A stretch of 64,000 nucleotides of DNA from positions 1,178,001 to 1,242,000 of the forward strand of contig LT700188.1 in assembly GCA_900155405.1 (NCBI GenBank), read 5' to 3'. The notes below the pieces were generated by a model. It was not told the DNA's origin, did no database searches, and was given only the letters and a program-made list of their open reading frames with translations. Positions within the stretch are counted from its first letter, which is position 1. Each line of letters starts with the position of its first letter. Source of the DNA: Negativicoccus massiliensis. Lineage in GTDB: Bacteria; Bacillota; Negativicutes; Veillonellales; Negativicoccaceae. A program made the position numbers and the translations under genes. Positions 1 through 64,000 of the stretch are shown piece after piece.

Positions 1-3000
1 TGAGCTCGCCGAAACGGAAGTGTTTATGGGCGACTTCCCGGTGATGACCGATACCGGCACGTTCGTCATCAACGGCGCGGAACGCGTTATCGTCAGCCAG
101 TTGGTGCGCTCGCCGGGCGTATATTACAGCGGTACGATTGACCAAATGGGTAAGTCGCTGTTCAGCTCCACGGTGATTCCGAACCGCGGCGCCTGGATCG
201 AACTCGAAAGCGACGCCAATGATATCGTGCACGTGCGCATCGACCGCAACCGCAAGTTGCCGGCGACGGTTCTCGTACGCGCGCTGGGCTTTGAAACGAA
301 CGATGAAATCATGGATCTTTTCGGTGACGATCCGCGCATCGCGGAAACGTTGAAGAAAGACCCGACGCGTTCGCAGGAAGAAGCGTTAATTGAAATATAT
401 AAGAAATTGCGTCCGGGCGAACCGCCGTCCATCGACAGCGCGACTTCGATGTTCAACAATTTGTTCTTCGATCCGCGCCGTTACGATTTGGCGCATATCG
501 GACGTTATAAATTAGGTAAGAAATTAGGCTGGCAGGGTCGTCTGTTCGGTCAGACGTTAGCGCGCCCGCTGGTTCACCCGCACACGGGCAAAGTGGTTTT
601 GCCCGAAGGCACCGTGATCGGTCATAAAGAACTCGAACAGATCGCGGCCTCCGAAATGTTTGCCGATGCCGGCTCCGACTGGGCGCGTCAGCTCGAAGGC
701 AAGACGCTGGCGGATACTCTCGTGGATATCAATACCGGCGAAGTGCTTTTGGAAGAAGGCACGAAAGTCGGCAAGAAAGAGTTGAAAGCCATTAAAGACA
801 GCGGCATGTTCAAACGCATGCCCGCCAATGATATCGAGGCCATTATTGAAGGCGTGCTGCCGGCGCGTCGCGTAGAAAAAACGCTCGCGCAGAAACGCAT
901 TCCGGGCCTGCAGGAAATTTATGTCCTGAAAGGGGAAGGCGAAAATCGTCAAGAAGTCAAAATCGTTTGCAATAACGTGAATCTTCCGGACACCTTGCGT
1001 ACCGTCGAATCGGCGGACATGATCGCCAATATTTCCTATTTATTGAATTTAATGGAAGGCATCGGCCATGTCGATGATATTGACCACTTGGGGAACCGCC
1101 GCTTGCGTTGCGTCGGCGAACTGTTGCAGAACCAGTTCCGCATCGGTTTGACCCGCATGGAACGTGTCGTCAAAGAACGCATGGCGACGCAGGATATCGA
1201 CAATCTGACGCCGCAGATGCTGATCAATATTCGTCCGGTCACAGCGGCGCTGAAAGAATTTTTCGGTTCAAGCCAATTGTCGCAGTTCATGGACCAGACG
1301 AACCCGTTGGCGGAACTGACGCACAAACGTCGTCTTTCCGCATTGGGACCGGGCGGTCTTTCCCGTGAACGCGCGGGCTTTGAAGTTCGCGACGTGCACC
1401 ATTCGCACTACGGCCGCATGTGCCCGATTGAAACGCCGGAAGGTCCGAACATCGGTTTGATTTCGTCCCTGGCGAACTTTGCTAAAGTCAATAAATACGG
1501 TTTGATTGAAACGCCGTATCGCGTGGTGAAACACGACGGCGATGATGTCACCGTCACGAGCGAAGTGCGTTACGTCACCGCCGATGCCGAGGAAAACCTC
1601 GTCGTGGCGCAGGCGAACGAGCCGCTCGATGAAAATAACCGCTTTGAACACGCGCATGTCGCGAGTCGTCTGCAGTCCGAGGTTATTGAAGTCGCGCCGC
1701 AACGCGTGGATTTGATGGACGTTTCGCCGAAACAGGTGGTTTCGGTCGGCACGGCCTTGATCCCGTTCCTTGAAAACGATGACGCGAACCGTGCCTTGAT
1801 GGGCGCGAACATGCAACGTCAGGCGGTACCGCTGTTGCGTACGCAGGCGCCGCTCGTCGGCACGGGCATGGAATACACCGCCGCCCGCGACTCCGGCGTG
1901 TGCGTTCTCGCGAAACGCGCGGGTACGGTAGAACGCGTCACCGGGAAAGAAATCATCGTCAAAACCGATGACGGCAAATTGGATCGTTATGATCTGATCA
2001 AATTCATGCGCTCCAACCAGAGCACCTGCATCAACCAGATTCCGCTCGTCTATAAAGGCGATCGCGTGGAAGAGGGCGATGCGCTGGCGGACGGCATGGC
2101 GACCGATGGCGGCGAACTCGCGCTCGGTTACAACGTGCTCGTTGCGTTTATGCCGTGGGAAGGTTATAACTACGAAGACGCGATTCTTCTCTCGGAAGAA
2201 TTGTGCAAGGAAGATATTTACACGTCGATTCACATTGAAGAATACGAATGTGATGCGCGTGACACGAAACTCGGCGCGGAAGAAATTACCCGCCAGCTCC
2301 CGAATGTCAGCGAAGACTCGTTGAAATATTTGGATGAAGAAGGCATCATCTCGATCGGCGCGGAAGTGCGCCCGGGCGATGTTCTGGTCGGTAAAGTCAC
2401 GCCGAAAGGCGAAACCGAACAGACGCCGGAAGAACGTTTGCTGCGCGCCATTTTCGGCGACAAAGAACGCGAAGTTCGCGACACCAGCTTGCGCGTGCCG
2501 CACGGCGAATCCGGCAAGATCGTTGATGTTCGCGTGTTCACCCGTGAAAACGGCGATGAACTGCAACCGGGCGTCAATAAACTCGTTCGCGTCTACATCG
2601 CGCAGAAACGTAAGATCCACGAAGGCGATAAGATGGCGGGCCGCCATGGTAACAAGGGCGTTGTCTCCCGCGTCATGCGCCAGGAAGATATGCCGTTCAT
2701 GCCGGACGGCACGCCGGTTCAAATCGTGTTGAACCCGCTCGGCGTACCGAGCCGTATGAACATCGGTCAGGTTTTGGAAACCCACTTGGGACGCGCGGTT
2801 CAGGCGTTGGGCATGGAAATTCGCAACAACGATCCGGATCTGCCGCGTCGCTTGAAAGAATACGGTTACGATGTCGACAAATACGGCATGCCCGAACCGG
2901 ATGTCGCCGGTATTCATATCGCGACGCCGGTCTTTGACGGCGCGTCGGAAGTCGACGTATTCAGCACGTTGAAGCTCGCCAACTTGCCGGAAGACGGCAA

Positions 3001-3652
3001 GACGGAACTGTTCGACGGTCGTACCGGTGAAAAGATGGACAACCGCGTTACCGTCGGTTACAAATACATGTTGAAGTTGCACCACTTGGTTGATGACAAG
3101 ATTCACGCGCGTTCGACCGGTCCGTACTCGCTCGTCACCCAACAGCCGTTGGGCGGTAAAGCGCAATTCGGCGGCCAGCGTTTCGGTGAAATGGAAGTGT
3201 GGGCGCTGGAAGCGTACGGCGCGGCGTACACCTTGCAGGAAATCCTGACGGTGAAATCAGACGATGTGATCGGTCGTGTGAAAGCGTACGAAAAAATCGT
3301 CAAAGGGGAAAATATCCCCGAACCGGGTGTTCCGGAATCGTTCAAGGTACTCTTGAAAGAGCTCCAGTCGATCGGCTTGGATGTTCGCATTTTGAACGAA
3401 AACGGCGAAGAAGTCGTCATCCGTGAACTCGAAGAAGAAGACTTGCCGCAGGCGGAAGAAAACGAATTGCGGGAAGTTATGGAAGCGGATGCCGGCGGGC
3501 AAAGCCGAACTTCCGCGGAGACGGAAGACGCGGACAACGCGCCGGAAGAAAATGAGATGAGCGTGGAAGACACGGCGCAGCAGGCCGATACCCAAAATAT
3601 CGCCGCCGCGGAACCGTTCTTCACCGATACTGATAGTAACGACGCTGAATAG
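1..3652 (+). CDS. rpoB: DNA-directed RNA polymerase subunit beta (5' truncated by window edge)
   Basis: Beta subunit of RNA polymerase; it forms one jaw of the active-site cleft and the rifampicin pocket. The frame is open from base 2, so the N-terminal hundred or so residues lie outside the window. Visible landmarks are [15 protein letters not shown] near the edge, the rifampicin-cluster segment around 1270-1450 ([20 protein letters not shown]), [16 protein letters not shown] near 2626 and the C-terminal clamp region [20 protein letters not shown] near 3150. Between 557 and 811 there is an extra segment made of two similar ~35-residue units ([10 protein letters not shown] and [10 protein letters not shown]) that short Firmicutes RpoB lacks. 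The C-terminus has an acidic tail of about 70 residues. The stop overlaps the upstream sequence of rpoC, so the two are cotranscribed. Confidence 0.98.
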
Positions 3653-3669
3653 TGAAGGGAGCGGTAGAT

Positions 3670-6600
3670 TTGTTAGATGTGAATGAATTTGATTCGATGC
3701 AAATCGGACTGGCTTCGCCCGAAAAGATTCGTGCCTGGTCGCATGGTGAGGTCACCAAACCGGAAACGATTAACTACCGGACGCTGAAGCCGGAAAAAGA
3801 CGGTCTCTTTTGTGAACGGATTTTCGGTCCGACCAAGGACTGGGAATGCCATTGCGGAAAGTATAAAAGAATCCGCAATAAAGGCGTCGTCTGTGATAAA
3901 TGCGGGGTTGAAGTCACCCGCGCCAAAGTACGTCGCGAACGCATGGGGCATATCGAATTGGCCACCCCGGTGTCGCACATTTGGTACTTCAAAGGAATTC
4001 CGAGCCGGATGGGACTCATTCTTGACGTCTCGCCGCGCTCGTTGGAACGCGTCCTGTACTTCGTGTCCTACATCGTATTGGATCCGAAAGACACGGGACT
4101 TAAGAAAAAAGAACTGCTGAACGAAGCGGAATATCGGGAAGCGGTCGAAACCTACGGTTACAATTCGTTTGTCGCGAAGATGGGCGCGGAAGCGATCCAA
4201 ACCCTGCTGGCGGAAATCGACCTGGAAGAACTGCGCAAAGAACTGCGCGCGGAAATGCAGGAAGCGAGCGGCCAGCGTCGCTTGCGCGCGATCCGCCGTT
4301 TGGAAGTCGTCGAAGCCTTCCGTAAATCCGGCAACCGTCCGGAATGGATGATTATGAACTGCGTGCCGGTCATTCCGCCGGAACTGCGCCCGATGGTGCA
4401 GCTCGACGGCGGTCGGTTCGCGACCAGCGATTTGAACGATCTCTATCGTCGCGTCATCAACCGTAACAATCGTTTGAAACGTTTGTTGGAACTGCATGCG
4501 CCGGAAATTATCGTGCGCAACGAAAAACGCATGTTGCAGGAAGCCGTCGACGCTCTCATTGATAACGGCCGTCGCGGCCGCGCGGTCACCGGACCGGGCA
4601 ACCGCGCGCTGAAATCCCTTTCCGATCTTCTGAAAGGGAAACAGGGCCGTTTCCGTCAGAACTTGTTGGGTAAGCGTGTTGACTACTCCGGCCGTTCCGT
4701 TATCGTTGTCGGACCGGAACTCAAAATGCACCAATGCGGTCTGCCGAAAGAAATGGCGCTCGAACTCTTCAAACCGTTTGTCATGAAAGAACTCGTTGCT
4801 CGCGGTTTGGCGAACAACATTAAAAACGCGAAGAAAAAAGTCGAAAAAATCGCGCCGGAAGTGTGGGATGTCCTCGAAGATGTCATCCACAAACATCCGG
4901 TTCTCTTGAACCGCGCGCCGACCTTGCACCGCTTGGGGATCCAGGCGTTTGAACCGATTCTTTGGGAAGGTCGCGCCATCAAATTGCACCCGCTCGTTTG
5001 CGCGGCGTACAACGCCGACTTCGACGGCGACCAGATGGCTTGCCACTTGCCGCTGTCGGTTGAAGCGCAAGCCGAAGCGCGTACGCTGATGCTTTCCGTC
5101 AACAATATTTTGTCGACGAAAGACGGCAAACCGGTCGCGGTACCGTCGCAGGATATGGTCCTCGGCGCGTACTACCTGACCATTGACCGTTCGGAAGAAT
5201 ACAGAGATGAGAAAGGCGCGTTGCGGATGCTCGTGCCGGCGACGGAATACAGCCTGATGGACGAAGAGGCGCGGAAAAATGCGATCTCGATCCCCACATT
5301 TGCCGACTATGATGAAGTCGTCATGGCGTATGATCAGCACTTCATCGACTTGCAGCATTATATCTTCGTACGGATTCCGGAACACGGTCGTGTCTTGACC
5401 ACGGCCGGTCGCCTGATTTTCAACATGGCGCTGCCGGAAGAATTACGCTACTACCGCGAAAATGAAGCCGGTCAGACGATGCTCGGCGTGCTCATGGATA
5501 AGAAAGAGCTCGCCCGCCTGATTAATAACTGCTTCCGTCATTTCGGCATGGCGCATACAGCGGATCTGCTCGACCGGGTGAAGACGCTCGGCTTCCACTA
5601 CGCGAGAAAAGCCGGCATGACGATCGCTATCGCCGACATTAAAGTACCGGCGACGAAAGAAACGATTCTCGCCAAAGCCGACCAAAAGGTCGATAAAGTG
5701 AACAGCCTCTTCAAGCGCGGCTTGATTACCGACGATGAACGCTATCGCAAAACGATCGACATTTGGAATGACGCGACCGGCGAAGTTACCCGCGAAATGA
5801 TGCAGGGCTTTGATAAATTCAACCCCTTGACCATGATGGCGCAATCCGGCGCCCGCGGTAACGAACAGCAGATTCGTCAGCTCGCCGGCATGCGCGGTCT
5901 GATGGCCGACCCGTCCGGGCGAATCATTGACTTGCCGATTAAGTCGAACTTCCGTGAAGGCTTGACCGTTTTGGACTACTTCACATCGTCGCACGGCGCA
6001 CGTAAAGGTTTGGCCGATACGGCGCTCCGTACGGCGGACTCCGGCTACCTGACCCGTCGTCTCGTCGACGTCGCGCAGGATGTTATCGTGCGCGAAGAAG
6101 ACTGCGACATTGTTTCCGTTGATCTCGTTCGTGAGCGCGGTCGTCTCGCGGCTACGGCCAAAGAAGCGATCGCCGCCATGCAGGATAAATTGCTCGGACG
6201 CGTTCTTGAAACCGCGGTAGTTGATCCGGAAACGGATGAAGCGCTCGTTGCGGAAGGTACGAAACTTACCGCCAAAGATTTGCAGGTCATCGGCGAGCAT
6301 CTGGTTCCGCAAATCGTTTTGCGCGGCTCGTACGCCAACACCGAAGAACACGAACACGTATCCAGTGAAAACACCGTTGTCACTTTGGGGCAGCCCGAAG
6401 ACAATCTGCGCAACAAATTGCGCAAACACATGGTGGATCGCATGCTCGACAAAGAACTCGTCGAAGATGTGGAAACCGTTGCCGGTGAAGTTCTTTACGA
6501 AAAAGGACAGAAACTCACCGAAGCGATGATTGAAAAAATCCTCGCCAGCGACGCTCGCCGTGTCGTCGTTCATTTGGATGAAATCGACGGTATTGAAGTC

Positions 6601-7761
6601 GAAGCCATCGTCGAAGGAGACGGCGTCATTGAACCGTTGCGCGACCGTCTCGCCGGCCGCATCACCGCGGAAGATCTTTACAATAAAGAAACCAACGAGC
6701 TTATCATCGCGAAAAATGAGCTCATCAATGAAGAAATCGCAGCCGAAATCGAAAAACATTACGACACGGTCAAGATTCGTTCGGTCCTCACCTGCCAGTG
6801 CCGCCACGGCGTCTGCCGTAAGTGCTACGGCCGCAACCTCGGTACCGGTCGCATGGTCGAAGTCGGTGAAGCTGTCGGCATCATCGCGGCGCAGTCCATC
6901 GGTGAACCGGGCACGCAGTTGACGATGCGTACGTTCCACACCGGCGGCGTCGCGTCGAACGAAGATATCACGCAAGGTCTGCCGCGTGTCGAAGAACTTT
7001 TCGAAGCGCGCAAACCGAAACGCTACGCGATTATCGCGGAAATCGGCGGCACCGTGCAAATCGAAACGCTCGAAGACAACAAGCAAATTCAAAAAATCCA
7101 CATTACTGACGGCGGCGAAGAATGGTCCAAAACCATTCCTTACGGTCTGAAAATCGTAGTCGAAGACGGTGACACCATCGCCAAAGGCGACCGCCTGACC
7201 GAAGGCTCGATCAACCCGCACGACATTCTGCATGTACTCGGCGTCCAGGCGACCCAGCGTTACCTCGTCTACGAAGTGCAAAAAGTGTACAAATCGCAAG
7301 GTGTTGAAATTAACGACAAGCACATCGAAGTCATCGTGCGTCAGATGCTCCATAAAATCAAATTGGACGACGCCGGCGATACTGATATGCTGCCGGGCGA
7401 TACCGTCGAAGCCAATCTGCTGGAACTCGAGAACAAACGCTTGCGTTCCGAAGGCAAGAAGGAAGCCAGCGGCAAACATATCCTCTTGGGTATTACCAAA
7501 GCCGCCCTTGCGACCGATTCGTTCCTTTCCGCCGCCTCCTTCCAGGAAACCACGCGTGTCCTCACGGAAGCCGCGATCAAAGGTAAAATCGATCCGTTGC
7601 TCGGCTTGAAAGAAAACGTCATCATCGGCAAACTGATTCCGGCCGGTACGGGCATGTCCCGCTATCGCAACATCAGCCTTGCGGAAGACAAACCGCAAAC
7701 GCCTGCGGAAAGCGTCGAGGAAAACGCTGACCAAGCGGCAGAAACGGCAGCCGAAGCATAA
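3670..7761 (+). CDS. rpoC: DNA-directed RNA polymerase subunit beta'
   Basis: Largest RNA polymerase subunit, carrying the catalytic magnesium site. The start chosen is TTG at 3670 ([13 protein letters not shown]), because AAGGGAG at 3655-3661 lies 8 bases upstream and homologs begin at this point; an in-frame GTG at 3652 would add six residues. The N-terminal zinc site [20 protein letters not shown], the catalytic NADFDGDQM near 5008 and the second zinc cluster [15 protein letters not shown] near 6792 are all present. At 1363 residues it is longer than the ~1200 of bacilli; the surplus lies around 6205-6640, ahead of the second zinc cluster, and contains units resembling those in rpoB. It follows rpoB directly and ends at a strong terminator. 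Confidence 0.98.
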
Positions 7762-7775
7762 AGCAAAGCGAAACG

Positions 7776-7804
7776 AAAAGAGACGACATTGTCGTCTCTT
7801 TTTT
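7776..7804 (+). terminator. rpoBC terminator
   Basis: Perfect hairpin AGAGACGACA/TGTCGTCTCT immediately after the rpoC stop, flanked by A and T runs, so it could stop transcription from either side. Confidence 0.9.
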
Positions 7805-7911
7805 GCGTCTCAAATTCGCAACCATTGGGAAAGCGTTTAGGGAATCAACAATGGCCAACGGTTGGCGGGAGCGCGTAATGCGAACGGCGGCATCTTCGCG
7901 ACATGAGCATA

Positions 7912-7939
7912 TTGAAAAAGCATTAACAAACGGTATAAT
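7912..7939 (+). promoter_or_regulatory. Putative sigma-70 promoter for the small ORFs at 7943-8265
   Basis: TTGAAA (7912-7917) and TATAAT (7934-7939) are separated by 16 bases. The next ATG is only 4 bases beyond the -10 box, so the true first ORF on this transcript may be the GTG at 8035 rather than the ATG at 7943. Confidence 0.55.
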
Positions 7940-7942
7940 TTA

Positions 7943-8038
7943 ATGTGTAAAGAGCGTGTGACTGGTCGGATCAAAACGGGCGGCGATGACGCATACGATT
8001 TAGCAATGAAATATAGAGACGAGGAGGCGCCGGAGTGA
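7943..8038 (+). CDS. Hypothetical 31-residue ORF
   Basis: ATG at 7943 opens a 31-codon frame (MCKERVTGRIKTGG...) whose TGA overlaps the GTG start of the next ORF in a GTGA arrangement typical of translational coupling. No ribosome binding site is visible before it, and its ATG sits almost at the predicted transcription start, so it may be leaderless or not translated. I do not recognise the sequence. The only support is the coupling geometry and the charged, non-repetitive composition. Confidence 0.25.
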   Translation: MCKERVTGRIKTGGDDAYDLAMKYRDEEAPE

Positions 8039-8265
8039 TAAGCTATGAAGAATACAGAGCAATAGTTGTAAAGAGATTTAGATATTATTGGGAGGACTTG
8101 AGCGACGAAGAAGTAGAGGCCTACTTTGAGCGAGAGGGAAACGAAGTCACGAGATCGCGCTATAAAAGCGACGTAAAAAAATTAAAGGAGGGAAGAATAA
8201 ACGAGTACATATTGGAAAACGATTGCACCTCGTCGGTGGCGTATTGTTTATCTCTGATGTATTAA
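8035..8265 (+). CDS. Hypothetical protein, 76 aa, AT-rich codon usage
   Basis: A GTG start with GAGGAGG at 8020-8026 opens a 76-residue protein rich in Tyr, Glu and Arg (MISYEEYRAIVVKRFRYYW...). It uses AGA and ATA codons far more than the GC-rich neighbours, suggesting a foreign origin. No membrane segment, signal peptide or known catalytic motif is visible; the repeated EE/YF pattern suggests a small helical protein. It lies alone between rpoC and a dehydrogenase. I do not recognise the family. Confidence 0.6.
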   Translation: MISYEEYRAIVVKRFRYYWEDLSDEEVEAYFEREGNEVTRSRYKSDVKKLKEGRINEYILENDCTSSVAYCLSLMY

Positions 8266-8319
8266 AAACCGCTAAAGCGAAACGCTGAGGCGATTTTTTA
8301 TTGCGCGAAAGGAGACGTC

Positions 8320-8475
8320 ATGCAAAGAATCGTAAAGACGGTAACCGATGCGCGCGGGAAACTGTATGCAACGGTCGGTGAAATGCCTACCGCGCTGACT
8401 ACGTTTGACCACGACGCGAAGACGGGGCCCGACCGGCAACGGATTGAATCCGTATGGATAAGGGAAATATGGTAG
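8320..8475 (+). CDS. Hypothetical protein, 51 aa
   Basis: ATG at 8320 is preceded by AAAGGAG at 8308-8314 at a suitable distance and opens a 51-codon frame (MQRIVKTVTDARGKLYATVG...). Codon usage is like the surrounding core genes. The protein is soluble in appearance, without membrane segment or cysteines. It could be a small independent gene or the remnant of a longer one; no family is recognised. The ribosome binding site is the main evidence. Confidence 0.45.
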   Translation: MQRIVKTVTDARGKLYATVGEMPTALTTFDHDAKTGPDRQRIESVWIREIW

Positions 8476-8509
8476 TATAAATACAGAACACAGTAATCGG
8501 AGGTGCGAG

Positions 8510-9277
8510 ATGAAAAATTATTTTGACTTAAGCGGTAAAATTGCGCTCGTTACGGGCGGTTCATCCGGTCTTGGTATTCAGTTGGCCAAGGCTCTGGCTC
8601 GTCAAGGGGCGACGGTGGTGGTCGCCGCGCGGCGGGAAGAGAAATTGCAGGAGACGGTGCGGGCGTTGAAAGAACTCGGCGCGGAAGCGTCCTATGTAGT
8701 GATGGATGTCATGTCGCCGGAAAGCATCGAGCAGGCGGTGGCAAAGGTTGTCGCGCAATATCAGCGCATCGATATTTTGGTGAATAACGCGGGCGTCGGG
8801 GTGAATGTACCGGCGGCGGAGCAGTCGACGGAGGATTGGCGCAAAGTGCTCGGCACGAATCTGGACGGCGTATACTATGTGGCGCGCGCGGTGGGTAAAC
8901 AGATGTTGAAGCAGGAATACGGTAAAATTATCAACCTCGGCTCGATCCATTCGGAAGTGGCGATGCGTCCCAGTTGTCTTTCCGCGTACAGCGCGGCCAA
9001 AGGCGGCGTGAAAATGCTGACCAAGGCGTTGGCGGTAGAATGGGCGAAACATGGTATTACGGTCAATGCGATCGGACCGGGTTATTTTGAAACGCATATG
9101 ACGGAAAAATCATTCCGAACGCAAGCGTTCCAAGATCTTCTCGCGACGTATTCGCCGATGGGACGCGGCGGTCGACCGGGCGAACTGGACGGCGCGGTGA
9201 TTTATTTCGCCTCCGATGCTTCCAGTTTCACTACCGGCCAGTTGCTTTGCATTGACGGTGGTTGGACGGCGGTGTAA
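8510..9277 (+). CDS. Short-chain dehydrogenase/reductase (gluconate 5-dehydrogenase-like)
   Basis: A classical NAD(P)-dependent SDR of 255 residues, the usual family length. The Rossmann glycine motif TGGSSGLG (about residues 15-22), NNAG (about 91-94), and the catalytic Ser plus YSAAKGG (Tyr and Lys) are all present, as is the C-terminal IDGGW signature. Overall pattern resembles gluconate 5-dehydrogenase or 2-deoxy-gluconate dehydrogenase, so oxidation of a sugar acid is plausible, but SDR substrates cannot be read from motifs. ATG 8510 follows GGAGGTG. It appears to be a single-gene transcription unit closed by the terminator at 9279. Confidence 0.88.
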   Translation: MKNYFDLSGKIALVTGGSSGLGIQLAKALARQGATVVVAARREEKLQETVRALKELGAEASYVVMDVMSPESIEQAVAKVVAQYQRIDILVNNAGVGVNVPAAEQSTEDWRKVLGTNLDGVYYVARAVGKQMLKQEYGKIINLGSIHSEVAMRPSCLSAYSAAKGGVKMLTKALAVEWAKHGITVNAIGPGYFETHMTEKSFRTQAFQDLLATYSPMGRGGRPGELDGAVIYFASDASSFTTGQLLCIDGGWTAV

Positions 9278-9278
9278 A

Positions 9279-9309
9279 TAAAAAAGAGACCTTGCGGTCT
9301 CTTTTTTAT
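9279..9309 (+). terminator. Bidirectional terminator between SDR and ppx/gppA
   Basis: AAAAAGAGACC-TTGC-GGTCTCTTTTTT hairpin with A and T tracts on both sides, between convergent genes; it can serve the dehydrogenase and the minus-strand Ppx/GppA gene. Confidence 0.88.
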
Positions 9310-9318
9310 TGCTTTAGT

Positions 9319-10914
9319 TTACGCCGATGTATCGTATTCTTCCGGCGTTTTGTCGGCGTTGTCCCATTCGACGCTGAGGGTAAAAGGATATTCCTCATTG
9401 CATTCTTTAATATGGGGCGCGATGTTGGCGTTGACCAGCGGAATGTCGCTGGCGGAGCGGGCGGTGAGGTGCAGTACCGCGTGCGTTTCGTCCGGTTGCG
9501 AGACGGCGAGCGATGTGACGCTTTCATCGTAGGTCGCGTCAAACGCTTTGACGATCGCGAGCAAGGTGGAAAGTTGCTTGACGACGGTCAGATCCTCTGC
9601 GGTCAAGAGTTTCGCGAACTGAGCGAAGCGGCGCAATTTATTGGAGATGCCGTCTTGAAACGCCGCGATGAGCGCGCAAGTCGCCTGTTCCCGATGCGTG
9701 AGTCCGTACAGCGGCGAGTTCGCGATGATGTAAGCGCTGTGTTGCGCGTGGCTGTAGTAGTTGATCATCATGCCGACATCGTGCAAACGGCAGGTCGTTT
9801 CCAGATATTCCCGATAGCGGGCGGGAAAACCGTGCAGGGGTTGCAGACCGTCATACAGTTTCAACGCCATTTTCGTGATGTACTGCATCTGCTCTTCATT
9901 ACCGAGCGGGAGCGTCTTGCGGAAATTTTCCACGCTTTGCCGCAGCAGGCTTTCGGGAAAGTGCTGCCCCTGGCGGCGCGTCATCGCGTAGTAGTTGAAG
10001 AATAAACCTTCGCGCAAGCCGTTGCCGCTGATAATGAGTTGTTCCGCGCTTGTAAACTGCAGTAGGGTTTGAATCAGGAACGCGCCGGCGGTGATAATAT
10101 CCGCGCGATCGCGACCGAGTCCCGAGATCTGCGCGCGTTCTTTGAGGTTGCGGCTCGCGAACATTTTCGTCATGTCGTAAATGGCTTCGGGCGTCATCGT
10201 ATAGTGATGAAGTTTGGGAATGGGATACGAGACCAGACGTTGATGGATTTTCGCCAAATTACGCACTGTGCCGCCGATGCCGATGAGCGGCAACCCCGTG
10301 TCTTCAATATGGGGCAATCGGCGCAACATTTTATGGATATGGGCGCTCATCGCTTTGAGGGCTTTGGGAGTGACTTCGTCCTGCGTGCCGAATTTCTCCG
10401 TCAGCGTGAGCGCGCCGATCGGCAGGCTCACCGTCTCTTTTAACCGTCGGTTGCGCACCAATGATACTTCGGTGCTGGCGCCGCCCAAGTCGAAGAGCAC
10501 GAAGTCTTCGTACGGCAATGTGTTGATGACGCCTAAATAGCCGAGTCGCGCTTCCTCGCGACCGTTGATGATCGTGAGCGGAATATCGGTTTTGGATTCG
10601 ATTTCATCGCGAAATAAAATGCCGTTATCCGCGCTGCGCATGGCCGCGGTGGCGACGGCCAGCATCTGCTCGACGCCGAGCAGTTCGGCGGTATGCGAAA
10701 AATTTTGCAACGCGGCCAGCGTTCTCGCCATGGCTTCCTCGGTGAGGCGGCCCGCGGCTTGCATTCCTTCACTCAAGCGGACCAGCTGCTTATCCTGATA
10801 GACAAGCCGGTACGCGTCATTCGGATCGATCGCCATCACGACCATGCGCGCGGAGTTCGAACCCAGGTCGATCAAGCCGACCTGCTCGGCGCGGTAATCT
10901 TCATCCCATAACAA
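9319..10914 (-). CDS. Exopolyphosphatase / pppGpp phosphohydrolase (Ppx/GppA) with C-terminal HD domain
   Basis: An enzyme of the ASKHA-fold Ppx/GppA family that removes terminal phosphates from polyphosphate or converts pppGpp to ppGpp. N-terminal GLIDLGSNSARMVV (about residues 13-26), the second phosphate-loop DLGGASTEV (about 140-150) and IGIGGTVRNLAK (about 215-227) are intact. The C-terminal half is an HD-type domain with RLHDVG near residue 377, giving 531 residues as in long family members. The start is TTG at 10914, supported by GAAAGGA upstream. It is divergent from a degenerate paralog and ppk1 and therefore belongs to a polyphosphate locus. Polyphosphatase versus pppGpp activity cannot be decided. 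Confidence 0.9.
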   Translation of the reverse strand: MLWDEDYRAEQVGLIDLGSNSARMVVMAIDPNDAYRLVYQDKQLVRLSEGMQAAGRLTEEAMARTLAALQNFSHTAELLGVEQMLAVATAAMRSADNGILFRDEIESKTDIPLTIINGREEARLGYLGVINTLPYEDFVLFDLGGASTEVSLVRNRRLKETVSLPIGALTLTEKFGTQDEVTPKALKAMSAHIHKMLRRLPHIEDTGLPLIGIGGTVRNLAKIHQRLVSYPIPKLHHYTMTPEAIYDMTKMFASRNLKERAQISGLGRDRADIITAGAFLIQTLLQFTSAEQLIISGNGLREGLFFNYYAMTRRQGQHFPESLLRQSVENFRKTLPLGNEEQMQYITKMALKLYDGLQPLHGFPARYREYLETTCRLHDVGMMINYYSHAQHSAYIIANSPLYGLTHREQATCALIAAFQDGISNKLRRFAQFAKLLTAEDLTVVKQLSTLLAIVKAFDATYDESVTSLAVSQPDETHAVLHLTARSASDIPLVNANIAPHIKECNEEYPFTLSVEWDNADKTPEEYDTSA

Positions 10915-10946
10915 AATACTCAGTCCTTTCCCGTTCTCCTGCTTTT

Positions 10947-10975
10947 ATTGTAGCGAATTTCGAAGGCGCATGCAA
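10947..10975 (-). promoter_or_regulatory. Promoter of the minus-strand Ppx/GppA gene
   Basis: Read on the minus strand: TTGCAT, a 17-base spacer and TACAAT, about 30 bases before the TTG start of the gene. Confidence 0.6.
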
Positions 10976-11090
10976 AAGAAAACAAGGCCGTTTTATTATG
11001 TAAAAACTTCGTTAAGGCAAGGCGGCGTGCCCGCGTTTTCCCGCGAAATGGGCTATAATGAAAGTACTATAGAAAAGAGAGGAACAAAGT

Positions 11091-12644
11091 ATGATCGGCA
11101 AACAAAAACGAATGTACGGCGTCATTCATGTCGGCTCGGTAGGGTTGTCGCTTTTGATCGTCGATTACGGCGGTCCGGACGATGTCACGATCGTACAGGA
11201 AGCGAGACGCGCGGCGGGCTTCGGGGAAGAAGTTTTCACGCAAGGCGAGTTGTCCTTCACTTCGATCCGGCAAATGGTGCGGATGATTAACGGTTTTCGA
11301 CGGATTCTGGCGGATTACGAAGTCGAAGAAGTCGTGGTATATGCGACGGCGGTTTTGCGGGAAGCGAAAAACAGCCGCATGATTTTGGATTTGATTCGCG
11401 TGCATACGGGACTTTCCGTCAAAATTCTCGACATGCCGCAGGAAATTTTTTATAAGCATTACGCGTTGCATTATGCATTGACGCATAATGCCGATGCCGC
11501 CGCGGGTACGACACTGTATGTCGATATTACTTCGAGCGCGGTGGGACTGACGATCTGGCAAAAGGATACCTTGAAATATCAGCAGAACGTTCATATCGGC
11601 ACCTTGCGCGTGTTGGAATCGTTCCGTCGCGCGCAGCGGGACAGTTATGATTTCCCGAAAGTATTAAATGAATTTCTCGAACGCATTTTGGAACCGATTT
11701 GGCCGATGCTGGGGCAATACGAAATCGATAATGTCGTTCTGTCCGGCCGGGAATCGCGACTGGTCGCTCGGATGATGGGCTTCACTACACAGCAAGCGAT
11801 GCGCATCGTTTCGCCGGAGCGTTTTTTCCGCGTGTTTCAGAGCTCGGAGACGCGCACGGCGACGACTCTCGAGCATGCGTACGGCTTCACCGCCGATGAA
11901 GCGGAAAAATTATTGCCGACGCTGCACCTTTACGCGCAGATCTTTACGCATGTGAAGCCGCAACGTCTGTTGATGATGTCGACGACGTTTCTTTACGGCG
12001 CGATGCTTTACTACGGCGCGCGCACGACCGACGAGCCGGCGCTTACTTTTTTGCGCGAGCAGCATCTCGAGCTCGCCAAGACGATGGCGGCGCGCTACGG
12101 CGGCAATATCACGCATTTGGAAACGGTCGCGGAGCATGTCGTCATTCTGATGAAAGCGCTGCGGCCGGTGCACGGCTTGGATGAACGGGACACGTACCTT
12201 TTGCGGATGGCGGTATTCCTGCATCAGATCGGGCGCTTTGTGAACTTGCGCCAAAACAGCGTGCATACGTACCACATCATCATGGGCACGGACTTGTTCG
12301 GTCTGACCGATTTAGAGAAAGAGCTGGTCGCGGTCGTTGCGTACTACAATTACAAAGGCCGTCCGAGTGATGAAGATAAGCCGTTCCGGCAGTTGCCCGA
12401 AGGGGTCAAGATGGTGATTTTGAAACTCGTCGCCGTACTGCGGCTGGCGGACGCGATGGATAAGGGCGAACAGCGTAAGCTCTATAACGTCGAAGCCTTT
12501 TTACGCCGCGGCAGTTTAGTCGTTTATTACGATGCGAAAGCCAATACGAACACCCTTTTGGAAGAATGGACATTTGCCGAAGAAACCGAATTATTTACGG
12601 ATGTTTTCGGGCTGGATGCGAAACTGGAAAGGAGACCGCAATGA
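11091..12644 (+). CDS. Degenerate Ppx/GppA-family protein with HD domain
   Basis: A 517-residue protein with the same two-part plan as its divergent neighbour: an N-terminal ASKHA-like half (YGVIHVGSVGLSLLIV, VVVYATAVLREAKN) and a C-terminal HD-like half (FLHQIGRFVNLRQNSVHTYH near residue 380). The key phosphate-binding loops are changed: the D-x-G-x-x-S loop reads HVGSVGLS and the DLGGG loop reads VDITSSAVGL, so phosphohydrolase activity is doubtful and a regulatory or binding role is possible. An extended -10-like CTATAAT lies at 11052-11058. Its TGA overlaps the ATG of ppk1 (ATGA), so the two are translationally coupled and probably functionally linked. Confidence 0.8.
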   Translation: MIGKQKRMYGVIHVGSVGLSLLIVDYGGPDDVTIVQEARRAAGFGEEVFTQGELSFTSIRQMVRMINGFRRILADYEVEEVVVYATAVLREAKNSRMILDLIRVHTGLSVKILDMPQEIFYKHYALHYALTHNADAAAGTTLYVDITSSAVGLTIWQKDTLKYQQNVHIGTLRVLESFRRAQRDSYDFPKVLNEFLERILEPIWPMLGQYEIDNVVLSGRESRLVARMMGFTTQQAMRIVSPERFFRVFQSSETRTATTLEHAYGFTADEAEKLLPTLHLYAQIFTHVKPQRLLMMSTTFLYGAMLYYGARTTDEPALTFLREQHLELAKTMAARYGGNITHLETVAEHVVILMKALRPVHGLDERDTYLLRMAVFLHQIGRFVNLRQNSVHTYHIIMGTDLFGLTDLEKELVAVVAYYNYKGRPSDEDKPFRQLPEGVKMVILKLVAVLRLADAMDKGEQRKLYNVEAFLRRGSLVVYYDAKANTNTLLEEWTFAEETELFTDVFGLDAKLERRPQ

Positions 12645-14791
12645 CTGATTCTGCACGGACACAAGAGACGCCCGAGTTGGACCACCGTTATTTTTTGAAT
12701 CGGGAACTGAGCTGGTTAAGTTTCAATGAACGCGTTTTGGAAGAGGCGGTGGACCCGAACAATCCGCTGCTCGAAAAATTGAAATTTATCGCGATCACGG
12801 GCTCCAATTTGGATGAGTTTTTCATGATTCGCGTGGCGGGGCTCATGCATCAGCGAGCCGGCGGCATTGATCGGCGCGACAACGCCAATATGACGCCCGC
12901 GGAACAGCTGACGGCGATTTCGCGCAAGTGCAAACAGCATGTGGCGCGTCAGTATCGGTACTTGCATGATGTGCTGGCGGGTCTCTATGAAGAGGGATTG
13001 CGCCTGTACACGCCGGAGGAGCTGACTCCCGACCAGGCCTACTGGCTGAATGAATATTTTGACCGCACGATTTATCCGGTGGTTACGCCGCTGGCCGTCG
13101 ACGCGAGTCACCCGTTCCCTTTTTTGATGAGTCGCAGCCTGAATTTGGCGGTCATGCTGCATCCGAACGGCAGTCCGGACGATGTCCGCACAGCGATTTT
13201 ACCGGTACCGAGCGTCTTGCCCCGACTGATTGAAATCCCGGGCGAATACCAAACGGCGAGCGGGCGTGAATTCGTCTGGCTGGAGGACGTGCTGCGCAAA
13301 CGCGCGGACGCGTTTTTCCAGGGACACACCATTATCGATGCCCGCGTTTTCCGCATCACGCGCGATGCCGACCTCGATATCGACGAGGAAGGCGCGGAAG
13401 ACCTGCTCGATGAAGTGGAAAAATCGTTGAAACGCCGCCGCCGCGGCGCCGCCGTGCGGATGGAATTTGAAGCGGGTAAAGCGACGCCGTTGCGCGAATT
13501 TTTGCGCGATGAGTTGTCGCTTACGGAAGAAGATATCTATGATATCAACGGCAAGCTTGATGTCACGCAGTTCTTTTCACTTGCCGACATCGCCGGGTTC
13601 GACCACCTGCGCTACGTGCCGGTGCGCCCGCGCCGCTCGTATTCGGTGCTCACGACCAAAGGCGAAGATCTGTTCGCCAAAATTCGCAATCATGATCTTT
13701 TCATTCACGTGCCGTATGAATCCTTCGCGACGGTGGAGAAGTTTATCAGCGACGCGGCGAAAGATCCGCACGTGCTCGCGATTAAGCAGACGCTGTATCG
13801 CGTAAGTTCGGACTCCAAAATCGTGCATGCTCTGGCGACCGCCGCCGAAAACGGCAAACAGGTGACGGTGCTGATGGAAGTCAAAGCGCGCTTTGATGAA
13901 GAGAATAATATTTTGATGGGACGTCGCCTGGAGCAGGCCGGCGCGCATGTTATCTACGGCTTGAAAGGCGTGAAAACGCACTCGAAATGCACGCTCGTCA
14001 TTCGCCGCGAACCGGACGGCATCCGACGTTACGTGCATGTCGGCACGGGCAACTATAACGGTAAAACCGCGAAACTGTATACCGACTGCGGCATTTTTAC
14101 GGCGAGCGACCTCTTCGGCATCGATGCCGGCAATTTCTTCAACCTCTTGTCCGGCTATTCCGATCCGCCGCAATGGCATAAATTTATCGTGGCGCCGATG
14201 GATTTACGTCGCCGTTCTCTCGAACTCATTGAGCGCGAGATCGCGTTTGCCGAAAAAGGTGAACCGGCGCGGATGATCGTGAAGATGAATTCACTGTTGG
14301 ATCGTAAAATTATTTTGAAATTGTATGAAGCTTCTCGGGCCGGCGTGCAGATCGATTGCATCGTGCGCGGGATTTGCGTATTGAAGCCGGGCATCCAAGG
14401 GGTCAGTGAAAATATTCGCGTTCGAAGTCTGATCGGACGCTTTCTTGAACACAGCCGCGTCTTTTGGTTTGCCAACGGCGGTCGACCGGAAGTCTACATC
14501 AGCTCCGCCGACTGGATGCCGCGCAACCTGAATGACCGCGTGGAACTGATGGTGCCGATCGAATCGGAAACGCATCGCCGTCGTTTGCGCGAGCTCTTGC
14601 AAATTCAGCTGGACGATAACCAGAAGGCGCATGTGATGCAGCCGGACGGCAGCTACATCAAAACGATCGCCGCGGAGAATCCGATCGCGGCGCAAGAGAA
14701 GTTCCAGCAACTTGCCGAAGAGCGGGATGTGCCGGAGAATCTCACGTTGCGTCAGCGACTGGAACCTTTTTACGCGGACGAACTCCAATAA
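12641..14791 (+). CDS. ppk1: Polyphosphate kinase 1
   Basis: Makes polyphosphate reversibly from ATP through a phosphohistidine intermediate. ATG 12641 is chosen because it overlaps the upstream stop and follows GGAGA; it gives 716 residues, the usual Ppk1 length, beginning with the typical LDHRYFLNRELSWLSFN. The two phospholipase-D-like active-site histidines are visible: THSKCTLVIR near residue 447 (autophosphorylated His) and EHSRVFWF near 603. HVGTGNYN is also conserved. Coupling to a degenerate Ppx/GppA and proximity to an intact one gives a synthesis/degradation locus. Confidence 0.96.
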   Translation: MTDSARTQETPELDHRYFLNRELSWLSFNERVLEEAVDPNNPLLEKLKFIAITGSNLDEFFMIRVAGLMHQRAGGIDRRDNANMTPAEQLTAISRKCKQHVARQYRYLHDVLAGLYEEGLRLYTPEELTPDQAYWLNEYFDRTIYPVVTPLAVDASHPFPFLMSRSLNLAVMLHPNGSPDDVRTAILPVPSVLPRLIEIPGEYQTASGREFVWLEDVLRKRADAFFQGHTIIDARVFRITRDADLDIDEEGAEDLLDEVEKSLKRRRRGAAVRMEFEAGKATPLREFLRDELSLTEEDIYDINGKLDVTQFFSLADIAGFDHLRYVPVRPRRSYSVLTTKGEDLFAKIRNHDLFIHVPYESFATVEKFISDAAKDPHVLAIKQTLYRVSSDSKIVHALATAAENGKQVTVLMEVKARFDEENNILMGRRLEQAGAHVIYGLKGVKTHSKCTLVIRREPDGIRRYVHVGTGNYNGKTAKLYTDCGIFTASDLFGIDAGNFFNLLSGYSDPPQWHKFIVAPMDLRRRSLELIEREIAFAEKGEPARMIVKMNSLLDRKIILKLYEASRAGVQIDCIVRGICVLKPGIQGVSENIRVRSLIGRFLEHSRVFWFANGGRPEVYISSADWMPRNLNDRVELMVPIESETHRRRLRELLQIQLDDNQKAHVMQPDGSYIKTIAAENPIAAQEKFQQLAEERDVPENLTLRQRLEPFYADELQ

Positions 14792-14943
14792 ACGGAAACG
14801 CCGCGGAAAAGGTTTGCCGCGTCGTACTGAAATGCGGTAAAGTGGCGAAAAACATTGTAAAAAATGTCTTTACAGATGACGTATTCCCAAAAAATCCGAA
14901 AAAATTCCCGACAAAATGTTATTGTAACTAAATTCTAATAATC

Positions 14944-15045
14944 GCCCGTGCGTTTCCCTCATTGACAATCCGTCTCGGTGTCCTTGTCGAAAGGACAACT
15001 GTCGAGTCCTTGCGGTGAGGGAATCACGGGCTCTGTTTTTGTCAA
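14944..15045 (+). ncRNA. Long imperfect stem-loop (structured RNA or leader of unknown class)
   Basis: In the 387-base gap between ppk1 and the 3D-domain gene, GCCCGTG (14944-14950) pairs with CACGGGC (15025-15031), TTCCCTCA (14954-14961) with TGAGGGAA (15016-15023), then CCG/CGG, CTCG/CGAG and finally GTCCTT/AAGGAC (14980-14985/14991-14996) round a GTCGA loop. A T-rich stretch follows (15034-15040). The rod shape with internal loops and terminal T run fits a small RNA or a large terminator. I could not match it to the c-di-AMP (ydaO), 6S or SRP consensus. The rest of the gap is AT-rich with no gene. Confidence 0.5.
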
Positions 15046-15128
15046 TTTCCATTTACGGAAATATTTGTTTTAAAATTAGAAAAAAGGCCGTTCGAGCCCT
15101 AATTTGCCGTATTGTAAACCTCAAAGCT

Positions 15129-15157
15129 TTGACAGAACTGTCCACGCATGGTAGAAT
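15129..15157 (+). promoter_or_regulatory. Strong sigma-70 promoter for the 3D-domain gene
   Basis: TTGACA (15129-15134), 17-base spacer, TAGAAT (15152-15157), 21 bases before the ATG; the transcript leader would be very short and begin after the hairpin at 14944-15031. Confidence 0.8.
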
Positions 15158-15178
15158 CCCCGTGTTGGAGGTTACTGT

Positions 15179-16156
15179 ATGAGGACAAATTGGAAAAAAT
15201 GGGGGACCCATCCGGTCCTTTTGTTCTGCGTCTTCGTCATCATGATCGTGTCGATGGTCGGCTTTTCTATGCAGCCGCGGACGCTCACCGTTATGGTTGA
15301 CGGCAGACAGCAGACCGTTCGCACATCAGCGCAATCCACAGCAGGCATTATGTATGATGCGCATATCGTGTTAAATGAATATGACAAAGTGGATCTGAAT
15401 ACGGAAAAGCTCGTTGACGGCTCCGTATTGACTGTGCGTCGTGCCGTTCCGATCAGTATTCGGGAAGGCGCGGAAGTGAAAGCGACGATGTCGGCGGGCA
15501 AGACCGCAGCGCAGGCGATCACGGAAGCGGGCTATGACCCGGCGGAATATGTGACGCTGATTCCGGCGGACACTCCGGTCAAAGCCGGTATGGAAATTCC
15601 GGTCGGTAAGTACACGGCTTCGGAAATCACGGTCGAAGAAGAAGTTCCTTTCAAGATCGTTCGCGAACCGAATGACCGCATGTTCGCCGGCGCGGAAAAA
15701 GTGACGCAGGCGGGTGTGAACGGGAAACAAAAAACGAAGTACCGCGTGCTTACGGTAGACGGTCGTGAAGTCAGCCGCGTGCCGTTGGAGTCGCAACCGT
15801 TGCAGCCGGCGGTGGATCAGGTGGTGCAAGTCGGAACGCGTAATATCGTCAATACCAGCCGCGGTGATATTCGATTCACGAAAGTGATCAACATGGAAGC
15901 GACGGCGTATCATCCGATGGATGGTGACGGTCGCGGGATTACCGCGAGCGGCATGAAAGCCCGTTACGGCGTGGTAGCGGTCGACCCGAATGTGATTCCG
16001 ATGGGCACGCGCGTGTTTGTTCCGGGGTACGGCGAAGCGATCGCTGCGGATACCGGCGGCGCGATTATCGGCAATCGGATTGACTTATGCATGGAAACGT
16101 ACGACGAATGTTACCAATACGGACGTCGTAACGTAGAAGTTTACGTATTGGATTAA
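15179..16156 (+). CDS. Secreted/membrane-anchored cell-wall protein with DUF348, G5 and 3D domains
   Basis: A 325-residue exported protein related to YabE/RpfB-type peptidoglycan-active enzymes. A basic N-terminus and one hydrophobic segment (about residues 13-32) form a signal anchor. DUF348 repeats follow (about 35-85 and 90-145), then a G5-like region (about 148-222) and a C-terminal 3D (MltA-like) domain from about 230, with the aspartates in AADTGGAIIGNRIDL that resemble lytic transglycosylases. GGAGG at 15167-15171 supports ATG 15179. The role is probably remodelling of peptidoglycan outside the membrane. It stands alone between its own promoter and terminator. Confidence 0.87.
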   Translation: MRTNWKKWGTHPVLLFCVFVIMIVSMVGFSMQPRTLTVMVDGRQQTVRTSAQSTAGIMYDAHIVLNEYDKVDLNTEKLVDGSVLTVRRAVPISIREGAEVKATMSAGKTAAQAITEAGYDPAEYVTLIPADTPVKAGMEIPVGKYTASEITVEEEVPFKIVREPNDRMFAGAEKVTQAGVNGKQKTKYRVLTVDGREVSRVPLESQPLQPAVDQVVQVGTRNIVNTSRGDIRFTKVINMEATAYHPMDGDGRGITASGMKARYGVVAVDPNVIPMGTRVFVPGYGEAIAADTGGAIIGNRIDLCMETYDECYQYGRRNVEVYVLD

Positions 16157-16180
16157 AAAACGCCCTCCGGGCGTTTTTTT
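16155..16180 (+). terminator. Terminator of the 3D-domain gene
   Basis: AAAAAACGCCC-TCC-GGGCGTTTTTTT immediately after the stop codon. Confidence 0.9.
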
Positions 16181-16234
16181 GTACGAAAAATAAAATGGCG
16201 ATCGGTGGACGAGGAAAGGATTGTGACGCGGGTA

Positions 16235-16243
16235 TGCTATAAT
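16235..16243 (+). promoter_or_regulatory. Extended -10 promoter of the lspA operon
   Basis: TGCTATAAT forms an extended -10 element (TGn plus perfect TATAAT) 37 bases before lspA; no good -35 box at 17 bases is seen. Confidence 0.5.
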
Positions 16244-16279
16244 AAGCTATTGAAATATAAAAGAAGGAGTTATGCTTGG

Positions 16280-16714
16280 ATGACTTTTTGGGTAGCGTTG
16301 GTTGTGATTGTGCTCGACCAATTGACGAAATATTATGTGCGCGCTTCAATGGAGCTCGGGGAAAGCATCCCCGTCATTCCGAACGTATGGCACTGGACGT
16401 ATATAGAAAACCACGGCGCGGCCTTCGGCATTTTGGCGCATCAGCAATGGTTTTTTCTCTTGGTGGTGGCGATTTTATTCGCGCTTTTCTTTTGGTACCG
16501 GGAACGTATTCCGCGCGAGCCGAAATATTTTTCGATCGCGGTCGGTTTGCTGCTGGGCGGCGCGCTCGGCAACGCCTGGGATCGGTTTTATCAGGGCGGC
16601 GTCACGGACTTTTTCGACTTGCGCGTGTGGCCGATTTTCAATGTGGCGGATATTGCGATTTGCGTCGCGGTGGCGTGCTTTTGCCTCTTCTTTTGGCGGC
16701 GAGGTAACGCGTGA
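16280..16714 (+). CDS. lspA: Lipoprotein signal peptidase (signal peptidase II)
   Basis: Membrane aspartyl protease that cleaves prolipoproteins after lipid attachment. ATG 16280 is chosen: it follows AAGGAG (16264-16269), gives 144 residues and starts just before the first membrane segment (TFWVALVVIVLDQLTK). Signature blocks ENHGAAFG, GGALGNAWDRF and FNVADIAI carry the conserved Asn and the two catalytic Asp residues; four hydrophobic segments are visible. A four-codon ORF (ATG CTT GGA TGA, 16272-16283) sits between the ribosome binding site and the start and overlaps it. The stop overlaps the next gene (TGATG). Confidence 0.94.
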   Translation: MTFWVALVVIVLDQLTKYYVRASMELGESIPVIPNVWHWTYIENHGAAFGILAHQQWFFLLVVAILFALFFWYRERIPREPKYFSIAVGLLLGGALGNAWDRFYQGGVTDFFDLRVWPIFNVADIAICVAVACFCLFFWRRGNA

Positions 16715-17622
16715 TGTATGAATGGATAACGGATGCCGCGGCGGAGAAAACGCGCCTCGATGTATGGCTGGCGATGGTGCTCGATGTCTCGCGTTCGGCG
16801 GCGCAAAAATTATGCAAGGCGGGCGCGGTGACGGTGGAAGGCGCGCCCGCTAAAGCGAATACCGTTTTGCGCGCGGGCATGTTCGTGACGGCGGAGTATG
16901 CGCCGAAATTGGAAGCCTTGCCGGAGCCGCAAGATATTCCGCTTGATGTGCGTTACGAAGATGAAGATGTCGTAGTGATCAATAAAGCGCGCGGCATGGT
17001 GGTGCATCCGTCGCCGGGGCACGCGGACGGAACGTTGGTCAATGCGCTGCTTTTTTACACCAAAGGGCATCTGGCGGAAATGAGCGATCCGATCCGACCG
17101 GGCATCGTGCATCGTTTGGATCGAGACACGTCCGGACTGCTGGTGGCGGCGAAAACGCCGCGCGGCCGCGACAGCTTGCAGGCGCAAATCCGCGCGCACT
17201 CGGCGGGACGGATCTACTACGCGCTGGTGCACGGCAATCCCTCGAACGAACGCGGTATTATCAAATTGGCGCTCGGACGGGACGCGCGCGACCGGCTGCG
17301 TCAGGCGGTGCTGCCTGACGGACGCGACGCGACGACGCATTTTACGGTAGTCGAACGCATGCCGCATTACGCGTTGCTGCGCTTGGCGCTTGAAACGGGA
17401 CGAACGCATCAGATTCGCGTGCATTTATCCTATATCGGGTATCCGATCGTGCAGGACCCGCTCTACGGGCGTAAACGCGATCGCTTTCCGATCGAAGGAC
17501 AGGCGTTGCACGCCGCCGAACTTTCATTTGACCGACCGGCGGATGGCGAACGGATCACCGTGACCGCGCCGTGGCCGGAAGATTTTGCCGCGTGCCTGAC
17601 GAAGGCCCGGGAGGAAGCGTAA
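16714..17622 (+). CDS. rluD: RluA-family 23S rRNA pseudouridine synthase (RluD-like)
   Basis: Converts uridine to pseudouridine in ribosomal RNA. An S4 RNA-binding domain occupies roughly residues 10-70, followed by the RluA catalytic core with HRLDRDTSGLLV (catalytic Asp), RIYYALVHG and GRTHQIRVHL. At 302 residues the length is typical. ATG 16714 overlaps the lspA stop by one base; GTG 16711 is an alternative start. Downstream pyrR also overlaps by one base, so lspA-rluD-pyrR is a tightly coupled operon, an order common in Firmicutes. Substrate positions cannot be read from sequence. Confidence 0.92.
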   Translation: MYEWITDAAAEKTRLDVWLAMVLDVSRSAAQKLCKAGAVTVEGAPAKANTVLRAGMFVTAEYAPKLEALPEPQDIPLDVRYEDEDVVVINKARGMVVHPSPGHADGTLVNALLFYTKGHLAEMSDPIRPGIVHRLDRDTSGLLVAAKTPRGRDSLQAQIRAHSAGRIYYALVHGNPSNERGIIKLALGRDARDRLRQAVLPDGRDATTHFTVVERMPHYALLRLALETGRTHQIRVHLSYIGYPIVQDPLYGRKRDRFPIEGQALHAAELSFDRPADGERITVTAPWPEDFAACLTKAREEA

Positions 17623-18155
17623 TGTGGAAAAATAAAACTTTACTGCTCGATGCCGAAACGATACGGCGTGTCGTGCGACGCATAGGACATGAATGTTTGG
17701 AACGCAACCGCGGCTTGGAAGACGCCGTGTTTATCGGCATCGAAACGCGCGGGGAGCCGCTGGCCGAACGTCTGGCGCGCCAAGTCGAAGCCATCGAAGG
17801 AGTGAAGGTCGCGGTCTACGCGTTGGACGTGACGGCCTTTCGCGATGATGAAAAAGCCGCGCCGGCGCAAAGCAGCTTGCCGCCGATCGATGTGAACGGC
17901 AAACTCGTGCTGCTGGTGGACGACGTGCTCTACACGGGACGAACGGTGCGCAGCGCGCTGAACGCCATCATGGCGATGGGACGCCCGCGCGCCATTCAGC
18001 TGGCGGTATTGGTGGATCGCGGTCATCGGGAGCTGCCCATTCGAGCAGATTATGTCGGTAAAAATGTGCCGACCGCCGAGCGCGAGGACGTGGCGGTCGA
18101 ATTGTTGGAAATCGACGGCAACGATCGCGTCTGGTTGCGCGAACAAACGGAATAA
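17622..18155 (+). CDS. pyrR: Bifunctional pyr operon regulator / uracil phosphoribosyltransferase
   Basis: PyrR binds pyr mRNA leaders in response to UMP and has weak uracil phosphoribosyltransferase activity. ATG 17622 overlaps the rluD stop and is preceded by GGGAGGAAG; the protein is 177 residues, the usual length. The PRPP-binding loop VDDVLYTGRTVRSAL and the DRGHRELPIRADYVGKNVPT block are characteristic. No pyr biosynthesis genes are in this window, so it would act in trans; operon position after lspA-rluD is common in the phylum. Confidence 0.95.
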   Translation: MWKNKTLLLDAETIRRVVRRIGHECLERNRGLEDAVFIGIETRGEPLAERLARQVEAIEGVKVAVYALDVTAFRDDEKAAPAQSSLPPIDVNGKLVLLVDDVLYTGRTVRSALNAIMAMGRPRAIQLAVLVDRGHRELPIRADYVGKNVPTAEREDVAVELLEIDGNDRVWLREQTE

Positions 18156-18183
18156 AAAAAGAACCGGCGACGGTTCTTTTTTT
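18154..18183 (+). terminator. Bidirectional terminator after pyrR
   Basis: AAAAAAAGAACCG-GCGA-CGGTTCTTTTTTT between convergent pyrR and the minus-strand transporter. Confidence 0.9.
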
Positions 18184-18199
18184 GTACGTGAAACGTGAT

Positions 18200-19318
18200 T
18201 TAACGATAGCCGAGCAACAGCGCGAGCAGCAGTCCCGGGAAGAAAAAGCGCGCGTTGCAACGGATGAAATTCGGCCAAAACGCGGGCGGATACGTTTCTT
18301 TTTCCCGTTTGTAAAGGCGGAACACGATGAGGCTCGCGAGACTGGCGACAGGGCTTCCCCACGCGCCGAGATTCACGCCGAGCAAAAGAGAGCGCGGCGG
18401 CGCGCCGAACGGTTCGAGTAATATCGCGGTCGGCACATCGCTGATACATTGACTCAAGACAAGCGCGGTGGTAAACGGCAAGCGCGTCAGCAGCGGCACA
18501 ATATAGGCGGCGAGCCAATCCATGCGGACGGCGTTGCCGGCGATGACAAAAAACGCGCACAGCGTGAGCAGCAGACCGTAATCCACGTGGCGATGCGTGT
18601 GCGGATAGATGAGATAGGTCAAAATAAAGAGCACGCCCGCCGTAGGATACAGAGGCAATACATTGCCGATCGCGAGCAGGGCGACGAACAACGCGCCGAG
18701 ATAGAGCGCGATATTGCGTTTGGATTGCGCCGACAACGGTTTGAATTCTTGAATGACAATCGGCGTATGCGGCAAACGCGTGCTGACGCGCCGGTACATG
18801 AGAAACGCGGCGAGCAGCGCGAACGGGCCGGTCGTTTTGAGAATTTCCAGAGCGGTCAGTTGGGTCGCGGAAAATAAAAACATATTTTGCGGATTGCCGA
18901 TCGGCGTCAACATGCTGCCGCAGTTGGCGGCGAGACCGACGAGCACCGCGACAAACGCGCCGTATTGCATCAGCCCCGCGCCGCGCAAGGTGCGCATCGC
19001 GAGCGGTAAAGTGATGAAGATCGCGACATCGTTCGTGACGAAAGTGGCCATGGCGAAAGCGAAAAACAGCAGCGCGAGCACCACGTGATGCGCCTTGTCG
19101 CCGATCTGCAGCAGACGACGGGCGAGCCAACGGAAAAAATGGTTGCGGCGCAAACCGGCGATGACCATCATCAGGAGCCACATGGATACCAGCGTGCGGC
19201 CGTTAAAGTACGACAGATAAGTTCTGTCGGGCGGCACGATCAGCATCGTCAGAAATGCGATGACGGATGCGATGATAAGCATTTTATCGTGAATGAAAGT
19301 GGTCCATAATTGTTTCAT
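18200..19318 (-). CDS. Ion transporter of the ArsB/NhaD/CitMHS superfamily
   Basis: A 372-residue integral membrane protein with about ten hydrophobic segments. Features of the ion-transporter superfamily are FVTNDVAIFITLPLA (a substrate-site Asn-Asp in a broken helix) and NCGSMLTPIGNPQN, mirrored in the second half by CISDVPTAILLEPF and LGVNLGAWGSPVAS. It is somewhat shorter than ArsB or NhaD (about 430). Substrate cannot be assigned: arsenite, sodium, citrate or another anion are all possible, and its position with tmcAL, far from the ars operon, gives no clue. ATG 19318 overlaps the end of tmcAL by four bases. Confidence 0.82.
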   Translation of the reverse strand: MKQLWTTFIHDKMLIIASVIAFLTMLIVPPDRTYLSYFNGRTLVSMWLLMMVIAGLRRNHFFRWLARRLLQIGDKAHHVVLALLFFAFAMATFVTNDVAIFITLPLAMRTLRGAGLMQYGAFVAVLVGLAANCGSMLTPIGNPQNMFLFSATQLTALEILKTTGPFALLAAFLMYRRVSTRLPHTPIVIQEFKPLSAQSKRNIALYLGALFVALLAIGNVLPLYPTAGVLFILTYLIYPHTHRHVDYGLLLTLCAFFVIAGNAVRMDWLAAYIVPLLTRLPFTTALVLSQCISDVPTAILLEPFGAPPRSLLLGVNLGAWGSPVASLASLIVFRLYKREKETYPPAFWPNFIRCNARFFFPGLLLALLLGYR

Positions 19319-20511
19319 TGCGCCTCCTCATTCATCGTCACGGGGCGGCGATAAAAGCGCGCGCCGCCCGCGCGGTATTCCGCGTTGGCGCGGCAAAGCG
19401 CGGCCAAGTCGGTGGCGCGCTCATCATACACGAGCCGGTTGACGACTTGCGGCGGCAACGTTTTGCGCATTTTGCCGTAGCGGTCGAGAACGGGCAGCGT
19501 GACGTTGCGCAATAAGGACGCTCCGCGCGGCGTGAACGCGAGCGGATAGATCCAAGCCGGTCCGGTCTTGTCGGCGTCATTCAAATCCTGTCGGCGCATG
19601 TTGAGCAGAACCTGCGCCAGTAAACGGGAAAGCCGCGTCTGCGGATAGCGTTTGGTTTTGACATCGGCCCAAAATTCCGCAAGCGTCGCCGCGCCGCGCG
19701 CCGCGTACCAGCGATCTTCCAAACCTTCGGAAAATTCGCCGAGTCGGGCAAGCGTCGCGGGCGTCAGCAAACGCAACGCCTGCAGCGCGAGCATTTCATA
19801 CCGCTCCGGTTGAGGCACGACGCCCGCCTGCAGGGCCTCCGTGAGATCGTCATACGTATACGCGGGCAGCATATCGCGCGGCACGAGGCCTTCTCGTAAT
19901 CGTGTGCGCACGGCGCTTCCGGAAATCCCCGCGATGCCCGGCGCATTATCGGAGCGCTCACGCAGTAAGGGTATCAAACGGAGCGACGGCGCATAGCGCT
20001 CAATGGCGCGCAGGTAGCCGGCGGCTAAAATGTTATTCGGTGTGCGTAAAAACGGAGCGATGTCAGGATCGGTGGCGGCGAACGCCGCTTCCATCGCGGC
20101 GGGGTAGCTTAATCCCCGCGCCAATGCCTTCTGTAACGCGGTTGTATTCGGACCGTCGGCCAGTTTTTTCAAGGCCGCGAGGTCGGGATTTTCCGCGCCG
20201 CACACCAAGGTTGTCACGCCGAGAGCGTGCAGCATTCGCACGCCGCCCGCCGCGAAATGTTCCGCGCTGCGCAGCGCGAATACCGCGGGCAGTTCCACCA
20301 CCAAGTCCGCGCCGGCGCGCAGCGCCCAGCGCGCCCGTGTCCACGGATCGGCTACGGCGGGCTCGCCGCGGTGCACGAACCAGCCCGTGAGCGCGATCAC
20401 GAGCGGCGCCTCGCCGAATGCTTTGCGCACGGCATTGATTTGGGCGACATGACCCTGATGCAGCGGGTTGTATTCGGCGATAATGCCTGTGACTTCGGTA
20501 GCGGATGACAT
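19315..20511 (-). CDS. tmcAL: tRNA(Met) cytidine acetate ligase (YlbM/TmcAL)
   Basis: Forms N4-acetylcytidine at the wobble position of elongator tRNA-Met from acetate and ATP. The N-terminus has the nucleotidyltransferase signature GIIAEYNPLHQGH (the HxGH motif), followed by LTGWFVHRGEPA and later RTPNNILAAGYLRAI, all typical of the family. The length of 398 residues is normal. ATG 20511 is preceded by AAGGAG on the minus strand. It overlaps the downstream transporter by four bases, so the two share a transcript. Confidence 0.93.
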   Translation of the reverse strand: MSSATEVTGIIAEYNPLHQGHVAQINAVRKAFGEAPLVIALTGWFVHRGEPAVADPWTRARWALRAGADLVVELPAVFALRSAEHFAAGGVRMLHALGVTTLVCGAENPDLAALKKLADGPNTTALQKALARGLSYPAAMEAAFAATDPDIAPFLRTPNNILAAGYLRAIERYAPSLRLIPLLRERSDNAPGIAGISGSAVRTRLREGLVPRDMLPAYTYDDLTEALQAGVVPQPERYEMLALQALRLLTPATLARLGEFSEGLEDRWYAARGAATLAEFWADVKTKRYPQTRLSRLLAQVLLNMRRQDLNDADKTGPAWIYPLAFTPRGASLLRNVTLPVLDRYGKMRKTLPPQVVNRLVYDERATDLAALCRANAEYRAGGARFYRRPVTMNEEAQ

Positions 20512-20634
20512 GCGAACTCCTTCATGTAAAAAATAACAGCGGTCCGGCGTTTGGTTTTTTCGGACGGATGAAACGGTCGCGCGCCTTTAGGGCGGCGCAT
20601 TTCCTTGCGGTCAGTATACGACGGCGACGAATGC

Positions 20635-20663
20635 TTGACAAGTTGCGGAGAATTTTTTATACT
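20635..20663 (+). promoter_or_regulatory. Upstream promoter of the infC operon
   Basis: TTGACA (20635-20640), 17-base spacer, TATACT (20658-20663), in the divergent spacer between tmcAL and infC. Confidence 0.65.
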
Positions 20664-20702
20664 GAACGAACTGAATAAAAGATACCTTTTCAAAAAAGAA
20701 AG

Positions 20703-20731
20703 TTGACAGAATCGTTTTTGTTTGGTATGAT
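20703..20731 (+). promoter_or_regulatory. Main promoter of infC-rpmI-rplT
   Basis: TTGACA (20703-20708), 17-base spacer, TATGAT (20726-20731), placed just before the long infC leader. Confidence 0.8.
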
Positions 20732-20734
20732 TAA

Positions 20735-20848
20735 TCAGTAATGATCAAGTAGAAGTCATCCGCTTCTCACCCTACACGACGTGCAGTTACTAGGGTTTCC
20801 GCAGATGGAACAGGACGGATGGCATCTTGCCGTCCGTTTTTTATTTTG
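20735..20848 (+). promoter_or_regulatory. infC (L20-type) autoregulatory leader ending in an intrinsic terminator
   Basis: The transcript from 20703-20731 has a leader of about 150 bases. It contains AGTAGAAG followed by CCGCTTCT (a small hairpin), a TGCAGTTACTAGGGTTTCCGCA segment, and then GGACGG...CCGTCC followed by a T run (20815-20848), an intrinsic terminator before the infC ribosome binding site. Such leaders are bound by ribosomal protein L20 in bacilli and cause premature termination; binding here is inferred from position and architecture. Confidence 0.7.
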
Positions 20849-20889
20849 CTTGATTAGGTTTCCAATGCATTTTCAGGAGGTGAAACCCC

Positions 20890-21402
20890 ATTAGCAAAGA
20901 ATTGCGTATCAACGAACAAATTCGTGCCCGCGAAGTACGGCTGGTCAGCGAGGATAACGAACAGCTGGGCGTCATGTCGCAGCGCGAGGCCTTGGCGATC
21001 GCTGAGGAGCACGGCTTGGATTTGGTCGAAGTCGCGCCGCAAGGCCGTCCGCCGGTTTGCCGTCTGATGAATTACGGCAAGTACCGTTACGAACAGCAGA
21101 AACGCGAAAAAGAAGCACGCAAGAAGCAGAAAGTCATCACATTAAAAGAAGTCAAGCTGCGTCCGAATATCGAGGACCACGACTTCTATGTCAAGATGAA
21201 AAACGCGATTCGTTTCTTAGAAGACGAAAGCAAAGTCAAAGTCACGATCATGTTCCGCGGCCGTGAACTCAGCCACCCGGAATTGGGTGAGCAACTCTTA
21301 GTCCGGTTCGCCGATGAACTCAAAGAGTTGGCCGATCAGGAACGCGGCCCGAAACTCGAAGGCCGCAACATGACGATGATGTTAGTACCGAAAAGTAAAT
21401 GA
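20890..21402 (+). CDS. infC: Translation initiation factor IF-3 (AUU start)
   Basis: IF-3 binds the 30S subunit and proofreads start codons. The start chosen is ATT at 20890 (encoding [15 protein letters not shown]), 9 bases after a strong AGGAGG (20875-20880). Homologs in E. coli and B. subtilis start with the same AUU codon, which lets IF-3 repress its own translation. A TTG at 20902 is the only in-frame conventional codon nearby but lacks a ribosome binding site. The protein has 170 residues with the linker-helix signature [15 protein letters not shown]. It leads rpmI and rplT. Confidence 0.95.
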
Positions 21403-21413
21403 GGAGGCTTATT

Positions 21414-21611
21414 ATGCCGAAAATTAAAACTAAACGCGCCGCCGCTAAACGTTTCAAGAAAACGGGTACCGGCCAATTCAAACGTTCGAAAGCATACAAA
21501 AGTCATATCTTAGAGAAAAAGACGCCGAAACGCCTGCGTCAGTTGCGTAAAGCCGAAATGATCAGCAAAGCGGATCAAAAACGCGTGGAACGTATGTTGC
21601 CGAACGGCTAA
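21414..21611 (+). CDS. rpmI: 50S ribosomal protein L35
   Basis: A 65-residue, very basic protein starting [15 protein letters not shown], the standard L35 N-terminus. The ATG at 21414 follows GAGGAGG (21401-21407), which overlaps the infC stop; an ATG at 21399 in the same frame would add five residues with no homology and is rejected. It lies between infC and rplT in the conserved order. Confidence 0.97.
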
Positions 21612-21629
21612 GACAGGAGGAAATCATTC

Positions 21630-21980
21630 ATGGCACGAGTAAAAAAAGGCGTGACCGCACGCCGTCGTCATAAAAAAATCTTAAAATTAGCGAAAGGCTA
21701 TCGTGGTGCTCGTAATCGCCAGTTCAAAAAGGCGAACGAATCGGTTATGCACTCGCTGGCGTACGCGCGCCGCGACCGTCGCCGTAAAAAACGCGAATTC
21801 CGTCGCCTTTGGATCGCCCGTATCAACGCGGCGGCCCGACTGAACGGCATGAATTACAGCACTTTGATCGCCGGCTTGAACAAAGCGGGCGTCACGATCA
21901 ACCGCAAGATGCTTTCCGACATGGCCATTCAAGATCCGGCCGCGTTCACCAAGCTGACCGAGCTTGCCAAAAACGCGTAA
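21630..21980 (+). CDS. rplT: 50S ribosomal protein L20
   Basis: A 116-residue basic protein with the family signature ([51 protein letters not shown]). Binds 23S rRNA early in 50S assembly and in bacilli also binds the infC leader to repress the operon. GGAGG precedes the ATG. It is the last gene of infC-rpmI-rplT. Confidence 0.97.
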
Positions 21981-21984
21981 GCAA

Positions 21985-22014
21985 AAAGCCCTCGCTCGGA
22001 GGGCTTTCGCTTTT
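21985..22014 (+). terminator. Terminator of the infC operon
   Basis: AAAGCCCTC-GCTC-GGAGGGCTTT hairpin (21985-22006) followed by CGCTTTTT. Confidence 0.8.
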
Positions 22015-22104
22015 TCCTCGCGGCGACCGTACGCCCGCTGAAAAAGCGTCGTTTTATCCCCTTGCGAAAGGCCGTCGCGGCAGCTTGCAACGGGGTATCG
22101 CCGT

Positions 22105-22133
22105 TTGACATGGTATATGAAATGTGGTAAAGT
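22105..22133 (+). promoter_or_regulatory. Promoter of rpmG-secE-nusG
   Basis: TTGACA (22105-22110), 17-base spacer, TAAAGT (22128-22133), about 85 bases before rpmG. Confidence 0.7.
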
Positions 22134-22218
22134 ATATAAGCATGTATTGACGGTAAAATCCGATAATTATCACTCGACGCGAACCGTCGCAGTCAGTTGA
22201 AGTAAGTGAGGTGTCACA

Positions 22219-22368
22219 ATGCGCGACGCGGTAACACTGGCTTGCACCGAATGCAAGCAACGCAACTACCAGACGAACAAAAACAAGAAACACACGACGG
22301 AACGTCTGGAACTCAACAAATATTGCAAATTCTGTAAAAAACAAACGTTGCATCGCGAAACCAAATAA
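22219..22368 (+). CDS. rpmG: 50S ribosomal protein L33
   Basis: A 49-residue basic zinc-ribbon protein, starting [19 protein letters not shown] and ending in [16 protein letters not shown]. Both CxxC pairs are present, so this is the zinc-binding form. ATG 22219 is preceded by GTGAGGTG. The order rpmG-secE-nusG is conserved across bacteria. Confidence 0.96.
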
Positions 22369-22404
22369 GGTTTCGCAAGCAACTCTCGAGGAGCGGAGGA
22401 AACG

Positions 22405-22632
22405 ATGGCAAGACAAAACACACAAGTACAGCAGCAAGGCGTAACGTCCTTTTTCCGCGGCGTACGACAGGAAATGAAAAAAGTGGTATGGCCGACGAAG
22501 AATGAATTGGTGCGTTACACGATTGTGGTTTTGATCACGGTTGCCTTCATTAGCCTGCTGATCATGGCAGTCGATTTCGTCTTCACGGGATTCTATAAAT
22601 TATTCGCCGGTGTTCTTGCCGGAGCGATGTAA
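22405..22632 (+). CDS. secE: Preprotein translocase subunit SecE
   Basis: A 75-residue single-span SecE of the short Gram-positive type. The amphipathic helix FRGVRQEMKKVVWPTKNELVRYT precedes one transmembrane segment (about residues 41-62). It clamps SecY halves in the plasma membrane. GGAGGAAAC precedes ATG 22405, and nusG follows after 9 bases. Confidence 0.95.
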   Translation: MARQNTQVQQQGVTSFFRGVRQEMKKVVWPTKNELVRYTIVVLITVAFISLLIMAVDFVFTGFYKLFAGVLAGAM

Positions 22633-22641
22633 GGAGGCAGT

Positions 22642-23193
22642 ATGGCGTCCGACATCAAATGGTATGTGATTCATACCTATTCCGGATATGAAAACAAGGT
22701 CAAAACGAACTTGGAGTTAAAAGTTCAATCCTTGGGCATGACGGATACGATCCGTCAGATCCTGGTACCGATGCAGGAAGAAGTCGATATCAAGGACGGC
22801 AATAAGAAAATTGTCCAGCGCAAAGTCTTTCCGGGCTATGTGCTGGTGGAAATGGAAGTCAATGACCGCAGCTGGTATGTCGTGCGCAACACGCCCGGAG
22901 TCACGGGTTTTGTCGGCACGGCGACCAAGCCGATTCCGTTGAGCGACGAAGAAGTCGCCCGCATTTTACACGGTCAGGAAGATCAAGCGGCGCCGGTAGC
23001 GAAGTTGACCGTCAAGGTCGGCGATAAAATTCGCATTACCCAGGGCGCTTTTACGGATCAGATGGCGAATGTCACGGAAATTCTTCCGGACAAAGGCCGG
23101 ATCCGCGTGCTGCTGAACATGTTCGGCGGCGCTACCCCGGTAGAGTTGGATGCGACCCAATTTGAGGCCGCGCCTGATATACACTCTAAATGA
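22642..23193 (+). CDS. nusG: Transcription termination/antitermination protein NusG
   Basis: A 183-residue NusG with N-terminal NGN domain (KWYVIHTYSGYENKVK, VFPGYVLVEMEVND, VRNTPGVTGFVG) and C-terminal KOW domain (KVGDKIRITQGAFTDQMANV). Binds the RNA polymerase clamp and links it to ribosome or Rho. AAGGAGG precedes ATG 22642. Downstream ribosomal protein genes follow after a short structured spacer. Confidence 0.97.
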   Translation: MASDIKWYVIHTYSGYENKVKTNLELKVQSLGMTDTIRQILVPMQEEVDIKDGNKKIVQRKVFPGYVLVEMEVNDRSWYVVRNTPGVTGFVGTATKPIPLSDEEVARILHGQEDQAAPVAKLTVKVGDKIRITQGAFTDQMANVTEILPDKGRIRVLLNMFGGATPVELDATQFEAAPDIHSK

Positions 23194-23207
23194 CGCGCGC
23201 AAGCGCG

Positions 23208-23240
23208 GGTGGGAGAGCTTCGGCTCGTTGGTACCACATC
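23208..23240 (+). promoter_or_regulatory. Structured nusG-rplK spacer (probable ribosomal-protein leader element)
   Basis: GTGGGAGAGC (23208-23217) and GTTGGTACCAC (23229-23239) bracket GAGCTTCGGCTC, with GTGG able to pair with CCAC and GAGC with GCTC. A GTGG...ACCAC hairpin at this position recurs before rplK in many Firmicutes; a role in feedback control of L11/L1 is inferred. Confidence 0.45.
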
Positions 23241-23264
23241 TTACGCAATAAGGAGGTGTAAGAC

Positions 23265-23690
23265 ATGGCAAAGAAAGTATCGAAATTCGTCAAACTGCAG
23301 GTCGAAGCAGGTAAGGCTACTCCGGCACCGCCGGTAGGCCCGGCCCTCGGTCAGGCAGGTGTGAACATTATGGCGTTCGTACAGGAATTTAACGCCCGTA
23401 CCGCCAAACAGCAAGGTCTGATTATTCCGGTAGAAATTACCGTATACGAAGACCGTTCGTTCACTTTCGTCACCAAAACGCCGCCGGCCGCTGTTTTATT
23501 GAAAAAAGCAGCCGGTTTGGAAAAAGCGTCCGGTGAGCCGAATAAAAACAAAGTCGGCAAAGTAACGAAACAGCAAGTTCGCGAAATCGCGGAAATGAAG
23601 ATGCCCGACCTCAACGCCAACGACGTGGAAGCGGCGATGATGATGGTCGAAGGTACGGCCCGCAGCATGGGTATTACGGTAGAAGAGTAA
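23265..23690 (+). CDS. rplK: 50S ribosomal protein L11
   Basis: A 141-residue L11 with the proline-rich N-terminal signature [20 protein letters not shown] and the C-terminal rRNA-binding domain ([21 protein letters not shown]). Forms the GTPase-associated centre with L10-L12 and is needed for RelA-dependent stringent control. GGAGGTG precedes ATG 23265; rplA follows after about 30 bases. Confidence 0.97.
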
Positions 23691-23721
23691 GCGGTTCTTA
23701 CGAACCTTATTAGGAGGAAAC

Positions 23722-24429
23722 ATGGCTAAACTGACAAAACGCAGTAAACAGGCCTCCGCTCTCGTCGACCGCAATACGCAGTACGGGTTGGACGAAGCGG
23801 TGTCGCTGGTAAAACAGACGGCAACGGCTAAATTTGATGAAACAATCGAACTCGCATTCAATTTGAATGTCGATCCGAAATATGCGGATCAGCAGATCCG
23901 CGGCGCAATGGTATTGCCGCACGGTACCGGTAAATCGAAACGCGTTCTCGTGTTTGCGAAAGGTGCTAAAGTGCAGGAAGCGGAAGATGCCGGCGCGGAC
24001 TTTGTAGGCGGCGAAGAACTCGTTGCCAAAATCCAGGGCGGCTGGCTCGACTTTGATGTCGTTGTCGCTACTCCGGACATGATGGCCATTGTCGGCCGTT
24101 TGGGTAAAGTATTGGGTCCGAAAGGCCTCATGCCGAACCCGAAAGTCGGTACTGTCACCATGGACGTCGCCAAAGCGGTCCAGGAAGTCAAAGCGGGTAA
24201 AGTCGAATACCGCACCGATAAAGCGGGCAACATCCAGCTGTCGGTCGGCAAAGCGTCTTTCAGCGAAGACCAATTGCGTGACAACATTCGCGCGATCTTC
24301 GATCGCGTCGCGAAAGCGCGTCCGGCGTCGATCAAAGGACAGTATATGAAATCCGTCACTTTGAGCTCGACCATGGGACCGGGTGTGACTTTGGATCCGA
24401 CCAAAGTGGATGCACCGAAGGAAGACTGA
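23722..24429 (+). CDS. rplA: 50S ribosomal protein L1
   Basis: A 235-residue L1, the usual length, with the signature segment [20 protein letters not shown] and the [17 protein letters not shown]-terminus. Forms the L1 stalk that moves E-site tRNA and in many bacteria represses rplKA by binding its mRNA. AGGAGG precedes ATG 23722. The next gene lies beyond the L10 leader. Confidence 0.97.
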
Positions 24430-24444
24430 TCTTACTATTTACAC

Positions 24445-24560
24445 TTAGCTTAAGACCGGTGGTTGTATATATAATGGACGTTGTCCGCCACCCGAGGCTG
24501 AGTACCGAAGCCGCGAAGCTTCGGTGCGCGACCTCGTCACAAGCGAGGTCGTTTTTTCTT
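24445..24560 (+). promoter_or_regulatory. L10 leader with attenuator terminator before rplJL
   Basis: AGACCGGTGG and the downstream GTCCGCCACCCGAGG form the kink-turn-containing part of the L10(L12)4 binding site. A GAAGCCGCGAAGCTTC hairpin follows, and then CGACCTCG/CGAGGTCG (24529-24536/24544-24551) with a T6 run, an intrinsic terminator. Excess L10-L12 is known to bind such leaders and favour termination. Gene position and motif order match the L10 leader family. Confidence 0.8.
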
Positions 24561-24609
24561 AGCTAATGTGCTAAATATAAAAAATCTTTCACAAAAGGAG
24601 GTGTCACCA

Positions 24610-25140
24610 TTGGCAGGAACACCGCAAAAAAAGCAAGTCATTGATGAAATGCGCGGGAAATTGGAGAACGCGAAAGGCGCCGTTTTGGTCGAATATGTCG
24701 GCTTGAACGTAGCGACCGCCAACCAATTACGTCGCAAATTCTTGGAACACGGCGTTCACTATCAGGTTATTAAAAATACCTTGACCGCGATTGCGGCCAA
24801 CGACCTGGGCTTGGGAGAATTCGCCGATCAATTGACCGGTCCGAACGCGATTGCGATCTCGGAATCCGACGCGGTTGCGCCGGCGAAAGCACTCAAAGAA
24901 TTTATCGATGAAACAAAGAGCGAAGCGATCACCGTGAAAGCGGGTTTGCTCGAAGGCGCGGTTATCGGTGTCGACGAAGTGCAGCATCTGGCTGACTTGC
25001 CGAGCCGTGAAGTGCTCTTGGCCAAAGTGGTCGGCAGCATGCAGGCGCCGATTACCGGCTTTGTACGTTGCCTGCAGGGCAACATTACCAACCTCGTATA
25101 TGTACTCGAGGCGATTCGTAAGCAAAAAGAAAGCGCTTAA
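24610..25140 (+). CDS. rplJ: 50S ribosomal protein L10 (TTG start)
   Basis: L10 anchors L7/L12 dimers on the ribosomal stalk. TTG at 24610 (LAGTPQKKQVIDEM...) is chosen since AGGAGGTG (24596-24603) is 6 bases upstream; upstream in-frame codons would extend into the attenuator. The protein has 176 residues with the L10 signature (GAVLVEYVGLNVATANQLRRK) and the C-terminal helix that holds L12 dimers. It is followed by rplL. Confidence 0.95.
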   Translation: MAGTPQKKQVIDEMRGKLENAKGAVLVEYVGLNVATANQLRRKFLEHGVHYQVIKNTLTAIAANDLGLGEFADQLTGPNAIAISESDAVAPAKALKEFIDETKSEAITVKAGLLEGAVIGVDEVQHLADLPSREVLLAKVVGSMQAPITGFVRCLQGNITNLVYVLEAIRKQKESA

Positions 25141-25169
25141 TTAGCGGATTCATTTAAGGAGGAAATATT

Positions 25170-25541
25170 ATGACTAAAGAAGAACTTATGCAAGCCATTG
25201 AAGAGATGTCGGTTCTCGAACTCGCCGATCTCGTAAAAGCTATGGAAGAAAAATTCGGTGTTTCGGCAGCGGCTCCGGTAGCGGTAGCGGCAGCGGGCCC
25301 GGCAGCAGCCGGCGCGGCAGCGGAAGAAAAATCCGAATTCGACGTTGTACTCGCTGAAGTCGGCGCGTCCAAACTGAAAGTTATTAAAGTCGTTCGCGAA
25401 GCGACCGGCTTGGGTCTGAAAGAAGCGAAAGCTCTCGTTGACGGCGCTCCGGGCAACGTCAAAGAAGGCGTTTCCAAAGAAGACGCGGAAGCTTTGAAAG
25501 CGCAGCTCGAAGAAGCCGGCGCAAAAGTCGAATTGAAATAA
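25170..25541 (+). CDS. rplL: 50S ribosomal protein L7/L12
   Basis: A 123-residue acidic stalk protein: N-terminal dimerisation domain ([20 protein letters not shown]), Ala/Gly-rich hinge (about residues 35-52) and globular C-terminal domain ([35 protein letters not shown]) that recruits translation factors. GGAGG precedes ATG 25170. In most Firmicutes rpoB follows rplL, but here a terminator and divIC follow instead. Confidence 0.97.
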
Positions 25542-25548
25542 TCGAACT

Positions 25549-25577
25549 CAAAAAACGTCCCTGCGGGGACGTTTTTT
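25549..25577 (+). terminator. Terminator after rplL
   Basis: AAAAAACGTCCC-TGC-GGGGACGTTTTTT; separates rplJL from divIC and shows that rplL is not cotranscribed with rpoBC. Confidence 0.9.
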
Positions 25578-25634
25578 ATTGCGCTAAATGCGCTTGAGTA
25601 TGATACAATGAACGCGTACAGAAAGGGAATCGCA

Positions 25635-25988
25635 ATGACCAAACACAGCCCACATAAACCGTTGCAGACAAATCCCACCCAAGCGCCGCATTCAAAGCAG
25701 CCGCCGGTGAGACGCCGCAAGCCGTTACCATGGTGGAAAAATATAAAATATATAGTATTCGGTATACTCACTATTTTGGTTGTCGGCTTTTTCGTCAACG
25801 CGGCTTGTGACTATTACGATTTGCATCAGGAAATGATTCGCGTCGAACAACAACAGCAGCAGTTGGAGGCCGAACAGCGTGAGCTGGAGGCGGAAAAAGC
25901 GAAATATAACGATCCGAAGGCGGTAGAGAAGGAAGCGCGGGAGCAACTCGGTTTGGTGAAACCCAACGAAGTTCCTTATATCCGTTAA
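25635..25988 (+). CDS. divIC: Septum formation initiator protein (FtsL/DivIC family)
   Basis: A bitopic cell-division protein of 117 residues. A basic, proline-rich cytoplasmic tail (about 1-34) is followed by one membrane segment (about 38-58) and a glutamine/glutamate-rich coiled coil (about 64-95) ending in AREQLGLVKPNEVPYI, the FtsL/DivIC pattern. ATG 25635 is chosen because AAAGGGA lies just upstream; an ATG at 25608 has none. It is expected to bridge FtsQ-type and FtsW/PBP proteins at the septum. It precedes an S1-domain gene, as in B. subtilis divIC-yabR. Confidence 0.85.
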   Translation: MTKHSPHKPLQTNPTQAPHSKQPPVRRRKPLPWWKNIKYIVFGILTILVVGFFVNAACDYYDLHQEMIRVEQQQQQLEAEQRELEAEKAKYNDPKAVEKEAREQLGLVKPNEVPYIR

Positions 25989-25990
25989 CA

Positions 25991-26019
25991 TTGCATGCAA
26001 TCGGATTATTTCGTATAAT
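25991..26019 (+). promoter_or_regulatory. Promoter of the S1-domain gene
   Basis: TTGCAT (25991-25996), 17-base spacer, TATAAT (26014-26019), 46 bases before the ATG. Confidence 0.65.
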
Positions 26020-26064
26020 GAAGATACTTATTTAGTTGTTATCTAAGGAGGATATCATCAACGC

Positions 26065-26532
26065 ATGAGCGTAACAGTCGGAAGCATAGTTGAAGGAGTC
26101 GTCACCGGCTTGGCGAAGTTCGGGGCATTTGTCGAACTGCCGGACAAAAAGGTAGGATTGGTGCATATTTCAGAGGTGGCGCATGAGTACGTCAGCGACA
26201 TCAATGAGTATTTAACGGTAGATCAGAAAGTCACAGTCAAAGTCGTTTCGATGGACGCCAACGGCAAAATCGCTCTTTCGATGAAGCAGGCTCAGCCGCG
26301 ACCGCAGACGACGAGCGGGTCGGCACCGCGCCGCAATGACGCGGGTAATGCGCATTATGCCGATCGGCGATCGCCCGCGGCGAGACGCGGCGGCAACCGT
26401 CGTTCCCAAGGACCGACTTCGTTTGAGGATAAACTCAGCCGGTTTCTGAAAGACAGCGATGAACGCCTGAGTGATTTGAAGCGTAACACCGAATCCAAAC
26501 GCGGCGGACGCGGCGCGCGACGGTCCGATTAA
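26065..26532 (+). CDS. S1 RNA-binding domain protein (YabR-like)
   Basis: A 155-residue protein with one N-terminal S1 domain (about residues 1-72: GSIVEGVVTGLAKFGAFVEL, GLVHISEVAHEYV, KVVSMDANGKIALSMK) and a low-complexity basic tail rich in Arg, Gly and Ser (about 80-155). Related proteins are general stress protein 13 and YabR; it presumably binds RNA or the ribosome. AAGGAGG precedes ATG 26065. Its place right after divIC mirrors the B. subtilis order. Confidence 0.88.
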   Translation: MSVTVGSIVEGVVTGLAKFGAFVELPDKKVGLVHISEVAHEYVSDINEYLTVDQKVTVKVVSMDANGKIALSMKQAQPRPQTTSGSAPRRNDAGNAHYADRRSPAARRGGNRRSQGPTSFEDKLSRFLKDSDERLSDLKRNTESKRGGRGARRSD

Positions 26533-26544
26533 CGGTTAATAACC

Positions 26545-26572
26545 GGGCATCCTGCAAAGGGTGCTTTTTTTA
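26545..26572 (+). terminator. Terminator of the S1-domain gene
   Basis: GCATCC-TGCAAA-GGGTGC hairpin followed by T7. Confidence 0.7.
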
Positions 26573-26584
26573 TAGGAGGCAACT

Positions 26585-27478
26585 ATGAAACAGGCGGTAC
26601 TGGATATCGGCACGAATTCGGTACGTTTACTGGTCGCGGAAACAGCGGAAGATCAGACGACCACATTGCGGAAAGATATTCGGGCGACGCGGCTCGGCGA
26701 CGGCTTGACGGCGGGCAGCCCTCTCAATGAGGCGGCAAAAAATCGCACCTTGGCGGGCATTCGGGAACTCGTTGACGAAGCGCGCGAAGCGGGCGTTGAA
26801 CGGTGGACGGTTGTCGGTACGAATGCGCTGCGCGAGGCAAGCGACGGTGAGGCGTTCGCGCGGCAAGTGACTCATATCATTGGGGCGCCGGTACGTATCA
26901 TCAGCGGCGTTGACGAAGCGCGCTACGGTTACCTGGGCGCGGTCACGACGAACAGTCTGGTAACGGCGGTCGTCGATATCGGCGGCGGCAGCACGGAAAT
27001 CGGCGTCGGCTTCGGCGGCGAACTCGGGGCGGCCGTCAGCATGCCGCTGGGAGCGGTGCGCGGTACACGCGAGTTTGACATGATGACGCCGCGCGGTATC
27101 GCCGAATTGAAAAAACATTGCTTTGCCGTATTGAAAGAAGAAACGACCGAAGTGCAAGGCGTGAAAAGCTGGATCGGCGTCGGCGGCACCATGACGAGCA
27201 TCGTCTCGATGCTGTTGGAACTCGAACCTTATGATGCCGAAAAAGTGCAGGGCTACGTGCTCGCGTATGAAGATCTGCACGCGTTGCGTGAGCGTCTGAC
27301 GGGCATGTCGTACGAAGAACGCACGAAGCTGCCCGGATTGGCGCGCGAGCGGGCGGATATTATCGTAGCGGGCGCGGTCGTCGCGGAAAGTTTACTGGAA
27401 TATTTTGCGCTGCCGGAAATTACCGTAAGCGATCGGGATTTACTGGAAGGAATCTATCGGGAGGCTTATCTCTTGTGA
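26585..27478 (+). CDS. Ppx/GppA phosphatase family protein (short form)
   Basis: A 297-residue protein containing only the ASKHA phosphatase half, without an HD domain. Motifs VLDIGTNSVRLLV (residues about 5-17), VVGTNALREA, VVDIGGGSTEIGV and IGVGGTMTSIV are intact, so it should be an active exopolyphosphatase or pppGpp phosphatase. TAGGAGG precedes ATG 26585. It overlaps tilS by four bases (GTGA). It is the third Ppx/GppA protein in the window. A 42-base piece of it (27083-27124) reappears inside dusB through an apparent library artefact. Confidence 0.92.
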   Translation: MKQAVLDIGTNSVRLLVAETAEDQTTTLRKDIRATRLGDGLTAGSPLNEAAKNRTLAGIRELVDEAREAGVERWTVVGTNALREASDGEAFARQVTHIIGAPVRIISGVDEARYGYLGAVTTNSLVTAVVDIGGGSTEIGVGFGGELGAAVSMPLGAVRGTREFDMMTPRGIAELKKHCFAVLKEETTEVQGVKSWIGVGGTMTSIVSMLLELEPYDAEKVQGYVLAYEDLHALRERLTGMSYEERTKLPGLARERADIIVAGAVVAESLLEYFALPEITVSDRDLLEGIYREAYLL

Positions 27479-28866
27479 CGGATTTTGTCGCGAAAGTAAA
27501 TGCTTTCGTGCGGGAGCAGGTGTTATTTGCGCCGGGCGACGCCATCTTGATCGGTTGCAGCGGCGGACCGGATTCGCTGGCCCTCGCGCTCTACCTGGCG
27601 GCGGCGCAAGAAGAGTTTCACATCACCGTGGGACTTGCGTATGTGCATCATCATTTACGCGCGGCGGCGGATGCGGAAGTCGAATTCGTGCGCGCCTTGG
27701 CGCAAGACTTGAAATTACCCTTCTACCGTTTGGACGCGGATGTGCCGCAGGCGGTGCGAACGACCGGCGACTCGGTCGAAACCGCGGCGCGGGCATTGCG
27801 TTACCGAGCGCTTGAAAAGTTGCGCGAGCAAGAGGGATACACTCTGCTTGCCGTGGCGCATCATGCCGATGACCAGGCGGAAACCGTGCTTCATCATGTA
27901 TTGCGCGGCACGGGTCTCGCGGGTCTTGGCGGCATGCGGGCGAGAAACGGCAATATCGTGCGTCCGTTTCTCGGCGTCACGCGGGCGGAAATCGAAACCT
28001 ATTTGACGCATTTTCCGTACACGCCCTGCATGGATGAGACGAATACGGATACGACCTATTTGCGCAACGCGCTGCGTCATGAAGTACTGCCGCGACTTGC
28101 GCGATATAATCCGCGCATTCGCGAACATTTGGTACAGCTCGCGACGACGGCCGCCGCGGATGACGAGTACTTGGACAATGTCATTGCCGACGTTCTCACG
28201 CGAATCACGCATCGTGAAGCGGAGACTATTGTTATTTCTCGCGGCGCGTTCAACGACTTGCCGAAGGCATTGCAACGGCGCGTCGTTCGCAAGTTGTGGC
28301 AAGAGGAAAGCGGTAGAACGCTTTCGTTCACGCATACCGAACGTCTTGTCGCCTGGTTCGCGACGGGAGAAACCGGTACCGAACAGACCTTGTACGGTCT
28401 GACGGCGGTGCTGACCGCGACCGATGCGTGGCTCGCGCCGCAAGCGACGGTCGCTGCGGAAACCGCTCCGCTGACACGGACCGCAGGCGATGGGCTGACG
28501 CTCGGGGACGTGCGGGTGCGCATCCGACCGCTGGCGGAAGGCGAAACGGCGCCATGGATCATTCCGGCGCGTGTTTTGACCGGTCCCTTGACATTGCGTT
28601 ACCGGCGCGCCGGCGATCGGATTCCGTTTCCTTTCGGCACGAAAAAATTGAGCGATTATTTTATTGATAGTAAAGTGCCGCGCCGTTGTCGTGACAGCGT
28701 CGTGCTGCTCGCCGATGACAGGCACGTATACGCGGCCTTTGATTATTTTACATTACATGATTTTTCAGGTGTTGCAACGGTCAATGACCGGCCGGAACGG
28801 CTGGCGATTGATGTGCAGAGGGGGACAAATAATGCATCCGAATATCGCCAAAATACTGGTGACTGA
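27475..28866 (+). CDS. tilS: tRNA(Ile)-lysidine synthase
   Basis: Attaches lysine to C34 of the tRNA-Ile CAU anticodon so that it reads AUA. The PP-loop IGCSGGPDSLALALYL (about residues 26-40) binds ATP; VAHHADDQAETVLHHVLRGTGLAGL and the NALRHEVLPRL segment are conserved, and a C-terminal TilS domain (LRYRRAGDRIPFPFGTKKL) completes 463 residues. The start is GTG 27475 within the upstream stop (GTGA), with GGGAGG at 27459. hpt follows with a 35-base overlap, the conserved tilS-hpt-ftsH order. Confidence 0.95.
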   Translation: MTDFVAKVNAFVREQVLFAPGDAILIGCSGGPDSLALALYLAAAQEEFHITVGLAYVHHHLRAAADAEVEFVRALAQDLKLPFYRLDADVPQAVRTTGDSVETAARALRYRALEKLREQEGYTLLAVAHHADDQAETVLHHVLRGTGLAGLGGMRARNGNIVRPFLGVTRAEIETYLTHFPYTPCMDETNTDTTYLRNALRHEVLPRLARYNPRIREHLVQLATTAAADDEYLDNVIADVLTRITHREAETIVISRGAFNDLPKALQRRVVRKLWQEESGRTLSFTHTERLVAWFATGETGTEQTLYGLTAVLTATDAWLAPQATVAAETAPLTRTAGDGLTLGDVRVRIRPLAEGETAPWIIPARVLTGPLTLRYRRAGDRIPFPFGTKKLSDYFIDSKVPRRCRDSVVLLADDRHVYAAFDYFTLHDFSGVATVNDRPERLAIDVQRGTNNASEYRQNTGD

Positions 28867-29371
28867 AGAAGAAATCCGCGACCGTGTCGCCGTATTGGGA
28901 CGGGAGATTACCAACGACTACCGCGGCAAAAAACTGCTTTTAGTCGGCATTTTGAAAGGTTCCGCGGTATTCATGGCCGATTTGATGCGCCAAATCGATT
29001 TGGACGTGCAAATCGATTTTATGGTGGTTTCGAGTTACAGCAACAGTACGCAGTCGCAGGGTCATATTCAGATCCGTAAAGACTTGAGCACGGATATTAA
29101 CGGCCGCGACGTGCTGGTGGTAGAGGATATGATCGACTCGGGCACGACGTTGTACTATCTGAATGAGATTTTGCAAGTGCGCGGCGCCAACTCCGTCGAA
29201 TTCGTCACTCTGTTGAACAAGCCGTCGCGCCGTGAAAAACAGGTCGACGTACGTTATATCGGTTTTGACGTGCCGAATGAATTCGTCGTCGGCTACGGCT
29301 TGGACTTCGCGGAAAATTATCGCAACCTTCCGTTCGTGGGTGTTCTCAAACCGGAGTGCTACGAATCATAA
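28832..29371 (+). CDS. hpt: Hypoxanthine phosphoribosyltransferase
   Basis: Salvages hypoxanthine and guanine using PRPP. ATG 28832 follows GAGGGGGAC and lies inside the tilS 3' end; it gives 179 residues beginning MHPNIAKILVTEEEIRDRV. The PRPP-binding loop VVEDMIDSGTTLYYLNE, the LLVGILKGSAVFMADL segment and FVVGYGLDFAENYRNLP are typical. An in-frame upstream extension into tilS is not supported by homology. Confidence 0.96.
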   Translation: MHPNIAKILVTEEEIRDRVAVLGREITNDYRGKKLLLVGILKGSAVFMADLMRQIDLDVQIDFMVVSSYSNSTQSQGHIQIRKDLSTDINGRDVLVVEDMIDSGTTLYYLNEILQVRGANSVEFVTLLNKPSRREKQVDVRYIGFDVPNEFVVGYGLDFAENYRNLPFVGVLKPECYES

Positions 29372-29400
29372 TTGTAAAAAAATTCTCATCATGATAAAAT
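29372..29400 (+). promoter_or_regulatory. Putative promoter of ftsH
   Basis: TTGTAA (29372-29377), 17-base spacer, TAAAAT (29395-29400), 48 bases before the TTG start. Confidence 0.45.
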
Positions 29401-29447
29401 GAAATGACATTCTGTTGGGAATTGACCCATGAGAAAGGGGAAGTCAT

Positions 29448-31445
29448 TTGAATCGATTTATAAAAAACGTCAGCTTGTACGTTCTGCTGATTATTATTGC
29501 GGTATCGATGTTTACGAACTTCGTGGAGCCGCAGGAAAAGAAGTCGGATCTTACGTATTCGAATTTCTTGACGCAAGTCGAGCAGAAAAATGTGGAATAT
29601 GTCACGCTGACGAATAATTCCATTGCCGGTAAACTTAAAAACGGCACGGAATTTACCACCTACGCGCCGAATAATGATGCGCAGTTGTTGCCGATTTTAC
29701 GTGCCAACAACGTGACCATTCAGGCCAAACCGCCGGAACAACCGTCCTGGTGGTTGAGCATGTTGACTTCGCTGTTGCCGATCCTGCTTTTGATCGGCGT
29801 CTGGTTCTTTATCATGAACCAAACGCAGGGCGGCGGCGGTCGCGTGATGAACTTCGGTAAGTCGCGCGCGAAAATGCATGAAGAAGGCAAAGTGCATGTC
29901 ACTTTTGCCGATGTCGCAGGGGAAGAAGAAGCTAAACAGGAATTGACGGAAGTCGTTGATTTCCTGAAACATCCGGGTAAATATAACGCCATCGGCGCGA
30001 AAATTCCGAAAGGCATTTTGCTCTTCGGTCCGCCCGGTACCGGTAAAACGCTCCTGGCGAAAGCCGTTGCCGGCGAAGCGAATGTGCCGTTTTTCAGTAT
30101 CAGCGGTTCGGACTTCGTCGAAATGTTTGTCGGCGTCGGCGCGTCCCGTGTCCGTGATTTGTTTGTGCAAGCGAAGAAAAACGCGCCCTGTATCGTTTTT
30201 ATCGATGAAATCGACGCGGTCGGTCGCCAGCGCGGTTCCGGCCTCGGCGGCGGTCACGACGAACGCGAACAAACGTTGAACCAACTTTTGGTCGAGATGG
30301 ACGGTTTCGGCGCGAACGAAGGCATCATTACGCTCGCGGCGACGAACCGACCGGATATTTTGGATCCGGCGCTCTTGCGTCCGGGCCGTTTTGACCGTCA
30401 GGTCGTAGTCAGCCGTCCGGATTTGCGCGGACGGGAAGCGATTCTGAAAGTCCACGCGAAAAATAAACCTTTGGAAGGCGATATCGACCTTAAAATTATC
30501 GCCAAGAAAACGCCGGGCTTTACCGGCGCGGATCTGGCCAACCTCTTGAACGAAGCGGCGCTGTTGGCGGCGCGGCAAAACAAGAAAACGATCGGCATGG
30601 CGGAACTCGAAGAAGCGAGTGAAAAAGTCGCCTACGGTCCGGAACGCCGCAGCCATGTGGTGAGCGAACGGGAACGCAAAATTACCGCGTACCATGAATC
30701 GGGTCACGCGATTATCGCCGAACTGATGCCGGAAGCGGATAAAGTTCACAAAGTGACGATCGTACCGCGCGGCCAGGCGGGCGGCTATACCATGACGCTG
30801 CCGCAGGAAGAACGCGCGTACATTACCAAGTCGCAACTCTTATCCGAAATTCGCGTCTTGATGGGCGGTCGCGTGGCGGAAGAAATCACATTCAACGAGA
30901 TCTCTTCCGGCGCCTCCAACGATTTGGAACGCGTCACCCAAATTTTACGCAATATGATTACTCGTTGGGGCATGAGCACGCGCTTGGGTCCGATGACATT
31001 CGGGGAACATCAGGAACAGATTTTCCTCGGCAAACAACTCGGCTCCGAACGCAACTACGGCGAAGATATCGCCACCGCGATTGACGAAGAAATGCGTAAA
31101 TACGCGGAAGAAGCCTACGCGGAAACGAAAAAGCTGTTGCTCGAAAATCAGGATGTATTGGAAGCGATGGCGCAGGCGCTTTTGGAAGTCGAAACGATCG
31201 ACTCCAAGCAGGTCGCCAACCTTTTCAAATACAAATCGATCACGCCGCCGCCGGGCGCATCGCAGGCGGAGGATCTTGATGACGGAACGACGGTGGAAGC
31301 GCCGCCGCTTCCGGATCTGACGGCCGAACAGCCGTGGCGTCAACCGCCGCCGGCGCCGCCGGTCGCTCCGAAGCCGGGACCGGAAACCCCGCCTTCACCG
31401 AGCGGTGATGTGCCGCCGAAAGATCGCTGGCACCGCGAGGACTGA
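29448..31445 (+). CDS. ftsH: ATP-dependent zinc metalloprotease FtsH
   Basis: Membrane-anchored AAA+ protease that degrades unassembled membrane and regulatory proteins. TTG 29448 follows AAAGGGGAAG. Two membrane segments (about residues 7-23 and 103-124) flank an extracytoplasmic domain. Walker A GPPGTGKT (about 195), Walker [12 protein letters not shown], the arginine-finger region [20 protein letters not shown] and the zinc site HESGH (about 415-419) are present. The final ~60 residues are proline-rich and variable. Total length 665. It closes the tilS-hpt-ftsH group. Confidence 0.97.
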
Positions 31446-31451
31446 ACATAC

Positions 31452-31489
31452 AAAAAACGACTGCATCGCATGATGCGGTCGTTTTTTTA
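31452..31489 (+). terminator. Terminator of ftsH
   Basis: AAAAAACGACTGCATC-GCA-TGATGCGGTCGTTTTTTT hairpin shortly after the stop. Confidence 0.9.
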
Positions 31490-31513
31490 TGTTAACAACA
31501 GCATGAGGATAAC

Positions 31514-31542
31514 TTGACAAATTGTAAACCTGTTTTTATAAT
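31514..31542 (+). promoter_or_regulatory. Promoter of birA-coaX-dusB
   Basis: TTGACA (31514-31519), 17-base spacer, TATAAT (31537-31542), 37 bases before birA. Confidence 0.85.
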
Positions 31543-31579
31543 AAGAATACATTCATCACGTAAAAAGGAGTGGCAAAGC

Positions 31580-32563
31580 ATGCGCAATAAGATTTTGGAT
31601 TACTTCCGAAACGCTCACGGCGAGTACGTTTCGGGGCAACAAATTTCCGATGATCTGAAAGTTTCACGAACCGCCATTTGGAAACATATCAAGGTTCTTA
31701 AAGAACGCGGTTACGTATTTGAGTCGAGCACGCGCAAAGGGTACCGGTTGCTGCATGCGCCCAACCTTCTGACGGAACTTGAAATCAATAGTGTTCTTTC
31801 TACCGAATCGTTCGGGCGCAATATTATTTATCGTGAGACCGCGCCCTCCACGAACGCCATCGCCAAGGAAGAAGCGCGCCGCGGCGCGCCGGAAGGAACG
31901 ATTGTGGTCGCCGAAGAGCAGACCGGCGGTCGCGGTCGTCTGCAGCGCGCGTGGTTTTCCCCCTATGCCAAAGGGATTTGGTTCTCGCTGATTTTGCGGC
32001 CGCATTTCTCGCCGCTCGAAGCGTCGAAGTGCACGTTATTGGCCGCCGTTGCTCTGGTGCGTGCGTTCCATCAGGCGGGGCTCACCGAAGCCGGCATCAA
32101 ATGGCCGAATGATTTACTGGTGAAACGTCGCAAAATCGTCGGCATCTTGACGGAAATGGACGCGACGATGGAAGAGATCAATTACATCGTCATGGGGATG
32201 GGCATCAACACTGATGTCGCCCGTGTCGATTTGCCGGAAGACTTGCGGGATAAAGCGACTTCGTTTTTGCTGGAAGGCGTACGTATTCCGCGCAAAGAAT
32301 TGCTTAATTTGATCTTGGTGGAGCTCGAAACACTGTATGCGGAAGTGGAAACGAACGGCTTCGCTACCATTCTTGACGAATGGCGCAAATATTCGGTGAC
32401 GCTCGGCCGCGATATCAATGTCATCACGCCGGGCTACACGTACAGCGGTAAAGCGGTGGATATCGACTCTGACGGTTGCCTCCTGGTGGAAACGGATCAC
32501 GGCGTCGAACGCGTACTGGCGGGCGAGGTTTCGATTCGCTACAAAGATGAACCTGCGCTATAA
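31580..32563 (+). CDS. birA: Bifunctional biotin-protein ligase / biotin operon repressor
   Basis: Activates biotin to biotinyl-AMP and attaches it to carboxyl-carrier proteins. The ATG at 31580 follows AAGGAGTGG; it gives 327 residues. The N-terminal winged helix (about 1-62: [20 protein letters not shown]) indicates a group II, DNA-binding form that also represses biotin genes. The catalytic core has [32 protein letters not shown] and the C-terminal SH3-like domain. coaX follows after 11 bases. Confidence 0.95.
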
Positions 32564-32574
32564 AGGAGAACTCT

Positions 32575-33339
32575 ATGTTACTTGTCATGGACGTCGGCAA
32601 TACGAATATCGTGCTCGGCGTATTTGAAGGTCACGAACTCAAGGATTCGTGGCGGATTTCTACGGATCGTTTGCGGACGACCGATGAATATGGCGTATTA
32701 ATCGGCAACTTATTCCACTACAACAAGGTCAAGATGACGGATGTGGAAGCGATTATGGTATCGTCCGTTGTGCCTCCGGTCAATCCGACGTTGGAACGAA
32801 TGGCGTTGCGCTATTTTAACGTGCAAGCGACATTTGTCGGCCCGGGCACGAAGACCGGCATGAATATTAAATATGAAAATCCGCGGGAAGTCGGCGCGGA
32901 CCGTATCGTCAACGCCGTGGCCGCCTACGAACGTTTCGGCGGACCGCTGGTGGTCATTGACTTCGGTACGGCGACGACCTATTGCGCCATCTCGGAAAAA
33001 GGCGATTACCTGGGCGGCGCGATTGCTCCCGGCGTCGGCATTTCGATGGAAGCGCTCTTTCAGCGCGCCGCGAAGTTGCCGCGTATCGAACTCAAGAAAA
33101 CGGATGGCGTCATCTGCAAAAATACGATCGCCAGCATGCAGGCCGGCGTTTTCTACGGCTATGTCGGTCAGGTCGACGGCATCGTCAATCGCATGAAGCA
33201 GGAGCTGGGCGATGACGCGGCGGTCGTAGCTACCGGCGGTTTGGCGGCGTTGATCGCGGGGGAATCGCAGACGATCGACTATGTCGCGCCGATGTTGACT
33301 TTGGAAGGACTTTTACTCTTATATGAACGCAACAAATAA
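32575..33339 (+). CDS. coaX: Type III pantothenate kinase
   Basis: Phosphorylates pantothenate, the first step of coenzyme A synthesis; an ASKHA-fold enzyme that is not feedback-inhibited. The N-terminal phosphate loop [15 protein letters not shown], the [15 protein letters not shown] block with the catalytic Asp, and [11 protein letters not shown] are all present; 254 residues is normal. AAGGAG precedes ATG 32575. The birA-coaX-dusB order is common in Firmicutes. It overlaps dusB by 17 bases. Confidence 0.96.
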
Positions 33340-34390
33340 TACACCCGCCATCGGCGGCGTGAAGCTGCGCAACCGCGTGGCGCTCGCGCCGATGGCGGGC
33401 ATTTGCGATCAAACGTACCGACGACTTGCGACGGCGCAGGGCGTCGGTTTCGTTTGTACGGAAATGATCAGCGCTAAAGGGCTTTTATATCATAATGAAA
33501 AAACGCTTCGCATGTTGGCGTTGGCGGAAGATGAGCATCCGGTCGCGGTGCAGATCTTCGGACATGTACCGGAAGAATTGGCGAAAGCGGCGCAAATCGT
33601 CGCGCAAGCGGGCGCAGATATCATTGATCTCAACATGGGATGTCCCGTCGCCAAAGTGGTCAAAAACGGCGACGGTTCGGCACTTTTGCGTGACGTGCCG
33701 CAGGCGGCCGCCTGCATCGCCGCGATGGCGGACGCGGTAGACGTGCCGGTCACGGCGAAAATTCGTCTCGGTTGGGATGACGATTCCCGCAACGCAGTGG
33801 CGGTGGCGCGCGCTTTGGCCTGTCTCTTTTAAACAACTAGATGGGGATAAGAGACAGAAGACGCCGCGCGGGATCGCCGAATTGAAAAAAAAATGCTTTC
33901 CGCCGGCGCCGCCGCGCTTACCGTGCACGGGCGCACGCGCGAACAGGGATACAGCGGTAAAGCGGACTGGCGGGCGATCGCCGAAGTCGTCGCCGCGGTC
34001 GAGATTCCCGTTTGGGGAAACGGCGATGTGGTTAACGGACCGAGCGCGGCCCGTCTGCTTGCGGAAACCAACGCGGCCGGCGTCGCCATTGGTCGCGCCG
34101 CCATGGGCAATCCCTTTATTTTTCATGAAGTCACGACCTATCTCGCGAGCGGTGAAACCGTCGCGCCGCCGACGGAGGCGGAACGCTTGACCATGTGCCG
34201 CCGGCACTTGCATATGCTCGCCGACGAAAAAGGGGAAGCAGTGGCCGTTCGGCAAATGCGTACGCACGCGATCGGCTACCTGCGCGGCTTGCGCAACTCC
34301 GCCGCCTTACGACGGGAATTGATGCAGGCGGAAACGCTCGCGCGCTGGGATGAACTCCTGGCGAAAGCGCTTTCTTTTGTCACGGCGTAA
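33323..34390 (+). pseudogene. dusB: tRNA-dihydrouridine synthase B, split by a 78-bp probable artefact
   Basis: FMN-dependent reduction of uridine to dihydrouridine in tRNA. The upstream part (33323-33820) carries LAPMAGICDQTYRRLA, MGCPVAKVVKNGDGSALL and VTAKIRLGWDDD; the downstream part (33899-34390) carries AGAAALTVHGRTREQGYSG and IPVWGNGDVV. They are in the same frame and meet as ARALA|SAGAAALTVHG when 33821-33898 is removed, giving 329 residues, the family length. As written, a TAA at 33830-33832 truncates the protein. The insert is a sequencing-library adapter plus a copy of ppx sequence, so the organism probably has an intact gene. Start ATG 33323 overlaps coaX. Confidence 0.9.
33820..33898. 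other. Probable mate-pair junction adapter plus chimeric ppx fragment (assembly artefact)
   Basis: 33820-33857 reads as two facing Tn5 mosaic ends: CTGTCTCTT...ACT followed by AGATG...ATAAGAGACAG. This is the 38-bp Nextera mate-pair junction layout, with five mismatches by my alignment. 33858-33898 then matches ppx from 27083 onward, with about four mismatches over 42 bases. A circularised fragment running from 27083 to 33820 (6.7 kb) would give exactly this order and orientation. Confidence 0.9.
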
Positions 34391-34404
34391 TATACAAATG
34401 TGCG

Positions 34405-34433
34405 TGGACTCAGTTCGCGTACTGTGATATAAT
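34405..34433 (+). promoter_or_regulatory. Promoter of greA
   Basis: TGGACT (34405-34410), 17-base spacer, TATAAT (34428-34433) with an extended -10 TGA immediately before it. Confidence 0.6.
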
Positions 34434-34494
34434 TCAAATAATATTGTTTTGCCTATATGGTATTCATTTATATAAGTTAGGAGTTTGGAACGAT

Positions 34495-34980
34495 ATGACG
34501 CAGGGAATGGAAGTCAGCGCCGCTTTCTTGGAAGAGATGAAAGAGGAGCTCGCTCAATTAAAATCAAAGACCCGTTTGGAAGTGGCGGAACGCTTGAAAG
34601 AAGCCATCGCGCTCGGGGATTTAAGTGAAAACTCGGAATATGAAGACGCCAAAAATCAGCAGGCGTTTGTCGAAGGCCGGATCGCCGAACTGGAAGAACG
34701 CATTCGCAACGCGGTGATTATCGCCAATCCGAAAGGCAAGAAAGTATCGCTCGGCTCGGTCGTCACCATCAAAGACCAGAACGGGGAAACGCTTGAATAC
34801 ACGATCGTCGGTTCCGCGGAAGCCGATCCGTTTGAAGATAAAATCTCCAACGAATCCCCCGTCGGTAAAGCGCTGATCGGCAAGAAAGCCAAAGATAAAG
34901 TAACCGTGCAGGCGCCGGAGCAGGTACTCGAATACGAGATCGTTAAAGTCGTGAATACTTCCGGCAAAAAGAAAGCGTAG
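34495..34980 (+). CDS. greA: Transcription elongation factor GreA
   Basis: Rescues backtracked RNA polymerase by stimulating transcript cleavage. ATG 34495 follows TTAGGAG (34477-34483) and gives 161 residues. The N-terminal coiled coil carries the acidic tip signature IALGDLSENSEYEDAKNQQ and the C-terminal FKBP-like domain has GSVVTIKDQNGETLEYTIVG and ISNESPVGKALIGKKAKD. An in-frame ATG at 34444 lacks a ribosome binding site. Confidence 0.96.
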   Translation: MTQGMEVSAAFLEEMKEELAQLKSKTRLEVAERLKEAIALGDLSENSEYEDAKNQQAFVEGRIAELEERIRNAVIIANPKGKKVSLGSVVTIKDQNGETLEYTIVGSAEADPFEDKISNESPVGKALIGKKAKDKVTVQAPEQVLEYEIVKVVNTSGKKKA

Positions 34981-34999
34981 CGCGTTCGTAAGATCCTCA

Positions 35000-35045
35000 A
35001 AAGAAGAAGAAATACAAAAAAGTGTAATTTTTCTCTTCTTTTTAT
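35000..35045 (+). terminator. Terminator of greA
   Basis: AAAAGAAGAAGAAA pairs with TTTTTCTCTTCTTTTT across an AT-rich loop, ending in T5. Confidence 0.6.
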
Positions 35046-35116
35046 GTAAAAAAAGTATAATCTTTGAAAAATATAGGTTAACAAAAACTAAAATTTGCGA
35101 AAAATTTGCTTATAAG

Positions 35117-35153
35117 GAAGCCCCGCGGCCTCGCGCTCGGGGCTTCTTTTTTT
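35117..35153 (+). terminator. Second terminator, ahead of speF1
   Basis: GAAGCCCCG (35117-35125) and CGGGGCTTC (35138-35146) with a T7 tail. Lying about 70 bases after the greA terminator and beyond a TATAAT-containing stretch, it could end a short untranslated RNA from 35050-35150 or simply back up greA termination. Confidence 0.85.
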
Positions 35154-35290
35154 ATAAGTGAAAGCTTGACTTATAGATTTGCTGTATTATTCAAAAGGCG
35201 CCGGCTCGCCTATACTGATGATGAGGACAACAGGCATTGATCAAGCGCGCAGTCGATGCCATGGTAAAAAATGTACAGGAGGATTGTTTC

Positions 35291-37594
35291 ATGGAACTGT
35301 TAAACGTCATCTGCAGCAAGGCTGCATACGAATGCTTTGACTTGCTTTCCGATCGTGAAGTTCTTTTTTTAGAAGATGTCATCGATAATTTCGAGGTGGA
35401 TTTAACTTCGGCGGCGGTCGTGATCGTCACGGAAGATGAAACGGATTGCCTGCAACGATTCATTGATTCGGCGCTGAATATTCCGATGTTCGTCATCCGC
35501 ACGCGCCGGGACACTCAAATTCCGCTGGATCTCCTGGCGGCCGGCGTTCACGTCATGGACGTCAACGAATTTGATCGCGACCTGTTCGGACGCCAGATCG
35601 AACAGGCGGCCAAAGATTATGAAAAAGAAATTTTACCCCCGTTCTTCCGTGAAATGACCGAATATGTGGGGACCGGTAACATGACGCTGGCGACGCCGGG
35701 TCACCATGGCGGTCAGTTCTTCCGTAAGCATCCGGCCGGACGTGCGTTGTATGACTGGTTCGGTGAAAATCTGTTCCGCTCCGATATGAGCTCGTCCGAC
35801 GTACGCATGGGCGATCTTCTGATTCACGAAGGGGCTCCGGCGGAAGCGGAAAAACACGCGGCGAAAGTGTTTAACGCCGACTCGACCTATTTCGTTATGA
35901 ACGGCACGTCGACGGCCAATAAGGTCGTCATCAACGCGCTCTTGCATCCGGGCGATGTCGTATTATTCGACCGCAACAACCACAAATCCGTGCACCACGG
36001 CGCGTTGGTACAGGTCGGCGCGAAACCGGTGTATTTGGAAACCGGACGCAACCCGTTCGGCTTTATCGGCGGCGTGGATGAACATTGCTTTGAAGAAGAC
36101 TATCTGCGCGCGGAAATCGCCAAAGTCGATCCGGAAAAAGCTAAAGCGAAACGTCCGTTCCGTTTGGCGCTGATCCAGCTCGGTACCTATGACGGCACGA
36201 TTTATAACGCGCGTCAGGTCATCGACCGCATCGGCCATCTGTGCGACTACATTCTCTTCGACTCCGCTTGGGTCGGTTATGAACAATTTATTCCGATGCT
36301 GCGCGACTGCAGTCCGCTGCTTTTGGAACTCGGACCGGATGATCCGGGCGTCATGGTCACGCAGTCGGTTCACAAACAGCTCGCCGGCTTCTCGCAGGCC
36401 TCCCAAATTCATAAAAAAGACAGTCATATTAAAGATCAGCCGCGGTACTGCAACGACGATTGCTTCAATAACGCGTTCATGCTGCACGCGTCGACCTCGC
36501 CGTTCTACGCGATTTTCGCCTCGCTGGACGTCAACGCGAAGATCCACGAAGGCGAAGCGGGACGCAAACTGTGGGCCGATACCGTCAAACTCGGCATTGA
36601 TATCCGCAAAGAAATCATCAAAAACTGTCACTACTTCAAGCCGTTTATTCCGGAAACGATCGACGGCAAAGCGTGGGAAGATTACGACACCAACATCATC
36701 GCCAATGATGTCCGCTTCTTCCGCATGAACCCGAAAGACAGCTGGCACGGCTTTGAAGCGTACGGTAAAAACCAGTACGTCATTGATCCGTGTAAATTGC
36801 TCCTTTACACGCCGGGCATCAATAAAAAAACCTGGGAATATGAAGACTTCGGGATTCCGGCGGGATTGCTTTCCAACTACCTGCGGGAACACGGCATGAC
36901 ACCGGAAAAGAGCGACTTGAACTCGATTCTCTTCCTGCTCACGCCGGCCGAAACCTACACGAAGATGCAGAACCTCATTTCGCTCCTCGTGCGGTTTGAA
37001 ACCTGTCTGGACGAAGACCTGCCGCTTTCGCAAGTCTTGCCGAAAATTTATAAGCAGAACGAAGCCCGTTATAAAGGCTACACGATCCGTCAACTCTGCC
37101 AGGAAATGCATGAGTTCTACAAATCGCGCCGCGTGAACATTCTGCAGAAGCGCTTGTTCCGCAAGGACTACCTGCCGGAAGTCGCGATGAGCGCGAAAGA
37201 CGCGAACTATGAATTCGTCGCGGGCAACTGGGAAAAAGTCACCCTCGATCAAATCAAAGGCCGCGTGGCTCTGGAAGGCGCGTTGCCGTACCCGCCGGGA
37301 ATCATCACGATTGATCCGGGCGAACGCTGGGGCGACACCGTCATCGAATATTTCCGCGCCTTGGAAGACACGATCAACTTGTTACCTGGCTTTGCCGGTG
37401 AAATTCAGGGCGTGCACTTCGAAGAAATCGACGGTAAAACGCGCGCGGTAGCGTATGTTTTGAAAGACGAAAGCGTCATTCAAAACGCGCCGACGCATCG
37501 CGCCGACGCCAAAGAGAAAGCGACGAGCGCGCCGACGACGGTCAAAAAAGAAAACGCGGATAGTAAAACGGCCGCGAAAACGACGAAAAAATAA
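35291..37594 (+). CDS. speF: Orn/Lys/Arg decarboxylase, ornithine decarboxylase-like (copy 1)
   Basis: PLP-dependent fold-I amino-acid decarboxylase; with the PotE-like antiporter next door it should convert ornithine to putrescine and export it, consuming protons. ATG 35291 follows AGGAGG (35277-35283); the protein is 767 residues. An N-terminal wing domain, the TPGHHGGQFFRKHPAGRALYD entry, the PLP-lysine motif TQSVHKQLAG and C-terminal domain LPYPPGI are present. The final ~45 residues form a Lys/Ala/Thr-rich tail absent from copy 2. The two copies are clearly homologous along their length. Substrate specificity (ornithine versus lysine) is inferred from the neighbour. Confidence 0.9.
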   Translation: MELLNVICSKAAYECFDLLSDREVLFLEDVIDNFEVDLTSAAVVIVTEDETDCLQRFIDSALNIPMFVIRTRRDTQIPLDLLAAGVHVMDVNEFDRDLFGRQIEQAAKDYEKEILPPFFREMTEYVGTGNMTLATPGHHGGQFFRKHPAGRALYDWFGENLFRSDMSSSDVRMGDLLIHEGAPAEAEKHAAKVFNADSTYFVMNGTSTANKVVINALLHPGDVVLFDRNNHKSVHHGALVQVGAKPVYLETGRNPFGFIGGVDEHCFEEDYLRAEIAKVDPEKAKAKRPFRLALIQLGTYDGTIYNARQVIDRIGHLCDYILFDSAWVGYEQFIPMLRDCSPLLLELGPDDPGVMVTQSVHKQLAGFSQASQIHKKDSHIKDQPRYCNDDCFNNAFMLHASTSPFYAIFASLDVNAKIHEGEAGRKLWADTVKLGIDIRKEIIKNCHYFKPFIPETIDGKAWEDYDTNIIANDVRFFRMNPKDSWHGFEAYGKNQYVIDPCKLLLYTPGINKKTWEYEDFGIPAGLLSNYLREHGMTPEKSDLNSILFLLTPAETYTKMQNLISLLVRFETCLDEDLPLSQVLPKIYKQNEARYKGYTIRQLCQEMHEFYKSRRVNILQKRLFRKDYLPEVAMSAKDANYEFVAGNWEKVTLDQIKGRVALEGALPYPPGIITIDPGERWGDTVIEYFRALEDTINLLPGFAGEIQGVHFEEIDGKTRAVAYVLKDESVIQNAPTHRADAKEKATSAPTTVKKENADSKTAAKTTKK

Positions 37595-37634
37595 TCGCCC
37601 GAGTGGCGATTGTATCTAAAAGGATGCGATCACT

Positions 37635-38966
37635 ATGTCACAAACAGCAAAAAAAATGGGCGTCGTTCAGCTGACTATTATTACGGCGGTTAACATGATG
37701 GGCTCCGGCATCATCATGTTGCCCGCCAAGCTGGCGTCCGTTGGTACGATCTCGATCCTCTCCTGGCTGGTAACAGCGGTAGGGTCGATGTGTTTGGCTT
37801 ACTGTTTTGCCCAGTGCAGCATGTTCAGCAGAGAACAGGGCGGCATGGGCGGCTACGCCGACAACGCGTTCGGCAAGGCCGGCAATTTTCTTTGCAACTA
37901 TACATACTCGTTTTCATTGATTATCGCCAACGTCGCGATTGCGATTTCCGCGGTCGGCTACGGCACGGAATTTATGGATATGAAGCTGTCGGCGTTGGGC
38001 GTCGGGATCGCAACGATCGCGACCCTTTGGGTCACTTCGATACTGAACTTCGGTGGCGCCGGCATCACCGGCAAAATCGGTTCCGTTACTGTTTGGGGCG
38101 TGATTATTCCGGTCGTCGGCATCAGTCTGATCGGCTGGTTCTGGTTTGATCCCACGCTCTACATCAACTCATGGAACCCGCACGGACTGCCTTTCATGGA
38201 AGGCGTCAGCGAGTCGATTACGCTAACCCTCTGGTCGTTCTTGGGTTTGGAATCCGCATGCGCCAACAGCGACGCGGTGGAAAATCCGGAAAAGAACGTA
38301 CCGATTGCGGTGTTGGGCGGCACGCTGGGAGCAGCGATCGTCTACATTGCCTCGACCAATGTCATGGCGGGGATTGTGCCGATTGATCAGTTAGCTGCTT
38401 CCAACGCACCGTTCGGCTTTGTTTTCGCGCATATGTTCAGTCCGATCGCCGGCAAGATCGTCATGGGTCTGATGACGCTCGCCTGCATCGGTTCGCTTTT
38501 GGGCTGGCAGTTCACGACCGCGCAGGTATTGAAGTCGTCGGCGGACGTCGGCTACTTCCCGCGCGTGTTCTCGAAAGTTACTCGCGCCAACGCGCCGGTC
38601 GCCGGCATGATCGTCATGACCATCATCGAGACCGTCATCGCGTTCGCGACCATTTCTCCGAGTCTGATGGAACAGTTCAGCGCGATCGTCGATCTCGCGG
38701 TCGTCACCAACCTCGTTCCTTATGTACTTTCGATGGCCGCTTTGCCGATTATTTTGCATAAAGCGGGCGTGTCGAAACAAAAACGGCTTACCACGCATGC
38801 GGTCAACCTCATTGCTACCGCGTACAGCTTCTACGCCCTGTATGCCTGCGGCGAATTCGCGCTGGCCTACGGCGGTCTGGTCACTTTCTTGGGATGGACT
38901 TTTTACGGCTTTATCGCCAATCGATTTGAAATTCGTCGGCCCGAAGAAAAGGTGACGACAAGTTAA
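37635..38966 (+). CDS. potE: Putrescine-ornithine antiporter (PotE-like, copy 1)
   Basis: APC-superfamily antiporter of 443 residues with about 12 membrane segments. N-terminal MGVVQLTIITAVNMMGSGII and the GGMGGYADNAFGKAGNF, NFGGAGITGKIGSVTVWGVI and VENPEKNVPIAVLGGTLGAA blocks follow E. coli PotE closely. It should exchange intracellular putrescine for external ornithine. It lies 40 bases after speF1, the same pairing as speF-potE in E. coli. Confidence 0.92.
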   Translation: MSQTAKKMGVVQLTIITAVNMMGSGIIMLPAKLASVGTISILSWLVTAVGSMCLAYCFAQCSMFSREQGGMGGYADNAFGKAGNFLCNYTYSFSLIIANVAIAISAVGYGTEFMDMKLSALGVGIATIATLWVTSILNFGGAGITGKIGSVTVWGVIIPVVGISLIGWFWFDPTLYINSWNPHGLPFMEGVSESITLTLWSFLGLESACANSDAVENPEKNVPIAVLGGTLGAAIVYIASTNVMAGIVPIDQLAASNAPFGFVFAHMFSPIAGKIVMGLMTLACIGSLLGWQFTTAQVLKSSADVGYFPRVFSKVTRANAPVAGMIVMTIIETVIAFATISPSLMEQFSAIVDLAVVTNLVPYVLSMAALPIILHKAGVSKQKRLTTHAVNLIATAYSFYALYACGEFALAYGGLVTFLGWTFYGFIANRFEIRRPEEKVTTS

Positions 38967-39074
38967 GTTTGATACTTCATATAAGGGTTGTCTTGGGATG
39001 CTTCATACCGCTTGTCTTGTGTGAAAGTAATAAATTCGATACAATTACATCGTGAGACAACAAGCCATTTGAGC

Positions 39075-39094
39075 AGGTGGAGGCAACTCCACCT
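39075..39094 (+). repeat. Inverted repeat before the LysR gene
   Basis: AGGTGGAG and CTCCACCT around GCAA; no strong T run follows, so it is a weak terminator at best and may be an mRNA hairpin or operator. Confidence 0.45.
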
Positions 39095-39117
39095 TGTTCT
39101 CGCATTGGGGGATTACG

Positions 39118-40038
39118 ATGAACCTGGATTTTTATCGCAACTTTGTTACTGTGGCGGAATCCTATACCGTAAGCGAAGCTGCGCGGCGTCTGAATATCGC
39201 GCAGCCGGCCTTGTCAGCGCAAATCAAAAGCCTGGAGTCCTACTACGGCGTTCAACTGATTAAAACGAAACAGGGCAGTCGTCATTTGGAACTGACGGCC
39301 GCCGGTGAACTTTTATATCGGCGGATGCGCCATATTTTGAATGCGACGGATGTACTGCGGACCGACCTGAAAATGGTCGCTTTCAATGAATTGGAGACGG
39401 TCGCGGTCGGCACGGTGCCGGATCTTTCGATGGCCGTCGGTGAATATGTCGCCGACTTCGCCGAAGCGCATCCGGACCGCCGTTGGCGCATCACTGTCAA
39501 CGATGTCGCCACGCTCGCCGAACATTTGGAGCGCGGCGAGATTCACTGCATCATTACGCCGTTTGCCGCGTCGCAGGCGTTTATGTACACTTTGGAGGGC
39601 GCGTTTACAAGACCGATTTACGCGATCGGGAAAAAGGATCACCCGCTATTGAAAGACAAGCAACATGTACGAATGACATCTCTGACCAAGGAACCGATTT
39701 GCTTGGCGACGGAACTGGAAGACGGTTTTTTCCGCGGCTGTCGCGAAGAACATGTCGAAGTTCCCGTCGGGATACGCTGCACCTCGACGGCGACCGTGGT
39801 CGATATAGCCTTGCGCTGTAACCTGATCGCGGTCATCGGCGGGGACGTGTCGCCGTGGTTGGCTCCCTACATTACGGCGGTACCGTTGCGCAGCAAATAC
39901 CTGCGGGCGGAGCATTACGTTTATACCCAAAAAGGGGCGGATCTCCCGAAAGTCATGCGTCAATTTCTTGACCACCTTAAAGAACGGGAAGACTACCGGC
40001 CCGACTTCCCGCGTTCCGAGATGTCAGCGGAGGTTTGA
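39118..40038 (+). CDS. LysR-family transcriptional regulator
   Basis: A 306-residue regulator with an N-terminal winged helix-turn-helix (FYRNFVTVAESYTVSEAARRL, PALSAQIKSLE) and a C-terminal effector-binding domain from about residue 90. ATG 39118 follows a GGGGGA stretch. It sits on the same strand right after potE1 and before lysS, so it may control the ornithine/putrescine modules or be autoregulated; no LTTR binding site was confirmed. A near-perfect inverted repeat AGGTGGAG-GCAA-CTCCACCT lies at 39075-39094, just upstream. Confidence 0.88.
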   Translation: MNLDFYRNFVTVAESYTVSEAARRLNIAQPALSAQIKSLESYYGVQLIKTKQGSRHLELTAAGELLYRRMRHILNATDVLRTDLKMVAFNELETVAVGTVPDLSMAVGEYVADFAEAHPDRRWRITVNDVATLAEHLERGEIHCIITPFAASQAFMYTLEGAFTRPIYAIGKKDHPLLKDKQHVRMTSLTKEPICLATELEDGFFRGCREEHVEVPVGIRCTSTATVVDIALRCNLIAVIGGDVSPWLAPYITAVPLRSKYLRAEHYVYTQKGADLPKVMRQFLDHLKEREDYRPDFPRSEMSAEV

Positions 40039-40063
40039 CACTCGAAAAACGGTTTGCTATAAT
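40035..40063 (+). promoter_or_regulatory. Consensus promoter upstream of lysS
   Basis: TTGACA (40035-40040), exactly 17 bases, TATAAT (40058-40063). It overlaps the LysR stop codon and would start a leader of about 230 bases. Confidence 0.85.
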
Positions 40064-40118
40064 TTATGAAACATAAGATTGTTAATAAATTAAATTGACA
40101 ACCAGTGGGAGGTCCGGT

Positions 40119-40232
40119 ATGGAAGGGCAATTAGACGCGGTATACTTACGTTGCGTGCAGCCGTCAGCGCCGGCACGCCGTGTAATCTTGCCGCGTAAGG
40201 CGACAGATGCCAAACCGACGTTTCGTCGGTAA
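40119..40232 (+). CDS. Small basic ORF (37 aa) in the lysS leader
   Basis: ATG 40119 is preceded by TGGGAGG at about 5-11 bases and opens MEGQLDAVYLRCVQPS... ending PTFRR. It is arginine-rich and lies between a perfect promoter and lysS. The last codons overlap a CCGACG-TTT-CGTCGG hairpin (40214-40229). It may be a leader peptide or a small independent gene. No family is recognised and no run of lysine codons is present, so classical lysine attenuation is not indicated. Confidence 0.4.
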   Translation: MEGQLDAVYLRCVQPSAPARRVILPRKATDAKPTFRR

Positions 40233-40301
40233 AATATTTTCTGCATTATACATCACAAAGAAATTCATTGCGGCTATGTCGACTTAAAAGGAGAGAATAC
40301 C

Positions 40302-41882
40302 ATGGATAACGCACAAAACGAACAGGCTAATGTACAGAATGACCACGTTTCCGAACTGGAACAACTGCGCGAAGGCGAATCGGAGCAGATGCAGATCCGC
40401 CGTGAAAAGCTGCAGAAAATTTACGATTTGGGTTTAACACCGTTCGGTCAGAAATTTGACTGGACGCATCATAATCAGCAGATCATTGACGAATTCGCTA
40501 ATCTGGAAGAGCAGGAAGTCGCGATTGCCGGCCGTATCATGGCGATCCGCGATCACGGCAAAACGGCGTTTTTGAATCTGCGCGACTTCACCGGTGACAT
40601 TCAAGTGTACTTGCGCCAGGATGAGATTTCGGAGCTCGAATACCAGCTGTTTCAATTGCTGGATATCGGCGATATCGTCGGAATTAACGGCAAGGTATTC
40701 AAAACGCACAAGGGTGAAATCACCGTGCGCGTGGAAAAACTGACCTTGCTTTCGAAGGGTCTGCGGCCGTTGCCGAACAAATGGCAGGGCTTGAAGGATC
40801 CGGAAATTCGTTACCGTCAACGTTACGTCGACCTGATCATGAACCCGCAAGTGCGTGACACCTTCAAAAAGCGTTCGCAGATTATCAACTGCATTCGTGA
40901 ATGGCTCACCGATCACGGCTTTATGGAAGTCGAAACGCCGATGATGCAGACGATCTACGGCGGCGCCGCCGCGCGTCCGTTCATCACGCACCACAACGCG
41001 CATGACATGGATGTCTACATGCGAATCTCGCCGGAACTGTACCTGAAGAGATTGGTCGTCGGCGGTTTTGAACGCGTCTTTGAAATCAACCGCAACTTCC
41101 GCAACGAAGGTATCGACAATCGTCACAATCCGGAATTCACGATGCTGGAAACCTACCAGGCGTACGGCAACTTCGAAGACGCCATCTACCAGACGGAACA
41201 AATCGTTTCCTACTGCGCGCAGCAGGTACTCGGCACGATGAAAGTGAATTATCAGGGTACGGAAATCGATCTCACTCCGCCGTGGAACCGCATGACCATG
41301 CCGGAAGCGGTCAAGAAATTCTCGGGCGAAGATTTCGATCAGGTGGAAACGATTGAAGAAGCGCGCGCGATTGCCGATCGCCTCGGCGCGGAATACACGG
41401 AACATGACGGCATCGGCAAGATCTTAAACGCCTGCTTTGAAGAAGTGGCAGAAGAAAAACTGATTCAGCCGACCTTTATTTTCGGTCATCCGCTGGAAAT
41501 CTCGCCGCTCGCGAAACAGAATAAAGAAAACCCGTCGATTACCGACCGCTTTGAAGCCTTTATCTTCGGTCGTGAAATCGCCAACGGCTACTCCGAATTG
41601 AATGACCCGATCGATCAGCGCGGACGCTTTGAACAGCAGATGCGCGAATTCGAAATGGGCGATGACGAAGCGCATCAGATGGACGAAGACTTCGTTACCG
41701 CATTGGAATACGGCTTGCCGCCGACCGGCGGTTTGGGCATCGGGATTGATCGCATGATCATGTTCCTGACTGACGCTGCATCCATTCGCGATGTCATCCT
41801 GTTCCCGCTGATGCGTCCGGAAGAAGGACGCGCCGGCCGCGGTGACAAAGCGGAAGAAGCATCGGAAAACGAAGAAAAATAA
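40302..41882 (+). CDS. lysS: Lysine--tRNA ligase (class II)
   Basis: Charges tRNA-Lys. A 526-residue class II enzyme with an N-terminal OB-fold anticodon-binding domain (VAIAGRIMAIRDHGKTAFLNLRD) and the class II motifs: motif 1 around IREWLTDHGFMEVETPMM, motif 2 FRNEGIDNRHNPEFTMLE and motif 3 GLGIGIDRMIM. The first ~30 residues are an acidic extension. AAGGAGA precedes ATG 40302. It separates the two speF-potE modules. Confidence 0.96.
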   Translation: MDNAQNEQANVQNDHVSELEQLREGESEQMQIRREKLQKIYDLGLTPFGQKFDWTHHNQQIIDEFANLEEQEVAIAGRIMAIRDHGKTAFLNLRDFTGDIQVYLRQDEISELEYQLFQLLDIGDIVGINGKVFKTHKGEITVRVEKLTLLSKGLRPLPNKWQGLKDPEIRYRQRYVDLIMNPQVRDTFKKRSQIINCIREWLTDHGFMEVETPMMQTIYGGAAARPFITHHNAHDMDVYMRISPELYLKRLVVGGFERVFEINRNFRNEGIDNRHNPEFTMLETYQAYGNFEDAIYQTEQIVSYCAQQVLGTMKVNYQGTEIDLTPPWNRMTMPEAVKKFSGEDFDQVETIEEARAIADRLGAEYTEHDGIGKILNACFEEVAEEKLIQPTFIFGHPLEISPLAKQNKENPSITDRFEAFIFGREIANGYSELNDPIDQRGRFEQQMREFEMGDDEAHQMDEDFVTALEYGLPPTGGLGIGIDRMIMFLTDAASIRDVILFPLMRPEEGRAGRGDKAEEASENEEK

Positions 41883-41896
41883 AAACACGTCACTGA

Positions 41897-41924
41897 AAAG
41901 AGACCCGAAAGGGTCTCTTTTTTA
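41897..41924 (+). terminator. Terminator of lysS
   Basis: AAAAGAGACCC-GAA-AGGGTCTCTTTTTT. Confidence 0.9.
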
Positions 41925-42263
41925 GCGCGCAAGGCAATTTATATATAGCAAAAATATATAAGTTAAGCATAACTTAGCGAAAATAAGTGTTTCAATATGC
42001 ATGGAACGCATACGAAGAAAAATAGGGCGAATAAAAATAAAATTATAAAAACATATCGATATATTAAAAATGTTTTTTTATAATTTTTAATACATCCGCT
42101 GAAAAATACCCGCTGAGCCTTATATAAACGATGTTTGGAAGATTATAAAATAATCGTTGAAGTTCTTTACAAAAATTTTAAAATTATCAATAATTATTTT
42201 ATTTGACACAGAAATAACTCTGATCAACCTATTTTTTGAAGTAAATCTATGAATATTATGAAA

Positions 42264-42293
42264 TTGACAACCTTCGAGATGAAGGAATATAAT
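42264..42293 (+). promoter_or_regulatory. Promoter of speF2-potE2
   Basis: TTGACA (42264-42269), 18-base spacer, TATAAT (42288-42293). It lies at the end of an AT-rich block (41940-42290) that has no gene, and predicts a leader of about 240 bases. Confidence 0.75.
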
Positions 42294-42299
42294 GATGTC

Positions 42300-42536
42300 G
42301 AACAACGGGTGAAAGCCGCAAACGCCCGTGTGGCATATAGTGAGAGCGTTTTATACGCCGTATGCGGTCAGAACGGAATTATCAAACAGGTCAGAATCGG
42401 ATGACGATCTGCCGGGATAACGCGAATCGCCGAGCAGGGAAATCGATTCGACAGGCTGATGCATCGCGGTGTGCTAATGCCGTTTTTTTGTGGCTAAGAC
42501 ATTTATTGTCTAAAGTGATGAGACTGGGAGGTCTTA
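42300..42536 (+). promoter_or_regulatory. Long 5' leader of speF2 with terminator-like and RBS-sequestering hairpins
   Basis: GGC...GCA-TCGCGGTG-TGC...GCC followed by T7 (about 42455-42489) resembles an intrinsic terminator. Just downstream, TAAGAC (42495-42500) can pair with GTCTTA (42531-42536) across the ribosome binding site GGGAGG, or AGACA (42497-42501) with TGTCT (42507-42511), or AGAC (42521-42524) with GTCT (42531-42534). These choices are mutually exclusive, as in riboregulators. The E. coli speF leader is known to be ornithine-sensing via a small peptide; here function is inferred only from structure. Confidence 0.45.
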
Positions 42537-44732
42537 ATGATGAAACATCTGAAAGTGGGTTACAGTCCGCTCGCAGAACAGTACTTTGACTTGGCGATCG
42601 GCCGGGAAAAAGTATGTCTCGACAATACGGACTTCACCGATGTCGCGGTAGCCGTTATCACGGATCAGGAAATGGACTACCTCGACACAGTGAAAGCAAC
42701 GGGATTCAACATTCCGGTCATTGCCGTATTGACCGAAGGCAAAGCGCTCGACTTACAATACATGGGCCAAATCGACCATGTCATCGACGCGGCGAACACG
42801 GAAACCAAACGCGGTTACTACAGCCGCCAGGTTGAACAGGCTGCAGCGGCGTATGAAGAAGACGTATTACCGCCGTTCTTCCGTTCGTTGGCTGACTATG
42901 TCGCAGCCGGCAAATCGCAGTTTGACTGCCCGGGCCATCAGGGCGGCATGTTCTACCGTAAAATGCCCGCCGGCCGTGCTTTCTTTGATTTCTTTGGCGA
43001 AAACGTATTCCGCGCCGACCTTTGCAACGCCGACGTTAAGTTGGGCGACCTCTTGATTCATGAAGGTCCGGCTTTGGACGCGCAGCAGCACGCGGCGCAG
43101 GTTTACAACGCGGACAAAACGTACTTCGTTTTGAACGGTACGTCGTCCTCCAATAAAGTCGTATTGAACGCTTTGCTCGCCCCCGGCGACTTGGTTCTCT
43201 ATGACCGCAACAACCACAAATCGATCAACCACGGCGCGTTGGTTCAGGCCGGCGCGACTCCGGTATACCTGGAAACCGCGCGTAACCCGTTCGGTTTCAT
43301 CGGCGGTATCCTGGAAGGCTGCTTCGATGAAAAGAAACTCCGCGAACTCGCGGCCGAAATGGATCCGAAAAAAGCGAAAGAAAAACGCCCGTTCCGTCTG
43401 GCGGTCATCCAGCTCGGTACTTATGACGGCACGATTTACAACGCGAAACAGGTCATCGAAAAGATCGGTCACCTCTGCGACTACATTCTCTTTGACTCCG
43501 CTTGGGTAGGTTATGAACAGTTTATTCCGATGATGCGCGACTGCAGTCCGATGCTCTTGGAACTCGGTCCGGATGATCCGGGTATCTTTGTAACCCAATC
43601 TGTCCACAAACAACAGGCCGGTTTCTCGCAGACCTCGCAGATCCACAAAAAAGACAGCCATATCAAAGGTCAGGATCGTTACTGCCCGCATAAACGCTTG
43701 AACAACGCGTTCATGATGCACGCGTCGACCTCGCCGTTCTATCCGATGTTCGCGTCCTTGGACGTTAACGCGAAAATGGCCGACGGCGAAGCAGGCAAAC
43801 GCCTCTGGGTAGAAGCCGTTAAACTCGGTATCGAAACCCGTAAAGCGATTTTGCGCAGCTGCAAGATGATCAAACCGTTCGTTCCGCCGGCAGTCAACGG
43901 CAAACCGTGGGAAGACGGCGACACCGAAGACATGGCGAACAACCTGGACTACTTCCGTTTCGTTCCGGGTGAACGTTGGCACTCTTTCGACGGTTACGGC
44001 GAAGGCCAGTACTTCGTCGACCCGATGAAACTGCAGTTGACCACGCCGGGTATCCACGCGGAAGACGGCACCTATGAAGACTTCGGTATTCATGCCAACA
44101 TTCTCGCGAACTACCTCCGTGAAAACAACATCATTCCGGAAAAATGCGACTTGAACTCGATTCTGTTCCTCCTGACGCCGGCGGAAACACCGACCAAGAT
44201 GCAGAACCTCGTAGCGCAAATCGCCCGCTTCGAACGTTTGATCGAAGAAGACGCGCCGATGCAGGACGTCTTGCCGACCATTTACTATAACAACATCGAC
44301 AAATACAAAGGCTACACGATCCGTCGTCTCTGCCAGGAAATGCAGGACTTCTACAAAGAACGTAACGTGAAAGAACTGCAGAAACGTTTGTTCCTGAAAG
44401 ATTACTTCCCGGAATATGTCAATACGCCGTATAAAGCGAACCTCGAATTCGTTCGCAACCATGGCGAATTGGTACCGGTTGACGAAATCGAAGGCCGCAT
44501 CGCTCTCGAAGGCGCGTTGCCGTACCCGCCGGGAGTTCTGACGGTCGTTCCGGGCGAACGCTGGAGCGCTACCGCGCAGAAATACTTCCTCGCGCTGAAC
44601 GAAGGCATCAACCAGTTGCCGGGCTTCGCGCCGGAAATCCAGGGTGTTTACCTGGAAACGGAAGACGGTAAGAAACGCGCTTACGGTTATGTATTGAAGA
44701 AAGAATACGAAGAAGAATTCGCGAAAGCGTAA
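42537..44732 (+). CDS. speF: Orn/Lys/Arg decarboxylase, ornithine decarboxylase SpeF-like (copy 2)
   Basis: PLP-dependent decarboxylase of 731 residues, closest in plan to inducible SpeF: wing domain (about 1-105), CPGHQGGMFYRKMPAGRAFFD, PLP lysine in TQSVHKQQAGFSQ, and the C-terminal LPYPPGVLTVVPGERW block. Two adjacent ATGs (42537 and 42540) follow GGGAGG; either may be used. It lacks the Lys/Ala tail of copy 1. It is paired with potE2 and has its own promoter and a long structured leader, suggesting separate, probably acid- or ornithine-dependent, control. Confidence 0.92.
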   Translation: MMKHLKVGYSPLAEQYFDLAIGREKVCLDNTDFTDVAVAVITDQEMDYLDTVKATGFNIPVIAVLTEGKALDLQYMGQIDHVIDAANTETKRGYYSRQVEQAAAAYEEDVLPPFFRSLADYVAAGKSQFDCPGHQGGMFYRKMPAGRAFFDFFGENVFRADLCNADVKLGDLLIHEGPALDAQQHAAQVYNADKTYFVLNGTSSSNKVVLNALLAPGDLVLYDRNNHKSINHGALVQAGATPVYLETARNPFGFIGGILEGCFDEKKLRELAAEMDPKKAKEKRPFRLAVIQLGTYDGTIYNAKQVIEKIGHLCDYILFDSAWVGYEQFIPMMRDCSPMLLELGPDDPGIFVTQSVHKQQAGFSQTSQIHKKDSHIKGQDRYCPHKRLNNAFMMHASTSPFYPMFASLDVNAKMADGEAGKRLWVEAVKLGIETRKAILRSCKMIKPFVPPAVNGKPWEDGDTEDMANNLDYFRFVPGERWHSFDGYGEGQYFVDPMKLQLTTPGIHAEDGTYEDFGIHANILANYLRENNIIPEKCDLNSILFLLTPAETPTKMQNLVAQIARFERLIEEDAPMQDVLPTIYYNNIDKYKGYTIRRLCQEMQDFYKERNVKELQKRLFLKDYFPEYVNTPYKANLEFVRNHGELVPVDEIEGRIALEGALPYPPGVLTVVPGERWSATAQKYFLALNEGINQLPGFAPEIQGVYLETEDGKKRAYGYVLKKEYEEEFAKA

Positions 44733-44764
44733 TTCTCTTGTATCTGTAAAACCTGCTTTCAGAC

Positions 44765-44794
44765 ACGGTGTGCCGGGCGGACTCGGCACACCGT
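44765..44794 (+). repeat. Strong hairpin between speF2 and potE2
   Basis: ACGGTGTGCCG (44765-44775) and CGGCACACCGT (44784-44794) form an 11-bp stem with an 8-base loop. No T run follows, so it is more likely an mRNA processing or stability element than a terminator; it could lower potE2 expression relative to speF2. Confidence 0.7.
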
Positions 44795-44829
44795 AATGGA
44801 AGGCGGGTATTGAGGAGAGTGTTTTTATA

Positions 44830-46278
44830 ATGGCAGATAGCTCACAAAATAAGATGAGCGTTGTCCAGCTGACAATTTTGACAGCGGTCAACATGATGGG
44901 GTCCGGTATTATTATGTTACCGACCAAGCTTGCGCAAGTAGGCACCATGTCCATTTTGAGCTGGATCGTGACAGCGGTCGGTTCGATGTGCTTGGCCTAT
45001 GCGTTTGCGAAATGTGGTATGTACACCCGCCGTGGCGGCGGCATGGGCGGTTACGCTGAATATACGTTCGGCAAAGCCGGTTCCTTTATGGCGAACTACA
45101 CCTATGGTGTATCGCTCTTGATTGCCAACATCGCGATCGCGATTTCGGCCGTCGGTTACGCGCAGGAATTTATGGAAGTGCAGTTGTCTTCCGTAGCGGT
45201 CGGCATGTGGACGATTGCTACACTTTGGTTGGCGACGGTATTGAACTTCGGCGGCGCGAAATACACCGGCCGCGTTTCTTCGGTTACCGTGTGGGGTGTT
45301 ATTATCCCGGTAGTCGGTATTTCCGTTCTCGGTTGGTTCTGGTTCAGCCCGTCGACCTATACGGAAGCATGGAACCCGCACAACTTGCAATTCTTTGATG
45401 GTTTAACACAGTCGATCGCGATGACATTGTGGGCCTTCCTCGGCATGGAATCGGCAAGTGCCAACTCCGAAGCCGTTGAAAACCCGGAAAAGAACGTGCC
45501 GATCGCTTGCTTAGGCGGTACGTTGGGCGCAGCTATCATTTACATCTTGTCCACCAACGTTATGGCCGGTATTGTTCCGAACGCGGAACTCGCGATGTCG
45601 TCGGCTCCGTTCGGCTTGGCATTCGCGACGATGTTCACCCCGACAGTAGGTAAAATCGTCATGGGTCTCATGGTAATGTCGTGCTTCGGTTCGCTCTTGG
45701 GCTGGCAGTTCACGATCGCTCAGGTATTCAAAACATCGTCGGACGAAGGCTACTTCCCGAAACTGTTCAGCAAAGTTACTTCCTATGACGCGCCGATCGT
45801 CGGCATGATCACGATCACCGTCATTCAGTCGCTCCTGTCGTTAATGACGATCAGCGACGCGCTCTATGAACAGTTTGAAACGCTGGTTAACCTGGCGGTT
45901 GTTACGAACATTATCCCGTATCTGCTCTCGATGGCGGCTCTGGTCGTTATTCAGAAAGCGGCGGGGCATTACAGCGGAACGACCACCTTCATCGCGCTCC
46001 TCGGTTCGTTGTACAGCTTCTATGCGCTGTATTCTTCGGGCTTCGACGCGATGACCTACGGTTCGCTCGTTACTTTCTTCGGTTGGACGCTCTACGGTTT
46101 TGTTTCGGAACGTTTCGACCTGATGGAATCCATTTACTGGAACCGTGAAGAAGACAAACGCACGGGTCGTGTCGATGAAGAAGCGCAAAAACTCTACGCG
46201 GCGCATCAAGCTGAAGTAGACAGCGCGGCACATGTATCGCACGAATACAATCCGGCAGCGGAAAGCGAAAGCAAATAA
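44830..46278 (+). CDS. potE: Putrescine-ornithine antiporter (PotE-like, copy 2)
   Basis: An APC-superfamily antiporter of 482 residues with about 12 membrane segments, nearly colinear with E. coli PotE (MSVVQLTILTAVNMMGSGII, GGMGGYAEYTFGKAGSFMAN, NFGGAKYTGRVSSVTVWGVI, VENPEKNVPIACLGG). It differs from copy 1 by a ~40-residue charged cytoplasmic C-terminal tail. GAGGAGAG precedes ATG 44830. Partner of speF2. Confidence 0.93.
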   Translation: MADSSQNKMSVVQLTILTAVNMMGSGIIMLPTKLAQVGTMSILSWIVTAVGSMCLAYAFAKCGMYTRRGGGMGGYAEYTFGKAGSFMANYTYGVSLLIANIAIAISAVGYAQEFMEVQLSSVAVGMWTIATLWLATVLNFGGAKYTGRVSSVTVWGVIIPVVGISVLGWFWFSPSTYTEAWNPHNLQFFDGLTQSIAMTLWAFLGMESASANSEAVENPEKNVPIACLGGTLGAAIIYILSTNVMAGIVPNAELAMSSAPFGLAFATMFTPTVGKIVMGLMVMSCFGSLLGWQFTIAQVFKTSSDEGYFPKLFSKVTSYDAPIVGMITITVIQSLLSLMTISDALYEQFETLVNLAVVTNIIPYLLSMAALVVIQKAAGHYSGTTTFIALLGSLYSFYALYSSGFDAMTYGSLVTFFGWTLYGFVSERFDLMESIYWNREEDKRTGRVDEEAQKLYAAHQAEVDSAAHVSHEYNPAAESESK

Positions 46279-46282
46279 TGAT

Positions 46283-46315
46283 AAAAAAAGAAGTCGCGCG
46301 AGCGGCTTCTTTTTT
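46283..46315 (+). terminator. Terminator of speF2-potE2
   Basis: AAAAAAGAAGTCGC-GCGA-GCGGCTTCTTTTTT right after potE2. Confidence 0.88.
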
Positions 46316-46463
46316 ATTGTGTAAAACTTTTGTTTTTCCGGCGTCGCAAAATAAAAAATATCGTCAGTACGGACTCCCAATCGGTGAAAAGCCGAGCTCG
46401 CTCCCGATGTCTTCCGCATTGTTTTATCTGAGAATTTGTTATAATAAAGCAAAGAGGGAGATC

Positions 46464-47159
46464 ATGCGAGAAGAACGTCAAAATCGTCTCATCAAAAAAC
46501 GCAATATTGTTTTGATCGGTTCGATGGGCACAGGGAAAAGCCATGTCGGTCGGATGTTGGCGCGTGAATTGGGCTGGCAGTTCATCGACACGGATCGCTT
46601 TTTGGAGCGTGAACGCGGCATGTCGCTGGCGGAACTCGGCGCGACACTCGGCGCGGACGCGTTGCGACAGGCGGAAGCCGAGGTCATTGAGCGCGTGCGC
46701 CGCTACCATCATGCGATCATCGCGGTCGGCGGCAACTTCGTGTTGGAAGAGGGCATGTTTGAACGTCTGCGCGAGTACGGCGTAGTTGTTTTATTGTACG
46801 CGAAAACATTTCGCATCATTGAGCGCGTAGCTCGCAAGCAGGGCAAACGCCCGACCATTGATTACGATAATTTGGCCGGTTGCGTCGCCGATTTGAATCG
46901 CGCCTGGTACGGCTGGCACGAACGCGCCGACTGCTCGGTGAATACCACCTATCGGACACCGACGCGATTGGCGTATGCGATCCGTCGTTACCTGCATCGG
47001 GCGCCGTTTCGCTTCCTGACGCGACGCGGCGAAAAGCGACATAAAACGCGACGAAAGGGGTATAGTTATGGCAAGAAAAGTAGCCGTTCTGACCAGTGGC
47101 GGCGACGCGCCCGGCATGAACGCCGCGCTTCGAGCGGTCGTTCGGGCGGCGATTTATAG
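46464..47159 (+). CDS. aroK: Shikimate kinase with C-terminal extension overlapping pfkA
   Basis: Phosphorylates shikimate in aromatic amino-acid synthesis. ATG 46464 follows GAGGGAG (46454-46460). The Walker A loop LIGSMGTGKSHVGRML, the shikimate-binding DTDRFLERERGMS, VGGNFVLEEG and the lid GKRPTIDYDNL are present. The family is usually ~170 residues; this one is 231. Its last ~30 codons (GKKSSRSDQWRRRARHERR...) are read out of frame through the first 92 bases of pfkA, so the original stop seems to have been lost. The upstream in-frame extension to 46278 lies over a terminator and is rejected. Confidence 0.85.
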   Translation: MREERQNRLIKKRNIVLIGSMGTGKSHVGRMLARELGWQFIDTDRFLERERGMSLAELGATLGADALRQAEAEVIERVRRYHHAIIAVGGNFVLEEGMFERLREYGVVVLLYAKTFRIIERVARKQGKRPTIDYDNLAGCVADLNRAWYGWHERADCSVNTTYRTPTRLAYAIRRYLHRAPFRFLTRRGEKRHKTRRKGYSYGKKSSRSDQWRRRARHERRASSGRSGGDL

Positions 47160-48030
47160 AGATTGGAACGTTGTCGGCATTCGGCGCGGCTATGCGGGAC
47201 TGTTGGAAGAGGATTACCTGCCGTTATTCCGTCGTTCCGTCGGCGGCATCATTCACCGCGGCGGCACGATGTTGCGTACCGCGCGCAGTCCCGAATTCAA
47301 AGAACCGATCCGCCAAAAACAGGCGCTTGATTTTTTGGAACGCATCAACGTCGACGGCCTGATCGTGATCGGCGGCGACGGCTCGTTACAGGGCGCCGCG
47401 TCATTATCCGCGCAGGGTTTGCCGACCGTGACCATACCCGCGACCATTGACAACGACATGGCGGGAACGGAAGACACCATCGGTTTCGATACCGCCGTCA
47501 ACACAATCGTGCATGCGGTGAACGCCATTCGCGACACCGCTTTTTCGCATGAACGGATCGCCGTCATTGAGGTCATGGGACGTTCCCGCGGCCATTTGGC
47601 ATTGACGGCCGCGGCGGCGTGCGGCGCGGAAGCGGTACTCGTGCCGGAGCTTCCCGTCAGCATGGATGCTCTTGTCGAGCGTTTGGAAACCTGCCGCTAC
47701 AACGGCAAGCATGACGGCATCGTCATTGTCGCCGAAGGCGCGGCCAAAGGCGCGGATGTGGCGCAAGCCATCAGCGAACGCACCGCCTTTGAACCCTCCG
47801 TCACCGTGCTCGGATATATCCAGCGCGGCGGCGCGCCGAGCGCGCATGACAGCATCTTGGCCGGTCGTTTGGGCGCAGCCGCCGTCACCGCCTTGGAAGC
47901 GAACGATAGCGCGCATATGATCGCCAGTCACGCGCAGGAAATGGTGGCCGTTCCCTATGCGGAATTATCGCAAACTAAACGTGAGTTGGATATGGAACTG
48001 TACCAACTTGTCCATGAATTGAGCATGTAA
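47068..48030 (+). CDS. pfkA: ATP-dependent 6-phosphofructokinase
   Basis: Commits fructose-6-phosphate to glycolysis. A 320-residue PfkA with LTSGGDAPGMNAALRAVVR, the ATP-type GGDGSLQGA (Gly rather than the Asp seen in PPi enzymes), PATIDNDMAGTEDTIGFDTA with the catalytic Asp, and VLGYIQRGGAPSAHD. GAAAGGGG precedes ATG 47068. Its start lies within the aroK frame; rlmD follows after 15 bases, so aroK-pfkA-rlmD may form one operon. Confidence 0.95.
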   Translation: MARKVAVLTSGGDAPGMNAALRAVVRAAIYRDWNVVGIRRGYAGLLEEDYLPLFRRSVGGIIHRGGTMLRTARSPEFKEPIRQKQALDFLERINVDGLIVIGGDGSLQGAASLSAQGLPTVTIPATIDNDMAGTEDTIGFDTAVNTIVHAVNAIRDTAFSHERIAVIEVMGRSRGHLALTAAAACGAEAVLVPELPVSMDALVERLETCRYNGKHDGIVIVAEGAAKGADVAQAISERTAFEPSVTVLGYIQRGGAPSAHDSILAGRLGAAAVTALEANDSAHMIASHAQEMVAVPYAELSQTKRELDMELYQLVHELSM

Positions 48031-48045
48031 AAGAATCGAGAGAGT

Positions 48046-49437
48046 ATGAAAAAAATAAACTCTATTCCCGTCGCGCTCGGTCGCGACTACCCGATCACCA
48101 TTCATGATCTGGGCAGTCACGGCGAGGGCGTCGGTCGTTATGAAGGATTCACCGTATTCGTTGCCGGGGCTTTGCCCGGCGAAACCGTGCGGGCGACCAT
48201 CCTCACACTGAAAAAGAAATACGCCGTCGGCGATTTGCGCGAAATCATTACCGCGTCACCTGATCGCGTCACGCCGCCGGAAGGTTACTATCCCGAAGTC
48301 GGGATCTATCCACTGGTCACATGGGATTATGAAGCGCAGTTGCGTTGGAAACGCGCGCGCGTCGCGCATCTATTGACGCATATCGGCGGCATCGATGTCG
48401 CCGTCGAACCCGTCATCGGCATGGCGGATCCCTTCCATTATCGGAATAAAATTCAAGTCCCCGTCGGCTTGCGCGACGGCCGCCCCGCGATCGGCTTTTA
48501 TGAACGCCAAAGCCACGACATTGTCGATATGACCACTTGCCTCTTGCAGGACCCCGCGACCAATAGTTTGCTCGCCGCCGTGCGCAAAATCCGCGCGGAA
48601 CTCGCGACCGAACCCTATGACGAACGCACCGGTACCGGCGTACTGCGCCATGTCGTCGGCCGCACCGGCGAAGGCGGCAAAGTAATGGCGATCCTCGTCA
48701 CCGCCACGCGCGAATTGCCGGACAAGGAACGTTGGATCGAACGCTTGCGCGAAGAAGTGCCCGAACTCGTATCGCTTTACCAAAACATTCAAAAAGAACG
48801 CACCAACGTCATTTTAGGTAAAACCATGAAACACCTGTGGGGGCATGAAGTGTTGGCCGCGACCATCGGCGATTTGCGTTTCGCCTTGTCGCCGGGCTCA
48901 TTCTTTCAAGTGAACCCCGTACAGACGCGCGTGCTCTATGAAACCGCCTTGCAAGCGGCGCAACTCACCGGGCGGGAAACCGTCATCGACGCCTACTGCG
49001 GCACCGGCACCATCTCGCTCTTTCTCGCGCGCCAAGCGCAGCGCGTCATCGGCGTGGAAAAATTCGCTCCCGCCGTCAAAGACGCCCGCAACAACGCCCG
49101 CTTAAACGGTTTGGAAAACGCTTCATTTATCGCTGGCGATACCGCGGAGGTTTTACCCCAGCTCGCCGCGCAGGGCGTCACACCCGATGTCATCGTCATG
49201 GATCCGGCGCGCGCCGGTTGCGATGAAAAAGTGCTCGCGACCGTTGCCGACTGGCAACCGAGCCGCATCGTTTACGTCTCCTGTAACCCCGCCACCTTGG
49301 CGCGTGACGCGGCGTACCTCGCCGCCCGCGGCTATGCCGTCACCTATGTGCAACCCGTCGACATGTTCCCGCACACCACGCACATCGAAACGGTAGCATT
49401 ATTGTCTCGCCGTACTGACGAAGATCATACTGATTGA
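48046..49437 (+). CDS. rlmD: 23S rRNA (uracil-5-)-methyltransferase, RlmD/RumA family, lacking three Fe-S cysteines
   Basis: SAM-dependent 5-methyluridine synthase of 463 residues. An N-terminal TRAM domain (about 10-70) precedes the catalytic Rossmann core with VIDAYCGTGTISLFLARQA, VMDPARAGCDEKVLATV and VYVSCNPATLARDAAYL (catalytic Cys). The 4Fe-4S ligands of RumA (CxxxxxCxxC) are replaced here by Glu79, Val85 and Tyr88 in PPEGYYPEVGIYPLVTW, although the fourth (MTTCLLQ) remains, so the cluster is probably absent. Its 3' end is the boundary of the accessory region: its last 25 bases begin a tandem repeat. Confidence 0.92.
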   Translation: MKKINSIPVALGRDYPITIHDLGSHGEGVGRYEGFTVFVAGALPGETVRATILTLKKKYAVGDLREIITASPDRVTPPEGYYPEVGIYPLVTWDYEAQLRWKRARVAHLLTHIGGIDVAVEPVIGMADPFHYRNKIQVPVGLRDGRPAIGFYERQSHDIVDMTTCLLQDPATNSLLAAVRKIRAELATEPYDERTGTGVLRHVVGRTGEGGKVMAILVTATRELPDKERWIERLREEVPELVSLYQNIQKERTNVILGKTMKHLWGHEVLAATIGDLRFALSPGSFFQVNPVQTRVLYETALQAAQLTGRETVIDAYCGTGTISLFLARQAQRVIGVEKFAPAVKDARNNARLNGLENASFIAGDTAEVLPQLAAQGVTPDVIVMDPARAGCDEKVLATVADWQPSRIVYVSCNPATLARDAAYLAARGYAVTYVQPVDMFPHTTHIETVALLSRRTDEDHTD

Positions 49438-50068
49438 AATGACAAAAGAGAAATTGGTTGTTGCCGGAACATTGAGGCCGTAGAATTTGATTATGATTAC
49501 GCTGAATAGGGTTATACGAATATTGCTGATAGCGGTTTCATTTGTGTTGATAGTGTATGTGTCATCTTGGTTGGACATACAAACTCCGCATGGCGGGATG
49601 AGCAATGAAGAAAATTTCATAATCGAGCTTGCAATAGGATTAGGGTGGTTAGCGGCATTTCACTTTTTGGCATTTTCCAAAGCATGGGGAAATAGAAAAT
49701 ATCGACTTTATTCTTCTGTTTTTCTCTGGCTAATCATCAATATTGCAAATTGGATAGTTATAACGATACAGTCTTCATGGCTTTTGTTTATGCACGGACT
49801 GGCAATAGTATCGGTAATAATGTATTTATTTGTCATCGATGAATACGAGCATTTTTGGCAAATTCATGAATTAAGCAATTGGGAACATGCTTTTATCGCA
49901 AATTTATGTTTCTTTGGCTTCTTTTTATTAGTATCCGCATGGTGGGGCGGAATACTGGAGCCGTATTTAAAACGTTTTTTTGAGAAAAGGATATTAAAAA
50001 AGCAAAAATAAAGAACTTTGACAGATGCTGATCGAGATAATCGCTGAAACATATGTTATAAACCCGCA
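49413..50068 (+). repeat. 656-bp tandem repeat, unit 1 (includes rlmD 3' tail)
   Basis: The unit starts inside rlmD at TACTGACGAAGATCATACTG and repeats at a constant offset of 656 bases; the two units are nearly identical in the gene-bearing part. A third copy of the tail alone begins at 50725 (49413 plus 1312). Confidence 0.92.
49493..50011 (+). CDS. Multi-pass membrane protein, copy 1 (weak RBS, shorter C-terminus)
   Basis: A 172-residue protein with about five hydrophobic segments (roughly residues 6-26, 43-60, 73-94, 97-115 and 136-157) and a basic tail FFEKRILKKQK. No family is recognised. Compared with copy 2 the ribosome binding site is damaged (AGAAT where copy 2 has AGGAG) and a C-to-T change makes an earlier TAA, removing 12 residues. 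AT-rich codon usage contrasts with rlmD. It lies within a tandem duplication and may be poorly translated. In-frame TTG at 49487 is an alternative start. Confidence 0.6.
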   Translation: MITLNRVIRILLIAVSFVLIVYVSSWLDIQTPHGGMSNEENFIIELAIGLGWLAAFHFLAFSKAWGNRKYRLYSSVFLWLIINIANWIVITIQSSWLLFMHGLAIVSVIMYLFVIDEYEHFWQIHELSNWEHAFIANLCFFGFFLLVSAWWGGILEPYLKRFFEKRILKKQK

Positions 50069-50724
50069 TGCTGACGAAGCTCATGCCGATTGAAATGACA
50101 AAAGAGGAATGGGAATCTACCGGAACACTGAGGCCGTAGGAGTTGATTATGATTACGCTGAATAGGGTTATACGAATATTGCTGATAGCGGTTTCATTTG
50201 TGTTGATAGTGTATGTGTCATCTTGGTTGGACATACAAACTCCGCATGGCGGGATGAGCAATGAAGAAAATTTCATAATCATGCTTGTAATAGGATTAGG
50301 GTGGTTAGCGGCATTTCACTTTTTGGCATTTTCCAAAGCATGGGGAAATAGAAAATATCGACTTTATTCTTCTGTTTTTCTCTGGCTAATCATCAATATT
50401 GCAAATTGGATAGTTATAACGATACAGTCTTCATGGCTTTTGTTTATGCACGGACTGGCAATAGTATCGGTAATAATGTATTTATTTGTCATCTCTGAAT
50501 ACAAGCATTTTTGGCACATTCATGAATTAAGCAATTGGGAAGATGCATTTATCGCAAATTTATGTTTCTTTGGCGTCTTTTTATTAGTATCTGCATGGGG
50601 GGGCGGAATACTGGAGCCGTATGTAAAACGTTTTTTTGAGAAAAGGATATTAAAAAAGCAAAAACAAAGAACTTTGACAGACGCTGATCGAGACAATCGT
50701 TGAAACATGTATTTCAACCCCGTG
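50069..50724 (+). repeat. 656-bp tandem repeat, unit 2
   Basis: Second unit, starting TGCTGACGAAGCTCATGCCG; same offset and gene content as unit 1. Confidence 0.92.
50149..50703 (+). CDS. Multi-pass membrane protein, copy 2
   Basis: A 184-residue near-duplicate of the preceding gene with the same five hydrophobic segments and tail extended by QRTLTDADRDNR. AGGAG lies about 8 bases before ATG 50149, so this copy looks translatable. Only a handful of residues differ (for example IIMLVIG for IIELAIG, SEYKHFW for DEYEHFW), pointing to recent duplication. Function unknown; a small membrane protein bounded by rlmD-tail repeats could be a cassette gene. Confidence 0.7.
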   Translation: MITLNRVIRILLIAVSFVLIVYVSSWLDIQTPHGGMSNEENFIIMLVIGLGWLAAFHFLAFSKAWGNRKYRLYSSVFLWLIINIANWIVITIQSSWLLFMHGLAIVSVIMYLFVISEYKHFWHIHELSNWEDAFIANLCFFGVFLLVSAWGGGILEPYVKRFFEKRILKKQKQRTLTDADRDNR

Positions 50725-50746
50725 TACTGACGAAGCTCATGCCGAT
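50725..50746 (+). repeat. Third copy of the rlmD-tail sequence
   Basis: TACTGACGAAGCTCATGCCG closes the second unit; downstream sequence is then unrelated (terminator and HerA-like gene), so this copy marks the right edge of the duplication. Confidence 0.85.
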
Positions 50747-50753
50747 ATGTACA

Positions 50754-50790
50754 TAAAAAAAGACCGGAAATTAATTTCCGGTCTTTTTTA
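50754..50790 (+). terminator. Bidirectional terminator between the repeat and the HerA-like gene
   Basis: AAAAAAAGACCGGAAA-TTAA-TTTCCGGTCTTTTTT, serving convergent genes. Confidence 0.9.
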
Positions 50791-50792
50791 TC

Positions 50793-52280
50793 TTATCTTC
50801 TTTTTATCATGGAACCCAGGAAGCCTCTTGCGATTTCACGACCAATGGTTCTCGTAATGGTGCCGAGCATGGAGTCGATGCCTTTATCGATATAAGACTT
50901 TTGGCTGCGGCCGGACTTTTGTGCTCTTTCGAGTTCTTTTCTTTGCGCTTCAAGTTCTTTCTGTCTTTCGGCTTCTGATTTTTCTTTTTCCGCTTCCCAT
51001 TTTTCTCTTTCGATTCTTTTTAAAAGAACTTCGTAAGCGGATTCTCTGTCGATGGGTTCCTTGTACTTTGTATAAAGAAGCGAGGAATTAACCAAGGATC
51101 TATATTCCTCGTCGGTTAGTGTCGCAAAGGATGAGTGGGGCGGAAGGATCAGTGCCTTGTCTGCCACCGTCGGCGCGCCGCTTTCATCGGCAAATGAAAC
51201 CAATGCTTCACCGGTCCTAAGATTTATGATTTCTTCTTTGATATCCATGGATTCATCCTGTCGGAATGTGTCTGCCACAGCATTTATCGCCTTCAGTTCC
51301 TTTGGCGAATAAGCCCTTAGTTGATGCACGATTCTGTTGGATAGTTGTGACGAAACGGATTCCGGCACGTCGAGAGGATTTTGCGTGATGAAGAATACGC
51401 CCACCCCTTTACTGCGCACGAGACGAACCACTTGGATAATCTTATCCTGCAAAACTTTTGGTGTGTTGTTAAAGAGTAAGTGCGCTTCGTCAAAGAAGAA
51501 CACAAGTTTAGGTTTGTCTAAATCTCCAACCTCGGGGAAGTTTTCATAAATTTCCGAAAGCAAGTACAGAAGAAGCATGGAGTAGAGAAGCGGATTTGAA
51601 ATCAGCTTCGTGGCATTTAAAATATTGACCACACCCTTGCCGCTTGCATCTGTTCTGATAAGGTCGCCGATATCGATGGCAGGCTCGCCGAAGAACAGAT
51701 CGCCGCCGGCATCTTCCATAAACAAAAGTTTTCTGGAAATGGCAGAGAGACTTTGAGCGGCCACATTGCCATAGGTCTTACTAATCTCGTCCCTATGTTC
51801 ACCGACGAAATTTATAACCTGTTTAAGATCCTTTAGATCGATAAGCAGCAGGCCCTCGCTGTCGGCCACTTTGAAAATAATATTTAAAACCCCGGTCTGC
51901 GTATCGTTGAGCTCCAAAATATTTGCGAGCATAAGAGGACCCATCTCAGAAACAGTAACTCTAAGAGGAATACCTTTTTCACCGTAGACATCCCACATAT
52001 TCACAGGATAACTTTTAAAATCAAAATCAGGAATGCCAAGTTCTTCAAGCCTTGCATTTAACTTGTCATTCATCGCGCCGGGCTTTGAAATATTGGCGAG
52101 ATCGCCCTTCACATCCGCAAGAATGGTCGGAACACCGGCGTCAGAGAGACCTTCCGTAAGCACCTTTAGAGTGACGGTTTTGCCGGTTCCGGTAGCGCCG
52201 CTGATCAGTCCGTGTCGATTTATTTTATTTAAAAGAATATAATTTTCCGTATTCCCTTTGCCAATCAAAATTTTGTCCAT
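50793..52280 (-). CDS. HerA-like ATPase (DUF853 / YjgR family)
   Basis: A 495-residue FtsK/HerA-superfamily ATPase. Walker A GATGTGKT (about residues 29-36) is followed by ADVKGDLA, a Walker B strand with FFFDEAHLLF (about 255-265), ITQNPLDVPESVSSQLSNRI and a charged, Glu/Lys/Arg-rich coiled-coil region (about 425-475). DUF853 proteins of this kind are thought to be DNA-pumping or helicase-like, but their role is not established. AAAGGAG precedes the start on the minus strand. Codon usage is more AT-rich than the core, consistent with acquisition. It is alone on its strand between the repeat and the ars operon. Confidence 0.85.
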   Translation of the reverse strand: MDKILIGKGNTENYILLNKINRHGLISGATGTGKTVTLKVLTEGLSDAGVPTILADVKGDLANISKPGAMNDKLNARLEELGIPDFDFKSYPVNMWDVYGEKGIPLRVTVSEMGPLMLANILELNDTQTGVLNIIFKVADSEGLLLIDLKDLKQVINFVGEHRDEISKTYGNVAAQSLSAISRKLLFMEDAGGDLFFGEPAIDIGDLIRTDASGKGVVNILNATKLISNPLLYSMLLLYLLSEIYENFPEVGDLDKPKLVFFFDEAHLLFNNTPKVLQDKIIQVVRLVRSKGVGVFFITQNPLDVPESVSSQLSNRIVHQLRAYSPKELKAINAVADTFRQDESMDIKEEIINLRTGEALVSFADESGAPTVADKALILPPHSSFATLTDEEYRSLVNSSLLYTKYKEPIDRESAYEVLLKRIEREKWEAEKEKSEAERQKELEAQRKELERAQKSGRSQKSYIDKGIDSMLGTITRTIGREIARGFLGSMIKRR

Positions 52281-52503
52281 GACAAGCTCCTTTCATATCT
52301 AATTTCATTATAGCAAATTCATATATATAGAAGACCCGGATCATAAAAATATCCTGACAAAGATGGAAAAGAGTTTTTATTTATACATTAAATTTATATG
52401 TTCCATGACACAAGTATGTACATAAAAGAAACTAACATTAACTACAATAATATAAGATGACAAGATTGTCCGGAAGCATTTTTGATATCTTACGAAATAA
52501 GAC

Positions 52504-52557
52504 TTGACAAGAAGAACAACTAGTAATATGATGAACACATCAAAAGAAATTGATGTG
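52504..52557 (+). promoter_or_regulatory. ars promoter and ArsR operator
   Basis: TTGACA (52504-52509), 17 bases, TATGAT (52527-52532), then the perfect inverted repeat CACATCAA-N6-TTGATGTG (52536-52557), which has the ATCAA...TTGAT form of ArsR operators, just before arsR. Confidence 0.8.
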
Positions 52558-52567
52558 AGGGGCTTTT

Positions 52568-52849
52568 ATGAACAGAGATTTAGTAAAAACCGCAACGATA
52601 TTTAAAGCCTTTTCAGTGGCGATTCGCCTAGAGATATTAGATTTATTAAAAAATGGGGAAGAATGCGCCTGTGTTTTACTAGAAAAACTAGATTTAACAC
52701 AATCGGGCTTGTCATACCATATGAAAATATTGATAGAGTCAGGGATTGTTACAGCAAGAAAAGAAGGCAAGTGGGTTTACTACACTATATCTGAACAAGG
52801 AAGACAAAAAATAATACAGATGTTTTTAGAATCTACAGCAAGAAATTAG
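52568..52849 (+). CDS. arsR: Arsenite-responsive repressor ArsR
   Basis: A 93-residue winged-helix ArsR/SmtB repressor. The pair Cys33-Ala-Cys35 in EECACVLLEKL sits where arsenite-sensing ArsR proteins have ELCVCDL, and the recognition helix is LTQSGLSYHMKIL. Metal binding should release it from the operator at 52536-52557. ATG 52568 follows a GAGG stretch. A hairpin GTTACCC-GCAA-GGGTAAC after the stop lacks a T run and may set the ratio of arsR to downstream mRNA. Confidence 0.92.
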   Translation: MNRDLVKTATIFKAFSVAIRLEILDLLKNGEECACVLLEKLDLTQSGLSYHMKILIESGIVTARKEGKWVYYTISEQGRQKIIQMFLESTARN

Positions 52850-52881
52850 TTACCCGCAAGGGTAACTAAAAAAAGACCCTT

Positions 52882-52903
52882 CATATCAAAAAAAACTGAT
52901 GTA
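52882..52903 (+). promoter_or_regulatory. Imperfect second ArsR-like operator between arsR and arsD
   Basis: CATATCAA and CTGATGTA flank an A-rich spacer; resembles the upstream operator with mismatches, so repression here is only a possibility. Confidence 0.35.
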
Positions 52904-52945
52904 TTAATAAATTTAATTCACAAAATGGAAGAAAGGGTGTAAAAA

Positions 52946-53368
52946 ATGAAAAGAATGTCAATTTATGAACCGGCTATGTGTTGTGATACAGGTGTTTGCG
53001 GAGTTAATGTAGATCCTGAACTCGTACGTATTTCAACAGTCATTAACAACTTGAAGAAAAATGGTATCACTATTGAAAGATACAATTTATCAAGTGAGCC
53101 AATGGCATTTGTCAATAATAACAAGGTAAAAGATGCTTTGGATAAAAACGGAACCGACCGGCTGCCATTAATCCTTGTGGACGACGATATAGTCATAGAA
53201 GGCAGATATCCAAAAAATGAAGAAATAATGGAACTTTTGCAAATCTCTAAAGAGTATCTTGAAAGTAGCAACCAAAAGGGCTGTTGTTCTTCAGGTAATG
53301 ATTCTTGCTGTAGTGAAGATGAAGAATCAAATCAAGGGTGCTGTGGAAATAACAGCTCTTGTTGCTAA
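52946..53368 (+). CDS. arsD: Arsenite metallochaperone ArsD
   Basis: Delivers arsenite or antimonite to ArsA. The conserved AMCCDTGVCG provides Cys12, Cys13 and Cys18, the metal-transfer site, and a Cys-rich C-terminus (GCCSSGNDSCC, GCCGNNSSCC) holds further vicinal cysteine pairs. The 140-residue length is slightly above average. AGAAAGGG precedes ATG 52946, and arsA follows after 12 bases. Confidence 0.93.
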   Translation: MKRMSIYEPAMCCDTGVCGVNVDPELVRISTVINNLKKNGITIERYNLSSEPMAFVNNNKVKDALDKNGTDRLPLILVDDDIVIEGRYPKNEEIMELLQISKEYLESSNQKGCCSSGNDSCCSEDEESNQGCCGNNSSCC

Positions 53369-53380
53369 GGGGGATTTATT

Positions 53381-55111
53381 ATGAAGGAATTTAATCTTGC
53401 AGATATTAAATTAACTAAATATCTATTTTTCACAGGCAAGGGAGGTGTTGGTAAAACATCTACAGCTTGTGCAACCGCAGTGGCTTTAGCAGATGAAGGA
53501 AAGAAAGTACTGCTTATTAGTACAGACCCTGCTTCCAATCTTCAAGATGTTTTTGAAACAGAATTAGACGGTAAAGCAAAGCCAATTAAAGGAGTAGATA
53601 ATTTAGAAGTAATCAATCTAGATCCATTGGAAGCGGCACATAACTATAAAGAAAGTGTAGTAGCACCTTTTAGGGGCAAATTGCCTGATTCTGTTATTGA
53701 GAATATGGAAGAACAGCTATCCGGATCTTGTACAGTAGAGATTGCTGCCTTTAATGAGTTTTCTAATTTCATTACAAATTCTAAGCTCAATACAGACTAT
53801 GACCATATTATATTTGATACAGCACCTACAGGTCATACCCTTAGAATGTTACAGCTTCCTTCTGCTTGGACTGATTTTATCAGTGAAAGTACGCATGGAG
53901 CATCCTGTTTAGGACAGTTATCAGGATTAGAGGCTAAAAAAGAAACCTATAAAAAGGCAGTTGAAAATTTATCAGATAAGAGTTTAACAACCCTAGTATT
54001 AGTTACAAGGCCTGATAAAACACCACTTAATGAGGTAGCCAGAGCATCAAAGGAGCTATCTGAGATTGGAATAAAAAATCAAATATTAGTGATTAATGGT
54101 ATCTTAGAAAACTGTGATGATGACTTATCTGAAAGTATATTTAACAAACAAAAGTTAGCTCTTGAAAATATGCCGGATATGTTAACTGAGTTTGATACCT
54201 ATACGATTGCCTTGAGATCATATAACATCACCGGAATTGACTCTATAAGAAATCTTCTTAAGAAAGATCAAATAAATGAACAAAAAGTGGAAGTAAAAGG
54301 CAAACTCTTTAATTTAGATGATGTTGTTAGTGATCTTGTAAAAAACAATAGGAAAGTAATCTTTACTATGGGCAAGGGCGGTGTAGGAAAGACTACTATT
54401 GCATCCTCTGTTGCCCTCAAGCTAAGCAAACTTGGTAAAAAGGTACACCTGGCTACAACAGATCCCGCTGACCATATAAAATTTATGATAGATAGTTCAA
54501 GTGGAATATCTATGAGTCATATTGATGAAAAAGAAGAATTAAAAAAATATCAAGATGAAGTACTTGAAAATGCAAGAAAAACAATGAGTGAGGATGATGT
54601 AGCTTACATTGAGGAAGACTTAAGATCACCATGTACACAGGAAATAGCTGTATTTAGAGCTTTTGCAGAGCTCGTGGAAAAAGCAGACGATGAAATAGTG
54701 GTGATTGATACTGCTCCTACGGGTCATACCTTGTTGTTGTTAGACTCAACTTTAAGTTATCATCAAGAAGTTCAAAGAACACAAGGACAGATGCCTGAAT
54801 CTGTAAAAAACTTGTTACCTAGATTACGGGGAGAGGAAACAGAAGTATTAATCGTTAGCCTGGCGGAGGCTACCCCATTTTATGAGGCATATCGCTTAGA
54901 AGAAGATCTAACAAGGGCATCCATTCATACCAATTGGTGGATCGTTAATTCATCCTTGTATAAAGCAAATCCCAGCAACAAGATGTTATCTGCTAAAGCA
55001 AATGAAGAAGTTAAGTGGATCAACAAGATATTAGATCATACTTCAGGAAAACTAGCCGTCATTGAATGGGCAAAAGAAGACCTTTGTGGGGATAAACTTT
55101 ATCAGATATAG
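53381..55111 (+). CDS. arsA: Arsenite efflux pump ATPase ArsA
   Basis: A 576-residue duplicated ATPase that powers arsenite export with ArsB or Acr3. Two P-loops are visible: GKGGVGKT at residues 19-26 and again near 330, with the signal DTAPTGHTLRML and DTAPTGHTLLLLDS in the two halves. Cysteines that form the metal site are present (for example SGSCTVEI and SPCTQEI). AT-rich, like arsR and arsD. It is followed by a truncated acr3 of the same codon style. Confidence 0.95.
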   Translation: MKEFNLADIKLTKYLFFTGKGGVGKTSTACATAVALADEGKKVLLISTDPASNLQDVFETELDGKAKPIKGVDNLEVINLDPLEAAHNYKESVVAPFRGKLPDSVIENMEEQLSGSCTVEIAAFNEFSNFITNSKLNTDYDHIIFDTAPTGHTLRMLQLPSAWTDFISESTHGASCLGQLSGLEAKKETYKKAVENLSDKSLTTLVLVTRPDKTPLNEVARASKELSEIGIKNQILVINGILENCDDDLSESIFNKQKLALENMPDMLTEFDTYTIALRSYNITGIDSIRNLLKKDQINEQKVEVKGKLFNLDDVVSDLVKNNRKVIFTMGKGGVGKTTIASSVALKLSKLGKKVHLATTDPADHIKFMIDSSSGISMSHIDEKEELKKYQDEVLENARKTMSEDDVAYIEEDLRSPCTQEIAVFRAFAELVEKADDEIVVIDTAPTGHTLLLLDSTLSYHQEVQRTQGQMPESVKNLLPRLRGEETEVLIVSLAEATPFYEAYRLEEDLTRASIHTNWWIVNSSLYKANPSNKMLSAKANEEVKWINKILDHTSGKLAVIEWAKEDLCGDKLYQI

Positions 55112-55119
55112 AAGGAAAA

Positions 55120-55392
55120 ATGAAGAAAACAAATGGAATTGGTTTTTGAGAAAACCTGACTTTTTGGGTGTTAATTTGTATGGTAATAGGCATACTTATT
55201 GGGAACTATTTTCCTTCTATTCCGGATCGGTTAGGAAAATTTGAGTTCTACAACGTGTCTATGCCAACAACAATTTTACTTTGGATAATGATGTATCCAA
55301 TGATGTTGAAAATTGATTTTAAGAGTATAAAAGACATAGGAAAAAATCCTAAAGGTCTATTTATTACATGGTTTGAAAATCAGATACATTGA
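55120..55392 (+). pseudogene. Truncated, frameshifted acr3 (N-terminal remnant)
   Basis: From 55168, LICMVIGILIGNYFPSIPDRLG... to NPKGLFITWF matches the first ~75 residues of Acr3 next door (55428), but the sequence then diverges and stops (FENQIH). The expected N-terminus MKKTNGIGF is interrupted by a TGA just upstream, consistent with a lost base. Its AT-rich codons match arsRDA, so this is what remains of the original acr3 of that operon; the rest of the gap to 55427 is intergenic with an operator-like palindrome. Confidence 0.85.
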
Positions 55393-55410
55393 TACACTTA
55401 AATGTATCAA
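55389..55410 (+). promoter_or_regulatory. Perfect palindrome, ArsR-operator-like, before acr3
   Basis: TTGATACA-CTTAAA-TGTATCAA: 8-bp arms and 6-base spacer, the same geometry as the operator upstream of arsR. It lies 18 bases before acr3 and probably came with the second-origin acr3-arsC segment. Confidence 0.6.
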
Positions 55411-55427
55411 ACTAACGAAGGTGAATT

Positions 55428-56510
55428 ATGGAAAAACAGGAAAAAGGAATCAACACATTTCAGCGATACTTGTCTGTATGGGTGCTTCTTTGCATGCTCA
55501 TAGGCGTTTTGATCGGACACTTTTTGCCGATGATACCAAACGCACTGGATCAATGGCAGGTAGACGGCATTTCTATCCCCATCGCCATCCTCATTTGGGT
55601 GATGATCTATCCCATGATGATGAAAGTGGACTTCCGGAGTGTAAAACAGGTAGGAAAGAATCCGAAAGGTTTATTCGTCACGTGGATCACAAACTGGCTG
55701 ATTAAACCGTTTACCATGTATGGGATCGCGTATCTGTTTTTGTTTATTATATTCAAGGCCTTGATCCCCCCTGAACTGGCAACGCAATACCTCGCGGGAG
55801 CCGTTCTTCTCGGTGCTGTGCCATGCACCGCGATGGTTTTTGTTTGGAGCACGCTGACAAAGGGTGATCCGGCATATACCGTGGTACAGGTAGCAACCAA
55901 CGATCTTATCATCCTGGTGGCGTTTGTTCCGATCGTGAAGTTTCTTCTTGGCGTTTCCGAAGTAGAGGTTCCCTACACCACGCTTTTCGTAAGTGTTTTT
56001 CTATTTGTGGTCATTCCGCTTTTAGGGGGGATCGCGACAAGACTGGCAGTTATCAGAAACAAAGGGAAAGAATATTTTGAAGAAACCTTTATCCATAAGT
56101 TTGACAACGCCACTACAGCGGGCCTGCTGCTCACACTGGTGATTATTTTCAGCTCACAGGCGGAGGTAATCCTCGCAAACCCGATTCATATCGCACTGAT
56201 TTCGGTACCGCTGATCTTGCAGACTTTCTTGATCTTTTTCATTGCATATGGAGCGAGCAAGCTGTTAAAAATACCGCATAACATTGCGGCGCCGGCAGGG
56301 ATGATCGGGGCGTCGAATTTCTTTGAATTGGCGGTGGCGGTGGCGATTGCACTGTTTGGAACAACATCGCCGGCGGCGCTTGCGACAACGGTGGGAGTAT
56401 TGACGGAGGTTCCGGTGATGTTGATGCTTGTTCGCATAGCAAATAAGACGAAGTCAAAGTGCTGGACTCCGGTGGCAAGTCCTGCCGCGGACAATATGGG
56501 AATGCGGTAA
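55428..56510 (+). CDS. acr3: Arsenite efflux permease Acr3
   Basis: A ten-span arsenite carrier of the BASS superfamily. GISIPIAILIWVMIYPMMMKVDFRSV and GAVPCTAMVFVWS (the conserved Cys in the fourth segment) are present, as is AAPAGMIGASNFFELAVAVAIALFG. Base composition is nearer 50% GC than arsA, indicating a different origin. The final ~18 residues (SKCWTPVASPAADNMGMR) are not Acr3: the frame has run into a thioredoxin-like gene after a deletion, so the natural stop is lost. The gene still looks functional over its membrane part. Confidence 0.9.
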   Translation: MEKQEKGINTFQRYLSVWVLLCMLIGVLIGHFLPMIPNALDQWQVDGISIPIAILIWVMIYPMMMKVDFRSVKQVGKNPKGLFVTWITNWLIKPFTMYGIAYLFLFIIFKALIPPELATQYLAGAVLLGAVPCTAMVFVWSTLTKGDPAYTVVQVATNDLIILVAFVPIVKFLLGVSEVEVPYTTLFVSVFLFVVIPLLGGIATRLAVIRNKGKEYFEETFIHKFDNATTAGLLLTLVIIFSSQAEVILANPIHIALISVPLILQTFLIFFIAYGASKLLKIPHNIAAPAGMIGASNFFELAVAVAIALFGTTSPAALATTVGVLTEVPVMLMLVRIANKTKSKCWTPVASPAADNMGMR

Positions 56511-56677
56511 ACGCGGTCAAAAGTATTGGCCCGGATCTGGAAATGGAGTATATTACCGATTCGGAGAAGATCATGAGCTGCCATGTCATGAGTATGTCCG
56601 TACTCGTGGTCAATGATAAGGTAGTATCGATGGGGAAAGTATTGAAAGAGGAGGAAGGGAAGAAGCTCCTTGTCTAA
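56459..56677 (+). pseudogene. Remnant of a small thioredoxin-like (redox-active disulfide) gene
   Basis: KVLDSGGKSCRGQYGNAVNAV and VTD-like YITDSEKIMSCHVMSMSVLVVNDKVVSMGKVLKEEE match small thioredoxin-family proteins that accompany ars operons. The normal start is missing; the frame opens only at a GTG inside acr3 with no ribosome binding site. The first active-site Cys of the C-x-x-C pair reads Gly (GGKSC). It is likely inactive, though coupled translation from acr3 cannot be excluded. Confidence 0.65.
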
Positions 56678-57086
56678 AAAGAAAATCGCATTTATCTGCG
56701 TCCATAACTCTTGCCGCAGCCAGATCGCGGAGGCGCTGGGCAAGCATTTCGCAGCCGATGTGTTTGAGAGTTATTCCGCCGGAACAGAAACAAAATCGCA
56801 GATCAATCCGGATGCGGTACGGATTATGAAAAAGCTGTATGGCATTGATATGGAAAAAACACAGCATGTAAAACGGATCAAAGACATTCCGAATCCGGAT
56901 ATAGTCATTTCCATGGGATGCGTTGAGGGGTGCCCGTATTTAGGCAGAGCATTTGATGATAATTGGGAGCTTTTGGATCCTACCGACCAACCGGACGAGG
57001 TCTTTGAAACGGTCATTAAGAAAATCGAGACAAACATCATGCGCTTAAAAGAACAATTCGCGCAAAGAACGACTTCTCACGACTGA
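56670..57086 (+). CDS. arsC: Arsenate reductase ArsC (low-molecular-weight phosphatase type)
   Basis: A 138-residue thioredoxin-coupled arsenate reductase. The P-loop CVHNSCRSQIAEAL holds the nucleophilic Cys and Arg; MGCVEGCPYL supplies the downstream redox cysteines (about residues 82-87), and DPTDQPDE carries the general-acid Asp. TTG 56670 follows AGGAAGGGAAG and gives MSKKKIAFICVH. It completes detoxification by reducing arsenate to arsenite for Acr3 export. Confidence 0.9.
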   Translation: MSKKKIAFICVHNSCRSQIAEALGKHFAADVFESYSAGTETKSQINPDAVRIMKKLYGIDMEKTQHVKRIKDIPNPDIVISMGCVEGCPYLGRAFDDNWELLDPTDQPDEVFETVIKKIETNIMRLKEQFAQRTTSHD

Positions 57087-57337
57087 CAAGCACGTTCGCG
57101 GAGAAGTCTTGCTTACGTTTCCATCACGGCTCGCAACGTCGGTCCGCACCGCAAGCACTCTCCCGTCGAACGAGTCGTGAAGCCGCCGGAAATATGGGCT
57201 TGTGCAATAAGCAGGAGCTAAACTTTAACTTGCTTTCGTGAACTCGTAAAGAAAAACGGTTGTTTTCAGGTCCCATACGCTTAGTTAAAAATTCGCAAAT
57301 GCTCGCAAAATTCGACCCGGATAAGGAGCCGTCGCGT

Positions 57338-57403
57338 CATATCGAAACGGTGGCATCATTGTCGCGCCACGTTGACGAAGTGCATTTCGATATATATAAA
57401 TAA
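57338..57403 (+). repeat. Diverged copy of the rlmD 3' end
   Basis: Translates as HIETVASLSRHVDEVHFDIYK and aligns with the rlmD terminus HIETVALLSRRTDEDHTD, with roughly 80% base identity over about 50 bases. Sequence upstream of the CAT codon is unrelated. It closes the segment that holds the tandem repeat, HerA-like gene and ars operon. The rest of 57087-57337 has no gene; it contains a GACTTCTC/GAGAAGTC inverted repeat next to arsC and no recognised feature. Confidence 0.75.
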
Positions 57404-57436
57404 AAAGACCTTAGATTGATTTCTAAGGTCTTTTTT
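57402..57436 (+). terminator. Terminator after the rlmD-tail copy
   Basis: AAAAAGACCTTAGA-TTGAT-TCTAAGGTCTTTTTT; two-sided hairpin typical of a gene end, as expected if this tail once closed a methyltransferase gene. Confidence 0.85.
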
Positions 57437-57527
57437 GCGCGTGAACTCTGCGGAAAAGAAACATATGATAGAATTAGGTAGTTAATCTATATCTTTGTAA
57501 AGGGAAAATACAGAATTGGGGAATAAT

Positions 57528-57743
57528 ATGGGATTTTCGTATAATAAATTATGGAAGCTATTAATCGATAAAAACATGAAAAAAACAGACTTACAATCTG
57601 CGATTGCAACAACGCCCAAAACAATAGCGAAAATGGGAAGAGATGAAAATGTAAGTTTAGAAACACTAGGAAAGATATGTAGTTATTTTAAGTGTGATAT
57701 AGGGGATATTATAGAATTCAAGGACGAGGAGGAAGTGCAATGA
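57528..57743 (+). CDS. XRE/Cro-type helix-turn-helix regulator
   Basis: A 71-residue DNA-binding protein: FSYNKLWKLLIDKNMKKTDLQ, TTPKTIAKMGRDENVSLETL and ICSYFKCDIGDIIEF follow the small YozG/Cro pattern. ATG 57528 follows GGGGA. It overlaps the methyltransferase start by four bases (ATGA), so it probably controls the restriction-modification operon as a C-protein-like regulator. Confidence 0.88.
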   Translation: MGFSYNKLWKLLIDKNMKKTDLQSAIATTPKTIAKMGRDENVSLETLGKICSYFKCDIGDIIEFKDEEEVQ

Positions 57744-59404
57744 AAAAGAATTTGTATGACCGACTGGGAGAACTTTTAAAAACAAAAAAAGAGTATAGGG
57801 CGGAAGACGGAAATTTATTGAAGGTCAAAGTTTATATCGATACGATGGTCATGGATGAAAGCCTGCTATCACTTTTACTTTCGGATGAACAAATTAAGGA
57901 AGCTTTTTTTATAAAGGTGGGCGACAATTTAGTTTTTGATAAACAGAAATTTGCATGGGTTATTGACGCGAAAGAGTTTTTACCGGACTCCTATACTTCT
58001 TATAGAAACAAAATTGGTTTAACTAGCAAAGGAGATTTTATCTACTATGGAAATAATGTAGTTCTGGATTTCCCATATAAAGACTGCGTCCTAGAGGGTG
58101 GACAGACAAAAGCCGATCAAAAAAGAAAAGAGATTTTGTATAATGAAATTCTAGCCCGTGATGAGATTAGACGTATGCTTGATCCAAAAGTACTTACGAA
58201 CGCAAAAAGATACACAAAAGACGGCGTTGAAGAAGGAATTACTTTCAATGACGATGATAACTTAATCATTAAAGGCAATAACTTAATTGCATTATCAAGT
58301 CTTCTTGACAGGTACACGGGAGAAGTGAAATGTATCTATATTGATCCTCCTTGTAACATTTGCAGCGATAGCTTTGGTTATAATGATTCTTTTGATCACT
58401 CTACTTGGCTTACATTTATGCTGGATAGATTGGAACTAGCGAGAAAATTATTATCTAACGACGGAGCTATTTATATACAATTAGACTACCATCAGGTTCA
58501 TTATGTTAAAGTTTTGATGGACTCTATATTTGGAGAAGAAAGCTTTGAAAGAGAAATAATCTGGCGAATGGGCGAGGTACCTGATTATAAATCAGCTGAT
58601 AATAACTGGATTAGAAATCACGACACTATTTTATTCTACTCAAAAAATCCTGAGAGCCTCAATTTTATAAAAAACTATATACCTGGATCTGAATTTAAGA
58701 GTATAGGAACAAGTGAGGTAGAAAGGTATCCGATTGAGGATGTTTGGAATGGGAGTGAATATGACGATTTAAACAGTATAGACATGGTTCCATTTTCTGA
58801 AGAAAGTGTTTCAAATATGCTAGAAAAAGATGATGAAGTTAGGGGTCAAAAACCAGAAAGATTAATAGAGCGTATTTTCAAAGCTCATACTAAGAAAGGT
58901 GACCTAGTACTAGATTTTTTCTTAGGAAGTGGCACATCTGCTGCGGTAGCACATAAAATGGGATTAAAATATATAGGTATCGAGCAATTTGAGAAACATA
59001 TAGATATATCTTTACGTAGATTAAATAAAGTTTTAGCGGGTGAGCAAAGTGGAGTATCAAAAAGAAATAAATGGCAAGGTGGAGGGTCATTTGTCTACTG
59101 TGAATTGAAGGAAGATGGAAGTAAGCTTATCGATTTGATCCAAAGAGCAGATGAGAAGACCATTGCAGAGATCAAGGAAAAAGTCTACAAAGACGAGAGA
59201 CTTATCCCACGTATCACTACAGAAGAGCTGGAACAAGCGGACACTCAATTTGAAAAACTGAGCCTAGAAGACAAGAAGAAGGCACTAATTAGATTAGTGG
59301 ATAAAAACAAACTGTATGTAAACTACTCAGATATCGACAGTCTTGCGTATGAGATTACAGAAGATGAAAAGAATTTTACAAGGTCATTCTATGAGCTGTA
59401 CTAA
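57740..59404 (+). CDS. Type III restriction-modification DNA methyltransferase (Mod) with altered DPPY motif
   Basis: A beta-class N6-adenine methyltransferase of 554 residues. The catalytic motif IV reads IDPPCN (about residues 200-205) instead of the usual DPPY, and the next residues are ICSDSFGYNDSF where relatives have TGSDSFGYNDSF. Motif I (SAM binding) is DFFLGSGTSAAVA near 390. The target-recognition region between the motifs is short. With Cys in place of the stacking Tyr, activity may be lost or reduced. GGAGGAAG precedes ATG 57740. The partner restriction subunit follows but is truncated. Confidence 0.9.
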   Translation: MKKNLYDRLGELLKTKKEYRAEDGNLLKVKVYIDTMVMDESLLSLLLSDEQIKEAFFIKVGDNLVFDKQKFAWVIDAKEFLPDSYTSYRNKIGLTSKGDFIYYGNNVVLDFPYKDCVLEGGQTKADQKRKEILYNEILARDEIRRMLDPKVLTNAKRYTKDGVEEGITFNDDDNLIIKGNNLIALSSLLDRYTGEVKCIYIDPPCNICSDSFGYNDSFDHSTWLTFMLDRLELARKLLSNDGAIYIQLDYHQVHYVKVLMDSIFGEESFEREIIWRMGEVPDYKSADNNWIRNHDTILFYSKNPESLNFIKNYIPGSEFKSIGTSEVERYPIEDVWNGSEYDDLNSIDMVPFSEESVSNMLEKDDEVRGQKPERLIERIFKAHTKKGDLVLDFFLGSGTSAAVAHKMGLKYIGIEQFEKHIDISLRRLNKVLAGEQSGVSKRNKWQGGGSFVYCELKEDGSKLIDLIQRADEKTIAEIKEKVYKDERLIPRITTEELEQADTQFEKLSLEDKKKALIRLVDKNKLYVNYSDIDSLAYEITEDEKNFTRSFYELY

Positions 59405-59591
59405 TGGATGGTAAATTTTTATATGAAGAATTAAAAGCCCTAAACAAATTTGAAGCTCTAAAAGAATTACCGGACATCCTTGAAACGGGACTTTCAGAAA
59501 AGATTCTTTTAAGAGATTATCAGAAAGAGGCTTTTCAGTACTTTATCACCTATATGGAAAACGAAAAGCTATCTAAAAACAAGCAAATTCA
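59404..59591 (+). pseudogene. N-terminal fragment of type III restriction subunit Res
   Basis: ATG 59404 overlaps the mod stop. About 60 residues (LLRDYQKEAFQYFITYMENE, KNKQIHTL) match the start of Res just before its helicase Walker A motif; the sequence then switches to an HsdR remnant at about 59592 and the frame ends at 59610. No ATPase or nuclease domain remains, so the system cannot restrict. Confidence 0.85.
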
Positions 59592-59879
59592 TACGCTAAA
59601 GAACTCCTGAAAATAGCAAAGCAGATGTGATGCACATGAGGCCGGGGATGAGCTGGGACTGCCTGAGGACGAGCTCGCCTTCTACGATGCACTTACCAAG
59701 CCGCAGGCGATTAAGGACTTCTATGAAAATGATGGCTGATTGCGATTACAAAAGAACTCACAGAAACGCTCCGAAAGAATCGATCCATCGATTGGCAGAA
59801 GCGTGATTCTGCACGTGCCAAGATGCGCATGATGATTACGAGACTTCTGAAGAAACATAAATACCCGCCGGAGGGCTAA
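59590..59879 (+). pseudogene. C-terminal remnant of a type I restriction subunit HsdR
   Basis: Read in pieces across frameshifts: AKELLKIAKQM, then EAGDELGLPEDELAFYDALTKP and QAIKDFYEND, then IAITKELTETLRKNRSIDWQ and RLLKKHKYPPEG. This is the conserved end of HsdR, interrupted by at least two frame or stop defects (near 59627 and 59736). Joined to the Res fragment at a short shared ACGCTAAAG stretch, indicating recombination between two different restriction loci. Confidence 0.85.
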
Positions 59880-59883
59880 ACTA

Positions 59884-61953
59884 ATGGACGCGACAAAAGG
59901 TAATATCTACACCATCTTAAATGGAAATAAGCAGTTTCTCATTCCTGTATATCAGAGATACTACAGTTGGGAAACGGAACAATGCAGTCGCCTTTGGAAA
60001 GATATCGTCGACATGCAGAAAAAGGGTAAGATCGGTCACTTTGTCGGTTCCATCGTAAATATTGCGGAGCAGGCAATGCCGACCGGTGTTCAGAAATATA
60101 TGATCATTGACGGGCAGCAGCGCTTGACTACGCTGAGCTTGTTACTGATTGCCCTTCGCAACTATGCGGAAGAACATCCGGAGGATGGCACTATCAATGC
60201 TCGCCGTATCGATAATATGCTTCTGAAGAATGAATATGAGGAGGGTGATGAGCGGTATAAATTGCTTCTTACAGAAACGGACCGTGACTTGCTGATCAGC
60301 CTCGTTGAGAAGAAGCCAATCAGTGATCCCGGCCTATCCCGCATCCTGCCAAACTATACATTTTTTGTCGGTAAAATAGCCGATATGGAATTGCAGCCGA
60401 AAGATATCTACGAGGCTATTGGTAAACTTCAGATTGTCAATATTACGCTTGACCGGAATGTAGATGACGCACAGGCGATTTTTGAGAGTCTGAACTCTAC
60501 AGGTAAAGAACTGTCTGAATCTGACCTCATCCGAAACTATGTACTGATGGGACTTGAAACTTCCGAACAACAATATGTCTATGAGCATATGTGGAGACCG
60601 ATGGAGCAGCTTTTTGATCATGAAAAGCGGGACTCTGTTATGGACAGCTTTTTCCGTGATTACCTGACCATGAAGACTACTCGCATCCCGAAGATTGACA
60701 GAGTCTATGAGGGATTCAAGGTCTATCATTTGAATTGTGAATTTAGCACGATTCGTGAGCTTTGTGATGACCTGCTAACGTATGCTACCTACTACACCAA
60801 CATGATTTTCAGAAGAAGCGACAAGGTTATTCTCAAATCTCTGTATTCGGATATTGATGACCTCCGCATGGATGTTGCATTTCCGTTCTTGCTCAAAGTG
60901 CATAACGATTGTGCAGAGGGCGTTATCACGGAAGATGATCTGATTGAGATTATCAAGATGTGCATCAGCTATGTGTTTCGAAGAAGTATCTGCGGCATTC
61001 CGACAAATTCGCTTAATAAGACTTTTGCGACGCTACGTAATGAAATCAAGACCGATGATTATATGAATTCTATTAAGGCCTTCTTCGTGCTGCGCGATGA
61101 CTATAAAGAGTTTCCGGATAATGAGAAATTCAAGAAGGAATTTGTCTCCCGTGACATTTACAATATGCGTTCAAGGAACTTCATTCTTAGCCGCCTTGAA
61201 AACTTTGGGAACAAAGCTCCCATTATTATTGAGAATTATACGATTGAACACATTATGCCGCAGAACAGTAATCCGAGTGACGAGTGGAAGACTATGCTGG
61301 GCACAAACTGGAAAGAGGTTCAAAAAAACTATCTTCATACGATTGGTAACCTGACGCTAACCGCTTACAACTCGGAAATGAGTGATAATCCATTTATGGT
61401 AAAGATGGATATGGAAGGCGGATTTAAGGAAAGTGCACTTAGGTTGAATTCGTATCTTGTTAAGCTGACAGAATGGAATGAAGAGCATATCAAGGAACGT
61501 GCAAGGCTGCTGGCAGAAAAAGCAGAACAGATATGGGAGTACCCGAAAATTTCGGAAGCTGAACTTGCACCGTATCGGGTTAAAGAGAAACCTGCTCAGA
61601 AGTACACCATTGATTCATACGATATGAATGCATTTACGAGGATGCTTTTTGATATGATCGACAGACGGATTTGCAATCTGTCACCGGATGTGAAGCGTGA
61701 ATGTAAGAAACTGTATATCGCTTATAAGCTGGATACAAATTTCGTGGATATCGTTGTTCAGAAACAGCGCCTTCGTATTTCCCTGAATATGAAGTTTTCA
61801 GAAGTTCATGATCCGAAAGGCTTGTGCAGGGACGTCACAGATATTGGCAAATGGGGAAACGGAGATGTAGAAGTATTCCTTGAGCACACCTCTGAGATTG
61901 ATGACGTAATGGAATTAATTGAGCAGTCTTATAACAAGCAGGCCGATGAGTAA
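59884..61953 (+). CDS. DUF262/DUF1524 protein (GmrSD-like), with C-terminal DUF5655-like domain
   Basis: A 689-residue protein of the family that includes type IV restriction enzyme GmrSD. The N-terminal DUF262 has IPVYQRYYSW and IIDGQQRLTTLSLLL (ParB-like nucleotide-binding fold). A DUF1524 HNH nuclease domain carries IEHIMPQN (about residue 455) and HTIGNLTLTAYN. The last ~100 residues (NLSPDVKRECKKLYIAYKL, DIVVQKQRLRISLN) resemble DUF5655. GGAGG about 10 bases upstream supports ATG 59884. Such genes often travel with type I restriction loci; here the HsdR remnant just upstream fits that. It appears intact and could still restrict modified or phage DNA. Confidence 0.88.
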   Translation: MDATKGNIYTILNGNKQFLIPVYQRYYSWETEQCSRLWKDIVDMQKKGKIGHFVGSIVNIAEQAMPTGVQKYMIIDGQQRLTTLSLLLIALRNYAEEHPEDGTINARRIDNMLLKNEYEEGDERYKLLLTETDRDLLISLVEKKPISDPGLSRILPNYTFFVGKIADMELQPKDIYEAIGKLQIVNITLDRNVDDAQAIFESLNSTGKELSESDLIRNYVLMGLETSEQQYVYEHMWRPMEQLFDHEKRDSVMDSFFRDYLTMKTTRIPKIDRVYEGFKVYHLNCEFSTIRELCDDLLTYATYYTNMIFRRSDKVILKSLYSDIDDLRMDVAFPFLLKVHNDCAEGVITEDDLIEIIKMCISYVFRRSICGIPTNSLNKTFATLRNEIKTDDYMNSIKAFFVLRDDYKEFPDNEKFKKEFVSRDIYNMRSRNFILSRLENFGNKAPIIIENYTIEHIMPQNSNPSDEWKTMLGTNWKEVQKNYLHTIGNLTLTAYNSEMSDNPFMVKMDMEGGFKESALRLNSYLVKLTEWNEEHIKERARLLAEKAEQIWEYPKISEAELAPYRVKEKPAQKYTIDSYDMNAFTRMLFDMIDRRICNLSPDVKRECKKLYIAYKLDTNFVDIVVQKQRLRISLNMKFSEVHDPKGLCRDVTDIGKWGNGDVEVFLEHTSEIDDVMELIEQSYNKQADE

Positions 61954-62131
61954 AAGCACATAAGGCAGAGCGAGTTTCATGATGCTCCCTGAAAAATCGA
62001 TGAACTTGGAGTGGTATGCGAAACAAATATTAATACACGAGATGGATTCCGATGAAGAGCCTGTCTTTGCAGCGTGTTACGAAGCAAGCTTGCGCGTATA
62101 ATGAAGGTATAAGGTCGTGGGAGAGGACGCT

Positions 62132-62293
62132 ATGGCGCAACCTAAAAAACGTTTACCTAATGGGATGGGGATCGCGTTCGGCATGGGGCTCGGGTTTATT
62201 CTGGGCTGGCTGTTGAATGAAGTCGTGTGGGGACTCGCGATCGGTATTTTGATCGGCACGTGGGTGGATTATTTCGCGCAGCGGAGGCGATGA
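62132..62293 (+). CDS. Small glycine-rich membrane protein 1 (53 aa)
   Basis: ATG 62132 after GGGAGAGG opens MAQPKKRLPNGMGIAFGMGLGFILGWLLNEV..., 53 residues. A basic N-terminus is followed by two short Gly-rich hydrophobic segments joined by a small loop, then WVDYFAQRRR. GxxxG spacing is typical of glycine-zipper proteins. It is too short for most gene finders. A TATAAT lies at 62097-62102. First of four related small genes; function unknown. Confidence 0.6.
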   Translation: MAQPKKRLPNGMGIAFGMGLGFILGWLLNEVVWGLAIGILIGTWVDYFAQRRR

Positions 62294-62296
62294 GGT

Positions 62297-62479
62297 ATGG
62301 CGCAACGCAAACGACCGCGCAAACGGTACCACAATTATCCGTTCGGCGTCGCGCTGGCGGCGTGCATCGGCGCGGGGCTTATTTTGGGCGCCCTTTTTGA
62401 CCAAATCAGCTGGGGCGCGTTCATCGGCGTGGTGATCGGTTCTTCAATCGAATTGTACCTGATGATGACGCGGGCGTAG
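62297..62479 (+). CDS. Small glycine-rich membrane protein 2 (60 aa)
   Basis: Starts MAQRKRPRKRYHNYPFGVAL, shares its opening with protein 1, and has two hydrophobic Gly-rich segments (about 16-34 and 39-55). Three bases separate it from gene 1, so the two are cotranscribed and probably coupled. GGAGG upstream lies inside gene 1. Function unknown. Confidence 0.65.
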   Translation: MAQRKRPRKRYHNYPFGVALAACIGAGLILGALFDQISWGAFIGVVIGSSIELYLMMTRA

Positions 62480-62487
62480 GAGGTCCT

Positions 62488-62730
62488 ATGAGCGAAACGA
62501 AACAACCGCAGAACGAACTGCCAAACGAACAACCGAACGAATCGCAGAATGAAACGCCAAACGAACCGAAAAATGAAAAGGGCGCGGGCGCGTATATCGC
62601 GACCGGCATGGTATTCGGCCTGATGATCGGCGCGGGCATGGGCGATTTGTCGCAGGGCATGTTGATCGGTATGGCGCTGGGTGCGGCGGCGGCCGCGTTT
62701 CAAGGCAAGTTCGGTAAGCGCATGAAGTAA
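62488..62730 (+). CDS. Small glycine-rich membrane protein 3 with Asn/Glu/Pro repeat N-terminus (80 aa)
   Basis: An 80-residue protein in two parts: residues 1-30 are repeats of NE-P/NE-S (NELPNEQPNESQNETPNEPK), and residues 33-75 form two Gly-rich hydrophobic segments including AYIATGMVFGLMIGAGMGD and GMLIGMALGAAAAAF. GGAGG precedes ATG 62488. The tetrapeptide-like repeats look able to vary in number. Function unknown. Confidence 0.65.
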   Translation: MSETKQPQNELPNEQPNESQNETPNEPKNEKGAGAYIATGMVFGLMIGAGMGDLSQGMLIGMALGAAAAAFQGKFGKRMK

Positions 62731-62853
62731 AAAAGGCGGAAAGCGCGCTGCATTGTGCGCGGGGCGCAGTGCGACAAGTTTGCTGTGGCGCGATGTGGCG
62801 CGAATTTTGTCGCGCGTCGTTCGGCGTGCGGCTCGTATTTCATAACGGAAACA

Positions 62854-62881
62854 AAAAAAGCGGTGCGAGCCGCTTTTTTTG
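62854..62881 (+). terminator. Terminator after the small membrane-protein operon
   Basis: AAAAAAAGCGG-TGCGAG-CCGCTTTTTTT; the rest of 62731-63016 holds no gene. Confidence 0.85.
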
Positions 62882-62932
62882 CGCGCGAAAACAGGCGAAA
62901 AAAATCAATGACGCTGACAAAATGAGAAAAAC

Positions 62933-62961
62933 TTGACGTTTGCGTCTGTTTGTATTAGTAT
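62933..62961 (+). promoter_or_regulatory. Promoter of small membrane gene 4
   Basis: TTGACG (62933-62938), 17-base spacer, TAGTAT (62956-62961). Confidence 0.65.
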
Positions 62962-63016
62962 AGCGTCAACATATAAGTTTTTTGTATAAGTTAAATTTAT
63001 CCAAGGAGGTGGCAAG

Positions 63017-63238
63017 ATGCAAGACAATCATCATGAACACGCGGAACCGATCGTTCATTACGGCTCCGGCTTAACCATGGGACTTTGCGTTGGCGCGGCG
63101 GTAGGTGCCGGCCTGAAAGACTTCGCCACCGGAATGGGAATCGGTTTGGCTTTGGGCGTCGTGATCGAAGGGTTTAATTTCATGGATGAACCGCAAGAAA
63201 AAACGGTCGATTCCGCGCCCGCGATGCTCCGCAAATAA
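63017..63238 (+). CDS. Small glycine-rich membrane protein 4 (73 aa)
   Basis: A 73-residue protein starting with a His-rich segment (MQDNHHEHAEPIVHYGSG), then two glycine-rich hydrophobic segments (LTMGLCVGAAVGAGLKDFATG, MGIGLALGVVIEGF) that resemble protein 3 (GLMIGAGMGDLSQGMLIGMALG). AAGGAGGTGG supports ATG 63017. It has its own promoter and terminator. Metal binding by the His/Asp/Glu cluster is a guess. Confidence 0.7.
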   Translation: MQDNHHEHAEPIVHYGSGLTMGLCVGAAVGAGLKDFATGMGIGLALGVVIEGFNFMDEPQEKTVDSAPAMLRK

Positions 63239-63267
63239 AAAAGCCGTCGTCAGACGGTCTTTTTTTA
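63236..63267 (+). terminator. Terminator of small membrane gene 4
   Basis: GCCGTC-GTCA-GACGGT hairpin with flanking A and T runs. Confidence 0.8.
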
Positions 63268-63341
63268 TGCGTGAAATGACGTGCGCTTGACATTCGCGTG
63301 CGGAAAACGTATAAAAAAGTAAAACTGAAGCAGGTGAGAAG

Positions 63342-64000
63342 ATGAAAGAGAGATATGTTTGGTTGATTTCCGCCGGCCACGCGTTTACGGATTTAAGTCA
63401 GGGCGCGCTGCCGGCGTTGTTGCCATTTTTGATCGTCGCGCATGATTTGAGTTACGCGGCGGCGGCGGGACTGGTGTTCGCGGCGAATTTTTTGTCGTCG
63501 ATTTTGCAGCCGCTGTTCGGTTGGGTGTCGGACAAATATTCATGGCATTGGCTGATGCCCGCGGGCGTGTTGCTTTCGGGCGGCGCGATGGCGCTGGTCG
63601 GCGTGTTGGATTCGTATTGGTGGATCTTTTTCGCGGTGGCGTTGAGCGGCGTGGGCGTGTCGGCGTTTCACCCGGAGGCGGCGCGCCTGGCGAATTACGC
63701 GGCGGGGGAACGCAAGGGCCGCGGGATCGGTATTTTTTCCGTCGGCGGCAATGTCGGTTTCGCGCTCGGTCCGGTGATCGCGACGGCGTCGGTGTTGACT
63801 TTCGGTTTGCCGGGCACGTTGGTGATGGCGGTGTTGGGCGTTTTGATGGCGCTCGGTTTGTGGCGCGAGCAGGGTACGTTTCGCATGCTCGCGGCGTTGC
63901 CAGCGCATCATGGCGCGGAGCATGAGGAATTGCATGACGACTGGCCTTCCTTCGGCAAGTTGACGCTGGGAATTTTCGCGCGCGCCGTGATGTTTTTCGG
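63342..64000 (+). CDS. MFS exporter, fosmidomycin-resistance-type (3' truncated by window edge)
   Basis: The frame starts at ATG 63342 (after CAGGTGAGAAG) and is still open at the last base, about 219 residues. ISAGHAFTDLSQGALPALLPFL, FGWVSDKYSWHWLMPAGVL and VSAFHPEAARLANY (the H-P-E-A segment) resemble Fsr-like major-facilitator exporters; six hydrophobic segments are visible, followed by the usual central loop. It probably exports a small molecule; the substrate is not known. Confidence 0.85.
   Translation, partial: MKERYVWLISAGHAFTDLSQGALPALLPFLIVAHDLSYAAAAGLVFAANFLSSILQPLFGWVSDKYSWHWLMPAGVLLSGGAMALVGVLDSYWWIFFAVALSGVGVSAFHPEAARLANYAAGERKGRGIGIFSVGGNVGFALGPVIATASVLTFGLPGTLVMAVLGVLMALGLWREQGTFRMLAALPAHHGAEHEELHDDWPSFGKLTLGIFARAVMFF

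Follow-up and report, generated by a model that had tools for sequence, protein, structure and literature searches.

Genes at the locus and leaders compared

The analysed window, a stretch of 64,000 nucleotides, is part of the 1.36-Mb genome of Negativicoccus massiliensis (G000:C1:1178001-1242000) and holds two speF-potE operons (35291-38966 and 42537-46278), both within 11 kb; lysS and a gene for a LysR-type regulator lie between the two. A third decarboxylase homologue of the same genome is situated at G000:C1:690633-692519. The second operon and the region in front of it are treated here:

42537..44732, + strand: speF2, ornithine decarboxylase (NCBIfam NF010092, 1252 bits against a cut-off of 794)
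44830..46278, + strand: potE2, putrescine-ornithine antiporter (NCBIfam TIGR04299, 748 bits against a cut-off of 560), downstream of speF2 and probably in the same operon

The decarboxylase gene opens with a tandem ATG (42537-42542), and since the first ATG is absent from both relatives, which retain the second only, the start codon is probably the one at 42540. These relatives are a second species of the same genus (G001) and a member of another genus of the same family (G003), so that three leaders of the speF2 type could be compared. A protein scan of the genome contigs for further orthologues gave the G003 contig again and nothing more, and a class-wide search added three distant genes, all with other leaders. 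Across the leader, G001 is 78% identical to the window; BLAST similarity to G003 is confined to the ribosome-binding site, the middle being unalignable, and misalignment dominated the result when a consensus fold of the three leaders was computed.

Promoter and length of the leader

42264..42293, + strand: promoter TTGACA-N18-TATAAT, matching the consensus at 12 of 12 positions

Both hexamers are perfect and separated by 18 bases upstream of the speF2-type gene in all three leaders, and the letters of the spacer have changed among them, which points to selection on the hexamers. Counted from the -10 box, the start codon follows after 246 nt in the window, 246 nt in G001 and 253 nt in G003. Judged from the -10 box, the transcript would start at about 42300. 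Given the same perfect promoter at the same distance in both relatives, the consensus promoter and the stretch of about 240 untranslated bases named in the original prediction hold up well, and it is very likely that a leader of this length is transcribed. Perfect TTGACA/TATAAT promoters number three in the window against 0.02 expected per window; the other two lie on the + strand at 31514-31542 and 40035-40063.

Conservation within the leader

Between the window and G001, changes are distributed very unevenly: one in the 29 nt of 42307-42335 (the 5' block) and one in the roughly 47 bases from 42470 onward (the 3' block), as against about 0.30 per base in 42350-42400 (leader positions 50-100). 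Despite its unalignable middle, G003 retains TTTTTGTGGC, the short hairpin that follows it, and AGACTGGGAGGTCTTA. The element TTTTTGTGGC, in the region of the T run, is identical in all three leaders and is their most conserved upstream sequence; followed by GGGAGG 20-36 nt downstream, it occurs once per genome in the three genomes, and control patterns gave no occurrence. No known RNA family matches the window in Rfam at gathering scores, and the best of the permissive matches is far below the cut-off, none of them being SAM-I.

The folding energy of the whole leader is unexceptional (z -1.25), as would be expected if this were merely a long unregulated leader with structures as by-products. 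We consider this highly unlikely, as the two blocks (1/29 and 1/~47 changes against up to 0.3 per nt elsewhere) and a long-range pairing which persists through sequence change argue against it.

A predicted long-range pairing between the two conserved blocks

42305..42329, + strand: 5'-terminal hairpin ACGGGUG-AAAGCCGCAAA-CGCCCGU, -10.2 kcal/mol
42314..42322, + strand: loop strand of the putative pseudoknot, AGCCGCAAA, nine pairs with 42487-42495
42483..42495, + strand: T run and 3' strand of the putative pseudoknot, UUUGUGGCU (42487-42495), containing the invariant element named above

The conserved 5' and 3' blocks are the two strands of this pairing, while the middle of the leader changes faster. 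In G001 the 5' hairpin is kept, with UG in place of CG and UA in place of UG, and so are both pseudoknot strands. At the same place G003 has a 9-bp 5' hairpin, GGAAACUCG/CGAGUUUUC, of entirely different sequence, the loop of which, UGCCAUGAAA, can form 10 bp with UUUUGUGGCA; the pairing thus measures 9-10 bp in each of the three leaders. From the window to G003, one pair has changed on both sides and three on one side only (A-U to U-A, G-U to A-U, C-G to U-G, A-U to G-U), and all of them still pair; covariation is nevertheless thin, because three such leaders exist in the collections and two come from one genus. In all three sequences the pairing of the loop with a distal strand is therefore kept through sequence change.

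When 5' hairpin and loop-anchor match were tested jointly against shuffled sequences, the level of the window was reached by 29 of 4000 shuffles and that of G003 by 6 of 4000, although it should be noted that the pseudoknot hypothesis was formed on the same three sequences, two of them from one genus, that served for the test. When 60 non-redundant decarboxylase leaders were scanned with neither loop nor partner specified, the three speF2-type leaders received the top three pairing scores, and the loop-anchor pair came out as the best in each of them; other segments of each leader match the 5' end roughly equally well, or better. The most significant pairing predicted here is that of the 5' loop with UUUGUGGC, which is absent from the original prediction, and the conserved element is a predicted long-range pseudoknot formed by the loop of the 5' hairpin and the bases directly after the T run.

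The conserved U-rich element could also be read differently, namely as the binding site of a trans-acting small RNA which, together with Hfq, recognises UUUUUGUGGC and uses the leader as its target platform. All four family genomes encode Hfq, whereas none encodes CsrA, and the element is the most conserved sequence upstream of the gene; against this stands the cis partner that the element already has and that changes along with it, and we regard the small RNA as quite improbable.

The region before the T run and the ribosome-binding site

42454..42481, + strand: hairpin GGC-[UGAU/UAAU]-GCAU-loop-GUGC-GCC preceding the T run, a possible weak terminator, also in G001
42497..42511, + strand: small hairpin AGACA-UUUAU-UGUCU (GACA/UGUC in G001, UCGC-UGCAA-GCGA in G003)
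42519..42536, + strand: hairpin UGAGACU-GGGA-GGUCUUA around the Shine-Dalgarno sequence GGGAGG (42526-42531), -6.7 kcal/mol

The original prediction placed here an intrinsic terminator (a GC-rich hairpin with T7) acting as attenuator, combined with a local translational switch in which a TAAGAC/GTCTTA helix competes with other pairings at the ribosome-binding site. A hairpin followed by T7 does exist in the window and in G001, where the architecture is the same with an altered inner stem (GUACA/UGUGC). The pairing listed by the terminator scan, GCGGTGT/ATGCCGT, is however broken in G001, the hairpin that takes its place has just three outer GC pairs, and the scan itself, which covered 1.5 kb, listed three terminator-like sites where chance alone would give 1.8. 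In G003 the GGC...GCC hairpin was not found; there are only five T, with no evident hairpin directly before them. A GC-rich hairpin with a U run is accordingly confined to the window and G001, with different stems, and the terminator was rejected as the conserved core. Conservation of the U run would be accounted for, at least partly, by its pairing with the 5' loop in the predicted pseudoknot. As a side observation, the symmetric internal loop UGAU/UAAU of the window hairpin (42454-42481), found at the same place in L002, resembles the UAA/GAN motif.

The hairpin burying GGGAGG folds better than 198 of 200 shuffles in the window (2/200 fold as well), is kept in all three leaders and beats nearly all shuffles in each species, and the AGACA/TGTCT pairing corresponds to the small hairpin, which is built from other letters in G003. 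The TAAGAC/GTCTTA helix, on the other hand, is restricted to the window (G001 reads TATGAC and G003 AAGCTC). Comparison with homologous leaders, which the original prediction had named among its checks, thus finds the ribosome-binding-site hairpin and the long-range pairing kept and the competing helix lost; the layout of attenuator plus TAAGAC/GTCTTA switch is not conserved among the three leaders, and despite the T7 and the conserved hairpin at the ribosome-binding site we hold this mechanism to be unlikely.

CsrA binds GGA in loops such as that of the ribosome-binding-site hairpin. It was rejected as a regulator of this loop, no PF02599 match being present in the four genomes of the family (controls positive).

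Absence of a common leader peptide

In Salmonella and E. coli the same gene is preceded by speFL/orf34; speF begins at mRNA nucleotide 516, and its control depends on translation of a 34-aa ORF, on Rho and on RNase G (PMC6386406). A mechanism of this gammaproteobacterial type has in its favour the same gene, a long leader (about 240 nt before speF-potE) and two open frames in the region (42249-42404 and 42362-42589). The former, of 51 amino acids and the one sizeable frame to start within the originally predicted region, overlaps the promoter, has its first codon ahead of the predicted transcript start and is disrupted by a frameshift in G001; its peptide has no relatives in the genome contigs. 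No ORF with a usable Shine-Dalgarno start, and no conserved early short ORF, is common to the three leaders, and no three-base periodicity is seen in the 46 substitutions that separate the window from G001. We therefore rejected a leader peptide and regard such a mechanism as extremely improbable, which bears out the earlier remark that no peptide like that of the speF leader is evident.

A possible mode of action

Taken together, we think it rather probable, from the sequence comparisons, that 42300-42539 is a cis-acting, peptide-free and family-specific regulatory leader of speF2-potE2 with a long-range pseudoknot; its control over speF2 is our inference. The idea of a riboregulated leader thus survives in its general form, which agrees with the promoter, the length, the 5' and 3' blocks, the hairpin at the ribosome-binding site and the lack of a peptide, while the layout proposed for it does not.

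The RNA would open with a hairpin, the 11-nt loop of which would pair over about 165 nt with the distal strand directly upstream of the short hairpin, which in turn is followed by the hairpin around the Shine-Dalgarno sequence. Such pairing would create a compact pseudoknot beside the ribosome-binding site, and this may set the translation of speF2 or the passage of the polymerase. In another state the loop would pair elsewhere, namely with a near UGUGGC in the window and G001 and with GGCGAUCCGGG in G003:

42329..42334, + strand: UGUGGC, nearer partner copy, a possible alternative to the distal copy in pairing with GCCGCA (42315-42320)

UGUGGC is found twice, at 42329 and 42489, and either copy can take the loop sequence GCCGCA. 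The near copy is kept in G001, within the predicted fold; a counterpart was not found in the G003 leader, the 5' end of which has GGCGAUCCGGG as a different, strong alternative partner. Mutually exclusive pairing of the loop acting as a switch is plausible, but the alternative partner differs between the genera. A local H-type pseudoknot, in which GCCGC would pair with GUGGC without opening the 5' hairpin, was rejected on geometrical grounds, since a single linking base is too short to bridge a 6-bp stem; GCCGC/GUGGC can therefore only be an alternative to the 5' hairpin.

Guesses at the signal, drawn from the gene context, are ornithine, putrescine or a small RNA. A point against the proposed reading is that the middle of the leader, unlike usual metabolite aptamers, has no core in common with G003.

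Self-complementary loops in other decarboxylase leaders

A different type of hairpin was observed about 40-60 nt upstream of other decarboxylase starts, with loops holding GUGCAC, GCGCGC, UGCGCA, GUCGAC or UCGCGA. It is present in L095, L045-L050, L052, L058, L080, L093, L098 and L037, as well as before speF1 of the window:

35233-35260: hairpin of speF1, GGCAUUGAU-CAAGCGCGCA-GUCGAUGCC, with self-complementary loop AAGCGCGCA

The density of GC-rich self-complementary hexamers is highest at -40 to -59, with 15 per 1000 positions compared with about 5 at other distances. Hairpins presenting such hexamers at -20 to -90 occur in 13 of 61 leaders; tiles lying farther upstream of these genes have them in 8 of 305 cases (binomial p ~6e-9) and tiles of the GC-richer window in 7.5% (p 5e-4). 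Both p values are too small, since the leaders are related. When twelve of the loops are aligned, a change in the second letter goes with a change in the fifth (U-A seven times, C-G four times, U-G once), which is not independent evidence, because the set was chosen partly for self-complementarity. A covariance model of these hairpins was left unused; it came out without base pairs because the loop spacers differ in length. In L035, L036, L039 and L040 a hairpin AAAUUAU-CGUUGUUAAC-AUAAUUU lies just upstream of the ribosome-binding site, its loop containing the AT-rich palindrome GUUAAC at about the same position as the GC-rich loops.

Presenting a self-complementary loop, these hairpins are like the dimerisation loop of HIV-1, a retroviral kissing loop. 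In the relevant part of a review of RNA dimers, no leader of a bacterial mRNA is named that carries a self-complementary kissing loop of six letters (PMC7357161). The hairpin is missing from all three leaders with the putative pseudoknot, and a relative of speF2 in a third genus of the family (G002, L049) carries it. By analogy, the ornithine decarboxylase mRNAs of this order might be controlled by loop-loop contacts, two mRNA copies being paired through GUGCAC, GCGCGC, GUCGAC or UCGCGA, and these contacts would be replaced in speF2 by the intramolecular pairing of the 5' loop; we put this forward as a speculative and doubtful idea. As the stability of kissing loops depends on cations, polyamines could act directly on the contact.

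Comparison with known systems

In the speF-potE leader of Salmonella, a 5'-proximal segment likewise pairs over a long distance with the ribosome-binding region of speF (PMC6386406). The speF2 leader shares with speFL/orf34 its length, its structure and the type of operon, but differs in that the speF2 leaders have no common ORF or such a peptide. The spermidine riboswitch, a SAM-I variant (PMC10853860), is another RNA leader before polyamine genes; it has a SAM-I fold, whereas the speF2 leader matches no Rfam family at gathering scores and has no SAM-I among its permissive matches.

The preQ1 and ribosomal-protein leaders are pseudoknotted translational leaders in which a hairpin loop pairs near the ribosome-binding site, as the 5' loop of speF2 is predicted to do; in speF2, however, the predicted helix would enclose about 165 nt, and the middle of the leader varies from genus to genus. 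One alphaproteobacterial RNA element reportedly stands before speF and is thus, like the present leader, a structured RNA before an ornithine decarboxylase gene, although in other bacteria, and the speF2 leader has no Rfam counterpart. RNA elements of alphaproteobacteria have been described (PMC1273637). A literature search, with subscription journals largely outside its coverage, gave no report of a leader of the speF2 kind in these bacteria.

The ornithine decarboxylase leaders of gammaproteobacteria are known to sense the pathway through a peptide. With the same operon in an unrelated lineage, no peptide and a predicted pseudoknot, the leader of speF2 suggests that RNA-only control of polyamine genes may have arisen separately, and the pseudoknot helix on which it would depend is short and defined. 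The self-complementary loops of the sister leaders, if they dimerise, would represent an unusual kind of bacterial mRNA control.
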